Shown here: positions 1 through 64,000 of the stretch, piece by piece
Position numbering within the stretch: position 1 is the stretch's first letter
Layout of the letters: the number at the start of each line of letters is the position of its first letter
The notes under the pieces: generated by a model
The model's database searches: none
What the model was told of the DNA's origin: nothing
Seen by the model: the letters and a program-made list of their open reading frames with translations, nothing else
Made by a program: the position numbers and the translations under genes
Assembly (NCBI GenBank): GCA_963556695.1
Contig: CAUWAG010000007.1
Location: 4,030,001 to 4,094,000, forward strand
Source: Anthostomella pinea
Taxonomy: Eukaryota > Ascomycota > Sordariomycetes > Xylariales > Xylariaceae
Length of the DNA: 64,000 nt
Direction: 5' to 3'

Positions 1-460
1 TAGCTATAATAACGAATAATTCGGCTTCAAAGCTTTAAATATTAACCATATTTTACTTATTAACTTTTTAAATTATATCTTTTTAAAAATATAATAATAT
101 ATCTTCAAAAACTTTTTAATCTTCTATATTACTTTAAGGATAAGCGTTATTAACGTATATCAACTATTTAAAGCTTTTTCTTTTTTATATCGTATTACAG
201 AACTGTAAGTACTACATGAATAATATAAAACGTAATTAATAACTAGTATATATTCGTTTTCAAACTTTAGTTAAATCAAAATAATCTTAAAGTAATAAAC
301 GTAATATTTTATCTCGGAAATATTACTGCCAAAAAATATATTTAACCTTTTATTAATACACTTTTACCTCTTGTTTAATAATTCAATTAAAATTTAATAA
401 TATATTTTCTTATTTTATCAGTATATTTAATAGCTCTGTTTACGTTATTAATCTTAAGAG
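1..460. repeat. AT-rich, RIP-like gene-free DNA
   Basis: This stretch is strongly AT-biased, with many TTTAA, TAATA and ATATA runs and no credible reading frame. Together with the adjacent mutated transposon it looks like repetitive DNA degraded by RIP (C-to-T on either strand). The original element cannot be recognised. Confidence 0.7.
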
Positions 461-1425
461 TAACGTAGCTGACAAGCGAGTTGGCATTACAAGCGAGTTA
501 GCACTTGTCATGAACTCTCCAACTGCCATGTCAAATAACTTCACCACAACGTATTGAATTCAATCTAATCAATCGGATTCCTCTTCTTCAGACGTTTATA
601 TCTCTATTGGATAAGTTTACGCATTATGGGCAGTATTACCGCAAATGCCACAACGTCGCTCATGCGCTACTGCCCTCCTTGAACGATGACTACCTTCACT
701 TGATTCTTGTCTTGCCAGCTTAGCACCATCCTTTGTAGCCTAAAGACCTACTGTGTCTTTAATATAAAGTATACCTCCTTTTAATAGATATTTATTTTTT
801 GTTTTTTGGTATTATTTAATAAGTGATTTGCCTCTTTTAACTCGCGGACCCGGGAATCAACCAAAGCGACCTTATGCATAAGACCGTACGTAGCTTTCAA
901 GAACAAGTTCAATGCATTAATTATTAATATAGGTGAGCTTTCTTAGGGATTTCTGACTCAATTTTGGATATAAACTGATTGGTTTACCGCTTCGTTAATA
1001 GTGATAAGCGTCTTAGAAGTCCAAGTAGTGAGTGGCAGATTGGGGTCTGTCGATGGTGTTCGTACAACAGCAACAGTATCCAGCTTTGAAATGACACTTT
1101 CTGGGTCAAAAGGAACAAGCACAGTAGCACTGAAACCTGTTTGAATGTTTCTTGGCGTCATAGCAGCGTTATATGCTTCATAAAATGTTGTAAGGAAGTC
1201 CTCCTTCAAAAAATGGGTTATATGACGCCGGATGAGATCCTTAATTATGCGATCATAAGCTTGTTTGAGCGGGCTAAAATAGCCGACATTTAAAGGGTAA
1301 TGATACTATTATTCTGATAATAATCCTCAACGACCAGGGAATAGTGGGTTTTGTGACCATCTAGAATAAAGAGGGGTTTACCAGTGGTCATACACGGTCT
1401 GGTATACTTGTTGAAATACTGAATC
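461..1425 (-). mobile_element. pogo-type DNA transposon copy A, 3' part (degenerate)
   Basis: This is the C-terminal half of a pogo/Fot-like transposase with its 3' terminal inverted repeat (461-515, beginning TA then ACGTAGCTGACAAGCGAG). The protein fragments match the better preserved copy B, including the LDGH motif around the second catalytic Asp and a VPFDPESVISKLD segment. About 30 bp is deleted around 1285-1295, removing the LQPLD segment with the third catalytic Asp, and many C-to-T/G-to-A changes give stops. The fragment ends at the left LTR of the chromovirus at 1426. Its N-terminal half now lies at 9421-10305 on the other strand because of an inversion. Confidence 0.85.
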
Positions 1426-1668
1426 TGTCACGGCGCTGGACCCTGCCTATGGGCAGGAAGTGGAGGGACCCCGGGCGCCAGCTGTGGGCGGCCCGGGTGG
1501 ACCGATATGGACCTGAGAACTGACAATATCTTCACTGTCCCCGCCCGAACCTGAATTGTAGCTCTTCGAGCTACGTCCTGTCAATAGAGTTACCCGTAAC
1601 CCTGCCAGAACCGTAGAGAATAAACTGTCATACGATCACTTATACTGCCCGTACCGGAGCCCGTGACA
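1426..1668 (+). repeat. 5' LTR of chromovirus E1
   Basis: This 243-bp terminal repeat is matched by 7104-7346 with one difference. It has 8-bp terminal inverted repeats (TGTCACGG/CCGTGACA) and an internal hairpin at 1558-1574 (GTAGCTC, loop TTC, GAGCTAC). The right arm of the hairpin runs into GAGCTACGT (1568-1576), which is complementary to ACGTAGCTC just after the LTR (1671-1679). Confidence 0.95.
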
Positions 1669-1710
1669 TTACGTAGCTCCTATCCTATAGGCGCCGTATC
1701 TACTGCAAGA

Positions 1711-3087
1711 ATGTCCCAGGAGCGGCCTGAACCGCCTTCGGGAGCGGACTCTCCAGAAGAGCTCGTTGCCCACGTTACCAACAACCCGTCCGACTGGCTG
1801 TTATACTTGCGCCATATCAATGGCTACGCTGCCGCCTTGAAGGAAGAGAACGATTTCTCCCGCCTCGCCGACTCTGACCACGATAACTCCCTCCAGTCCC
1901 TCCGATCGACCATCGCCAAGCAAGAGGGAATTATCGAATACCAAAAGCAACAGCACCGAGAAGATACTGCCCTGCTCCAGAAGGAGATTACCCATCTGGA
2001 GGTTGAGAAACTCCGCCTGCTCGACGCCGCCACGCCCGCTGTCCACACTCCCCGACCCGTCCCTGCCGCTATCCCAAGTCCCCTGGCTGAACAGCCTGCG
2101 GATTCTGTACCAATACCGACTACGCTTGTTCCGCCCGTCTGTTCCGGATCTTCCCATCTCAGTGAGAAGATCCCTGACCCAAAAGAATTCGATGGCTCTC
2201 GAAGCGACCTTCGCCGGTTCACGCAACAGACCTATGGCAAGATGACCGCCAACGCTGACCGATTCCCGACCGCTGCTGCCCGCCTGACCTATGTTGCTGG
2301 ACGTCTGACCGGGAAAGCCTACGAATTGATCCTGCCGAAGACCCGCTACGGAGTTCCCGAGTTCCTCGATTACCCGGAAATGCTTGCCTACCTGGAGAAC
2401 GCCTTTGGAGACCCCGACCGTATTCAGAATGCCCAGAATAAACTATACCAGCTGAAGCAGAGGAACCTGGATTTTAGCACCTTCTTTTCCGAATTTCAAC
2501 GCCTGGCCCTGGAAGGAGAGATGCCCGAGGACGCCCTGACCCCATTGTTGTTCCAAGGCATATCTCGCGAACTTCAGGATATGCTCCTACACAGCCCGAC
2601 CCCGTCCCGGAAATACAGAGACTACGCCAACCATCTGCAAGCTCTGGATAACCGCTTCCGCCAACACCAACAGCAAGTCTCCCGGAACCGTATCGTCACT
2701 CCTGCCAGAACCCCTGCCAGTTATGCCGCCGCCGTTGTCCCCCGCCAGCCCGCTGCCGCGAGCCCGAACCCGAGCCCGGACCAGCCCAAGAGAGAATGGA
2801 GAGCGCCCCGACCTGCTTCGCCCGTCGCCAACGGAGGAGAGCCTATGGACTTGAGCTCCCAGAAAAGATTCGCCCCCGGTGGAAGGAAAGAGCGCGGAGA
2901 ATGCTTCCGCTGCGGTTCAGAGGGTCATCGCGTCGCTGCCTGCCCCGAACCTGATACTCGCCCCTCGTCCCAACTTCGTCAATTCCGTGCCAGCTATGTC
3001 CACCGTTTCGATAGCCCTGATCCTGTCCGATCTGTCAGCCCGCCTCCCAGCCCACCGAGCTCGACAAATGGAGCGAGTCTGGGTTAA
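1711..3087 (+). CDS. gag: Gag polyprotein of chromovirus E1
   Basis: Structural protein that packages element RNA in cytoplasmic virus-like particles. The start is the ATG at 1711, giving about 458 residues; the open frame also runs upstream into the LTR but has no earlier ATG. Residues about 50-105 look coiled-coil. The middle holds the retrotransposon gag segment, with [20 protein letters not shown] as the recognisable stretch. One CCHC zinc knuckle ([14 protein letters not shown]) lies near the C-terminus. The frame stops at TAA (3085-3087), and the protease frame follows in -1 phase with the two frames open across the junction. E2 carries the same gene with one coding difference noticed (Leu here, Pro in E2, at about 2085). 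Confidence 0.9.
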
Positions 3088-3203
3088 GTCGCACCCAGGC
3101 TCCCAAGAAAGAGCGCCGCCCGAGAACCGCTGCCACCGTCCGACTATCTGCTGCCGCCGCCAAGGGAGTCTCTGTCCAAGAAGAAACGGATCAGAGGTCC
3201 CAT

Positions 3204-3911
3204 TTGATGATTCTACCTGTTACCCTGGAATTAGGAAGCAAGGCGCTCCCGACTTACGCCATGACCGATACCGGAGCCGAAGGAAAAGGCTTCATAGACC
3301 AGAGCTGGGCCGCGAGCCACGAGCTACCCCTGAGGAAACTAAAGAGACCATTCGGATTAGAAGTGTTCGATGGAAGAAACGCCGAGAGTGGAATGATCAC
3401 CCACTATATCGAGACCCGACTGAGAACTGAAGACCATTGCGAAGAGATCAAGCTCTTCGTGACCCAACTGGCCCATTACCCCGTTATTCTGGGAATGCCC
3501 TGGCTAAAGAAGCACGACCCGAAGATCGGATTCGCCTGCCATACCTTTACTTTTGACAGTGAATACTGCCGGAAACACTGCAATACTCCCGCCCGCCCGA
3601 CGAAGATCCGAGCATTGCATGACGTCCCTGCCAAGGCCCGACCGCACAACTTGCCTCCCCGACCGGCTGAGCTGCAGCATCTAGATATTGCCCGAGTATC
3701 GTTAAGAGCCTGTACGATGTACAGCCGAAAGAACTGCCAGCTTTTTACTGTTACGATCAATGATATCGACCGGTACCTGCAGAATGCCAGCCCGCCGGAG
3801 CCCCGAGACCTGCTGCCCGAGGAACTAAAAGATTATGCCGACATCTTTTCACCCAAGGAAGCCGAAAGACTCCCCCCGCACCGGGATTATGATCACGATA
3901 TCCGCCTGTAG
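3204..3911 (+). CDS. Aspartic protease domain of chromovirus E1
   Basis: Retropepsin-like protease that cuts the Gag-Pol polyprotein. The active-site motif is [11 protein letters not shown], and ILGMPWL is the usual conserved downstream segment. The frame is open from about 3063, so the 3204 ATG is only the first Met and expression probably depends on a -1 shift from Gag. The frame ends at TAG (3909-3911); the RT domain continues in the same phase with [14 protein letters not shown], so a single UAG separates protease and RT. E2 has exactly the same arrangement, which suggests either a readthrough strategy or a defect already in the parent element. Confidence 0.85.
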
Positions 3912-6900
3912 GATGGCAAGACGCCCCCATTTGGACCACTGTACCCAATGTCCCGCAACGAGCTGATCGCACTGAAGAAATGGCTGGAAGAGAACCTGCG
4001 CAAGGGGTTCGTCCGTCCCAGCTCGTCGCCTGCCGCCTCCCCAGTCCTGTTCGTAAAAAAGGCTGATGGAAGCCTCCGTTTCTGCGTCGACTACCGAGGA
4101 CTGAACAACATCTCTGTTAAGGACCGATATCCGCTGCCTTTGACCAAGGAATCGCTGAACAACCTGAAGGGAATGAAGTACTTCACGAAGATCGATATCG
4201 TGTCTGCTTTCAATAATATCCGCATGAAGAAAGGACAAGAGTACCTGACCGCGTTCCGTACCCGCTTTGGCTTGTACGAGTCCCTGGTGATGCCCTTTGG
4301 ACTGACTGGGGCCCCCGCAACCTTCCAAAGGTTCATGAACGACACCTTGCGAGAGTACCTAGATGTATTTTGCACTGCCTATCTAGACGATATCCTGATC
4401 TACAGCCGTACTCGAGAAGAGCACCTGAACCACGTCCGCAAGGTATTAGAGTCCCTGAGACAAGCCGGCCTGTATGCCAAGATCCAGAAGTGCGAATTCT
4501 TCAAGGATGAGACCACCTTCTTGGGTGTAATTGTCGGGAAGAATGGGATTCGCATGGACCCGAAGAAGATCGAGACCATTCAGAACTGGCAAACCCCGTC
4601 CTGCCTGACAGACGTCCAAGCGTTTATCGGATTCAGTAACTTTTACCGACGCTTCGTGAAGGATTTCTCGAAGATCATCGCCCCTATGGTAGCCCTGACG
4701 AGAAAAGGAATGCGTTTCCACTGGAACCCGGCCTGCCAGACTGCCTTTGACCGCCTGAAGCAAGCTTTTACGACAGCGCCTGTCCTGGCCCCGTTTGATT
4801 GAGGAAAAGATATCATCCTGGAGACCGACGTGTCTGATTACGTGTCCGCCGGAGTGTTGTCCCAGTATGGGGACGATGGAATCCTAAGGCCAGTAGCTTT
4901 CTTTTCGAAAAAACACTCGACGACAGAGTGTAATTACGAAATTTACGACAAGGAACTGCTGGCGATTATCCGCTGCTTCGAAGAATGGAGACCCGAGCTG
5001 GAGGGGACAAGTTCCCCGATTAAGGTTATTACTGACCACCGGAACCTAGAGTATTTCACGACGACAAAGTTACTGAACCGCCGCCAAGCCAGATGGTCCG
5101 AATTCCTGTCCCGTTTTAACTTCAAGATTGTCTACCGCCCCGGAAAGCAAGGAGCGAAGCCGGATGCTCTGACCAGGAGGTCAGAGGACCTGCCTAAAGA
5201 GGGGGATGAACGCCTATTGCACCAGAGTCAGGTAGTGCTGAAAAGAGCCAACCTTGACGATTTCTTACCTATAGATAGGAAACCGGAAGACCAGCCCGTT
5301 AAGTTGCCGCCAATTCCACCACAGACTCCTGAGGTTCTTGAACCAGTGCCTGCTGCCCCAGAACCCGTGCCAAAACCAGCCCGCCCCGTCAAGCGAGTAC
5401 GATTCGCAGACCCGATCCTGAAGCTGTACCCAATCACTCGCAGCCAGCTCCGTGGACCTGGAGCTCCAGACCACCGACCACAGCCCGATTTGGAACCACC
5501 ACGGCCTGCACTGCCCGTCGAGAGGACTACACCGCTGCTACCTCCCCAGATCCAGGACCTTTTCAACCAAGGATACGCCACAGACAAAGAACTACAGTCG
5601 ATCGTCCGAGCTCTGAAAGAAAAGAAGTCTCGCCACCGCAAGATATCACTGGCCGAGTGCGAACTGTCCGGAGAACACTTGTATTACCGCGAACGCCTGT
5701 ATGTCCCTGCGAACGAAGGACTCTACGCCGAGCTCCTGCGCCTGTACCACGCTAGCCCTGTCGCCGGCCACATGGGTCGAGCCCGTACGTACGAAGTACT
5801 GTCCCGAGAATACTACTGGCCTGGTATGTTGTCTTATGTCGAACGATGGGTTCGCAATTGCCATACCTGCAAGAGGACTACCGCCTCGAGAGAAGCCCGT
5901 CAAGGAGTCCTGAGACCCCTCCCGATTCCCCAGAGAGCCTGGCAAGATATTTCGATGGACTTCATCACGCACCTGCCCGACAGCTACGGCTACGACGCGA
6001 TCCTGGTAGTCGTCGACCGCCTGACCAAGATGAAGCACTTCATCCACTGTAAGGGAACCTGCGATTCTGAAGAAGTCGCCCGTCTATATGTTAAGTATGT
6101 CTGGAAACTGCACGGCCTGCCTAGAACCATTGTATCCGACCGAGGACCCCAGTTCGTATCTGATTTCTGGAAGCATCTGACCAAACGCCTGGGAATCACC
6201 GCACTGCTGTCGACCGCCTACCACCCCGAGACCGATGGGCAGACCGAGATCGCCAATTCCTTCCTGGAACAGTACCTACGAGGCCACGTATCATACCTTC
6301 AAGACGACTGGGTACGCTGGCTACCGTTAGCCGAATTTGCGATCAATAACGCACTGAACGAGAGCCTGAAGACCACGCCCTTCTTCGCGAATTATGGATA
6401 TCACCCCCGTTTCGGATTCGAACCTGCCCTACCCGGACGTCGCCTTGCCGCCAAGGATGCCGAGGAGGTCGCCCTGAAGATGGCCACTGTACACGAGTAC
6501 CTGAAGTCTGAGATCTGCATCGCCCAAGCCCGCCACGAGGAGTATGCCAACCGGAAACGCCGACCTGCCCGCAGATTCTACGTCGGACAGAAGGTCTGGC
6601 TAGACGCAAGGAACATCAAGACTGCCCGCCCCCAAAAGAAGCTTGACTGGAAGAACCTGGGCCCGTGGGAAATAGCTAAGGCTATTAGCCCGTACGCCTA
6701 CCGCCTGAAGCTGCCTGCGTCCATGAGAATACATCCTGTCTTCCATGTAAACCTGCTGCGCCCTGATTCTGCCGACCCCCAGCCTGGACAGCAGCAAGAA
6801 CCGCCGCCTCCCATCGAAGTAAACGGCCTGCAAGAATGGACTGTAGAGGAGATACTTGATTCCCGCTGGGATCGCCGAGGACGTGGAGGAAGGCCTAACC

Positions 6901-7037
6901 TGAAGTATACTGTTAAGTGGGAAGGATACGACGAGCCCACGGAGTCCCCTGCTGCCTGGCTCGAGAATGCACAGGAGGTTGTTAACAACTTCCATCGCCG
7001 GTACCCGAACAAGCCCGGACCTGAACCTCCGCTATGA
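3912..7037 (+). pseudogene. pol: RT-RNase H-integrase-chromodomain of E1, broken by one TGA
   Basis: Replication and integration polyprotein. RT shows the FCVDYRGLN segment and the catalytic YLDDILIYS motif, and RNase H the ETDxSDYVSAG motif. Integrase has a His/Cys finger ([10 protein letters not shown] to CHTC) and the D, D, E residues in [15 protein letters not shown] and TDGQTE. A chromodomain lies at the C-terminus ([18 protein letters not shown]). Tryptophan after PFD has become TGA (4800-4802; TGG in E2), splitting the frame into 3948-4802 and 4803-7037. A second C-to-T nearby changes Ala to Val in the RNase H motif. Both fit RIP-type or deamination damage. Confidence 0.9.
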
Positions 7038-7103
7038 GGATAAACTGGAAGCCTGTGAACCTGTTAGACGCGTCGTCGGAGCTCCGCCTAGAGAGGGGAG
7101 TAC

Positions 7104-7346
7104 TGTCACGGCGCTGGACCCTGCCTATGGGCAGGAAGTGGAGGGACCCCGGGCGCCAGCTGTGGGCGGCCCGGGTGGACCGATATGGACCTGAGAACTG
7201 ACAATATCTTCACTGTCCCCGCCCGAACCCGAATTGTAGCTCTTCGAGCTACGTCCTGTCAATAGAGTTACCCGTAACCCTGCCAGAACCGTAGAGAATA
7301 AACTGTCATACGATCACTTATACTGCCCGTACCGGAGCCCGTGACA
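7104..7346 (+). repeat. 3' LTR of chromovirus E1
   Basis: This is the 243-bp partner of 1426-1668, differing by a single C/T transition. The polypurine tract GAGAGGGGAGTAC lies directly upstream. The right flank AGAGG is the reverse complement of CCTCT, which flanks the far end of E2. Confidence 0.95.
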
Positions 7347-9080
7347 AGAGGTTTCTATCTCTATTGTACAAGTTCGCGCATCATGGCCAGTATTGCCGCA
7401 AACGCTACACTGTCGCCCACGCGCTGCCGCCCGCCTCGGACGACGACTACCTTCACCCATTTCCTGTTTTGCCAGCTCAGTACCATCCTTTGCAGTCTGA
7501 AGATCTACTGCATCTTTAACGGAAAATATTCCGCTTTTTATTAGATATTTATTTTTTGTTTTTTGGTGTTTACTTAGTAAGTGATTAGCCTCTTCTAGTT
7601 TGCGGACCCGGGAATTAACCAAAGCGACCTTATGCATAAGACCGTATGTAGCCTTTGAAAACGAGCTCAATGTATCAACTATTAATGTAAGTGAGCTTCC
7701 CTGGTGGTTTCTGACTCGGTTTCGGATATAAACCGATTGGTTTACCGCTTCATTAATGGTGGTAGGCGTCTTCGAAGTCCAAGTAGTGGGTGGCAGATTG
7801 GGGTCTGGCGACGGTGTTCGTATGACAGCGACAGCATCCAGCTTTGAAATGACACTTTCTGGGTCAAAAGGAACAAGCCCAGTGGCACTGAAACCTGCTC
7901 GAATGTTTCCTGGCGTCATAGCAGCGTTATGTGCTTCACAAAACGCTGCAAAGAACTCCTCCTTCGAGACGTGGGTTATATGACGCCGGATGAGATCCTT
8001 AATCATGCGACCGTAAGCTCGTTTGAGCGGGCTAAAACAGCCGACATCTAGAGGCTGGAGCCTGTGTGACGAGTGGGCAGGCATACAAAGGGTGATAATG
8101 CCGTTGTTCTGACAATAATCCTCAAAGACCTGGGAATGGTGGCTTTCGTGACCATCTAGGATGAGGAGGCGTTTACCGGCAGTCATACGCGGTCTGGTAT
8201 ACTTGTCGAAATGCTGAATCCATTCCAAACCAATCTCATTCGTGGTCCACCCATTGTCGGACACGGCCACCTTCCAATCGCGTGGTAATATCGTGTCGCA
8301 ATACCATGACGCGAGGTGGGTTTTGTCCTGTAGAATGATGAACGGCGGGACCACCCAACCATCAGCATTAACAGCAGAGATTGCTGTAGACTATTCCCTG
8401 TTGCCTTGCTGAGCTTGTCTAGGCCTGCCACGTCTTTCGGCGCTTGTAACGACCATGCCGGACCCAATAATGCCCATCATAAACCCAGTCTCGTCAAAGT
8501 TGTAAATATCCGCGTCTTGGATACCATGTTTTGCGACTGCTGCTGCAACTTGGCAAAACCACGCGCGATACGCGTCTGGATCCTCGTTCAAGACCCTCTG
8601 GTAGTCTATCTTCCGATGAAAACGTGTCCGGAGGCCTGGTGTACGTTTGATGAAGTTCCGCGTCCAGTTCTTTCCAACGCGTCCAGCCCCATGCGCCGCC
8701 AACAATTGATTCGCCATATCTTCAATATAACTGTACCGGGGCGGCAATGCTCGCGCATCCAGGTCGAGAATGAAGGAACAAATAGAATTCTCTTTGGAAA
8801 CCATAAGTTTCAAAGTATTGGCATGCTGTCGCGTCGTGATGGCATTCCTTTGACTCTATTGCTCAAAGTGGAACGAGGGACGTTAAAGAGTTTTGCAAGC
8901 TGAAATATAGGAATATGAGGGTCACGTCGTTTAGCTTGAACAGCTAGCTGCAAGTCTGATTCGTTATAACGCGGTGCCATTGTTGTTGGTGGAGATATGA
9001 TGGTTTGAATCGTATTGGTTGGAAAGTTCATGACGAGTGCCAACTCGCTTGTAGTGTCAACTCGCTTGTCAGCTACGTTA
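7347..9080 (-). mobile_element. pogo-type DNA transposon copy B, main part with transposase pseudogene
   Basis: Transposase of the pogo/Fot branch of Tc1-mariner, which inserts at TA. On the minus strand: 5' terminal inverted repeat (9026-9080), Psq-type helix-turn-helix (FQLAKLFNVPRSTLSNRVKG), CENP-B-like second DNA-binding domain, DDE core (NFDETGF, LLILDGHESHHS, LQPLDVGCFSPLK), and a C-terminal CCHC knuckle (CSVCGNTGHDARTC). Two lesions break the gene. A one-base deletion near 8822 shifts frame after RRDSMP, where copy A is still in frame. A TGG-to-TAG change lies at 8391-8393, where copy A retains Trp. E2 insertion removed the last about 130 bp, now found at 16227-16360. Transposition from this copy in cis would need another transposase source. 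Confidence 0.9.
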
Positions 9081-9420
9081 TATCATTTATAAACAAAAAG
9101 AATTCAACTTTAAAACTAATAGGCTTAAAAAGTTTTTCTTATTTTAATAAATTAAATAAACTAAATTATTCAATATTTTAAGCCTTTAACAACGGTTTAA
9201 AACTTTTCTATAATATTTAAAAATAATATTATAGTTTTTTACGTAAATAATATCACTATTACGTTTTTTAAAAAATAAAGAAAAAACTAAGGTTATTAAG
9301 TTAGCGGTTAAAACCCGGTTTAAAAAACCAAAAATAATTTGTTGTTATATGTATTATTAAAAATCATAATAAGCGAGTTATTTAGTTATTTTAAAACTTT
9401 TATATCGAAAAAATTATTAC
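9081..9420. repeat. AT-rich spacer between head-to-head pogo copies
   Basis: This 340-bp AT-rich RIP-like stretch separates the 5' ends of pogo copies A and B, whose 55-bp inverted repeats face each other at 9026-9080 and 9421-9475. No gene is visible. Confidence 0.7.
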
Positions 9421-10305
9421 TAACGTAGCTGACAAGCGAGTTGGCATTACAAGCGAGTTGGCACTCGTCATGAACTTTCCAACCAATACGATTCAAACCA
9501 TCATATCTCCACCAATAACAATGGCACCGCGTTATAACGAATCAGACTTGCAGCTAGCTGTTTAAGCTAAACGACGTGACCCTCATATTCCTATATTTCA
9601 GCTTGCAAAACTCTTTAACGTCCCTCGTTCCACTTTGAGCAATAGAGTCAAAGGAATGCCATCACGACGCGACAGCATGCCCAATACTTTGAAACTTACG
9701 GTTTCTACAGAGAATGCCATTCTTTCCTTTATTCTTGACCTAGATGCGCGAGCATTTCTACCCCGGCGCAGTTATATTAAGTATATCGCGAATCAATTAT
9801 TGGTGGCATGTGGGACTGGATGCGTTAGAAAGAACTGGACGCAGAGTTTTATTAAACACACACCAGGCCTCTAGACGCGTTTTCAACGGAGGATGGACTA
9901 CAAGAGGGTCTTGAACAAAGATCCAGACGCGTATTGCGCGTGGTTTTGCCAAGTTGCGGCGGCAATTACAAAACATGGTATCTAAGACGCGGATATTTAC
10001 AACTTTGACGAGACTAGGTTTATAATGGGTATTATTAGGTCCGGTGGGTATTATTAGGTCTGGCAAAGTTATTACAAGTGCCTAAAGATGTGATAGGCCT
10101 AAACAAGCTCAGCAAAGTAACTAAAAATGGTCTATAGTAATCTCTGCTATTAATGCTGATGGTTGTGTGGTCCCGCTATTCATTATTCTACAGGGCAAAA
10201 CCCACCTCGCGTCATGGTATTGCGGCACGACATTACCACGTGATTGGAAAGTGGTCGTCTCTGACAACAGATAGACTACAAATGAGATTTGTTTGAAATA
10301 GATTC
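9421..10305 (+). mobile_element. pogo-type DNA transposon copy A, 5' part (degenerate)
   Basis: Contains the 5' inverted repeat (9421-9475) and the N-terminal half of the transposase. The Psq helix-turn-helix and CENP-B-like region are recognisable (SNRVKGMPSRRDSMP, ILSFILDLDARAF), as is a decayed NFDET motif. There are many in-frame stops from C-to-T changes and a small duplication near 10021-10060 (TATTATTAGGT repeated). It ends at GATTC beside E2. The next codons of the protein (after the W-I-Q position) are found at 1425 reading leftward on the minus strand, so the two halves were once contiguous. Confidence 0.85.
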
Positions 10306-10548
10306 TGTCACGGGCTCCGGTACGGGCAGTATAAGTGATCGTATGACAGTTTATTCTCTACGGTTCTGGCAGGGTTACGGGTAACTCTATTGACAGGACG
10401 TAGCTCGAAGAGCTACAATTCGGGTTCGGGCGGGGACAGTGAAGATATTGTCAGTTCTCAGGTCCATATCGGTCCACCCGGGCCGCCCACAGCTGGCGCC
10501 CGGGGTCCCTCCACTTCCTGCCCATAGGCAGGGTCCAGCGCCGTGACA
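10306..10548 (-). repeat. 3' LTR of chromovirus E2
   Basis: 243-bp LTR. It carries C at the site that is T in the 5' LTR of the same element, exactly as in E1. Confidence 0.95.
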
Positions 10549-10614
10549 GTACTCCCCTCTCTAGGCGGAGCTCCGACGACGCGTCTAACAGGTTCACAGG
10601 CTTCCAGTTTATCC

Positions 10615-13600
10615 TCATAGCGGAGGTTCAGGTCCGGGCTTGTTCGGGTACCGGCGATGGAAGTTGTTAACAACCTCCTGTGCATTCTCGAGCCAGGCAG
10701 CAGGGGACTCCGTGGGCTCGTCGTATCCTTCCCACTTAACAGTATACTTCAGGTTAGGCCTTCCTCCACGTCCTCGGCGATCCCAGCGGGAATCAAGTAT
10801 CTCCTCTACAGTCCATTCTTGCAGGCCGTTTACTTCGATGGGAGGCGGCGGTTCTTGCTGCTGTCCAGGCTGGGGGTCGGCAGAATCAGGGCGCAGCAGG
10901 TTTACATGGAAGACAGGATGTATTCTCATGGACGCAGGCAGCTTCAGGCGGTAGGCGTACGGGCTAATAGCCTTAGCTATTTCCCACGGGCCCAGGTTCT
11001 TCCAGTCAAGCTTCTTTTGGGGGCGGGCAGTCTTGATGTTCCTTGCGTCTAGCCAGACCTTCTGTCCGACGTAGAATCTGCGGGCAGGTCGGCGTTTCCG
11101 GTTGGCATACTCCTCGTGGCGGGCTTGGGCGATGCAGATCTCAGACTTCAGGTACTCGTGTACAGTGGCCATCTTCAGGGCGACCTCCTCGGCATCCTTG
11201 GCGGCAAGGCGACGTCCGGGTAGGGCAGGTTCGAATCCGAAACGGGGGTGATATCCATAATTCGCGAAGAAGGGCGTGGTCTTCAGGCTCTCGTTCAGTG
11301 CGTTATTGATCGCAAATTCGGCTAACGGTAGCCAGCGTACCCAGTCGTCTTGAAGGTATGATACGTGGCCTCGTAGGTACTGTTCCAGGAAGGAATTGGC
11401 GATCTCGGTCTGCCCATCGGTCTCGGGGTGGTAGGCGGTCGACAGCAGTGCGGTGATTCCCAGGCGTTTGGTCAGATGCTTCCAGAAATCAGATACGAAC
11501 TGGGGTCCTCGGTCGGATACAATGGTTCTAGGCAGGCCGTGCAGTTTCCAGACATACTTAACATATAGACGGGCGACTTCTTCAGAATCGCAGGTTCCCT
11601 TACAGTGGATGAAGTGCTTCATCTTGGTCAGGCGGTCGACGACTACCAGGATCGCGTCGTAGCCGTAGCTGTCGGGCAGGTGCGTGATGAAGTCCATCGA
11701 AATATCTTGCCAGGCTCTCTGGGGAATCGGGAGGGGTCTCAGGACTCCTTGACGGGCTTCTCTCGAGGCGGTAGTCCTCTTGCAGGTATGGCAATTGCGA
11801 ACCCATCGTTCGACATAAGACAACATACCAGGCCAGTAGTATTCTCGGGACAGTACTTCGTACGTACGGGCTCGACCCATGTGGCCGGCGACAGGGCTAG
11901 CGTGGTACAGGCGCAGGAGCTCGGCGTAGAGTCCTTCGTTCGCAGGGACATACAGGCGTTCGCGGTAATACAAGTGTTCTCCGGACAGTTCGCACTCGGC
12001 CAGTGATATCTTGCGGTGGCGAGACTTCTTTTCTTTCAGAGCTCGGACGATCGACTGTAGTTCTTTGTCTGTGGCGTATCCTTGGTTGAAAAGGTCCTGG
12101 ATCTGGGGAGGTAGCAGCGGTGTAGTCCTCTCGACGGGCAGTGCAGGCCGTGGTGGTTCCAAATCGGGCTGTGGTCGGTGGTCTGGAGCTCCAGGTCCAC
12201 GGAGCTGGCTGCGAGTGATTGGGTACAGCTTCAGGATCGGGTCTGCGAATCGTACTCGCTTGACGGGGCGGGCTGGTTTTGGCACGGGTTCTGGGGCAGC
12301 AGGCACTGGTTCAAGAACCTCAGGAGTCTGTGGTGGAATTGGCGGCAACTTAACGGGCTGGTCTTCCGGTTTCCTATCTATAGGTAAGAAATCGTCAAGG
12401 TTGGCTCTTTTCAGCACTACCTGACTCTGGTGCAATAGGCGTTCATCCCCCTCTTTAGGCAGGTCCTCTGACCTCCTGGTCAGAGCATCCGGCTTCGCTC
12501 CTTGCTTTCCGGGGCGGTAGACAATCTTGAAGTTAAAACGGGACAGGAATTCGGACCATCTGGCTTGGCGGCGGTTCAGTAACTTTGTCGTCGTGAAATA
12601 CTCTAGGTTCCGGTGGTCAGTAATAACCTTAATCGGGGAACTTGTCCCCTCCAGCTCGGGTCTCCATTCTTCGAAGCAGCGGATAATCGCCAGCAGTTCC
12701 TTGTCGTAAATTTCGTAATTACACTCTGTCGTCGAGTGTTTTTTCGAAAAGAAAGCTACTGGCCTTAGGATTCCATCGTCCCCATACTGGGACAACACTC
12801 CGGCGGACACGTAATCAGACGCGTCGGTCTCCAGGATGATATCTTTTCCCCAATCAAACGGGGCCAGGACAGGCGCTGTCGTAAAAGCTTGCTTCAGGCG
12901 GTCAAAGGCAGTCTGGCAGGCCGGGTTCCAGTGGAAACGCATTCCTTTTCTCGTCAGGGCTACCATAGGGGCGATGATCTTCGAGAAATCCTTCACGAAG
13001 CGTCGGTAAAAGTTACTGAATCCGATAAACGCTTGGACGTCTGTCAGGCAGGACGGGGTTTGCCAGTTCTGAATGGTCTCGATCTTCTTCGGGTCCATGC
13101 AAATCCCATTCTTCCCGACAATTACACCCAAGAAGGTGGTCTCATCCTTGAAGAATTCGCACTTCTGGATCTTGGCATACAGGCCGGCTTGTCTCAGGGA
13201 CTCTAATACCTTGCGGACGTGGTTCAGGTGCTCTTCTCGAGTACGGCTGTAGATCAGGATATCGTCTAGATAGGCAGTGCAAAATACATCTAGGTACTCT
13301 CGCAAGGTGTCGTTCATGAACCTTTGGAAGGTTGCGGGGGCCCCAGTCAGTCCAAAGGGCATCACCAGGGACTCGTACAAGCCAAAGCGGGTACGGAACG
13401 CGGTCAGGTACTCTTGTCCTTTCTTCATGCGGATATTATTGAAAGCAGACACGATATCGATCTTCGTGAAGTACTTCATTCCCTTCAGGTTGTTCAGCGA
13501 TTCCTTGGTCAAAGGCAGCGGATATCGGTCCTTAACAGAGATGTTGTTCAGTCCTCGGTAGTCGACGCAGAAACGGAGGCTTCCATCAGCCTTTTTTACG

Positions 13601-13740
13601 AACAGGACTGGGGAGGCGGCAGGCGACGAGCTGGGACGGACGAACCCCTTGCGCAGGTTCTCTTCCAGCCATTTCTTCAGTGCGATCAGCTCGTTGCGGG
13701 ACATTGGGTACAGTGGTCCAAATGGGGGCGTCTTGCCATC
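10615..13740 (-). CDS. pol: RT-RNase H-integrase-chromodomain polyprotein of E2 (intact)
   Basis: An uninterrupted frame with 1029 codons from the first Met at 13704, in phase with the protease frame upstream across one TAG (13741-13743). Domains in order: RT with YLDDILIYS; RNase H ([12 protein letters not shown]); a proline-rich linker; integrase zinc finger ([10 protein letters not shown] ... CHTC) and D,D,E core ([21 protein letters not shown]); C-terminal chromodomain ([18 protein letters not shown]). In this family the chromodomain binds modified histone H3 and steers integration to heterochromatin, which fits the AT-rich surroundings. One C-to-T difference from E1 changes Arg to Cys (GICMDPKK). 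It appears enzymatically complete. Confidence 0.92.
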
Positions 13741-14448
13741 CTACAGGCGGATATCGTGATCATAATCCCGGTGCGGGGGGAGTCTTTCGGCTTCCTTGGG
13801 TGAAAAGATGTCGGCATAATCTTTTAGTTCCTCGGGCAGCAGGTCTCGGGGCTCCGGCGGGCTGGCATTCTGCAGGTACCGGTCGATATCATTGATCGTA
13901 ACAGTAAAAAGCTGGCAGTTCTTTCGGCTGTACATCGTACAGGCTCTTAACGATACTCGGGCAATATCTAGATGCTGCAGCTCAGCCGGTCGGGGAGGCA
14001 AGTTGTGCGGTCGGGCCTTGGCAGGGACGTCATGCAATGCTCGGATCTTCGTCGGGCGGGCGGGAGTATTGCAGTGTTTCCGGCAGTATTCACTGTCAAA
14101 AGTAAAGGTATGGCAGGCGAATCCGATCTTCGGGTCGTGCTTCTTTAGCCAGGGCATTCCCAGAATAACGGGGTAATGGGCCAGTTGGGTCACGAAGAGC
14201 TTGATCTCTTCGCAATGGTCTTCAGTTCTCAGTCGGGTCTCGATATAGTGGGTGATCATTCCACTCTCGGCGTTTCTTCCATCGAACACTTCTAATCCGA
14301 ATGGTCTCTTTAGTTTCCTCAGGGGTAGCTCGTGGCTCGCGGCCCAGCTCTGGTCTATGAAGCCTTTTCCTTCGGCTCCGGTATCGGTCATGGCGTAAGT
14401 CGGGAGCGCCTTGCTTCCTAATTCCAGGGTAACAGGTAGAATCATCAA
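13741..14448 (-). CDS. Aspartic protease domain of chromovirus E2
   Basis: Same protease as in E1, with the [11 protein letters not shown] active site and ILGMPWL. It is -1 relative to Gag and separated from RT by one in-frame TAG. No difference from E1 was noticed. 14448 is the first Met; the open frame extends upstream to near the Gag stop. Confidence 0.85.
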
Positions 14449-14564
14449 ATGGGACCTCTGATCCGTTTCTTCTTGGACAGAGACTCCCTTGGCGGCGGCA
14501 GCAGATAGTCGGACGGTGGCAGCGGTTCTCGGGCGGCGCTCTTTCTTGGGAGCCTGGGTGCGAC

Positions 14565-15941
14565 TTAACCCAGACTCGCTCCATTTGTCGAGCTCGGTGG
14601 GCTGGGAGGCGGGCTGACAGATCGGACAGGATCAGGGCTATCGAAACGGTGGACATAGCTGGCACGGAATTGACGAAGTTGGGACGAGGGGCGAGTATCA
14701 GGTTCGGGGCAGGCAGCGACGCGATGACCCTCTGAACCGCAGCGGAAGCATTCTCCGCGCTCTTTCCTTCCACCGGGGGCGAATCTTTTCTGGGAGCTCA
14801 AGTCCATAGGCTCTCCTCCGTTGGCGACGGGCGAAGCAGGTCGGGGCGCTCTCCATTCTCTCTTGGGCTGGTCCGGGCTCGGGTTCGGGCTCGCGGCAGC
14901 GGGCTGGCGGGGGACAACGGCGGCGGCATAACTGGCAGGGGTTCTGGCAGGAGTGACGATACGGTTCCGGGAGACTTGCTGTTGGTGTTGGCGGAAGCGG
15001 TTATCCAGAGCTTGCAGATGGTTGGCGTAGTCTCTGTATTTCCGGGACGGGGTCGGGCTGTGTAGGAGCATATCCTGAAGTTCGCGAGATATGCCTTGGA
15101 ACAACAATGGGGTCAGGGCGTCCTCGGGCATCTCTCCTTCCAGGGCCAGGCGTTGAAATTCGGAAAAGAAGGTGCTAAAATCCAGGTTCCTCTGCTTCAG
15201 CTGGTATAGTTTATTCTGGGCATTCTGAATACGGTCGGGGTCTCCAAAGGCGTTCTCCAGGTAGGCAAGCATTTCCGGGTAATCGAGGAACTCGGGAACT
15301 CCGTAGCGGGTCTTCGGCAGGATCAATTCGTAGGCTTTCCCGGTCAGACGTCCAGCAACATAGGTCAGGCGGGCAGCAGCGGTCGGGAATCGGTCAGCGT
15401 TGGCGGTCATCTTGCCATAGGTCTGTTGCGTGAACCGGCGAAGGTCGCTTCGAGAGCCATCGAATTCTTTTGGGTCAGGGATCTTCTCACTGAGATGGGA
15501 AGATCCGGAACAGACGGGCGGAACAAGCGTAGTCGGTATTGGTACAGAATCCGCAGGCTGTTCAGCCGGGGGACTTGGGATAGCGGCAGGGACGGGTCGG
15601 GGAGTGTGGACAGCGGGCGTGGCGGCGTCGAGCAGGCGGAGTTTCTCAACCTCCAGATGGGTAATCTCCTTCTGGAGCAGGGCAGTATCTTCTCGGTGCT
15701 GTTGCTTTTGGTATTCGATAATTCCCTCTTGCTTGGCGATGGTCGATCGGAGGGACTGGAGGGAGTTATCGTGGTCAGAGTCGGCGAGGCGGGAGAAATC
15801 GTTCTCTTCCTTCAAGGCGGCAGCGTAGCCATTGATATGGCGCAAGTATAACAGCCAGTCGGACGGGTTGTTGGTAACGTGGGCAACGAGCTCTTCTGGA
15901 GAGTCCGCTCCCGAAGGCGGTTCAGGCCGCTCCTGGGACAT
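14565..15941 (-). CDS. gag: Gag polyprotein of chromovirus E2
   Basis: Gag with the start ATG at 15941, an N-terminal coiled-coil-like region, a retrotransposon-gag core and one CCHC knuckle ([14 protein letters not shown]). It ends at the same TAA as E1 Gag. The Pro at IPSPPAEQ (Leu in E1) is one of the rare differences between copies. Confidence 0.9.
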
Positions 15942-15983
15942 TCTTGCAGTAGATACGGCGCCTATAGGATAGGAGCTACGTAA

Positions 15984-16226
15984 TGTCACGGGCTCCGGTA
16001 CGGGCAGTATAAGTGATCGTATGACAGTTTATTCTCTACGGTTCTGGCAGGGTTACGGGTAACTCTATTGACAGGACGTAGCTCGAAGAGCTACAATTCA
16101 GGTTCGGGCGGGGACAGTGAAGATATTGTCAGTTCTCAGGTCCATATCGGTCCACCCGGGCCGCCCACAGCTGGCGCCCGGGGTCCCTCCACTTCCTGCC
16201 CATAGGCAGGGTCCAGCGCCGTGACA
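15984..16226 (-). repeat. 5' LTR of chromovirus E2
   Basis: 243-bp LTR. It carries T at the site that is C in this element's 3' LTR, the same within-element mismatch as E1. Confidence 0.95.
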
Positions 16227-16360
16227 CCTCTGAAGAAAAGGAATCCGATTGATTGAATTGAACTGAATGCGTTGTGGTGAAGTTATTTGACATGGCAGTT
16301 GGAGAGTTCATGACGAGTGCCAACTCGCTTGTAATGTCAACTCGCTTGTCAGCTACGTTA
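16227..16360 (-). mobile_element. 3' terminal piece of pogo copy B, cut off by E2
   Basis: This continues the 3' end of copy B. Joined through the AGAGG pentamer to 7347 onwards it is collinear with the uninterrupted 3' region of copy A (461-600). The terminal inverted repeat is at 16306-16360, ending GTCAGCTACGT followed by the TA target. Orientation is that of the copy's main part in the present arrangement; before the inversion copy B lay on the other strand. Confidence 0.85.
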
Positions 16361-19289
16361 TATGATATTATAAGCTTAGATGTTTTATTATTTAATTCGA
16401 AGATTCATTCGTTATTCGCTTTTTTATTTATAAGCTTCGTACTTTATGTTGAATTTGAGAGAATAAACATCGTTAAAAATTTTAATGTTATCTTTTTATT
16501 ATGAAATGATTTTATTAATATTAAATATTTGAACCTAATGTATACGTCTTAAACTATATCTTATAAAGTAATCAGTATAAACTTTAAATTTGACTTTTAT
16601 AATTTATTAAGCATGCTTTTTCTATAAACATTCTTATCTTTTTTAGAAATATATATATTATAATATATGAAACTATCTAATGTTTTTTTATATAAATTAA
16701 TTATGAAAACGCTTTTATAGCGATATTTGTTTTGATTTTATTTAAAAAGAGAATTAAAAAGTACTAATTATATGAAAGAACTTTTGGTTATATATCGTGT
16801 AATAATTTGGTTTCTATTATTTAAACTTTTTATATAATAATACGTGTTTATTCATCGGTTTATTGGTTTTAGGCTTAAATATAAACAGCAAAAAGTTTTC
16901 AAATTTCTTTTTTCATAATAATATGATGATAACAATGATAATAAACTTTGTTAGTCATTTTAATAGATTTGTTTTGAGCTTATATTTCTAACTTATTAAA
17001 TAAAGTTTTTTAAGTTTTGCAAGTTCTTTATCTAATTCTTTCAAAGTTCATAATATTTATAATATTGTATATTACGGTTATTATTTTTGACGACGTTTTA
17101 TACGTTTTAAAACTTTCAATTAACTAGTGTTAATATAACAATATGCTTTTATAACTTTGAAACTTAGTTTTTTTATAATATAATAATTTATATACTTTCA
17201 AGAACTATTATTGCTATATTTATATAATGAAAAACTTTTAAAAATATATATATACTCTAACCAGAATTAATATGAAGATACAAATTCATTACGAATTCAT
17301 TCAAAATGTTATTATTAAGTGAATTTTTTTTTTAAAACTTAAATTTTTTCTTACGTAATTGTTTTTTAAAAATATTGAAAAAAAGTTTTATATCATTAAA
17401 AATATGAATATTTAAAAACATATCAATATTTAATCTTTTAATGTTTTGGAGACTTAAGATATAATTTAAAAAATTTATTTCTTTGTTATTTCTTTTTTAA
17501 ACTACGTTGTAAAAAAGAAATTCAAAGTTTAATTTATGCAATAAGTTGTAAAGTTTTTTTTCCTACAATATTTATACTTTTTATATATATTTTGCAATAA
17601 AATTTCATTATTATTGATTATTATAGATTAATTATTCAAACCCTTTTTGAATATCTTAAAGAAATTAAGATGTTTTAATATAAATGGTTTTAACTTTTTA
17701 TTAAAAAATCCTCAAAATAAAGAGTTCTATGTTGAATAACAAATTTATTCGTATATATTATTAATTATTATTTTAAGAATATAAAGGCGTTTTATTTCTT
17801 TTTTTCCCTTAGTTTTTTAAAAATATTAAATACTCTTAATTAGTTAATAAACTTTTGATAACTTTTATTTCTTTATAAGTTTTTTAAGCTGTGGTCTAAG
17901 CTTTAAGTTACATATTACATACTTATAAATTAACCAAATTGCAACTTTAGTTGCTATAATCATGATATTCTTTAAATAAATAAGATATTATTAATAATAT
18001 ATTAATTTATAAATCTTATGAAATTTGTTCTAAGAACTTTTCATAGAATTAATAAAATACTACTAATTTTAAAATTAATTTTTAAGGTACTAAAATATCT
18101 TTGTAGTTATTAACTTTTTATGTAAATATTTAAGTTTAAAAATACTTATTAATTCTTTAAGTAATTAAAGATATTTATAAAGCTAACCTCGTATTTATAA
18201 AAAATAAAAGTGTGTATTACTTTAAAATATTAGTTATAATATTTTTAATGTTTAATAAAATTTAGTATTCATTATAAATTTTTTAATTAATAAAAAACTC
18301 AAAAATCGTTTTATTTATTTACTAATCTTTTTATAAAAATTAAACTTCATTATATTTATCTAGTAATTTAAATGAAAGTAAATAGATAATCGCATAAAGA
18401 TTAATACGCTAAAAAGATTTTTTAAAAAATCAATATGGGGTTTAAAATTTATATTTATATATCTTTAGTCTTTTTTTTACTTCTTATACGTTCTATTATT
18501 ATTAATTATTAAAATCTAAATTAACGTAATTATTGATTTTCTACTAGCAACCATTCAAAGCTTAAAGCGTTAAGAATATTAAAAAAGTTTAAAGATTTAA
18601 AATCTAAATCGATGTTGGATCCATGCGATTCCAGACTGCAAACCATCTATACCAGGACCCACATATATGATTAGATAAGATAAGATAGTGGATTGAGAGG
18701 GCACTTGGCCAAACCTTCGAGTCCAGCTAGATTCCTCTCAATCCAACCATCAGCAACATCATGACCTTGACCACATACTCGAGTATTATGATTGATCGTT
18801 CAAGCCTGTTCCAACAATCGATATATTTTAATATAAAAAACACCAATATTAATAAAATTTTTATATCCAAAACCTCAAAATTTTATATCATAAAAGGTTT
18901 TTTCTTTCTTAACTTTTTATAGTTATTTTAATTTTATATGTTCCGTTATTTATTATATCTTCCGCTGAAATATAAATCTATACTAATGATAAATCGCTCG
19001 TTTTATTTAAAGATAATCATAAAATAACTATTAGTTAGAGAAGCATCTTATAATTTAAGCTCATAATTCTTAAATAATGTTACTAGCGTTTATATAATTA
19101 AAGACATCATAATTAACAATTTTAACTAAATCATCATTAAATAAAGAATATGTTATAAAATATTATAGCTCTTTAAAATGCCCTAAAAGCCTTATTAATA
19201 CACCGCCACCCCTTTAAAAGTAATTATAGCTTGCGTGCTATTTAATAATATATGTACAAAAAATAAACCCCGATATATGTCACAGCGAG
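16361..19289. repeat. Long AT-rich RIP-like region
   Basis: About 2.9 kb of very AT-rich sequence without credible genes. A short island of balanced composition (about 18613-18825, with GATCCATGCGATTCCAGAC near its start) survives in it; I could not assign it to an element family. The whole looks like ancient repeats degraded by RIP. Confidence 0.75.
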
Positions 19290-22200
19290 CGTATTGAGGA
19301 GCTGGGACATGGCCGGCAGCAAGCAGCTATTACTCTATTGTATGGCATAAGCAAAATCAAGACAGGGCAGCAGTTGAGACCAGTCATCCTGAAAGTGGCT
19401 TATAAAGGGTCGGAGCTTGGTCTGGAGGAACTGGTTAATGATCTCTGTCTGACCATCCGTCTGAGGGTGCTCTGCAGTAGAGCGGCGTAGGTCCATCCCT
19501 TTGAGCTTGGCTAGTTCATCTAAAAAGGCAGCAATGAACTGGGGACCACGGTCTGAAGTCACAGTCTCAGGGGTGCCATAGACCCTCTAAGGTGCATTGA
19601 AGTATAAGGTGGCAAGGTCCTTGGCTGTACATGTCTTATATGTCGGAATAGACCACGGGCGTTTACGTTGTCGGTCTATCACCACATAGATCGTGTCATA
19701 GCCTAGCTTGTCTTTTGGCATAGTCTTGAAGTCCATAGAGACATGTTGCCAAGGACGATCTGGTATAGGCAGGGGTTGTAGCAAGCCGGCTGGCTTGAGA
19801 TGGGAGTTGCGACCTCTGCCAAATTCTTAATAATAAACGCAATAACGGTCTATAAAAGCACCCATACCTGGCCAGGAGTAATGCTCTGCTACTAAGGCAT
19901 GCATCTTGTTCCGACCAGGGTGTGCACGGGAAGGTAGTCTGTGAATCTCATCACAAAGTCGTGTGTGTAGGTGCCCCTCATCAGGCACCACGAGGCGTCC
20001 CTCTTTCAGCAACAAGCCATCAACAAGACTGTAACCCTGCTGACTGTGTTTAGCTCTTTTATGTTCAAGAAGCAAGGTCTCTGAAGAGCGGTTGGCTGTC
20101 AAGATGGCATTAATAAGTTGAACACCCTCTAGAGAACCGTCAGGGTCCTGGTTGTTGGCTTCCAAGGTGGCCATAATGGCACATACCAGGTTGTCTTCTG
20201 GACTAGATGACGAGTCGGTCACAGGCAGGTCAACGGGTCCATTGAACCTTTCAACAGGTAGGAGGATCTGGCGGCGACTTTTATCCTTGATGACCTTCTG
20301 TGTAGCCAGATCTACAGCTTTCCGTGATAGAGTATCAGTTATCAGGTTCTCTCTACCTGGACGGTAAGAGATGGTGAAGTCCAGGCCCGAGATATCCTCA
20401 CTCCAGGCTGCTTGTCAGGAATTGAGCTGTCGCTTAGTGACGAAGTACTGAAGTGCCTGATGATCTGTGAAAACAGGAAGGGGATACTGAAGGGCAGTGA
20501 GCATGTAGTTCCATTCTCGCATGGCATAGACAATTGCCAGTAGTTCCTTGTCATGGATGGGATAGTTGCACTCTGTTGCATTCATAGTTCGCGATAGATA
20601 GGCCACTGGATGCCAGTTGTCTTGCTCATCCTGTTGGGAGAGGGCTGTTGAGACTATACCATCTGAAGCGTCTGTTTCTAGCTTGGTAAGAGCTGCTTCC
20701 TTGAAATGTGAGAGCAAGGGAGCTGAGCATAAGGCATCCTTTAGGTTGTCAAAGGCTCTCTGCTGTTCTTTGGTCCATAGGTACTTAATTGCCACAGTAA
20801 GACAGTAAAGAGGTTTAATTATCCTGCTAAAACTATCTATGAATTGCCAGTAAAAGTTACAGAATCCCAAGAAAGACTGTAATTCTTTAACAGTCCTAGG
20901 CTCTTCTCAGTCCCTCACGGCGGCAATCTTGGCTTGATCAATTGATATGCCACTGGTTGATATTATATATCCCAGGAATTTTGTTAATATGACAGCAAAC
21001 TCGCTCTTCTTGATGTCAGCCTGGAGGCCAGCTTTACGGAGCTTCTGGAAAACTTTGCAGACATGGTCCCAGTGTTCCAATAGGTCTGCAGAAAAGATCA
21101 AGATATCGTCCACATAGGCTGTACAGAACTCATCCAGATATGGGAACAAGGCCTTGTTGATATACCGCTGAAAGGTATTTGGGCCGTTACAAAGTCCAAA
21201 AGGGAACACCTTGTACTTGTACTGGCCAAAGCGCGTACGGAAGGTCGTGAGATCCTCAGAGGCTGGATCCATGCGGATTCAGTGGAAAGCCGCCCTGATA
21301 TCCAGCTTGGTGAACAGTTTAGCGCAAGATAGACGTTCTAAAATTTCGCTGATTAGTGGCAGCGGGTAGCGGTCCTTTTTTGACTGAGCATTGAGCTCGC
21401 GGTAGTCGACACAGAAATGCAAGCCTCTATTCGGCTTTTTGGTAAAGAGAACAGGTAACCCATACTCTGTTCCAATAGGAACAATCCATTCCTTGTGTAA
21501 GTGTTCCGTCAGATATTGTTTGAGGGCAATAAGGTGGTCGGCCTTCATGCTGTATAAGGGGTGCAGGCGAAGAGTTTTGACCCCTGACTTAAGCTCGATC
21601 TTGTGGTTAATATCCTTGCAGAAAGGGGGTAGCTCGTTGCTTTCTGTCTTAGAAAATATATCCATAAAATCTTGTGCCTCTGGGGGAAGCCTGCTGCGTA
21701 ACAGGTACTGAGTCTCTGAGTCCTCTTTATCAATAGAGTAATTAATGGCTTGATCAAGCTCATATACCGAAAAGGAGAACATATTTTCGTAGCTGTGTCG
21801 TTAATATTGCCCCTTCTAACGGTGACTAGCCCACCTAAAGAAGGTACTTCTTGAGACTAGGTGTATATCCGTGTCCAGAGCGTTCACTATTGCGTATTTG
21901 CTAACCTTGGGATGAACAGCCTGGTGTGGGGAAGTCTTTTGCAAGGATGCCGGGCGGTCCCGTCCGGCTAGCTGGTCTTTCATAGCCTGTAAGAACTGAT
22001 GATGGTCTCTTGCCAATGTAGCCAGCACTTGGGGGCGACGTAGTATCTTCTGCGGGCGTTTCTTTTGGTCTTCCCACTGTGAATCCCTATGGAGCATGTC
22101 CTGCTGGGCCTGAGGATTGATAGCCCGTTGCCTTAACCAATGGCGAGCTGGGTTAGTGATGTCGGTCTTCCAGTTGGTAAGGAAAGGTAGTTCTGGTAAG

Positions 22201-23060
22201 AAATATAGGCGGTTCCGCTGGCAGTCTGGTAAGAGGTTGTAAACAGCCAAAAACCGCTTGCTAATAAAAAGGTCAAAGTTCTTGCTAGGTCCAAACTCCG
22301 TTTCTAGGATAGGGGCTTTCCGGAAGGTTCTTCCCTGAATCTAGAAATTTGCTGCAACTGCTGTGTTGATAATCTGTGAATGTCCCTTGCCAAAGCCATT
22401 CAGGGTGGCGGGCTCATCAAAATGTCTTTGAGGGAGTTCCCATCGTTGAGCCAAGGGGCTCATGATTGAACGGCTGCCTAAAAGATAAACCTCTGCTCCG
22501 GTATTAATCAAAACTTTCACACGCACTGCAATTCCATTCCATCGGATGGTTGCAGTCATCACAAAGGTACTGCCGCCAATCAAGCCAGAGAGGTCTGATC
22601 GAAGTGATGGAATTTCAAGGGAGTGGTGAGCTAATTGATTAATAGTACATTGGAGGCCTAGGTGGGAGACTTTCCTTAGGCCTTTGAGTTTTCTGACTTG
22701 TTGTCAGAAGTAACATCCTGGGTCAGACCAGAAGAGGCCTCATTGTCTTCTTCCAGAAAATGTACATGAGGAGTTCTTTCGTTTGGACATTTAGGAGCGA
22801 TATGGCCCTCTTTGCCACACAAGTAGCATATAATGCTTTCTGCCTTGTGGGGTATGCGTGATCGGTCAATGTGCTTCCTGTCAGGGGCTGCAGAGAGACG
22901 GAGAGTCTTCTGATCAGGTGATGCTCTTGCTGGTTGGAAGGTAGTGACAATCGCTTGGTTGGACAAAGCTTGTGTTGGTAGGCTTCTGATGAACTGCTGG
23001 GGTCCAGGTGCCACAGTGATGGTATGGCGAGAGGATCTCTTCTTCTATAGTATTCCAACT
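19290..23060 (-). mobile_element. Degenerate Ty3/gypsy element, no LTRs found
   Basis: A pol relic unrelated in detail to E1/E2. On the minus strand in order: gag zinc knuckle (CYLCGKEGHIAPKC, about 22800); protease with the active-site Asp changed (NTGAEVYLLGS, about 22500); RT (FCVDYRELNAQSKKDRYPLP about 21400, YVDDILIFS about 21110); RNase H (ETDASDGIVSTALSQ about 20670); integrase finger (HPGRNKMHAL about 19920) and core (SDRGPQF, TDGQTEI, about 19450-19560). Many stops and frame breaks interrupt it. Both ends dissolve into AT-rich DNA, and the integrase frame ends just after FAYAIQ near 19330. It is dead and much older than E1/E2. Confidence 0.9.
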
Positions 23061-23222
23061 AGTAGGTGCATTTAAAATATATGTATATAAGAAAAACCGC
23101 ATTACCGTAATGTATTTTTTTTCGCTTAAAAATGCTTTTTTTTTTACGTTGCCGTTATTAGATTTATTTAAAGTAATAATTATACGCTCTGCACGCTGTT
23201 ATAGCGTTATAGTTATGCTGCG

Positions 23223-24253
23223 TACACTGACCCACCATAAGTCTCCGAGCATCCCTACATTTAAACCAAAATGCCCTATCTTTACACTTTTATAACTAGA
23301 GACCTATATCTTTTAAAAATAAGGTATTATAGGTAACTAATTCTCCAATATTAAATTTATAGGCCATTAAAATGCGAGAAAATGGATATATAAAAGTAAA
23401 CTTTTAAAATGAAAAATATCAAAATTTGTCAGATGTAGGATCCCAGATATGGTGCCCTTAGGTGCAGTACCCACTAGGGGGCTGTCAAGGGAATAGTGGA
23501 TACACCCTGGCATGGTGCAGTATGGTATTTAGCTGTAGATTAGCCCTGCCGAGCATACTTGAGAATGACAACAACATTTGCAACGACTGCTCACACCCCC
23601 AAGGCTTGTGACCCTTCTAGAATCTCACAAATTTAATAAAGCTATATAAAATGTTAAAAATGTGACGGTCTGACCTTCTGGAAGTCTGTCAACCCATCAG
23701 GGTGGCCTGTGCGCAGCATCACATGACCTGGCGCACAAGACGTGTGGCCACAACTGTACTAGGCTAGGTAATAGTGGGGCGGATGGAAGGATCATTAATC
23801 CCACCAGAATGGGCTGACGGGTCAGATCCTTCTTTCCCTCCCCACCAAGAGATTCTTACACGTAGGTAGTGCAATCAGGACTTTTATGTACTCATCCTAT
23901 TTACGCGTCATGACAAAAAAAACATTCTACGTTATAATAAAGTCATGTACTATTTCTTAACGTGTAGTCTACTTATATTCTATAGTTTTTCACTTAAATG
24001 AATTTTTAAAAATCAATTATCTTAAAAGGTTATTTTATCAAAAACTTTACTTTTAAAAAGGTAATATTTACTACCATTATCTTCGAGACATATAATTTCT
24101 TAAATAAGCCATTTTATTATTCTTATAAGTTTAACCATATGTTCTATAAGTAGTTAAGTTGTATTTATTTTCCTTGATTTACTACGATAGCGTAAAGTTG
24201 GGGTGTTTTGGTGTAAAATAAGGATGCTCAGAGACTTATGGCCGGGGAGTGTA
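23223..24253. mobile_element. TIR-bounded degenerate DNA-transposon relic
   Basis: The ends are about 62-bp imperfect inverted repeats (23223-23285 and 24193-24253). Both begin TACACT and share CATAAGTCTCYGAGCATCC. TA at each extremity fits a Tc1/mariner-type target. The interior is AT-rich with an island of balanced composition (about 23431-23890) that may be a separate insertion. No transposase can be read. Confidence 0.5.
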
Positions 24254-24475
24254 GCAGTAAAGCCGCGGAAGCGGCGTTCCCTGCTGCCATCTAGGTATAA
24301 CTAGACTAAAAAGTCATAGATAGAAATACTTTAGGCTGCGTATATATTAGGTGTAGTAGTAAGTATTATTGTCGATATTTCTTTCCGTTCTTACTTTAAT
24401 TCTCCCATCAGTAGCAACAGAGCCGTGAAAGCGGCGTCGCCTGTCGCCAGCTAGGTACAGCTAGACCAACCAGTC
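24251..24475. repeat. Pair of about 65-bp direct repeats, 160 bp apart
   Basis: 24251-24315 and 24411-24475 share GTAGCARYARAGCCGYGRAA, then GCGGCG and CTAGGTAYARCTAGAC in the same spacing, and both end in AGTCA. The left copy is richer in A/T, as if more affected by RIP. Small hairpins (GCGCGGAGCGC, GCTACGAAGTAGC) follow near 24500. Family unknown. Confidence 0.5.
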
Positions 24476-25685
24476 ACACGTAAACCTACACGCAAAATGC
24501 GCGGAGCGCATTAAGAAGCTACGAAGTAGCTATTTGAATTAACGTAGATTTTAACGTCAATTCAACCAACATGTTGATATCCGTTGAGTTGGTCGGAACC
24601 CTGGCCGGACACCGAGTAGCAACCACTAGCACGCCCGCTAATAGCAGTGATGGCACCGCCAAGGTCGGACAGAGCAGCCAGCCATGCAGGTGACACTGAA
24701 ATGTTCTGTACTACCCAGTGCAAGTTCATTTTTACTCTTAATTATCCATTATTTTGAACCCACCTCGGTTCGCTGCCGTGCCCAGGGTCGCGACTAGATC
24801 ATGCAGGCACCCGATGCCGAGGAACGCTGCCTGCGTAAACTTCCGCTCGCCGACGTAGACAGTTCAATACTATCGACGTATCTGATGGCTGTACTGAAAA
24901 ATAAGGTGTAGGGTATGTAGTCATAGCTGGAGCCAGAAGAAGCACGGTCAAACAACAGGGGCTACAGCCGCTCTGTGTCCTGGTTGGAAGAAAGGCAAGC
25001 TATCTATTGGCAAACGGTGCCAATATGAGATATGGTACTCGGTTTGAAATGCCACTCATCCCTTGGGGTAGAATGTGAGGTTGCGAATGTGAGGTTGCGA
25101 ATGTGAGGTTGCGAATGTGAATGATATTGCAGTTTGGCTCCCCCGTAGTTCGTGGGACATGTATCTTGAGCTTCCTATTACGCACCTAAATAGTCTGTTT
25201 GCCATAATAGAATCGGCGGCCTTGTCCACACGGCATAATCAATAGCCTGTATTGTGTCGAGATTCCAAAAAGAGAAGACACTGGTGTCACCAACACGTGA
25301 GTTTGAGTTGTTGGTTCCGCAAACCACCAAGCGCTCAATCATGGCTTGCGCCTTGGGGAGCATCGACGGACTGCCGCTTGAATGGAACACGATAACCGGG
25401 AATATAGTGTTGTCGGACGTTATCCTTCGCGTTCTCCAGATTGGAATGGAGTGTTGTAACCAAGATCTCTATACGCTGTATGTGCTGATGAGCCACGGTT
25501 TCCGTGTCGGGAATGCTGCGCTGATGAATACTTGTGAGGTGGGCGCATCTGCCTCATCCTCCGAATTCGAGATACTGTCTGTTGCCGTGAGCTCGCGTGA
25601 GGTGAGAGGTGTGTAAGAGAACATTTCGCGATCGCGTGCGCTAAATTACACAAGAGACCCGGTGCTGACCTGAACACCGTTAGGC
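24476..25685. other. No confident gene; small tandem repeat
   Basis: Transition from transposon block to normal DNA. The only clear structure is a 14-bp tandem repeat (GAATGTGAGGTTGC, 3.7 units, 25071-25122). Short open frames at 25254-25616 (plus) and 25178-25677 (minus) have no recognisable domain. Confidence 0.5.
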
Positions 25686-26105
25686 ATGCTGAAAATTGGC
25701 ATCTGGATCGTGAGGTGCGGCATGAAGGCAGGGAATGTTTGCTGCCAAAGGGGAGATGGCTCGCGCTGTGGCAATGAGACCTCGCTTTTCGACTTCAGAT
25801 CGGGTTATATTAAGGCTGTTCTCAACGGCTATGGGAAAAGCCGCTTGACTGATTATGTCGCTGCGGGCAAGGTGGTCTCGGGGACTTCGACGGCCCCATC
25901 GCCTTCGGCAGTGTTGACGAGCTTGCAGAAAAGCGCAACTGTCATCATCCAGGCAAGCTCATCGACTGACTCGATGTCGAGTCCCAGCTCCAGCTCCCGT
26001 GGTATCTCTACTTCCAGCCCAAACCCAAGCTCGAGCTTCCCTCCAGCTGCAATAACAGTAAGCGCAGTCTTCGCCGTCCTCCTTGCCCTGAGTCCGGCGG
26101 CCTGA
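25686..26105 (+). CDS. Possible last exon of a surface or membrane protein
   Basis: A reading frame with a small Cys cluster (NVCCQRGDGSRCGNET), then a Ser/Pro/Thr-rich stretch, and a hydrophobic C-terminal segment (AITVSAVFAVLLAL). This is the layout of many fungal cell-surface proteins with a secreted Cys-rich part, a Ser/Thr-rich linker and a membrane anchor. The first 14 residues look like intron or junction sequence, so the true exon probably starts near 25720, but no upstream exon with a signal peptide could be found. It may be a remnant. Function unknown. Confidence 0.35.
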   Translation: MLKIGIWIVRCGMKAGNVCCQRGDGSRCGNETSLFDFRSGYIKAVLNGYGKSRLTDYVAAGKVVSGTSTAPSPSAVLTSLQKSATVIIQASSSTDSMSSPSSSSRGISTSSPNPSSSFPPAAITVSAVFAVLLALSPAA

Positions 26106-26743
26106 CATTCTCCTGGTTGAGGCTGAAGAAGAAGAAGGCGAAGGAGTTCAAAGGACCTGTCCAACCACCACCAACAGCTCCTGTATACACGGCACGGCAG
26201 CCAAATCAACAGACATATTAGGGCTACACTTATAGAACACGACAATGTCAACGCGCCGCTGCCGAGGAGTTGCTATCCTCACCAGGAGATCGGAGATCCG
26301 TGGCCGAGTGAGCTACCCGCCGGCAGGACCATCGGCCACGGGCTGCCATCTGCGACTGGTTCACAAGCGGGGACTTCCACAGCGTGGAGTCTGCCAGCGG
26401 AGTCCAGGCCGATGGATTGGAAGAGCGGTGGCACCCCTAGGTATTTTCTGGGAAGGTTTCTGTGACGTTCAATGAGTAATGAGGTTCACTCAACGGCGCG
26501 AAAGTAGAGGGAAGGCGAAGCCAATATGCCTTCGTGTTGAATGCGTGGAATGGGGCATCAACGTCTGCAGTGGGCGCTTCTGCGGATCTCCGTATAGGTC
26601 GCGTAGACCGAATTGCGACACGGAATGTGATCTTCGTCGTATCTCACGTACGGGAATTTTGAAGAGACATTGCTCAACTTCAAGGACCTTTTGGTTTTGC
26701 TCTTCCCTAGTAGAGAAGACTCGCATTCCCAAGCTGGGGCTGC

Positions 26744-28928
26744 TTAGTCTTGTTCTTGAACGATCTGGAGCGCCTCAAATACAATATTCGCCAAGTCATG
26801 CAGTGTATCGTGTATGCTGCTTCGCCAAAATGTGAGCACGCGGCTCTTCTGAAGCGGGTAAGCTGAGTCCGCACGATGAACCGAGAGGAGGAGCCGGGAT
26901 GCGAAGTATTGGATGATATGCTCGACATCCTGGCCATTTCCCTGGAAATCAGGGAACGCCTTAGCGAACGGGAATTGCGTCAAGTGTTCTGGGGTCAGTC
27001 TGTCCTCCTTAGTGAAGATTACGACCAGTTTCGCGGTCGGCACTTGGCTGTTGTTAAGCAGATATTCCCAGATGTTCAACTGGACGCTCATCGACTCCCC
27101 TTCGCGCTATTGCTCAGCATCGGGCTGTATGATAGATCGAGAGTGAAGATGATGACGTCTAGGCCAGGATAGGCATGGGCCCATTTTTTGCGCTCGACCG
27201 GCACTCCCCCGGGGTCTATGAAGGTGTAGGTTTGTCCGTTAATACTAAAAGTCGATTCGTTCAATCCTAGACTTATGACCGGAACGCGTCGAATGTCTTC
27301 AAGTATTGGGATGTAATCCGCCCGAGCTATGCGACGGATCGAATCAAGGAAGCTGACAACATGTCAAATAAGTTTTTGGTGAGATTGCCGGTAACACCCA
27401 ACGCGTGGCCCCAATGTGATCCAGATGCTGGCGAAGTGCTGCGAATGTATGGGACGAAGAATTGGCACTTACTATTCCATGAATTCGGGATCGTTGCATT
27501 TGACCATCTCTTGCGCAACCATGGTTCGGATTTCGGACGAATTCCAGATTTCCAACTCGATTAGCAGCTCACCACGGTTTTCCAACTCTCCGACAACTTC
27601 CTCGAGGGTGTAATTATTGAAATATCTCAAGACCGTATCGACCCTGGCGTCACGTAGAAGTCCGACCAGCTTCAGGACACAACGGCTGGCATGCGACAAA
27701 ATGACAGGTCTACACATCAGACGGTGTTTGGTATCGTACTGATCGAGTTTAGCCATGATAGCTTTCACAAGCGTGCTCTTCCCGCTAGCTGAAATCCCTG
27801 CAAGAAGTACTCGCATGACCTTTTCGGGTTTGCGCGACCCAGCGCCCGTTATATGATTCGGTTCGCGAACAGGCGTCATGTAGACGTTCCTCTGACGGTT
27901 TGGCGTTCTCCGCTGCGAAGACGACACGCTTTCCGCTTTGAACCACGAGGTTTGACGCTGTCCTGTCGTAGCTAGGCGGGGATGTAGAGACTGACGAGAG
28001 TGTATGATTATAGGAAGCTTCAAGGTCTCTTCCCGTTGTTGTCCAGTGGCGTCAGTCTGTGCTCCTGGCTTCACGGTACTGGTAGTGGTAGCGGCATCAT
28101 TGTCTAGCGTGACTTCAAATCCATTCGTGATGTATCTCCCCAACCGGCTCTGACGTGCTCCCATGGTACTGATGCTCAGGATCGAACGAGCGTCAGCCCA
28201 GATAGCATTTACCATGTTTGACCTAGTTGCCATTCGGTACACCTTCGATGTGAAAACCTCGCGGTCGAAGTCGAAAATTGTCTTGATCGCGCTTAGGTCC
28301 TGCGTCCAGGCACTACGGCTTGTACCACTGGACTCTGAATCTCTCAGCCAAAGAAGAGATGATGTGTCGTCTTTGACCTGTGAGAATATTCTACGCGATT
28401 CATCGCTCTGGAGGAGGTCATGCTGTTCGAAAATGGTACGGCTGTGGTCCTTAGCTTGCTTTCGCCAAATATGTCGTCGGAGAATTGGACTAACCATTGT
28501 AGTGACGTGAGAAGGAGGTTGAGCGCGTTCATCTGGTTGTTGAGCATCTCAAAATATTCGTTCATTTCCGGGTCGTGCCATAATAGGTTGAATTTGCTCG
28601 AATTAGAAAGCCCGTTGGCCTCGTTCCGCTGTAGAGCAGATACACGCTCGTCGAGAACGAAGACGAGCTCATCACAGCATTTCAAAAAGACGGAAAGATC
28701 ACTGGCAAGTTGCTTGTGCGTTGCAGCAGCTGAGCTGCCGCAAGCCAAGTCAGCGACATTATTGAGCGCGGCTTTGAGCGTCGACAGGTGTCCGATGAGT
28801 AGGTTGACCTTGAGATCCGTGATCTGGTATCTGGCTCGCATGTCCGAGAGGGATTTAACGCTTTTGGTGTTGGCAGTAACGATGCCGAGGATCGCACTTG
28901 AAAGCCCAATGACCGAAGCCGGATCCAT
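26744..28928 (-). pseudogene. HeLo-like N-domain fused to a divergent G-alpha GTPase, damaged
   Basis: The start is the ATG at 28928 (CACCATGG context). Exons are 28928-28495, 28441-27473 and 27427-26744, with introns of 53 and 45 nt; the first join gives LQCRTIFEQH. The N-terminus (MDPASVIGLSSAILGIVTAN) resembles the fungal N-terminal domain of STAND/NLR-type proteins (HeLo-like). The C-terminal half is G-alpha-like: P-loop AGISASGKST, switch II FIDPGGVPVERKKW (DVGGQRSERKKW in true G-alpha), and IFTKEDRL in the NKxD position. No myristoylation signal is visible. Exon 3 carries an in-frame TGA (27364-27366) and a frame change near 27100-27115, so the gene is probably inactive. An alternative 45-nt intron could splice out the TGA but would also remove conserved-looking residues. 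Confidence 0.65.
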
Positions 28929-29760
28929 GGTGCTCACTGCAGGCGACTACGCTGATTGAGGGTCGCCTGTGTCCGTACTCATCTCATCACCGTCTCGCAG
29001 TCGAAGAGCTTCGTCAATTGAACGATAGGAACCTCGGGCTATATGTTCAGGGGTATGTAGTTCTTCGAGATACCTCTGTTCGGACGGGCGCGGACCTGGC
29101 GTACAATGTGACAACCGGCGTAGCTAGAAGACTGCCTACCGGAGAGCCTCGGGCGCAGCGACGGTCCATTCGGTAAGATTGCTGGACATTTCCCTGTTCA
29201 AGGGTCACCGTGAGAGCCTGCGCCCCTTAAGGGGGGTCACATTTATACCGTAGCATAATCGCGGGGCTTGCAGGTCCAGTCATCATACCGTGCCTGCATC
29301 CACTGCGAGACCGTAAGCAGCGTCGCAGGACCAGTGATCTCTTGGATTTCAGGTACTTCATCGCGACTATCTCGGGCACCTTCGCGGACGAGAAGCGGCA
29401 CATCTCCTCGTCAGGCATTATGCTTCCAGTCTCGCCAGCATCGCCCGCTCCATTGTCAAATGCTATTGAGCCATACCTAGTCTCAGGCATGATTCATGAG
29501 CAATGAGATCGAGAGGCTCTCATGTCATCCTTCTCATTCCATAACTCTCATTGTGTCCCGCGTGGCTGACCGAACCTTGAAACCCAGAAGATATCGTGCG
29601 GTTAGCAGCTTAGCGTCAGTTGTTGAAGGGCTAAGCATCTCGTAAAAATGCCCCTAAACAAGTGGATAGATACTGAGGCCTGAATATCAAAACGATTTCG
29701 CCAATGTCGAGAGCCGTGAAGGGTTTATATAGTAGATCTAGACAGAGACATATAGGCTGC
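28929..29760. other. Intergenic, nothing recognised
   Basis: The space lies between the 5' end of the G-alpha-like gene and the 3' end of the RNase T2 gene. Open frames here are short, without start context or domains. Confidence 0.5.
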
Positions 29761-31251
29761 CTACACGCTCTGCCACTGCAGCTGCAACGTAGTCCCATGG
29801 CTGCCCTCGGCCGCATAAACCGTCCCCTGCGTCGACCCGCTCGGCACCGAGTCCGCAAACCAGTCGTCCGCACCCGCAGCCGAATTCAGCAGGGCCGACC
29901 CCTCCGCCGCGAACACGCCCGGGGACTCGACGCTCGACGCGCACGTCAGCGACCCCGACGCCGCCGAGCAGTCGCCCTTGCTCGTGCTGAGCGAGAACCC
30001 GCTGCCCGAGGATGTCGCGGTGAAGGTCGCGCACGTGCCAGTCGTGTACCACGTCCCGCCCGAGATCAGACAGCCCTTGGTAGATCCGCCCGTGACGGCA
30101 TTGAGGTAGCCCTTGCCGGCGAACACGCCGCCTGTGGCCGTGGGCGACGGACCCCCGGTAGTGGTCGTTGTCGTGGTCGGTGGCGTGGTGCCCGTGCCCT
30201 TGGGCAGGTACTTCACCCCCGTGCTCGGACATCCGCCGTCATCACTACTATCGGGACTAGCGGGCACCCACTCGCCCGTGATGGCATTGCCGCGGACGTT
30301 GAAGTAGTAATATACTTGCTCGACAGCACTAGAAGTGCAGCCGATGTAGACCTCCTCGCCGCCGTGGTTCTTGGATAGCGCGGCCTGAATGGCGGCGAGC
30401 GTGTAGGTCTTGGTGCTGCTGGGCGTGATGCCAGCCGCTGCGAGCCACTCGTAGGTCGGCAGCGACTTGAAGAGGCTGACGGTTAGGTTGAAGAAGTAGG
30501 GCACTTCCTCTGTGGGCTGGTAGCTGGTGAAGCAGGCGGGCGCCAGGGTTGAGACGCAGGTGCCGTGCTTGCCCCATTCGCTGGGAGGAAGGTGTCAGTA
30601 AATTACATGTTCGAATGATTCATTGCGGTAGCCGGAGAAGCCCTGAAGAGATGGCCATTGCATAATACATACTGCTCCCAGAACTCCTCCCCAGTGCTGT
30701 CATTCGGCAGCCAGTCGTCAAGCAAATTAGAGTCAGCAATTACTTCTTTTAGATGTTTTGTGGAGTAAAATGGAGTCGTAATGCGTGTCTCGGGAGCATA
30801 TGACAGACTAGAAGAGGAAATTCGCGCCCTGGACATGGCCATATGGGGAAATAAGAGACTCGAAAATATACATACAAGTCTTCATGTAATCCAACAGGTC
30901 CCCGTCGCCGGCGGCGGTCAGGATGGCCGAGATGTTGGTGTAGGCGCGCTTGCTGTCGCAGGTCGAGTCGTATGTGCCGTCGCAGTGATCAGGCCACAGG
31001 CCGTGGATGGTCCACGAGTCGGCCGGGCCGACGGCGGGCGCCGTGTCCCAGAATTGTGTTTGTAGCAGCGACCCGCCCGGCGAGTTGAAGCAGCACGTGT
31101 CGGTCACGGCCGTCGTGTTGTGGCACGAGAGCTGCGCCGCCGCCCCAGTGCTGGCGCACGTCTTGGGCGCGCCGGCGAGGGCGGGCGACGCGAGCTGGGA
31201 CACGCCTAGGAAACCTAGCAGGGCCGCCAACTTTGTGTGAGGGAGGGCCAT
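29761..31251 (-). CDS. Secreted ribonuclease T2 with C-terminal extension
   Basis: Extracellular endoribonuclease that cuts RNA through a 2',3'-cyclic phosphate. The start ATG (31251) gives a signal peptide (MALPHTKLAALLGFLG...). Exons are 31251-30876, 30715-30673 and 30580-29761, giving 412 residues. Both active-site blocks are present: SWTIHGLWPDHCDGTY (CAS-1) and EWGKHGTC (CAS-2). A Thr-rich linker (PTTTTTTTGGPSPTATGG) joins a C-terminal domain of the fungal RNase T2-like type (GCLISGGTWYTTGTCATF). Intron 2 (30581-30672) is ordinary. The first interruption (30716-30875) is a repeated element also found in the sedolisin gene. If its canonical AG (30743-30744) is used, exon 2 begins at 30742 and the protein gains 9 in-frame residues (421 in all). 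Confidence 0.9.
30716..30875 (-). repeat. Introner-like element copy 1, inside the RNase T2 gene
   Basis: This 160-bp insert is about 90% identical to 63168-63328. On the coding strand it starts GTATGTATAT like a splice donor and ends AATTTGCTTGACG. It splits a Tyr codon (T|AC) between DYMKT and WLPNDS of the RNase, and the coding sequence is exactly restored if the whole insert is removed. The element ends CG rather than AG. A canonical AG 27 nt upstream of its end would instead leave 9 codons (about IADSNLL) in frame. Confidence 0.8.
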
Positions 31252-32677
31252 GGTGACTGAGTCTGCTGCTGTTTCCGCGCTGCTGCTTTCATTGAGCAGA
31301 CGCTGACGGGCACTGGCCCTTATAATAATAGCAATAAGACAGCTCGCGGCGCACCAGGCCAAAACCACCTACCCGTTCGTGACCACATGATCATTGATGT
31401 GTGTGGACACGGCGATAAGTGGTAGTTGTACTGGTGGTGGCGTCCATGCCACCGATCGACAGGCACTAGCCAGGCGACCTTCTCCTTCAGGATTGAGTCA
31501 AGCTTCCTTTTTCCTGAATCCTGCTTCTCCCTGCCAGAAGTTATTAGAGCTTTTATTAAGCGCCGGGCGAATCACACCCCGCCGTGACGACTTCTCTCTT
31601 GGGCAACGTCGCATCCGCCGATCGACCTGCTTTGTTCGACCTGTTTAACGCAGCCCAGACCATCGTCGCACATTGATGGTGGTACTGGTCCCGGACTCCC
31701 GGCGGAAGTGCCCGCCAATCAGTTGGTTTATGCACGTTGTCTTGTCCATGGCCTGAGGCGCGGCCAGGTACAATCTCCGCGCTGTCCTATCCGCATCTAC
31801 CAGGAGAATGGCCCAATTGACGGTCGGATCCAGGACACGCAGTTTGATGAAGGTGCTTATGAATCATGACAGCCCAATGAGCCGTGAGAAGGAAGGCAGC
31901 TGAAAGACGTAATTGGCTGCTCTCTTGCAGTTCAATTCGACGCCGACTATAGTAGTCCCGGGGATCACGGTCCAATGGCAGTACAGTAACGGTCGGCATA
32001 CCACTCGACGTGAGAGCGCCGGCCCGTCTTCATCACGCTATACCAATTCCTGGAAGGTCTTGATGATGATTACGGTGCGATATGAGACGTATACGGAATA
32101 CATGCACATTAAGTCTACCTCGGAGTCATGTCATCATCAAGTCTGGCAGAGAGTACCTTGCAGAGAGAGCATTGGATCAATCCGCAAAGACGGTCAAGCT
32201 GAACATAATAGTCCCGGGGTCACGAGCAAGATCATCTCATAGGTATTACGCTGCATGTATCCGAGCTAGGTATGTGTTCTAGGTATCCAAGACCAGCACC
32301 AGCCCGCCATGCTTATGTACGCCAATGTGTTTAAGCTTCCCTCACATCAGGACGAAACCCCCATCACGGCCCCAGTGCGACCGAACTCCTTGAGGGCTCT
32401 CTTCTGGGCGCCTACCACGACTATGATCTTCTACATGCCGGGAATGTTCCTCCAACCCCGCAATCCCCTGACAGACATGTATCGAGGACCGTCTCCTGCG
32501 CGACTTGCCGCGGAAGACCCCCATCGCGGGAGCGAGCAAGTTCTCGCCCCAGCGCTTGAGCTCCCGGGCCGTGCTATCTCGGCTGCGACCCCGCTCACTC
32601 TCCCGGGCCGCACTGCTGTCTCGGCTACGCTCCCGGTACCCAGCCCGGCCGCGCTGCTCCGCCGCAGTCGTCTCTTT
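31252..32677. other. Intergenic, promoter side of RNase T2
   Basis: No gene is supported. The plus-strand frame at 32309-32902 overlaps the metalloprotease 3' end in antisense and has no domain. Confidence 0.5.
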
Positions 32678-34231
32678 CTAGGTGCTGGACTTGCGCACAA
32701 CGCCGACGTCGGTCCAGGCCTCGCGCACGATGGTGCCGGCGTCTGCGCCGAAGAGCTCCTCCGCCTTGTCGACCGTCACATCGGCAAACTGGATAAAGGT
32801 CACCTTGGCCGCCACCTGGCCGCTGTTCATCGTCTCCCACCAGATCTTGCCGGCTTTCTCCCAGCTGTGCGTGGTGTCAGCATCCCTTGCTCAGACAGGT
32901 GAAACCAACAGGGGCTCAACTGGGTACATACGAGTAACCACCAAACGCGACCGAGGCGAGGTAGAAAGCTTTGTTGGGAATACCTGAGTATAGGTGGACA
33001 CCGCCGTTATCGTCGTCGTAATTGCTCTCAAACTTTGAGAAGTTGTCCGGCTGGGGATCCTTGCCCTGCACTCGTCGTTAGGAAGATGGTTTTGATGCCG
33101 AGCTGTCATGTGGGAACTTACGAAACGAGGGTCGTCGTAGGCAGTCCCAGGCGCCTTCATGCTGCGGAGAGCAACCCCCTTCACGCCGGGCGCAAGACAG
33201 TCTTCGCCAATCAGCCAGTCGGCCTTGTCGGCAGTCTCGTTCTGTACGCGCTGCTTGACCATGATGCCAAAGACATCCGAGACGTGCTCGTTGAGGGCAC
33301 CGCTCTGGCCGGTGTAGTCAAGAGGCGAGGTGTATTCCGTGACAGCGTGCTTGGAGAAGTCAGTACGGTCCATGGGCTCAGCCCCTCGGGGCTGATAAGG
33401 AGTGGTCCAACTTACAGTGAGTTCGTGCCCGATGACATCGACAGCGCCCGTGAAGTTGGTCAGGAAGGTGGATCCGTCCCCGTACACCATCTGGGCGATC
33501 TCGGGGTCCCAGAAGGCGTTCTCGTATTTCTCGCCGAAGTGCACCGAGCTGATGACGTGCGCGTTCTTGTTGTCGATCGACTTCCAGTTGAAGATGTCGG
33601 CGTAGAAGCTGAGCACCTTGCCTGCATTGTCGTAGGCCTCGTTGACGGCCTCGTCCTTGCTGGCCTTTTGCCCCTCGACGCGAACGACCGTGCCGGGCAG
33701 GTCGGCCTCGTCTTGGTCGTTCTTGGCATCATACACGGCACGGTAGGTCTGCACCGTATGAGAGGGTGCCTCCTCTGTCGCCGCCAGCGTCTTCTGGTCT
33801 GAAGTGTCGCGCTTGAGGCCCTGTGACGTTACGTATTTGGCGTTGACTTTCTGGATGTGCTCGAGGTCTCGCTTGGCGCATGCACGGGTGTTCTCGTCGA
33901 CGTCCTCGGACTCGGCAATATGCTTCAGCATGTGGTTGGGGACGATGTTCTGACGAGGATGGGCAGCGGCCGCGCCTCGGGCGCCTCGAGGCAGGGTGAG
34001 CTCGGCGAAGCGCTTCGTGCGCTTGCCCGTGTACTTCTTGTGGTGGTCGAGGGCATGGCGAGCAGACTCGCGGGTAGGGGCGTCATTGTGCTCGCTGTCG
34101 CTGATGGCGCTGAGCAGGTAAGGGGGGACGACGAAGCAGACGTGGTGGTTGCGGGTTGCCATCTTGGATATGTTTTTGAAAGCTGGACGAAGAAGACTGA
34201 TCTGCTTGGTAAGACTACTAGGGGCGGACAT
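32678..34231 (-). CDS. M4 (thermolysin/protealysin-like) neutral metalloprotease
   Basis: Zinc endopeptidase. Exons are 34162 (or 34231)-33416, 33349-33122, 33065-32932 and 32864-32678, giving 431 residues from the ATG at 34162 (MATRNHHVCF); an in-frame ATG at 34231 would add 23. The first intron lies between HELT and HAVTEY, so splicing creates the HELTH zinc motif. The glutamate motif NEHVSDVFGIM follows, then DNGGVHLYSGIPN with the substrate-binding His. The start (CFVVPPYLLSAI) matches the protealysin-type short propeptide, and there is no classical signal peptide, as in bacterial protealysins. M4 peptidases are mainly bacterial and patchy in fungi, so an old horizontal origin is plausible, but the four fungal-type exons show long residence. 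Confidence 0.88.
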
Positions 34232-36133
34232 GTATTATAGGTGATGAGATACACGAGTAAGAATCGAGACGAGTGTTCGGATGGTACAGTGATGCGGTCA
34301 GAGTCGAATAATCACAAGCGGGTGGCAGCTTCCAACACTCTTCATATGTACTTGGACTTCACTTGAAATGTAGAACAGACTGCCTCAGCATGCGCAGGTG
34401 ATGATGAAACTAGATACCTACCTGCCGCCTACCATAGGTCATGGGACGAGTGGGAGGGAGGCCGCCTTGGATTTCGATACAACCTCGTGCTCTTTGTTCC
34501 CGGTTTGCTTGAGCTGGAGCTGGAGCTTGGCATGAGGCAGCTGCGTCACTGGAGATAAGGATGCCTGCTGATGTTGCGGCATTGTTTCACCCCGTGCGGA
34601 CGGATTAGGTGGATTTGCTGGTGGGAAGTTGTTGGTTGGTCGATACGGCACAGGCGCATGAAGATTGCTCGGGCTTTCCGATCTTTACCTGCCAACATGC
34701 AGGTGTAGATGCTGTTCGGGTACGTGCATGACCTCAGCCCAGGAATCCGTTTCGAGGATCCACGACATCAACGCCCCTCGCCGCGGGGAATATATGCCCG
34801 GCAAGTAGGCGGACCATGACCAAAGCAGCATGGACTCCGACTGTGGATGATGGCTCGCATGGTTAGGCTTGTTCTACCGGTATTGGCTGTAGGCGACACA
34901 TTGCGATCGTGAGTAGTGTCGTGTGGTGATTGATACATGTGACAGATTACCGTTGTCTGGCAGCCTCGCTGGAGGATGTGCATGACCTGTCAAGCGGGCA
35001 GCCGCAACCTTGCGAGGATGACGGGTCTGGTGTTGAGTCATGTTTGTCTCGGGATACGCCCAATGCGAACGTGCCTGGCTGTTGGATGTGCCACGTTCGC
35101 CGTTGAGACTTGCCTTGGATATCTTCAAACCGAGGCAGGCGATGCCAGCCTCCTAGACACCTGCGTGCATGGTCCCGGGACTTCCTGGAAGCAGCTCATC
35201 TCTGGAATGGTCGTCTATAAAAAGCGATAACAGCGGAAACCAGATGACGCGGAGACCATTCCCCGTTCGCTGCAATGCAGATGCAAGTAAAGGTCAGGGG
35301 CCAGGGCTTGGCTTACGTACACACTGTAATCCTGATCGCAACCCTGTAAACCCCCACTACCCGAGAGTTGATCGGGCGCTATGTTTGTCGTCCACGGGTG
35401 TGACGGGCGCTAGCTTGTCAGGGGGCGGGCGCGGGCAATAACCCCCCAGCTTCCAAGTCCCGATGACCCGATGACAGATGTCCAGGCACCGGCACCAATC
35501 GTGCATGTTGAAGCTTGGGACACCCAGTCTTATCGATTCTTCACATGACAGAGGTCTTATATTGGGTTGCTTCGCAGCACTGAGATATTTCCTGAGGATC
35601 AGATGAGGTGAGGGAGCCACTGGCCGGCGGGACGAATGACAGACCGACTGACGTAAAGGGGGGCGCTACCGGTAGTCAGCTGGGTCCACTATGGGGGAAT
35701 CTCACCTGCCTTATCGCCGTTACACTCGCCCTCCTTCGCCGTTTCGTGCCTTCGCAGTTTCGTGACACACGGCGGCCAATGCTTCTATTTAGTGAGCCGT
35801 CTTCTGACCGAGCAAGGATGCATTCTATCTACCTTGCTTGGCACATGACGTTGGAGATGGCTGCATGCATACATGCAGGCAGATCGCGGTTTCCGACTGA
35901 AGTAAGACCCCGATCTCTTTAGTGTCAGGGGATAAAATATGTGCAATTCCTCGCGATATTGAAGCTGTATACATGAACGTTATGACTAATCGTCAAGTCG
36001 GGTGAAATATGTCCACCTTGGTTATCCAATCTCACTCTCACTTGAGCTTCACCCATCTCATCGAGGAAACATTCCAATACATTCCCTTTCCACCTTCCCT
36101 TACACTTGAAGATGCTGCTTAGATGCTGTTTCC
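34232..36133. other. Intergenic, nothing recognised
   Basis: About 1.9 kb of normal composition between two minus-strand genes. Only short overlapping frames without domains; no tRNA or repeat recognised. Confidence 0.5.
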
Positions 36134-37313
36134 TTAGAAGGTCAGCGTCTGCCCAGCACTGGCGACAACCGAGCTCTTGACGCTGCCCGAGCCCAGCAGC
36201 GTGTAGCTGTACGGCACCGAGGTCAGGGTACCCGCGGGCGCCGTGTTCGTGCTGCCGCCAAGGTCGACGTCGTCGATCACGGCGTAGCCGGTCTCGTCGC
36301 TGTCGTCGCTGAAGATGGCCTTGGTGGCCGAGTCCTCGAAGACGCTGCTCTCGACCAGGAGCTGGGCGCCCATGCGCGTGTTGATGCCGCTGTCGATCAT
36401 GCCGTCGTAGTACGAGTTGTAGATGTGGCCGGTGCCGAACCGGTACGACGGCCCGCGGCTGTTGATGTTGTACCAGTGGTTGTTGGCGAACGTCACGATC
36501 AGGTGGCCCGTGTCCTCGTCGGCGTTGCTGTCTGAGTGGCCGACTAGGGATGCCTTCCACTGCGGTCACGACTTGTCAGTTTTTATTGTCAATGTCTGAA
36601 GGGTTGGATGTGTGGGGGCTTACGTGGTCATGGAAGTAGGTGTTGGAAATGGTGACCCAGTCCGCCGCGTGGGTCACATCGCAGAGGCCGTCGTAGTAGT
36701 CCTTGTCATGGTCCAGGTTGCTTGACAGATCGCAATGGTCCACCCAGACGTTGGTGGAGGCTTGGATGGTGATAGCATCACCGTACTCGGCAAGGACTTC
36801 TGAGATCTTCAGGTTGCGGAGGATAACGTTCGACCTCTCATTGACGGTGAGACCGACACCGGTGATGCCTTCATGGTGTTAGCAGGGCGTCAGCCGGGTA
36901 GTCTCTGGGGCTGGATGTCATACTGGAGCCGGCAAGACCGATGATGGACTTGTTCGAGGTGACTCGGACCTTGGCCGCACCAGTGATGGCACCTTTTACG
37001 ACGACGACTGTGGCGTCGTCGGATTGTGCGGCAGCTGTGAAAGCAGCGAGATCTGAGACGGTGGTCGTCGTCCCCCCAGCACCACCAATCGTTCTGTTGA
37101 GAAATCAGTATGGTATCCGTATGGTATACATAGGCTGGAGCTGGCATCTGGGACATACCCGCCATTCTGTGTGCAGTAGCCGATATTGCAGGCATCTGTG
37201 ATGGTCGCTCTCTTCTGGATCGTTCGGGCATCAAGAGGGCCATCCTCGGTGGGGGTTGGGACAGCGACAACTGAGACAGCCAGTGAGGCGACAGCCGTAA
37301 GGAACTTCATCAT
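36134..37313 (-). CDS. Secreted pectate lyase, polysaccharide lyase family 1
   Basis: Cleaves de-esterified pectin by beta-elimination in the plant cell wall. The start ATG (37313) gives a signal peptide (MMKFLTAVASLAVSVVAVPT) and a short basic pro-region (ARTIQKR, Kex2-like). Exons are 37313-37159, 37093-36924, 36868-36624 and 36559-36134, giving 331 residues, with all joins in frame. Conserved features: NVWVDHCDLSS, the DYYDGLCDVTHAADWVTIS strand, and RGPSYRFG containing the R-x-P-x-x-R catalytic motif. Length fits fungal PL1 enzymes. With the neighbouring RNase, protease and IgE-binding-type genes it forms a run of secreted functions typical of a plant-associated fungus. Confidence 0.93.
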
Positions 37314-39429
37314 GGGCAAATCTATGGCGTGTGAATTGAGCGATGGCAGGCTGCGGATGTTGATATCTGATGTGGCTTGAAGCAGGAAGTTGTTATTCAA
37401 CCTGGGTATATTGACCTTTAAATCTACCTCCTACAGTCGAAGATCCCGATTAAGCCGTGTTGGATCCATCTGAGCCGATATGCAGATCACCCACAAGCTA
37501 CCCCTGGATGAGGAGTCGAGCACACGCTCACACGTCTGGAAAGTCCATGGAAGAATATCCTCGAATAGGCATCGACCTCTGATATTCGGGCTCGCCATCA
37601 CATTTGGAGTCGCATGCAGTGATATGATCGTTCCTTGGGGGAGGAATTCTGATCTCCAGCCTGGCATATTGAACTCGAGATGCCAAGAGTTGCGTTCCTG
37701 GTCCAGCACATGCACTCCGCACTTGTCGCCGCTGAGTTTTGCATTGGTGGGTAGGAGCAGCTAATGGGAGCACTCGGAGCGAGCCGAATGGAAACGCAGT
37801 TAAGCTGCATAAACAACTCTTATATCAATTGGAGGGAAAACATGGCAGCGCCGCAGTCCAGCCACCGTGGTGGTTTAGGAGGCCTGGCTGAGATGCATCG
37901 TACGAGCCTTCCAACAGCGGCCTATGTTTGGGCAGATCATCCTCCAATTGGATGAATCTCCACAAACCTTCTTTGGACTTCATGTTGGTCGTACCAAAAT
38001 TTTCACATTCTGGTCCTTTTCCGTACGACAGCTTCCTATCCGAGGATGAACCAGAGTAGCCAACTCGGCACCAACGCCAACAACCTCACGGACGACTTGG
38101 CTGGCCAGGCAGACAACAGAAGATGGCCAGCTCGGCGACATGTGATAGCTCACGCGGCATCAGAGCTTGGGTCTTCCACCTAAACGATGCTGGTAGAGAT
38201 GACGACAAGGCACTTGGTAGGCGGGAATTCTGGAGCGGTACAGAACACTCTGAATGTGGAAGGAGGCTTTGCCTCGTTCACTGCCCAAGGAGCAGCATAA
38301 CAGCGTGGCACAATAAGAAGTTTGATTCGCAAAAGGCCCGGGTTCGTCTACAAGGGGCCTTCAGTCGGTGGACTCGCTTCGCTGTTTCCTACTAGTTGCA
38401 GTGATGACGATGGCTACTAGCTCGCAGGTGACCGTCGGGGACGACCGTACGCACCCCCCTCAGCGAAAGGGAAGGAGGAAGGGCAAGCAGTACTGCAAAG
38501 ACAGAAGGTCTGTACCAGTGTGTGGCTCCATGTTGGCAAGCTGCCAATCATGGGACTTCGAATGTTGAAGCAAGGATTCCTGGGCTTCTGACATAGGGTC
38601 CGTATCTAGGCGATGGCCGTTGGTGAAGTGCTGAGGGGCTCGTATGGTCGTCCAACGAGACAATGGTGCGGCCCAATTGTAGCAGATGGAGTGTGCTGCA
38701 CCAAGGTCAAAGTGTTGGGTGGCTGAACTTGGGCTGCTCAAGATCATTGATCTCACGGTACTGTTGAGGGTGCTCTGTCACACACAAGGCACGATCGAAG
38801 ATGCCTACCAGGTAGGAGGTAACTTACAGATGGGATCAAGTCTCCCAACTTGGGATGTAGGTACCTTTCTATATACACGAACAAGGGAAGAAGGTACAAC
38901 TGGACGTGTAAGGTATGGCTGATTGCACGATGACCCCGAAGAGGGTGTCACTTCCTCTTGATGTATAAACAGGGCCAGATGCCTCCAGGTCTTGCAAGCG
39001 CTCTCGTCGCGCCTTCTTCCCAAGTTCAACACAAGTCTTGAGCGATAAGGGGACGAAGGCATCCGCTGGCGAAGTGAGAAGGCGCGGTATGTGTGTCTCT
39101 GGAAGGAGCAACACCCGCACAAGGCAGGAGGCAGGAGGCACTCGGGTATCAACATTGAACCTCCCCTCCTCTCAATCAGTCCATGTTTGCCTGCCCTCCC
39201 CGTCTTCTCCCCAGCTACAACAACGGCACCCGCGTACTCGTCCACCAGTCACTCGTTTCGCATCCCACCAGAACCAATTGAATCACTCCTCCATACCGCC
39301 ATCCCATCATTGAAGTTATAATCTAATATCAGAGCTCCCCACTGATTCAAGCACTGCACCCAGCAACATAACGCCCCCGTGTGCCTTGCATTCATTGACC
39401 ATCGGTGGTTCACCTTGGACCGAGCAAAC
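37314..39429. other. Intergenic, nothing recognised
   Basis: Divergent intergenic space of about 2.1 kb between pectate lyase (minus) and the IgE-binding-type gene (plus). It probably holds both promoters. No gene, RNA or repeat is supported. Confidence 0.5.
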
Positions 39430-40120
39430 ATGCACTTCCTCGCAGCTCTGACCCTCCCGGGCCTCGCCTCGGCCACAGCCTATTCCATCGCAACATTCGC
39501 CCCCGGCACCGTTATCGACGGAGCGAATTTGCAAGCTGCCGGCTCGGGCTTCTACACCGGCATTTCGGGCCCAGCCACCTACTGCCCGGAGAACATTGGG
39601 AAATGTCCCGAGGTCCACGGAACACTGGTCTATGACGGGATGACCGGCATGGCGGTATGTGTTTGTGTCCTCCACCCGTTCAAGACTCGCTAAAGTTGTC
39701 TTTACTGTTGCCCACCATTCACTACCAATATGACCACGTTGTTTGCTAACAAGCTATCAGGTCGAGGTCCCCGGCGGCCAGGAGATCTACGTTGACTCCA
39801 CTGGGCTGGTCAAGTACACCGTCGCCCACTCCGCCTACATCCCCAATGGCGCTTTCATCGGCGGATGGTTCAATCAGACAATCGTGAACGACTGCGGCCC
39901 CGAGACGCAGGTTGATGTTCTCAATTTCCTCGCCAACGACGGTTCCAACTTTGGCGGCCTCTCGCTTTGCCCAGACATTCCGGACTATTTGAACGACACC
40001 GGCGCAAGCTACGCCTTGTACGCGAAGACCGAGCGCTTCAATCTGACTGACTGCATCGACGCCATCGGCTTGTCCCTTATCGGCAGCGATTCTGACTATG
40101 GATGCTGGCAATACGAATGA
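39430..40120 (+). CDS. Small secreted protein, IgE-binding-protein family
   Basis: Two exons (39430-39654, 39761-40120; the 106-nt intron has GTATGT and a GCTAAC branch) encode 194 residues. The ATG at 39430 is chosen because it opens a signal peptide (MHFLAALTLPGLASATA); an open frame extends upstream but lacks this feature. The mature protein begins with YSIATFAPGT and contains TYCPENIGKCP, VPGGQEIYVDSTG and AYIPNGAF. This is the pattern of fungal proteins annotated as IgE-binding after an Aspergillus homologue. Their biological role is unknown; they are secreted, small and Cys-containing, so an effector or surface role is possible. Six Cys remain in the predicted mature protein. Confidence 0.75.
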
Positions 40121-41408
40121 GTCAAGGGAGTCGTCATCGTTGGAGGAGTATGAGGCCTCCAGAGAGATAACGGTGCAATCGACGGTGATGATTACTCCCC
40201 AGGAGACGGGAACACGCAGCAATCTTGGGGGTTTCTTGCAATCCACATGTTATCGATGTACCTTGGAGCACAGTTGTGAGAAAGTCTATCGGCGACCATT
40301 TCTCGATGAATGTTGCTACGTTAGCACCGGCTCACCTGGCCACTTTACCGTAGGTGGCTTACAAGAAAACGCACAAGTAGACAGGGGAAGCTAGACACCA
40401 AGTTGATTGAAAATGGGATTTTACTTTTCGTGATACTATGGTATGTGAATCGCGCCGGTCAACATGCTGACCGGTGCTGCTGGCAACAGCGTGTATTGAG
40501 ACACGAGGTACCATTTGAGCAGAGTCACTGCCGAGGCCTACCGAGAGGTTGGCGGGCCTTCACGGTAGACGCGAACCTGACGAGTGCATTATGTCGTGCA
40601 AGGCGCCTCTCGATCGACGTGTGATGCCGCTGTTGGGTATGCGAGGGCGTCCTGTGAAGCTGTAGCGCGCTATCAGGGGTCTTCGAATACGGTGATAAGG
40701 AGCTATAGCCGATGCAGGGTAGAAGGTGTATAAGGGGTTCTCCATTCGTGGAAGGCTGGAAGACCAGGTTTTAACCGTATATGGTCCCTTTTGAATGGAA
40801 TACACTGTCACGCTGCCAGAGCCTTATTTTTGTTTGACACGCGTAGCCTCTGCGATACTCAGAAGGATGGGCTGAGTTATCACCACCCTTGCCCATGATG
40901 GGGAAATCTGATCGGGATGACGGAGTCAAAGTGTCATGATTGTGGTCGATATAGGTTGACACAAGTATGTCACGTCCTTTGGGTCTCATATCAACTATCT
41001 TGTTGGTCTGGTTGACGACCGCGACGGTTTTCGCGCTTCCATCGAACTCATTTCAGGATAACATTTCTGTACATTGAGTTAGTGCAACCCTGAATAAAGG
41101 AGCCAGATGACTAGTTATTGCGGGAAGATTCGACTTCTTCTGTCGTTGATGTAGTTGATGCGTCGAGTGCCCAAGCTGTCTTCTCGTTTCCTCGGTAGTT
41201 CTTGTTTTCTAGGTGTAACTTATACACTGAAAACACGACATGTATGGTAAATGGTTATATAACTTAGGGGCCGGTGCCTATGCATAGCGTTACGGTAAAT
41301 CCTAAGAAAGCCTAGCTCTTAGTTGTAGTCAAAGAAAAGAAGATGTTCAGCTGGTTGTTCTGGCCGATCCCTGATTCCCTGGAAGTCCAATCCACGTATA
41401 ATAACTTC
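40121..41408. other. Intergenic, nothing recognised
   Basis: Convergent space of about 1.3 kb between the IgE-binding-type gene and the unknown minus-strand gene. Short frames only. Confidence 0.5.
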
Positions 41409-43519
41409 TCAGCATATCAACACTGTGTTCTGCCCCTCCCCCCAGCCTCCATGACCAAGCTTTTCCACGACACACGCGTAGCAGGGTTTCGGCGGCAGCA
41501 CGATGAATCTACGTTCACCTTGCTGTACGCACACAACGGCGGCGGCGATGCGCGAGAGGGCGTTTTTGTGAGCCCGTACAATGCACGTACGGTTGTCGGG
41601 CATATCCAGCATCTCTTCCCATGAGTCAATACACGTCCATTGCAAGCTCATGCTGTCGCAATCAATGCTCCAATTGGACGTGTGTGTGCATGTGGATAGC
41701 CTTGAAAACATAGAGTCATCTATGCCCTTGAGAATGTCTAGGTCGCCGACTTTTCTGCCCCGATCGAAGACCGAAATGACGGTCTCAAGGTAGCATGCGC
41801 CGACGTCCCTTGAACCATTGACAACGCCGCCCGGGACGGGCTGCTCATAGCCCGTGAAAGAGAGATGGAGGCTAGTGTTCTCAAAGTTATTTAGGCACTG
41901 GGTTTTCCCCGTGAATGCCTCGTGGTTGATCACGTTCCAAGTATCCGCCCTGGGGTTCTGTAGCTTAGGGTTAATTGGGGGTACCAGCATGGAAACACCA
42001 GCCCTCCCGACATTCCCCACAATCCGACGCAACTCGTAGCCCTGGCACACATCGTATGGATCGGCGAACAGAGAAGCAGCAGCGTAAATAGAATTTCCGG
42101 TGGACAGAGCGAGAACCTGTTTCAAATCCCTGGGCTTTAGGAGGAGGCCCCCAGTTTCAGCCCATGCGATGAAAGAGAGTGTCTCGGCAAGGGTCCACTC
42201 CACAGGCTGGAACGGACCTAAGAGCGGGTGATTAATGGCACGAGTGCCGGCTCGGGCCAACGGCGAGACATGGAAGATTTCGTTGAGAATCATAAGAGAT
42301 ATAGTCGCCCCAGGTAACAACGAGTAAACCTTCGAAGCTGTGCAGAGCAGCTGCATGGAGAGCCCAAGTGAGTTGAGGTTCTTGGCATCGGTAGTATTTC
42401 CATGTTGCGGTGGAGGTGAATCCTTCATGAAGCCCGAGAGATGTCGAACCATCTTTTCTCCATCAAGCCGTGGCAATTCGAGCAGGGTGATCAGATCTTG
42501 TGGTGGGATAACAGTGGTCCTGGAATGATCTCCGATATCCTTGATGGCTTTCTCTTTCGGCGTGACATAGACGGCCGTGCCGTTCAGATCCCCACACATG
42601 TAGTCGTACAGTTCCGTCTTGTCTTGTTCAAGCCACTTGTCATATTGAGTGACAGATTGTTCCCATTCCAGCACATCCTGGATATCGAAATCCGTAATGG
42701 TCGGCTGGCGGGCGAGAGACGTCGCAGATGGGGAATCCGGTTCCTGCGGTTCCGAACCATCCCACCCGATACGCAAATTGTTTTTGTAAAATAGAAGCTC
42801 TGATCTGGCGAACGTTCGCCATCCCTTTGCTTCTGCTTCGGCCTTTTGGTTCATGTTTGCACCAACCCCTCTTTAAGGCTGTCTATGCAAAGCCATTGCA
42901 TGTGATGTCCACACAAGCGCTCTGCGCCCTCGTGGTCTCTTTTAGTACCAGTCCTCGCTGCCAAGGGAGCCGCGGTTGCAAGCCACTCGGGGCCCCCTTC
43001 CGGACTGCGGCAAACGATGACAGCTTCCCCGAACTTCTTTTCCACTTGGAGCATCTGGCTAAGAGTGCGCAGGCCTTCACCAGGGTCAAGCACTAATTTG
43101 GCCAGTGTATGTGCATCCGTCAACCCGAGGAACGGTGAGTGAGATTCTTCATGCAAGAATGGGTGTCCACGGCGCACTCCGAGAGACGCAAGACTGCGTG
43201 CTCTTCTCTTGCTGTACTCATCACCCTCGAGTAGCTCTTTGGAAGCCTCTACCAGGAGGCGGAGCCATGTGCTCGGCGCGGCGATGAGTTTCAAAGCATG
43301 GGTTGATCCTCCATGTCTGAGGGCTCCCCACAGCGCCACAATGAACCTGGCCCCAACCTCCTGGTGGTACATGGCATCGAAGTGCTGGCCTTGCCATCCG
43401 TCGAATGTTAATCCTAGGCAGATGAGGGCAAACTCGCGGATTGAGACCCTGGATCCATCGGCGGCATGGCGGGTTGCTAGGACAGGGTCGCCGTAGAACC
43501 TGAAGTTTGCCAACGAAAG
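41409..43519 (-). pseudogene. Uncharacterised fungal protein, 5' end lost at a LINE insertion
   Basis: Two long minus-strand frames, 43519-42851 and 42854-41409, overlap by the 4 bases ATGA but lie in different phases. They read as one protein broken by a frameshift (LCIDSLKEGLVQ then NQKAEAEAKGW); no convincing intron repairs the phase. The first frame has no ATG: its first codons run straight into the (TTGA)n tail of the LINE at 43521, so the true N-terminus is missing. Conserved-looking segments include VSIREFALICLGLTFDGWQG and LTDAHTLAKLVLDPGEGLRT near the N-terminus and FIVLPPKPCYACVVEKLG near the C-terminus. I recognise no domain. It resembles uncharacterised families of plant-associated ascomycetes, but that is an impression only. 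Confidence 0.55.
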
Positions 43520-43520
43520 A

Positions 43521-46500
43521 TTGATTGATTGTATTTAACGTGGGGGATCGCTCCTCAGTAGTGCAAACCACGCCTCCCAGAGCCTCTGCATCGCAGAGTT
43601 GTGGAGGTATCAAGATAATAAGTACAGTCAGTCCCGCTCACGAGCCCATCCCCGTTGTTGTAGTGGTATGACTCTGGAGTCATCCATCTGGTCTTTCAAG
43701 AACAGCTATCTATTGGGGACAGATTGATGAAAAGAACTTGCTCTTCTCAATGAATCTTGCCCATTCCGTGCTCCTCTCCCCCAAGTATTGTAAACAGCCT
43801 GTCCTAGGCGAGTACCTGGGCAGCAGTCAGTTTTTCCCAAGTCTCTTACAAAAGAAAATGTGTTGTGGTGTTTTCTTTTTACCGTAGCTGCAGTGATTAT
43901 TTGAGTCTGTGTGCCCAAAACGTTCATGGTATCTAGCAAAGTCGCCATGTTCAGATCTGGCCGCTAGAAGTCTATGTAGAATGCTCTTTTCAAAATATAT
44001 GAGGTCTTTTTTAGTTACTGTATGTGAGTATATTTCTTGATATCTGGGTTCTGATTGGTCTTTTCACCATTGGTTGAACTCTTTGTTGCCCTTTTTTTTG
44101 GGATCTCTCTTGACCCAAGAGATTATAGGAAGGTTTGTTGTGTCTGTTTCTAGCATAGCATCCTCTTTTATTAGTGTGTCAGCAGCCTCATTACCATCAA
44201 TATCTCTGTGTCCAGGAATCCACTTGACGGTCACTCCAGGAGTGTGTGCTGTGGCAAGTTCTTGAAATCTTAGAAAAATGTTCTGTGATGTCTCGGGTGG
44301 AGTCCCATTGAGCCCGTCTACCACTGACGTGTTGTCCAGGCAGACATATAGCTATTTTCCGTATCCAATTACCCTGGCTGCTGCAAGCCCTTGGAGAGCA
44401 CCATGGACTTCAGTATCTACTACTTCTGCTTAGAGAAGTCTGCCCTTTCCCTGGTATACTTCTTGTGTAGTGCCGCCTTTCCTGGTGGTATAACCCCATC
44501 CAGTGCGGGTTGTGCCTTGGTCGTCTAACTGTGATCCATCTGAATAGATGACAAGGTCAGTGTTCACGTTTCTCTCTTGTAGCTATTGCTTGAAGAGCTC
44601 TGTTTTTTTGTCTTTGTCTTTGCGGATTGGGGGCTTCTTCCATGATGGCCTGGTAAGTATTGGTCTCTGGAAGTCAGGGACTAGCTGGAAGCTCCTTTGT
44701 AGCCTTGTTGGATTCTTGCGAGCTTGTATTTAGAGCCTGCCAACAAGAGGGTATCTCTGGTCTATTCGTCCTAGTCGGAGGCCGTGACGTCGTCTTATTG
44801 ACTCTGCAAGAACTCCTGCTAGGGGAATCTGCGATTCAAAGTGTAGGATATGTCCAGGGTGTGTTTTCCAGACTGGCAAGATAGCCCTGATCGCTGTTCG
44901 TAGTACGGCATCTATCGTTCCAAGAAGCCCTTTAATGAGACATGCTAATGTCCCACATAAGCTCCCTACTTTCTCGATTCCTGGGTACCAGGCCTCCAGG
45001 CCGTGTGTAAGAATAGGAATAACACAAGCTTTCACAGCCCTCTTGGTTGACTTTACTGGAAGTCCTTTGACTGTGTTGCATAGTCCTCGAAAGTGATTTG
45101 CTACCTTATTAACTTTCTTGGCCCAGTAGGAAACGTGATCTTTGAAATTTAGTTTTCTATCCAGGAAGACACCTAGCCATCGCATGGAGTCCTTTGCTGT
45201 TTTGTTCATTGTCCTGTGGCGGACTGGAGGATTGTCTGAGTTCTTTTTCCTTAAGAAGTGCATGATCTCAATTTTGTCAGGGTCAAATTCAATAGCGTTG
45301 TTATGTCCCTATTGACTGAGCAAATAAAGATTTTCAGAAGCCTCTGTAGCTATTTCTTTAAGGTTCTTTCCAATACAGAGAGTTGCTAGGTCGTCTGTAT
45401 ATCCAAAACGTCTCTTTTTTATACCAAGTCGGGCACAGATTAGCTCTGTATACAGCATATAAAGGATTGGAGAGGCTGGTGAGCCTTGTAGTAGCCCACA
45501 AGTGAGAGCTTTAATATCAGTCACAATACCTTCAAACCAAACCCTTGCGGACCGCTCGGACATGAATGACTGGACCCATCTTATAAGAAAGCCTGGCCGG
45601 CCCTGTTCTCTTATGCGAACCACCAGCCGTCCCATTAGGACAGCGTCAAAGGCCCCTTTCACATCTGACGTGACTATCGTTGTAACGAGGCCTTAGTCGA
45701 GGGCCTGCTCAATATCGTGTATGAGTGCAGCTACCAGGTCAGTGGCAGAGCACTTTGGTAGAGCTCCAAAATCTTGTGGAGCTAGAATTCCAAGTTTAAC
45801 AACAAACCAGGTAATTCTTTTTGCGATGAGTCGTCTAGGCCTTTGCCAAGACATGATAATAGCGATATTGGTCTGTAGGCCCTGGGGTTGGAGTAGTCTT
45901 TCTTGTCTGGCTTTGGGATCATCACCACCTCAGCTACTTTGAATGGTTTAGGGTGGTGTCCAATCTGTAGACAGGTCTGGAAAAGGGCTCTGATATGCTC
46001 CCCAATGACTGGCCAGCAAGCTTTCAGAATCCGTACTGTGAGGGTGTCTACTCCCGGGGAGTTGCTCTTGGTCCTTATAGTGCACCCTTCAGCCTCTTCT
46101 AGTCCGACATGGTATTCGAAGGGGATGTGTGGCTTGGCTTGTGTGATCTGAACAGACCAGGGGTCGGTGATATCGTTGTCTGGGGTGCTTCGTTCAAGCG
46201 TGGCTAAGCGTAGTGCATTTGCTTTGCTCTCTTGTGACTCATAGATTTGGTCCCCAATAATGATTGGTGGGGAACGTAATCCTGCTGACAGCTTGTGCCA
46301 GGAAACAATTCTGTACAGGTCTTTTGGTTCAGTCGCTGAATCAATTAGAGTCTGCCAGTACTCTCTCTCAGCTTTTCGGACCACACAGCGAAATTCCCGT
46401 CGGGCTGAATTTCGCCCTTCTTGGCTTGTGGTCTGTTTAGAAAGGGCCCTGTATGTCTGAGCAGCTGCTTTGCAGTCATCATTCCACCAAGCAGTGGGCC

Positions 46501-46800
46501 TAGATTGACCGGGCTTCTTGCCCACTGTCCTGATACAGCCTTGAATCATGTTGATCAAGCTTTGTGTAAATCTCCACCTGGCCAGGGGATACACCTAGCT
46601 GGGGGAGTTCATGAATCCTGGTTTGGACATTGTCTGCCAGCTCTTGTAGTTTGTCGTCCGGTACTATCCAATGATTGGCCTTGGGAACTCGGTCCCGATC
46701 TCTCTGAATTGGAATGACTATTCGTAATGTCTCGTGATCTGAGGTGCACTGAAGTGCATCATTGACTGAGGCTTCAGCCACGATCTCCTCTTCGGTGGGT
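43521..46800 (-). mobile_element. Tad-like non-LTR retrotransposon (LINE), 5'-truncated and degenerate
   Basis: On the minus strand: the end of an AP-type endonuclease (TSDHETLRIVIP, about 46730), a linker, reverse transcriptase (KGAFDAVLMGRLVVRI about 45640, GLLQGSPASPILYMLY about 45490, catalytic FGYTDDLA about 45400), a thumb region, and RNase H (WIPGHRDIDGNEAADTLIKE about 44200). Stops and frame changes disrupt the frame throughout. The 3' end is a short tetranucleotide tail (ATTGATTGATTG on the plus strand from 43520), not poly-A. The 5' boundary near 46800 is approximate. No target-site duplication was found. The last about 200 bp are nearly identical to 57463-57719. Confidence 0.85.
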
Positions 46801-47683
46801 GGTCTTGGCGGCATTGTGGGCTTGATCGTGCTGCACAACTTGAACAAAACCAGCAGATTGCGGGGTGGGCTTGCTCAAGGTTTAGATGAAGAGTAAACGA
46901 CCTATTGAAGAAGGGTGATGCCATTAGCGCTCGATAGCAGAGGCGAGCAGGCCAACAATGGCTCATATTACATTCCAAGCTATGAAGTACTCACATGTAG
47001 GGCAGGTTCTTGCGTGCCGCCCATGACGAGCCGCAGCGCCAACGACAGACCTTGGCCACGACTCCGAGAGAAACTGCAGTTGGTACTTCCTCGTGCAAGT
47101 TGTTGTTCAGTTGCTACCCAAGGATACCACTGAAACGGTGCACGTTACGGGCCAACAACAATGCAATCCTTCAACAGGTACCGCCGAGCGGTCATCTGAA
47201 AACCAGGGGGGGCAGTCCTGCAGGAATGGATCTATGCATGTACAGGACACAGCACAGGCAGGCTGTGATTAACTGCATAATATCGAACCATACTCCCATC
47301 CAAGGAGGCCAACCGGTCCCGGGTCCGCCCACCGATCGGCCAACCAACGTGTGTGATGGTGTGTACCTAGCAAAAGGGGCCTCTTTTTTTTCGGACCCCA
47401 ATATCCGGAACGCCGATTACCACCCTCCCTGATACCCTACAGTGCGAACGGCAGGTCCAAGTAGTACGTATCATCCGACGACAAGGGGGGAGCATCGCTG
47501 AGCAGGGGGGCTCTGTTTTTTGTTGTCTTTTGAGGTATTTGGGTTTGGCTCTTCCCTCGCGGTCGAAGAGCTTAATAATAAGATGAATCATGAATCGCTT
47601 CTACTACAAGACCAGTCGCTCATCACGAGACGATCGTATCATACAGTACCAACACTGCTACAACTCGCATAGATTAAAACGGA
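46801..47683. other. Intergenic, 5' side of the acyltransferase
   Basis: Contains a short minus-strand start (MPPRPPTEEEIVAEA) running into the LINE; it could be a host gene fragment or LINE sequence. Otherwise no gene is supported. It presumably includes the acyltransferase promoter. Confidence 0.4.
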
Positions 47684-49204
47684 ATGGTGTATGACATGTC
47701 TCTGCCAGCATCGATCTCTACGAGCCCAGCCCGCCCAATGGGCAGCCTGGAAAGGTTCATGAAGGCGATAGCAGATGGCGGTGCCCCCCTGAATCGCGAG
47801 CACTGGATCATCTCTCTCGCATTCCACGTTGCTTTCGAACCGTCCGTTACCGCTCCGGAACTCCATCTTCAACGGGCGTGGCAGGCAACCAGACTTCAGT
47901 ACCCAGCCTTGGCCGCTGTTCTTCGCTCGGGTCCCCTAGGAGAGCCGGAGCTCACTATCGAGCCTGACAATGAAGAGGCTGCCGCCTGGACGTCCAACAC
48001 ATTCACGACGCATGACAATTCGAAGGACGCTGATGAGTTGTTCTCGGAGCTTCGCCCTACAGCTCATGCGACATGCCATTGGATCCCGTCGGCGGCACAG
48101 CTTATGATCCGCTCCTCTCACTGGCGGATCGATGGCGTGGGCATGCTCATGCTTGGTCACAGCTTCATGACCGCGCTGGCCAATGTGCTACACTTCGGTC
48201 TTGACGCACCATTGAGCAGCTACGCGATCACCAAGTCGACCCAAAGCCCTCTAGGATCCCACGTCGAAACCGTGGCTCGGTCCTTGGCGCAGAGACCACA
48301 GACTGAGGGTCGAGCACAGGGTCAGCGACATGCGATTCCGACACAAGTCGCTGCTGTTGCCGATGACATCATTGCAAAGTACACAGGAGGCTTCCCAAGT
48401 ATTGCCCTTCCGACAAGGGAAGGCTCCGAAACGACACTGCCAGGGGCGACTAGCCGCGTCGCGATGGGATTCGACGTGCCAACCACGTCGAAGGTGGTGA
48501 CTGGGTGCCGCATGATGGGCGTCACCGTCACCAGCGCTGTGCACGCAGCCATTGTTCGCGTTGCCGCGGACTTTCCGCAACACCCCCTTGCCAAGTCATA
48601 CGCCGCATTCGGACCAGCCGACCTTCGGCGGGTCATCTACGAGCAAGACATGGATGCCGACGTGGGGCCGATGGGTCTCTTCCACCTTGGCTTGCCTATA
48701 TGTATCGAAGACGTAGTCTCTTCGAGCAGCGGAGGGGCAGTCAAGAGCTTCAGGACGGTTGCCCGAGAGCTCCAGGCTGTCTATGGTCAGGACCTTGTCA
48801 ACTTTTGGGACCCGGCGGATGGTAGTGGTGCGATGGTCAGTCTCCTGGATTTGGTTGAGGCGAACCCCCGTAGAACCCAGGAGCTGTTTGCTGCACTCTT
48901 GCCGCCGGGTCTACCTCCCATGCAGTCCCCGGACTTGAGCAGCTTGGGGAAGATTGAGAGGTATATACAGAGTGAATATGGGGTCGGCACTGGTGCTGGA
49001 CAGGGCAAAGTAGAGGTTCTAGATGTATGGCTGGGCCTTGATGTTCTTACCCGGGCATTGCAGTTCCATGTTTGGAGTTGGAAGGGCGAACTTAGAATCG
49101 CTGCGTGTTTCAACCGAAGCTTCTACGAGGGTGCCTTTGTGACTGACGTTATTGGGAAGGTTAGGGAGGAGCTTCTGGCAGGAACAAGTGTCTATATAGC
49201 TTGA
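47684..49204 (+). CDS. Acyltransferase of the BAHD/condensation type, Tri3-like
   Basis: A single-exon gene of 506 codons. It probably transfers an acyl group from acyl-CoA to a hydroxyl of a secondary metabolite. The active-site motif HxxxD is in SSHWRIDGVGML, followed by a long C-terminal half (LPICIEDVVSS, FNRSFYEG) matching the layout of the trichothecene 15-O-acetyltransferase (Tri3) family and other fungal alcohol acyltransferases. No signal peptide or membrane segment, so cytosolic. The position next to SDR, UbiA, P450 and reductase genes supports a tailoring role. Family resemblance does not mean a trichothecene product: no trichodiene synthase is in the window. Confidence 0.75.
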   Translation: MVYDMSLPASISTSPARPMGSLERFMKAIADGGAPLNREHWIISLAFHVAFEPSVTAPELHLQRAWQATRLQYPALAAVLRSGPLGEPELTIEPDNEEAAAWTSNTFTTHDNSKDADELFSELRPTAHATCHWIPSAAQLMIRSSHWRIDGVGMLMLGHSFMTALANVLHFGLDAPLSSYAITKSTQSPLGSHVETVARSLAQRPQTEGRAQGQRHAIPTQVAAVADDIIAKYTGGFPSIALPTREGSETTLPGATSRVAMGFDVPTTSKVVTGCRMMGVTVTSAVHAAIVRVAADFPQHPLAKSYAAFGPADLRRVIYEQDMDADVGPMGLFHLGLPICIEDVVSSSSGGAVKSFRTVARELQAVYGQDLVNFWDPADGSGAMVSLLDLVEANPRRTQELFAALLPPGLPPMQSPDLSSLGKIERYIQSEYGVGTGAGQGKVEVLDVWLGLDVLTRALQFHVWSWKGELRIAACFNRSFYEGAFVTDVIGKVREELLAGTSVYIA

Positions 49205-49611
49205 ATACATCTGCGTTATTCCAATCCTGACAATGGCCATTGAAGCTCAGTTAACAATGCTAGGTTCACCTGGGTCCAGCTAGGGCTAGGGCATGCGCAA
49301 GGAACTGCAGGGCCCGTACGCAAGGGCTCTGCCGGACTGGCTGGGAGGAGAAGAGGACTTCCTTCCTCATCTTGTATCGGTTGTAAGGGATCACCAAGGC
49401 ACACAAGGTACGCGAGAGTACCCGCCCACCGTCCTTCGCGCAGTGGAATGGAAGGGAAGTGCGGAGTAATGCAGGGATAGCAACTGAGTTGTGTTTTGTT
49501 TTCTGCATATTAAGTACATGGGCTGCTTCTAAGGAGTGCTCTCTCGACCATCGGTCGCCCCAATACTGTGTCCAGCTGATTGACATGTTCCTCTTCGAGT
49601 ACCTAGATGCA

Positions 49612-50594
49612 CTAGGTAGACCGAGGGATATCTATGCTGGCGGCTACTTCACGCCAGTCCTCGCAGATCTGTAGGGTCTCCTCGCACTTGGCCTTGACCT
49701 TACCCCATCCATCACTGCCCAATGGCACCCGCAAGGGGATCGTCTTCCCTGCTGCCATACCCGTGCCCTTGACCAGTTCAATCATACGATCGACCGCAAC
49801 GTCCTTGTCGCCAGGCTCATTCCCGATAACGCTCTCTGCGTACGCCCGCGAACCGGCATTGAAGGCTGCGTACTCTGATACGCGCGAAGGTACATAGTTG
49901 ATATTGCTGAAAGCCCGTGTGGTGCAATAGCCAGGCTCAACGAGGAGAACCTTGATGCCCGGTGCGATGAGTGCAAGCTCTTTCGAGAGGCACTCGACCA
50001 TTCCTAACAGAGCCGTGCGTCACTCGGTGATCCATCGATACGGATAGGGGAATCAGCTCACCTTCCACGGCAAACTTGGACGTGCAATACCCTCCGGCAC
50101 TGGCATCTCCATGCCACCCTGCTTGAGAACCAACGTAGCAGAGGGTCCCCTGCCCTTTGCTACGCAGCTTGGGAAGGATTGCCTGAGTGATGTTGAATGG
50201 TCCCATCAGGTTGGTCTTCAAGATGTTCTCCATCTCCTCTGGCCTGGTCGCATTTTGGTCAGTTGATAATCCCTCAGCCTGATAATGACTGAACTCACAA
50301 GATCTCTTCAACCGCGCCAGTCAGGACATAACCAGCGTTATTGACGACAACGTCAATGCCATTCGGGTAGAGATCCCAAGCTTGGTCTATCTTGGCCTTG
50401 ATGACATCCGGAGCTGCGGAGACATCGAGGTCGAAAATCGCCGCGCCAGTATCCTTGAGGTGGGCTAGCTTCATCTCCGCGTTGCGTCCTGTTGCAATAA
50501 CATTGTCGCCGGCAGCACGGAGTTTCCGCACGAAAGCCTCACCAAAGCCGCTGGAGCAGCCAGTGATCAGCCACGTCTGGGGATGTTGGTCCAT
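49612..50594 (-). CDS. Short-chain dehydrogenase/reductase (SDR)
   Basis: NAD(P)-dependent oxidoreductase. Exons are 50594-50299, 50243-50062 and 50003-49612, with introns of 55 and 58 nt, giving 289 residues. The ATG at 50594 is at the natural start (MDQHPQTWLITGCSSGFGEA). Key features: nucleotide-binding TGCSSGFG, DVVVNNAGYV, catalytic Ser in YVGSQAGW, and YCTSK with the Tyr-x3-Lys pair. This is the classical SDR type common in fungal clusters, oxidising an alcohol or reducing a ketone of the pathway intermediate. An open frame upstream of 50594 is not supported. Confidence 0.88.
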
Positions 50595-51497
50595 GGCCGT
50601 TGTTGATTGGTTCGGGGCAATGTGAGCTGGCGAGTAATGAACGAGATAGGTGATGAGCACTGGTACGATTGACTCAGAGCCGCTTGATGTCACTGAAGAG
50701 CTTGAAGAGGTATTGGGGACAGGCTTGCTTGAGGGGAAACGGGGGGAGATACCAATCGAACTTAAGTGATACACGGGGGAGAGGGGTGTCGTTGGGCTGT
50801 ACAAGTGTGGCATGCAACGAACCGATTGGTCTATACAGTAGTACATGACTGGAACCAACGCATACATGTACATAATGCACTTCCGGCTTTTGCGGGGATG
50901 CAGGCGGCCCGGGGTGTCTCGGTTGGTAAGATAGTATGAGCTCGCTACTACGTCGGGGCGTATCACTGTTACTATCACAGTTGGTCGAGTTACATATTGA
51001 CTGCGCCCTGTTGCACAAGTCAATCTGACCCGAGTCGTCTATTCGCCACAAAGCCAAGGCTGGGTTTGCCGCAGAAATCAAACGCATTCATCAAACGGCT
51101 GCGGCTGGTGTTGGCTGTGGACCGGGCCGCTCGGCGCTGCAGCCTGCATTGGGCGCGCCTAGGCACAGGGGTCTCACTCGGACGTCAACGATTTGTTTGT
51201 TAACGACACCGCTTCCTACAAGTGTGATGTTCCCAGATGGTCTGCCGCGATCTGGTGGAGCAGATTTGTCAGCTAGCAGGGAGCCCCCTGAACCACCACT
51301 CGCAACACATATCCAGACGGGCATGTCATGTTTCCTGGGCCGGCTAGATGACCCGAATGTGGATTTACCTAGAAGTACATTCGAGCCTGGCGTGCTAACT
51401 CGAAGCTGCGGAGAAGACTCGGCGAAAACGATGACACGGAAGTCACTAAGCGGTGAATCGGCTAGGTGTGTAGGCATAAGGTACTTTCAGAGGTAGG
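50595..51497. other. Intergenic, nothing recognised
   Basis: Space between the SDR start and the UbiA-gene stop, both on the minus strand. Overlapping antisense frames have no domain. Confidence 0.5.
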
Positions 51498-52559
51498 CTA
51501 CACTGTCTGGGAACTCGCTTTACCGAACATGGGGAGTGTGTATAAGAATGTCACCCAAACGCACCAAAGTCTCCACACTACCTCATCGGCCTGTCGCTGT
51601 TGACGAAACAAAGTGGTGAATGCGATTGCCACCCCCAGGCCTAGGACCGTGAGCCAAACGAATGTTGTGTCCACATTCCAATACGTCAGACAGATGCCTG
51701 ACCACAGGAGAGTGAACGAAGCGAGAGCGCCTCTCGCCCATGCCTCGCCATATCGTAACGGTATCGTGATTCTTCCCCGCGCCGCATCGCCTGCCAGATC
51801 AGGGAAGTCCTGTGCATGGATCGTCGTCATGATCACCACAGCCATCAACACTGCCCAGCCACGCAACCATTCCTTCCCCTCCAAACCACCCTTGTCAGCT
51901 GTAAGTGTCGTGAAAGCCCCCCACCCAAAGCAGGAAAGGCCCATGGCGTTGAGCACATTGCGTTGCCATGGACTAGCGTTGCCGCCGTCAAGATCGTTAT
52001 ACAACCAGATCAAGACCAGCATCAGTAGACTGGGCTCGAAGCAGCCCAATAGGAGACTCGCGATGGCTGCAAATACCACAAGGAACCTCAATATCTGCTG
52101 TGATTCACCAAAGGTGAGCCGTCCCGACGGCATGGGTCGCCAGGACTTGTTGACCGAGTCTTCTACCACGGATCCGGGTAGACGCTGGTTTGAGATGTCT
52201 TCGATCAAGAGATGGATCCAGAGCCAGGATACCATTAGTGAAAGCCGCCAGGCAATATGACTGATGCCGAACTGATGATCAGTTGCCGCCGTTCCCAGAT
52301 CCGACCTAGCGATCGCTGCAGCGATGGCGAAGACGCTCTGTGGCATGACTACAGATTTGAAGTCGCCTTTGGTAAAGATGTACATGGTCTGGAGGTGGAA
52401 CCACATAGTTCGGGATTCTGGCTACTCTGGGGTTTAGTGAGAGCCTCCTGCAGACCGATAAGCACCGTAACCTACCTGATATCCGCGCTTCATTTCTTTC
52501 TGCGCGCCAGTGGACGTTGCGGCGACCGCATCTGAACCGACGGGCGTAAGTCCATGCAT
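51498..52559 (-). CDS. UbiA-type membrane prenyltransferase or terpene cyclase
   Basis: Exons are 52559-52476 and 52421-51498 (54-nt intron, CACTAAAC branch), giving 335 residues. It is an integral membrane protein with about 7-9 hydrophobic segments. Two Asp-rich Mg-diphosphate motifs of the UbiA superfamily are visible: EDISNQRLPGSVVEDSVNKS followed by WRPMPSGRLT, and HAQDFPDLAGDAARGRITIP. UbiA enzymes normally prenylate an aromatic acceptor. A fungal branch, including the fumagillin enzyme Fma-TC, instead cyclises farnesyl diphosphate, and this protein has the same overall look (KGDFKSVVMPQSVFA, NQRLP). Which reaction applies cannot be decided from sequence alone. It is the only possible core enzyme of the cluster in this window. 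Confidence 0.78.
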
Positions 52560-53585
52560 CGTGAGGTTGAGGGCAGGGTAGTGGCAGTTGAGCACAGCTT
52601 ATCAGCAAATTTACATTACATTGGCCACTTCTCTGACCGCAAGAGCATGAATGGGATACCCGGCTTTATCTGTGTTTCTACACGTCGACCAACAAGGCTC
52701 CCATCCGTCAGCCCTGTCCCCGCTCTCGGGACACCAGGGCAACTGTCAATCGTTCTGCCACCTTGGATACATCTGAAGCCGGTGGAGGGAATGCACGATA
52801 GCAGTGAGCGACTTTAGAGATAAGGCAGAGACGAGCAACAGGATCGAAATATCTACCTGTGCCGCGCACCACCCAACACCTCGCTGGGGCTCACTACGTA
52901 AAGCCCCAGCAAGGTAGGAAGTAACTGTGCATGGTACGCATACAATAGGATCGTGGGATTTCCCGGGGTTCCTACACCGCCTCTCGATGGCATAGGAATG
53001 GTTGCTTTAGTGTCAGCAAGGATGCTGTGGTTCAACCCATGCGGATCGATTGTCACTTTCCATTCTCCGACATCAACGGTATGGAAGAGGATGGGTGGCC
53101 TGTACAACTCATAGGGTGGCTCGGAGGTGAGGAACAAGCGGAGCTAGTGGTATATGCTACATGACGATAGTGCGCGAGGAGATTGTTGTTGGTTGTGTGT
53201 ATTGGTCGGTGATTCTTCTCAAGGTAGTTGTCATGACCGAGCTTGCCACCAACACATGATGCTCGCTACCAGGGTCAAGATACGCGCGGTTGCATTGTGC
53301 CAGCACCGGCACTCGTTCAGGCCAGGCTATCGATTCTCATATCTTTGTGCTTTCTTGGGCGGCAAGGTAGAATCGCTGGAGTAGATCACATCGAGACGTC
53401 GCTTTTACTTACCACTTCAAGAAATCGCGACAGCCTGTTGTGTGTCAGTGTTACATAATCATCATCTTGATTGAACCGCAAAGGAAGGAGACAGCTTCCC
53501 TCTCTACCCACTGTCTTACAAGGACGCTGTGAAGTGTTATCCCCCAGCAAGTCGCCTTCCCTCCTCACACCCTACTTGCGCTCTC
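52560..53585. other. Divergent intergenic region between UbiA gene and P450
   Basis: About 1 kb that should hold the promoters of both divergently transcribed cluster genes. No gene recognised. Confidence 0.5.
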
Positions 53586-54373
53586 ATGGCTCCCGCTCAC
53601 CCTCTGGCTGCGGCCGTATTTGGCTGCTCAGCCGTCGCGATGATAGTGCTGATCCTGTCACAACTCTCGCAACATCGCAGCATCTCATGGTACATCAGAC
53701 TCATGATTGAGGGGATCGTTGAGTATGTAAGTTTCTGCCTTTTCCAATGGGCGCTTGAGCGCATGCTCACGAATGATAGACGGCCATCGGTATTACCCGT
53801 AGACTAGCTTTCCATCCTTTGTCAAGCTACCCTGGGCCTCTCGTCGCAGCGTGTACGGACTGGTATATCGTTTATTGGATATCGAGTGGTAGTCGTCACC
53901 TGGAATTGCACCGTCAACATCAAAGATATGGTATGCTCTCTGCACCAATGACCAATGCTCGTCTAGAAAGCTAATGTTGTGTTCAAGGCCAGTACCTTCG
54001 GTTTGCACCAAATCGTATATCCATCAACTCGGCAGAGGCCTCTCGCGACTTACACAGCGTCAACGCCAACACAGTCAAGTCAGATGTGTACGGCGCATTC
54101 AAACGCTTTTTCGGGTCCGAAATGTCCCTCACCACGGTTGACCACAAGATCCATGCCTTCAGACCACAAGATCCATGCCTTCAGACAACGAGTCAATGGC
54201 GCCGCATTGACCCCAGCAGCGGTGAAAGGGATGGAAGGCCAGGTGAAGCCACACGTGGACTACTTCATCAGCCTCGTCCGAGACTCCTCAGACCCATCTG
54301 CTACACAGAATAGAGATGGCTGGGGGTCCGGCAAGGACATGTCACACTTGGTGGCATATAGGCTGGCGCCATA
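53586..54373 (+). pseudogene. Cytochrome P450, N-terminal third only, frameshifted
   Basis: Exons are 53586-53726, 53780-53930 and from 53988. The N-terminus has a membrane anchor (GCSAVAMIVLILSQL), then the proline-rich start FHPLSSYPGPLVAA, LELHRQHQRYG, RFAPNRISINS and the B-C helix region (VNGAALTPAAVKGMEGQVKP). A 22-bp segment is perfectly duplicated in tandem (54141-54162 and 54163-54184) inside exon 3. Because 22 is not a multiple of 3, this shifts the frame after HKIHAF. The homology stops near 54365, before the I-helix, ExxR and heme-Cys regions, and low-complexity DNA follows. A dead remnant of a cluster monooxygenase. Confidence 0.85.
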
Positions 54374-55185
54374 GGCGATCGTAACGCCTCGTCCTCACCT
54401 ACAGCCTGATACGAGGCATACAAGCTGCAGGTTATGGGCGGCAGTGGAGTCGGACGGACTGGCCGTCCCGGTTGCAAAGAGATGGTTACACGACCTTCCC
54501 AACGGCGGAAGGCAGCGGAGATGGCTGCCTGCAGGCTGAGGCATGATATCGAGATCTCCAAGCTGGCACGACAATGATTGGATGCACGCCTGGAGATAAT
54601 GGCTCGACCCGGGCCGACAGTGAGGGGGTTTCATCACCCATATGCAGTTGGTTAAGGCTGCAGATGGCTGACGCTGCAGATGATGTGGTAGCGGCAGTTG
54701 GTAATCTGCAGGTGATGTAGTAGCTGCAGTGGGGTTTCTGCCGTTGGCTAAAGCAGTTGGTCCACGGGCTGGAAGTTGGTTCAGGCTGCAGCTGGTCCGG
54801 TTTGCAGCCGGTCGGGACTGCCGCCGGCACGGGATGCATCCATTCGCATCCGTTGGGTAGGGGTGTAGGGGGGTGTGTCCATCACACCGTGTGCTCGGGA
54901 CCAGCTTGAGCGGCACCCTTGGAGTCAACGTCAATCTCCGGGTGGGACGGTTTCCCCAGGCCGGTAGCAGAAATCGTCTCCTGGGCTCATCCGCTGTCTT
55001 TGCACTCGGTCTACCACAGGCAAACCAACCCGCCAGGCGGATCAAACCGTATCTTGAGCGACAACTTCCATGAATCGAACTACTAGACTACAGTCACACT
55101 CTTCCAGTCATCCTTTGCTAGAGTTAGTCTCAATCTGATCACCTTGACCAAGGCTGTCGAGCCAAGAAAGACCAAGTCGAACAAG
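54374..55185. repeat. Low-complexity CTGCAG/GTTGGT-rich segment after the P450 break
   Basis: From about 54640 to 54810 degenerate copies of GCAGTTGGT and GCTGCAGATG/GCAGGTGATG recur. The segment replaces the expected rest of the P450. A minus-strand open frame here (54395-55045) is a composition artefact. The family of the insert is unknown. The right part contains the reductase promoter. Confidence 0.45.
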
Positions 55186-56423
55186 ATGTCGCGCCAGAAT
55201 GTCACCTTCTATCTTGCTGAGAGGCCGGCCCATGACATAGTTCCTCACAAGACGTTTGAGGCCAGGTCAGAGCTCGCACCCACTCCGGATGATCTCAAGG
55301 ACCGACAGGCTCTCGTCGAAACCTTATACCTTTCTCTCGATCCTTCAATGCGAGCTAGGCTCAATGGTATGACTTTGAGTTCCCAACTCCATTGTTTGTC
55401 GGAAACGCGCAAGAGAACCATGGAGCAGGTGTTGACGATATCTTCTCAGTCCTTGATACCAAGTCGTATATGGCGCCCATGACTATCGGTCAGAAGAGTA
55501 AGTCCACTCTTCCCTCATGGCTACCTACCTGTCTGTACTAATAGAGTATTGGCTCTGTAGTGGTAGGAGGCGCAATCAGCCGTGTGCTGGCCAGCAAGAG
55601 TACCAAGGTCCAGCCTGGAGACTTGGTTCATACCTTCTCGGGATGGACGGAGGTGTCGATTGTTCCGGACGACGCCATCGATGTGATGGAGATGCCTGAG
55701 AATGTCAAGCTGACATATATGCTCATGGCCGCTCGTGGTACGTCTGAAGACGCGGAACGCCTTGAGACAAGCTGACAACCCCTCCCAGATGGACCTGGAC
55801 CTAGTGCTTACACCGGATTGACAACCATAGCGAAGGTGAAGTCGGGCGACACGGTGCTTGTCTCGGCTGCCTCGGGTGCCACGGGATCCATCGTAGGCCA
55901 AATTGCCAAGATATACGGTGCTCGCGTGGTTGGAATCACAGGTTCCGACGAGAAATGCGCCTGGCTCTGCAGCGAGCTCGGTTTCGATGCTGCAGTGAAC
56001 TGGAGATCTTCCTCCTTTGCAGAAGACCTCAAGGCTGCAACCCCGGACGGCTTCGACATCTATTGGGACAACATGGGCGGGCGGGTTCTGGATGTAGCGC
56101 TTGATGCAGCCAAAAGCCAATGTCGGTTTCTCGTTTGCGGGGAAGTCAGCCAGTACAATCTCCCTTTCAACGAGCATTGGGAGGTCAAGAACGTGCATCA
56201 GATTGCGAAGAAACAACTACACCTGGAGGGCTTTGCCATACAGGATCATGTACAAGACCTCCCCCATATAAGGCGTCAGTTGTTCAAGTGGGTGCAGGAA
56301 GGGAAACTCAAGATTGAGGAAACCATCGTGGAGGGGGGAATCAATCTAGTGGAGTCCACCTTCACGAAGCTGTTCGAGGGTGACAAACGTGGAAAGCTCA
56401 TCCTTCAAGTCAAGGCCACTTGA
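55186..56423 (+). CDS. NADPH-dependent alkenal/enone double-bond reductase, MDR family
   Basis: Zinc-independent medium-chain reductase of the prostaglandin reductase/leukotriene B4 12-hydroxydehydrogenase type, which saturates alpha,beta-double bonds. Exons are 55186-55366, 55450-55497, 55561-55737 and 55789-56423, giving 346 residues; every join is in frame. Features: SLDPSMRARLN near residue 60, SYMAPMTIGQ, GPSAYTGLTT, the nucleotide-binding loop SAASGATGSIVGQIAK, and YWDNMGG (usual form D-N-V-G-G). A frame upstream to 55144 lacks an ATG, so 55186 is the start. It lies last in the apparent cluster and would act on an enone or enal intermediate. Confidence 0.88.
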
Positions 56424-57331
56424 CTAGTGGTTGGAGTGAAGGTTCCGGCAGATGTCATCGGGGCGAAACTATAACGGCAGAAGGCGTCAAGCAGCGTGTA
56501 TGATCGTCAATTGGATGAATAGGTGTGTTTCTGATGATTTCTGGTATCTTTGTGCTCTGTGAAGAATCTGTTAGTGTGTGCCACAGCACTCCAAAATTGG
56601 CTGAGGGCCCCCCTGGAGTAGCACTGCCACGGTGGCAGTGCCACCTCCTTGAACGCCACTGTGGCTAGGTAGTCAGCCACCCAACAGTAGCCGGGTCAAA
56701 TCAAGGCTGGGAGGAACTTTCTCTTGTCCAAATTGTGATTAGTTCTCTGCTCATTGACAAGCGGCTGTGCCTTGTGGTAGCGGTATCCAGAATAAGGACC
56801 AGGGTCACGAATGGTGGCTGTTGGTCTGTATTCTGGAAGTTGCTTGATTGAAAGAAGGGATGGGTGGTGTCCCCATCCCAGAAGTAGCTATCATCCCAGT
56901 TGGGTACGAATCTGGTACAAACGGGTACCCGTTGGGCTCCAAGGTACCTTGTATCCTGGTCCGTGACCCATCCGTCATTGTGGCTGGAAAATGGGTTGAG
57001 GAGCCACAACGTTTTAAGTCGGGGTAGTTTTCCATAAGTACCCTACAATAAGCATAACCAGTGGTTATTCGGCGTTCATCCGCTTATACCAGTCCATTCA
57101 TTCCACGATTTACTAACAATCTTGATATTAAAACCGACATACGCGGACGGGGACTTATGAGGGGTGAATGTTAGGGCATAGGCACAATGCCAGAGTATCT
57201 GCTAAGTGCTGTTGTGCTGGTACCAGGTATTATGATTTAGTCTTATGGACTCCATTGAACGCTAGCTTGGCGACGCATGCATGGGGTTGACTAGGTAGAT
57301 CTAACCTCGTGCGACATCTCTGGCTGAGAGA
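56424..57331. other. Intergenic, otherwise nothing recognised
   Basis: Apart from the palindrome no feature is supported. Short frames such as 56701-57035 (minus) have no domain. Confidence 0.5.
56621..56641. promoter_or_regulatory. Perfect 10-bp palindrome downstream of the reductase
   Basis: GCACTGCCAC, one G, then GTGGCAGTGC. A related half-site (GCCACTGTGGC) follows at about 56655. It may be a terminator-like hairpin or a protein-binding palindrome; there is no direct evidence of function. Confidence 0.3.
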
Positions 57332-58703
57332 TCACGCCCTGTTTAAACCTAACACATAATCTTGGTCTGGTAGCTCTGGTACCCTCGCGCGAACCTTTTG
57401 CGTCTGGTCGTAATCCAGATAGCACATCATTATTGCCTCGATTAGCAAGGCGTATGCTACATTGATTGATTGATTGATTGATTGATTGTATTTAACGTGG
57501 GGATCGCTCCTCAGTAGTGCAAACCACGCCTCCCAGAGCCTCTGCATCGCAGAGTTGTGGAGGTATCAAGATAATAAGTACAGTCAGTCCCGCTCACGAG
57601 CCCATCCCCGTTGTTGCGGCTGTATGACTTTGGGGTCATCCATCTGGTCCTTCAAGAACAGCTATCTATCGGGGGCGGATTGATGAAAAGAACTTGCTCT
57701 TCTCAACAAATCTTGCCCCGGCGTATGCTACATATTCGGGCTTATTGACGAGGAGGGATAGAATACGGATGTTGAGGTCGTGGTCGGCTGTAAGTAGCCA
57801 TTGCCAGTATCCTCCGTAGCGACCACTTTTGGGCATAACCTTGCTAAGCCACGCTGTCACGTATCGTCTTAGTCTCCTCCACAAACCACCCCTTGCACTA
57901 GTATCAGACCCAACGTATCGAGCGCCTGACGATGCTAGTAGGTAGACTCCAAACCGGCTTTCATTCGCGAAGGGTTTCGGCAAGAGCAGGAGGTCCTGGT
58001 AGGTCAAGTGCGGCTTCCCCAAGATCGCTTGCACTCTGGTAGGGATGGCACGCAGGAGAAACTCAATACGTTGTGAGCTGGACCATCTTGCTAATAGCAT
58101 GAAGAAGCTAGGAGCAATGGGCTTCTCTTCCTTTGGCATCTTGCGAAACTTGGCGAATTTGACTGTCTGAAACACGGAGAGTATCGCTCGAACCAGCTGA
58201 CTTAACAGTCGCTGGAAGCGCTCGATGCATATACGTTCATCGTCCGAGGGTTCAAATTCCGCAAATGGATCGTTCACGGGGTATTCTTCTATGCCTCTGA
58301 GGCCGTCATGAGACGGCCCCCTGACAGAGGGTAGGGCAAACGTGGTGGATTGGTCGTTGTCGGTATCGTCCTCGACATCTCTATACACGGACTCGTATGC
58401 CTCCACGTCCTCGGCTTCTAGGGCTTAAAGCTCATCAAGGGTCGGGCGGTATTGGTATTCGTCGTCCAGATCGACGATGTCAGGGTTCGGAAGGGGGTTG
58501 TGATTCGCGTCGGTCTTGGTCTTCGCCCGTTTCTTTAGAGGATGGTCAGCACTGCCGGGGGCGCTTCTCTTGGCATTGGGAAAGGAACTATCTGTCAGTC
58601 TCGTGGCAGATCGGGTGGTTCGCGCACGGGCGTCTATGGGCGCGAGTACGGACGGGCTCGGCTCAGACTCAGCTGCCTTACGGGTGCCACGACGAGTTTG
58701 CAT
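57332..58703 (-). pseudogene. GIY-YIG-like protein gene with a stop and a LINE insertion
   Basis: The start is the ATG at 58703 (MQTRRGTRK). The N-terminal part is basic with a likely nuclear signal (HPLKKRAKTKTD). Then come an in-frame TAA (58425-58427, probably from CAA) and an acidic stretch. A segment like the GIY-YIG nuclease fold follows: GVYLLASSGARYVGSD and GGLWRRLRRY, where RYVGS sits at the second strand and R at the helix. Fungal genomes carry families of such proteins, function unknown. After EYVAYA the gene is interrupted by a 257-bp LINE end and resumes as LLIEAIMMCYLDYD up to the TGA at 57332. Two independent lesions make it inactive. Confidence 0.6.
57463..57719 (-). mobile_element. 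Severely 5'-truncated Tad-like LINE, with target-site duplication
   Basis: These 257 bp are nearly identical to the 3' end of the LINE at 43521-46800. The tail is (TGAT)6-7 on the plus strand. It is flanked by a perfect 14-bp duplication GGCGTATGCTACAT at 57449-57462 and 57720-57733. It proves target-primed insertion into the GIY-YIG-like gene and defines the true 3' end of this LINE family. Confidence 0.93.
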
Positions 58704-60406
58704 TCTGGTGGGATCCCTTGCCGGCAAAAGGGGCTGGCTTGTTCGTTGGTGTGTCGTACGCAGTCACTGGGTAGTGTCGCAAGGAAACATCCGTTCTCAT
58801 TGACTGTTAGGGAGGAGAACTCAAGTGTCAACTTGTGGTAGGTTGGCTCCATCTCTCTGTCGGGTCCATAATAGTCGTGGTGAATTGTTGCGAAAGGGGA
58901 AGTTGCGAATTGAAGAAGGTAGTCGCAGAGCCAGCGTTGAGACCCACCGACCTGGAAGGTACCTTGCAGCTTGTGCCATTTGAAGGAACGCAGCACGCTG
59001 GTCTGTGTATCCCTTCACATCCTGACGCCCCTGTCCGTCCAGTGATTGGAGTCGAGCCCTCCCGCAGCCTTTTGGATTGCCGAAAGCATGGTAGGTGTCT
59101 TCACGAGGAAACGTCATCTGGAGAACCTTGTTTCCTGTGATTCGCAGTGGCATAAGCAGCAACCCAGTGATTACGTCAGAGAATTTCCTTTATCATAATG
59201 GCTTATTCCAGGTGATTATGCCATTAGTTTCTCTCGGGGGAGTTCCAGCCATGCAAGATTCTGGACCAGTCCTTGGTTTTCTTCGCAGGGCTGCTGGCGA
59301 TGGCAGATTGACTGAGCATACTTTGCGCTCCGTCCATGATTCCTCGCACTGGGCCTGGTGGCCAGCACTAAGCTGATCTCATCTTCGGGAAGGAAGCGCG
59401 GGCGGAGGCGGAGGAGGGTTGGCCTTGGCCTTGACGTTGACGTCTCCCATAATGATGGCGTGGGTGAGCTGATGATGAGGATGAGGTTGAGGATCGTGAC
59501 AGTTGTGCAGATGGCTTATGTGACGATTACTATCAGACCAGGTAACCGGCAGGGACGAGAAGAGTTGTAGAAGAAAGAGTTCGTAATAGTTGAGGTCGGG
59601 CGAGAGGTAGAAGAAAGGACGAAAGAGGAAAAGGCGTACGACCCTTTTTGTACTGCTGGGAGCTCGGACCATATTAGATGCCTGGGGTGAACAATGAGAA
59701 GAATGCAATGTTCAATAGGGGAGTCTCTAATTGGTAGCTGTAGCTTACCCTGGCCCGGGGGAGTCCATCTGCCACCCTGGAAATGAGGCAGCAAGCCGCG
59801 CGGATAGCGCCGTTATTTCTCTACTTTGTACACCGTATGATTCTTACATTGTGGAATGTGATATATTCGGGTAGTTTCATCTCGAAAATCAGGCGTCCCC
59901 CAGTCGCTCTCCCACGAGGGTTAACATTCTCGTACTTAACTTAGCTGCTTGGACCCTTGTCCCCCGGTCTTTCGTTGGTGAGTTGGGGTATGCTACGTGG
60001 TAGTGCGAGAGATAAAAGATAGAGAAACAAAAAGAATGGATCTTCACGCAAGAATTCACAGTGACATAAACAACGAATTGGTGGTTATACCGGCGAGTTT
60101 CCCATACCATGACCGCTTATTCCATGTGGCTATGCCATTTTCCCCCTTTCCAGCCGCTGTGTTTTGCAAGCTTGATTTCTGCCCGAAGCCCTCCGCTCAT
60201 TACGCAGCACATACCCTCCGTCAAGCCCTATCACTCGTCAGCTTACTCAATAATTTTGTCCCTGGAATACACTTACGGTTTTCTCATGTCTCGCGACGGC
60301 CGTGCCGCTTGTTCCTCCGTGCCATTCTGACGGGCCGAGTCGTCAGGGCGAAATACCACGCCCTGTGTACTGTCAGCTCATGACATATGACTCGAAAAAA
60401 TCATAC
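58704..60406. other. No confident gene
   Basis: Minus-strand frames at 58634-58996 and 58821-59162 are open for 110-120 codons but start poorly and have no recognised domain. Short similar stretches near 59190-59240 and 60100-60140 (GGCTTATTCCAGGT/CGCTTATTCCATGT, then ATGCCATT) hint at a diverged repeat. Confidence 0.4.
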
Positions 60407-60829
60407 TTACGTCGTGTTCACGAAAGCATACGAGATCTTCCGACTAGGTGGGACGGTACACTCTTCATCCTTGCTCGGTTGGTCAGGATCGGAGAAGCCC
60501 TGGTCAGACTCCTCACGTTTTCGCTTCAGGGCCTTTCCGATCTCGAGGTCTTCAGAGCAGGTGCCAACCTGGTAACCGAATGTTTGGATAGGTCGTGAGG
60601 GTTCCTTCGGATGCGGGGGAGTGCTGTCGGTATCCCAACCGAGAAAGATCTTCTTCCAGTCTTTGGCCTTCTCAGCCTCGGTAGGCTTTTCGTCCACTCC
60701 CATGGCTTTCGCCGCACGCAGGAAGATTGCTTCAACCTGCTTCTGGTGGTCTCCGGGCACGTCTTTTGCGCAGGTCAGGGGGGTTGTCATCGCGGGAGGA
60801 TTGGCGTCGCCGGAGTTGGAACCAGGCAT
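60407..60829 (-). CDS. Hypothetical protein, charged and hydrophilic
   Basis: ATG at 60829 (MPGSNSGDANPPAMTTP). 140 codons to a TAA that overlaps a perfect splice donor (GTAAGT at 60410-60405), so the gene may continue in a further exon at lower coordinates. Features are a Lys/Glu-rich middle (EKPTEAEKAKDWKKI) and a basic patch (KALKRKREES) that could be a nuclear signal. No known domain and no membrane segment. Not certain to be a gene. Confidence 0.35.
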   Translation of the reverse strand: MPGSNSGDANPPAMTTPLTCAKDVPGDHQKQVEAIFLRAAKAMGVDEKPTEAEKAKDWKKIFLGWDTDSTPPHPKEPSRPIQTFGYQVGTCSEDLEIGKALKRKREESDQGFSDPDQPSKDEECTVPPSRKISYAFVNTT

Positions 60830-62410
60830 GATAATGATGGTGGTGGTATGGTCGTGGTGGTATGATGTTTGTAGTTATGGGTTAAGGCGATCAGAAGTTG
60901 TAGGAGTGACGGGGAAGTAGAGGTGTTGTGGGTGAGAAGGTGGAAGCCTGAAAGAAGAGAAAAGGTGTTGAGATCGGGGTGCCGTTCGAAAAGGAAAGGT
61001 GCGGCAACTCCAAATCTTGAGTAGATGCCTCAGGGGACAATGGTGGAACTCCCTAAGGTGCTTAGGTGATCAGAGGGGTGGTCCATTGTTTAATACCACA
61101 TCTATTGTCTCCGGTCTTATAATGGGAGCCATGTCAATGTCGCGGACTTATGGAGTACGTCAACAACTATACTCAGCTCTTATAAGTCTCCGTCCGACAT
61201 GCCTTTATTTGTTTATAGATCTCTATGCTAGCTTCACATCAATGGAATAAGTACCCTGAAATAAGCAGGTCCAATCTATTAATTACCATTTAGTACTTAT
61301 TCCAGAACGATCATTCCACTTACAACAAACACACCCTTCGCTTACCAAACAACATTGAAAGGGTGTACGGAGGCTATTGGAGGTTCGGCGTAACTCTACG
61401 AGTTGTATGCTAGTTTCAATCACCGCAATCTCGAAATACCTAGTTATGATCAACAACAGCATGGGGGCGAAAGGATTTGCTTTTAGAGGTGGGAGAGGTA
61501 TATGCCGCTTAGAGATGGGAAATATGATAGCTAATGGCTGAGACAAACTGGTGGTGTGCACCTCCATAACCTCCACTTCATTAGGAAGTCTAGGGAAATA
61601 TGGAAGATTGGTAGTTCGGTGTGGTCTCTTTTACACGTAGATAGCCTGATCTCGGGCCCTTCAGGTTGGTAGGTAGGAGACCGTCGTTCAAGTTTTCGAT
61701 GGGGCTTGCGTAATAATCGGTCCTGGCAAGTCCTACGCACTATCGTAACGTATTCATGGTGCACCCAGGATTCGCACGTCCCATGGTAGATTGGTGGCCG
61801 CTCAAATGCCTTGCTGTAAATGACATAGGTGCCGATGCGCGAGCACATTGCGCTCCCCCTTGTGGCCATCGAAACGACCACCGACTGAGAAATGACTCCT
61901 AGATGACTCCTAGCCTGTTGTCTTGCCCTAGCAATCTCAGGACGTGAGATCGGAAGCAGTCTTGACCTTGACTTCCCATTTGAGACACCGCGTAGGTTTG
62001 AAATATGTCTTTTGGGGGTACTGTGACTTCATGCATCATGACGAGCGATTACCCCGACCCGACGACAACGACCCTATGTCGACATTAAATCATATCCGAA
62101 AAGCTCGAGTACTGTCACGGTTACGGATTCGCCAAGTCCAGTGGCATTGCTTTGTCAGACATCATTATGATGAGACACACTCGGCCAAATCGCTTAACCA
62201 GCCGAACGGGAAACACCATGGGCTTGGTACCCAATAGGCATCTGAGGCACGGGTGAATGACCCTCTGGCAGGTCGACAGACGCCCTGGAGACTGCTGCAT
62301 ACACTCAGACACATACAAGACGTGGTTTCAATATTGAATGATGAGTTGTCGAGGTCTATATACGACCCCGACGTATCGTGTATCATACGCCGTCTAGCTA
62401 ACACCACCGC
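60830..62410. other. Intergenic, nothing recognised
   Basis: About 1.6 kb with only short frames. No RNA gene or repeat recognised. Confidence 0.5.
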
Positions 62411-64000
62411 TCAATAATGCAACTCAACACCAGCCAAGCTGACCAGCTCAGGGAAAATTGGAGTGCCTAAGCCCGTGACCGGGCTATCAAACTGTCAGTG
62501 TTACTCTTGTAGATAACATGGCTGTTTCTCGGGAGTTCAAACTCGTATTTCAGGTGCAAACACCCCCGGCAGAAGTTCGACCTCCCGAGACACCATGCAA
62601 GGGGACAGAGGTTCAGTTAGTACTTACTCCCAGCCTGTCGCTGCAGGGAATCCATCCGTATTACATCCGACAGCGGACCCGGAGACGATGTCAGTCAGGC
62701 CCTTGAAACCCTTAGAGTAGAGCCAGGGGTTCAGGAAGCCGAGCGATGGCTTGCCGGAAGAGAGCAACGCATCACTGCAACAGTGTCAGTACTTGTCCCG
62801 CAAAGAAACTTGAGATCACGCGTTGGCCCCAGGAGGAGGTGTCTGTATATAGTATGGATGACTTACTTGACCAGGGAGATTATTCCGCCTGTCAGTGGAG
62901 TACTAGCGCTTGTGCCACTGTGATTTGTTTTTAGTAAGCTTTTCAACCGCAAGCGAAGAGCCAAACCCAAATACCTGATAGTATCTTCTGTGCCGTTCCA
63001 GAAGTAGGCGAAGTTGAGACCCTGGGCCGAGATGTCCGGGTATCCACGGCCGGTGTGGTTGTACAGGCCGTCGTAGAGGCCATCGAGGCTTTCAATGTAG
63101 CTTGTGGCCTCCTTCTTCTGGTAGTCGGGCATAGGGAAGTAGTTGCTGAAGCCACCACCAGAAGCATCGGCAAGCAAATTAGAGTCAGCAATTGCTTCAT
63201 TTAGATGTTTTGTGGAGTAAAATGGAGTCGTAGTGCATGTCTCGGGAGCATGACACGGGCTAGAAGAGGGAATTCGCGCCCTGGACATGGCCAAATGGGG
63301 AAATAATGAGACTCAAAAATGTACATACATTCACCGCCGCTTACACCTCGGGAGTCGACGAAGGCAGGTAGATACGCTACGATTTCAGGTTCGAAGTTCA
63401 TGGTCGCTCCAACCGTGGTAACGTATCCGCAGCTAGAGGGGAACATCGGCAGGAACTTGGACGAGTTGGTTCCGTCGTTGCTGATGCATTCATCCTCGGG
63501 GCCTACGCCGTAGTCGCCGCTCGAGAACAAGAGCGAGGTACCTCGGGCACCGACTTGTGCGAATTGTTGACAAACTCGCAGGGCGTAAGAGTAGGGAACC
63601 GTCTGCTCATCTTCTCCATACGACGTCGTTATGACCTGGGGAAGAGAGCCATTCTGGGACAGCAACCAGTTCACCCACACCAGGTACGGCTCGTTCGAGT
63701 TGTCAGGGGTGCTGGCGTCAGGGTTGAAGGGAGGGCTGCCGCCCGTTGAGTAGCTGATGATGGGTACAGTTTTGGTGATACCGGCGATAGCTTGGACGTC
63801 CAAGTTGGCTTCCTCCGATTGGGCATTCTCGAGATCTTCTTCGCTCAGAGGGAGGTCTCCCGGTCCGCCAGCAATGGTAATCTGAGGAAACGTGAAGGCG
63901 CTGTGAACAGCACTCGGCTGGTACTTCTCAAGAAATTCGACAGTGTCGCTGCGGATAGGGTGATCGCCGAAGAAGTTGTTAAATCCTATCATGTTAATAT
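62411..64000 (-). CDS. Sedolisin-family (S53) secreted serine protease, 3' part
   Basis: Acid-acting tripeptidyl-peptidase/sedolisin, running off the right edge. Exons are 64000-63329, 63167-62975 (or from 63194), 62917-62867, 62774-62628 and 62483-62411. Catalytic features: the Glu/Asp pair in EEANLDVQ, oxyanion Asp in SSGDYGVG, and nucleophile in SGTSASTP, which splicing creates at the 62918-62974 intron. The C-terminal calcium-site region is TDIVSG and GWDPVTGLGTP. Between FVDSRGVSGGE and ASGGGFSNYF lies the 161-bp repeated element also found in the RNase T2 gene. Signal peptide and part of the propeptide lie beyond the window. The reading frame shows no other lesion. Confidence 0.9.
63168..63328 (-). 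repeat. Introner-like element copy 2, inside the sedolisin gene
   Basis: A 161-bp insert about 90% identical to 30716-30875, same orientation relative to its host gene. It starts GTATGTACAT and ends AATTTGCTTGCCG on the coding strand. It splits a Tyr codon (T|AT), and removing it exactly restores the conserved YASGGGFSNYF. As in copy 1, a GAAG acceptor 27 nt before the end would be the canonical splice site and would keep 9 extra codons in frame. Confidence 0.8.

Follow-up and report, generated by a model that had tools for sequence, protein, structure and literature searches.

The 64,000-nt stretch of the Anthostomella pinea F5 genome analyzed here (the window, C5:4030001–4094000; Xylariaceae, Xylariales; 53.7 Mb assembly) contains genes for an RNase T2 and for a sedolisin, each interrupted by a copy of the same intron-like insert (Table 1). 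The initial annotation had described the two inserts as near-identical, alike in orientation relative to their genes, sharing a GTATGT donor and a tyrosine codon split after its first base, and restoring conserved protein exactly when removed. All of this held: the inserts are identical at 148 of 163 aligned positions (91%, one gap), lie on the minus strand as their host genes do, and share the donor and the split codon (T/AC in the RNase T2, T/AT in the sedolisin), and their excision yields YMKT-Y-WLPND and GGE-Y-ASGGGFSNYF, respectively. A blastn comparison between the inserts gave an E-value of 5e-63, which excludes chance. After flush removal, the RNase T2 junction is gap-free against solved RNase T2 chains; the sedolisin junction is gap-free against tripeptidyl-peptidase 1 chains, with one gap eight residues before it, and is likewise gap-free against the 20 homologues compared, of 120 listed. 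A terminal AG is among the firmest rules of eukaryotic introns, and CG ends are rare. Neither insert ends in AG, a point absent from the initial annotation: the final bases are ACG in copy 1 and CCG in copy 2.

Table 1. Positions of the two inserts, their host exons and other elements in the window.
Feature	Position	Strand	Description	Basis
Putative introner copy 1, RNase T2 gene (L001)	30716..30875	-	160 nt, GT...ACG, phase 1 (T/AC)	Sequence; homologue match at junction
Copy 1, predicted 5′ splice site GTATGT	30870..30875	-	Invariant among the eight CG copies	Sequence
Copy 1, branch-point motif GCTGAC	30732..30737	-	16 nt from 3′ end	Sole RYTRAY match in element
Copy 1, 3′ end ACG	30716..30718	-	No AG	Sequence; 3′ pattern search
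Copy 1, internal AAG (rival acceptor)	30743..30745	-	If used, mRNA keeps 27 nt (9 residues)	
RNase T2 exon upstream of copy 1	30876..31251	-	Start codon at 31251 (by eye)	PF00445
RNase T2 exon downstream of copy 1	30673..30715	-	43 nt; far edge by eye	Homologue alignment
Likely ordinary GT...CAG intron, RNase T2 gene	30581..30672	-	Would join ...FWE-H-EWGKHGT	By eye
Putative introner copy 2, sedolisin (S53 tripeptidyl-peptidase) gene (L007)	63168..63328	-	161 nt, GT...CCG, phase 1 (T/AT)	
Copy 2, predicted 5′ splice site GTATGT	63323..63328	-		Sequence
Copy 2, branch-point motif GCTGAC	63184..63189	-	16 nt from 3′ end	
Copy 2, 3′ end CCG	63168..63170	-	No AG	Sequence; 3′ pattern search
Copy 2, internal AAG (rival acceptor)	63195..63197	-		
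Sedolisin exon upstream of copy 2	63329..64000	-	Extends past window edge	Homologues
Sedolisin exon downstream of copy 2	63020..63167	-	63020 is not a mapped exon edge	Homologues
Retroelement, left copy	1663..7037	+	pol-like frame interrupted	By reading
Retroelement, right copy	10615..15989	-		By reading
Frame resembling a DDE-type transposase fragment	7314..8354	-		By eye

The window also holds a pair of near-identical retroelements in inverted orientation, both with the same 474-residue gag-like frame and, by reading, a pol-like frame in which reverse transcriptase and integrase-like sequences occur, and a further frame that resembles a transposase fragment. An Rfam search at gathering thresholds returned no match in the window.

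A genome-wide family of related inserts

The initial annotation had read the inserts as a mobile intron of the introner kind and had expected, from two copies within 33 kb, that more would lie elsewhere in the genome. In total, 75 matching places were obtained by BLAST-type and pattern searches, 51 by alignment, 17 more by patterns for the 5′ and 3′ ends together, and 7 by the 5′ end alone, so that 68 of the 75 are supported by more than the 5′ end. Copy 1 as a query gave at least 41 matches in its own genome (best 40 of 93 candidates scored); queries with three other copies added places, and one further copy inside locus L009 brought the alignment set to 51. The 26-base 5′-end pattern (≤3 mismatches) matched the genome 62 times, against no match for the reversed control, and of the 24 places found by this pattern alone, 17 had a match to the 3′ pattern (0–2 mismatches) 90–200 bases further on and 7 had none. 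Another 26 places match only the 3′ pattern (0–2 mismatches) and stand outside the 75. Because only the best candidates were scored, 75 is a lower bound for the family. Three pairs of copies lie close together (C6:335670 and 336151; C16:3191404 and 3191666; and, on the contig of the window, C5:4199415 and 4202637), two of them <500 bases apart and perhaps within one gene each.

Of the 75 places, 39 were studied with their flanks, and their introns were aligned (8 with CG ends, 31 with AG ends). Donors among the 39 were GTATGT (35), GTGTGT (3) and GCATGT (1), that is, GT in 38 and GC in one; the 3′ ends were CAG (17), GAG (11), AAG (2), TAG (1), ACG (5) and CCG (3). The motif GCTGAC lies exactly 16 nt from the end in all eight CG copies, and a RYTRAY match occupies the same position in 27 of 31 AG copies, the exceptions being L013, L025, L051 and L082. 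In L051 the usual tail is lost and the apparent end is TTACAG, possibly an acceptor newly acquired following a deletion. In the 30 copies aligned together with their flanks, similarity breaks off at the edges of the intron; the base before the intron is T in 20 of 39 copies. A twin-intron ([D1,2] stwintron) structure was considered and rejected: its centre motif was found in none of the 39 copies, and the element can be removed flush from GTATGT with no additional G.

The coding context of the 39 junctions was scored in both directions by means of a codon model, for which seven long open frames from the window served as the training set. Twenty-seven junctions had a coding-like frame open on either side of the insert in one direction or both, and 12 had none in either direction. 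Among the 27, the score was higher in sense for 26, and L028 passed in antisense only (6.3 versus 1.8, with an open sense frame present as well). Protein matches place five of the 12 failing copies in sense (L003, L005, L008, L015 and L021). Over all 39, the antisense score was the higher in five (L005, L010, L013, L028 and L061); one of these, L005, is placed in sense by a UbiA match. A Pfam domain spans the flush junction in seven of the eight CG genes and in 10 of the 20 AG genes given to Pfam (all of the 31 but L011, L012, L013, L017, L025, L027, L028, L030, L040, L048 and L061), and the families at the junctions are unrelated to each other. The eighth CG gene, the sedolisin, is without a Pfam hit and is backed by the tripeptidyl-peptidase 1 chains and homologues described above. 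For three genes, a protein-level comparison showed orthologous proteins to be continuous at the insertion site.

With 75 places, a mostly sense orientation in coding frames, no target-site duplication (below) and a frame restored on removal, the earlier reading of the inserts as introners stands; a mobile intron is the best reading of the family and, judged from sequence, a likely one. The introner reading is in itself well supported as a known kind of element.

CG 3′ ends and their clade

The 3′ ends of the family were surveyed genome-wide with a pattern for the terminal region in which any base at −2 or −1 other than those of AG or CG would cost one mismatch. At 0–1 mismatch, 65 places were recovered, of which 57 end in AG, 8 in CG and none in anything else; at two mismatches there were 22 further raw matches (19 AG, 1 CG, 2 other). 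Over all mismatch levels, at least 158 matches were obtained, against 51 for the reversed control. A narrower version of the pattern returned the same eight CG ends together with one AG copy, L004. The eight CG copies, which comprise both copies in the window and six elsewhere, all end in [A/C]CG and are 87.5–98.1% identical to each other.

In a tree built without the last eight alignment columns, the eight CG copies and L004 formed a clade (support 98/98). In none of 200 bootstrap trees (0%) does a single branch set the CG copies apart from all others, as L004, an AG copy, is placed in their midst, and the tree requires two changes between CG and AG. Thus, either L004 regained AG by mutation or exchange (reversion or conversion), or CG arose twice. 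The tail of the AG copy L014, TTGCAG, is one base off the TTGCCG of CG copies, which suggests a route by which the CG tail arose: TTGCCG and TTGACG may derive from an AG tail such as that of L014 by a change of A to C, and would then have spread with the element.

Across the family, the last six bases are shuffled among the lineages defined by the body, with 16 hexamer changes on the tree; TACCAG, for example, is shared by L004, L013, L015, L023 and L025, and GAGGAG by L043 and L081. This shuffling suggests that copies recombine or that templates are switched between them, or else that the 3′ end is renewed when the element inserts.

Protein continuity at the CG junctions and competing readings

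For the eight CG genes, three products were compared: that of removal to CG, that in which the last 3 nt of the element are kept, and that in which an AAG 27 nt upstream of the end (−27) serves as the acceptor. All eight regain conserved protein once the element is removed at CG. The Pfam scores of the three products, in this order, were 49.2, 42.1 and 37.7 bits for RNase T2 (L001), 49.1, 40.1 and 33.0 for a luciferase domain (L002), 76.4, 73.0 and 73.4 for a fungal rhodopsin (L003), 159.1, 156.8 and 145.3 for UbiA (L005), and 119.0, 121.7 and 117.2 for a nitrilase (L006); for MFS (L008; 82.8 and 72.7) and ApbA (L009; 69.9 and 65.9) the third product hits a stop. Removal to CG was top-scoring in six of the seven CG genes with a Pfam hit. 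Profiles built from homologues (40 of 120 listed per gene) gave 505.0, 497.1 and 487.4 bits for the nitrilase, 925.2, 915.9 and 907.8 for the sedolisin, and 572.6, 566.8 and 329.3 for the MFS protein. Retention of the last three bases as a way round the non-AG end was rejected, the score being lower in six of seven Pfam comparisons and in all three homologue profiles. The exception is the nitrilase, in which the broad Pfam model favors retention by 2.7 bits and the closer homologue profile reverses the order; its junction, LLYPSA/FTVPTGRAHWEVLLR, is gap-free against homologues and lies within LLYPSAFTVPTGRAHWEVLLR, which is kept almost letter for letter in the 20 homologues compared. Thus, eight copies start with GT, end in CG and restore conserved protein on removal, as a U2-type GT-CG intron would.

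Retention of the whole element leads to a stop inside it in all eight CG copies. With the donor fixed, AG acceptors were scanned in the interval that starts 45 nt past it and reaches 75 nt into the exon. An in-frame AG occurs at −27 in all eight copies and at −30 in six; use of the latter runs into an immediate stop, or one within 4 codons, in all but L002, where the AAG at −30 leaves the frame open. Neither of the two phase-2 copies has a nearby AG that yields a plausible protein: in L008 the in-frame AGs lie only at −30 and −27, with a stop within 4 codons, and in L009 those at −81, −30 and −27 lead to stops within 21, 4 and 3 codons, while another 63 nt into the exon would delete 21 residues. 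The AG at −123 in L003 keeps the frame open but gives a 37-nt intron, and further in-frame AGs would give introns of 17 nt (L007) and 37 nt (L003 and L005).

Two public A. pinea proteins are 97–98% identical to two of the host genes. The public models of L006 (P0241) and L008 (P0121) use GT-AG sites in the element or the neighboring exons and avoid CG, with loss of the conserved FTVPTGR in L006 and of nine residues around GFFLMPCL in L008. The A. pinea annotation is described as ab initio and homology-based, without RNA-seq (PMC10763133). Both models are likely wrong at the CG intron, as far as protein conservation indicates.

Splicing of the CG copies at the AAG at −27, with exonization of the last 27 nt and addition of nine residues (e.g., LIADSNLLD), is an unlikely alternative, albeit one with several points in its favor. 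The AAG is present in all eight copies, and its use leaves the frame open in the six of phase 1; phase 1 is found in six of eight CG copies versus six of 21 AG copies (Fisher p 0.038), an excess that hints at use of this AAG at least in part and is the best evidence for its occasional use. The scores separating the two products are close in L003 (76.4 versus 73.4 bits) and in the Pfam comparison of L006 (119.0 versus 117.2), and a precedent exists in Aureococcus, whose introners are reported to add 12 bases to the transcript (Gozashti et al., PMC9860276). However, the same AAG leads to a stop after 3 codons in the phase-2 copies, none of the eight CG copies has a RYTRAY match 5–45 nt upstream of it, and its product scored below that of removal to CG in all six phase-1 genes (Pfam for L001, L002, L003, L005 and L006; homologue profiles for L006 and L007). 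Its use would also insert nine residues into conserved motifs such as PSAFTVPTG.

Alternatively, the CG copies may be defective, the clade having lost its acceptor and spread as DNA anyway, with the host genes impaired or decaying. Splicing at CG ends is rare, with 8 of 60,223 introns in Drosophila, each reported with a similar alternative splice (PMC4528330), and 19 (0.02%) in Ganoderma lingzhi (PMC11590231). Against decay, an open frame and conserved motifs flank all eight CG junctions although the copies have diverged from each other by 1.9–12.5%, and protein evidence places all eight in sense within a coding frame. Moreover, the splice signals, CG included, are less variable than the body: among the eight copies, none of 7 donor positions, 2 of the last 26 positions (one being the base before CG) and 39 of 127 body positions are variable (Fisher p 0.003 for donor and 3′ segment versus body; p 0.015 for the 3′ segment alone). 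This would be unexpected if the CG end were dead, although some of the 3′ conservation may be older than the insertions and carried over from the source copies. We regard the defective reading as improbable.

Equally improbable is a reading of the element as a MITE, a non-autonomous DNA transposon whose terminal inverted repeats and target-site duplications give rise to introns. The near-terminal regions of the element are partly complementary, with 90.5% of cells paired versus 27–43% when the ends are slid against each other, as such an element would have; a near-terminal stem in the RNA is possible on this pattern. However, covariation in the stem was no higher than in shuffles, k-mers of 2–6 bases common to both edges were not above permuted controls in the 39 copies, so that no target-site duplication was seen, and the sense orientation of 26 of the 27 copies passing the coding test is not required of a DNA insertion unless selection removed the rest. 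Finally, base-calling error is a very improbable source of the CG ends: although the assembly was built on Oxford Nanopore reads, coverage is about 80x (PMC10763133), and an error would have to hit an identical pair of bases in a single clade, with AG read in 57 related tails of that assembly.

A predicted CG-spliced lineage and its relatives

The inserts in the window are thus best regarded as members of a likely introner family, and both belong to its CG-ended clade, whose copies are probably spliced at CG by the ordinary spliceosome. The new part is the clade of eight itself, with its predicted splicing at CG. We further lean towards the view that this is a lineage of selfish introns freed from the AG rule, its CG 3′ site being spliced accurately and multiplied to at least eight genes as a working part. 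U1 and U2 would base-pair in the usual way with GTATGT and GCTGAC, and the second step would take the G of CG, 16 nt past the branch-point motif, as the 3′ splice site; CG may be accepted because the spacing and the terminal G are kept though the A at −2 is lost. The element may have spread by way of its excised RNA, inserted into DNA either at breaks or through reverse splicing, which would explain the seamless edges. If this is right, the CG form too must have been cut out at CG. Conversely, CG splicing, if confirmed, speaks for copying through excised intron RNA, because the CG edges of the spreading form are defined by splicing only.

The clade apparently provides eight evolutionary replicates of one non-AG intron, in eight genes of a genome that also carries dozens of AG siblings, one of which has nearly the same body as the CG copies. 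This is a natural comparison for what lets the spliceosome accept CG and for whether a mobile intron must be spliced to spread. It also exposes a practical fault, as the public models of two genes probably lack conserved residues at the CG intron. Searches of titles and abstract openings in the open-access literature on introners, stwintrons and GT-CG introns found no CG-ended introner family. In fungal annotations, all non-canonical types except GC-AG and AT-AC are reported to total 0.257% (PMC7072748). In yeast, 3′ sites other than YAG are reported to become active when Prp18 is lost (PMC10711555).

The closest likeness is to the sister stwintrons and cropped sister introns of Xylariales, which are described as seamless, without target-site duplication and with complementary ends, and for which the first of the routes considered here, entry of excised intron RNA at DNA breaks, has been proposed (PMC8469720; PMC12403724). 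The order is the same, tens of similar introns occur in unrelated genes, insertion is seamless, and the distance from branch point to acceptor is unusually long in both (14 or 19 nt in those introns, 13 nt here by the same count); the partly complementary ends of the A. pinea family may be a further likeness. However, those introns are described as having AG acceptors and as mostly [D1,2] twin introns, whereas the A. pinea family is devoid of the centre motif in the 39 copies and includes a CG clade. The 10-nt elements printed in PMC12403724 are absent from the A. pinea consensus; otherwise, the two were compared by description. The introner-like elements of Dothideomycetes are likewise many near-identical mobile spliceosomal introns in unrelated fungal genes, but belong to another fungal class, and no CG-ended family is mentioned in the excerpted text of that report (Collemare et al., 2015; PMC4457414).

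More broadly, the introners surveyed by Gozashti et al. (2022) are families similar up to the splice edges, as here, and those of Alternaria alternata are reported to be without hallmarks of known DNA transposition (PMC9860276). Excerpts of that survey describe rare GC and GA 5′ sites and no family with a non-AG 3′ end. The AG rule is broken too by the introners of Amoebophrya (PMC7789003), which are repeated elements, and by introns of the tunicate Fritillaria (PMC13326754), but in both of these most introns of the genome are reported to break the rule, the Amoebophrya introners have direct repeats at their edges, and Fritillaria has a duplicated U2AF. In the A. pinea genome, one locus for the U2AF large subunit and no second was found, so a duplication of the tunicate type is not seen for that subunit. 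In the A. pinea CG clade, by comparison, the GTATGT donor and the branch point are canonical, and a single base of the terminal AG differs.
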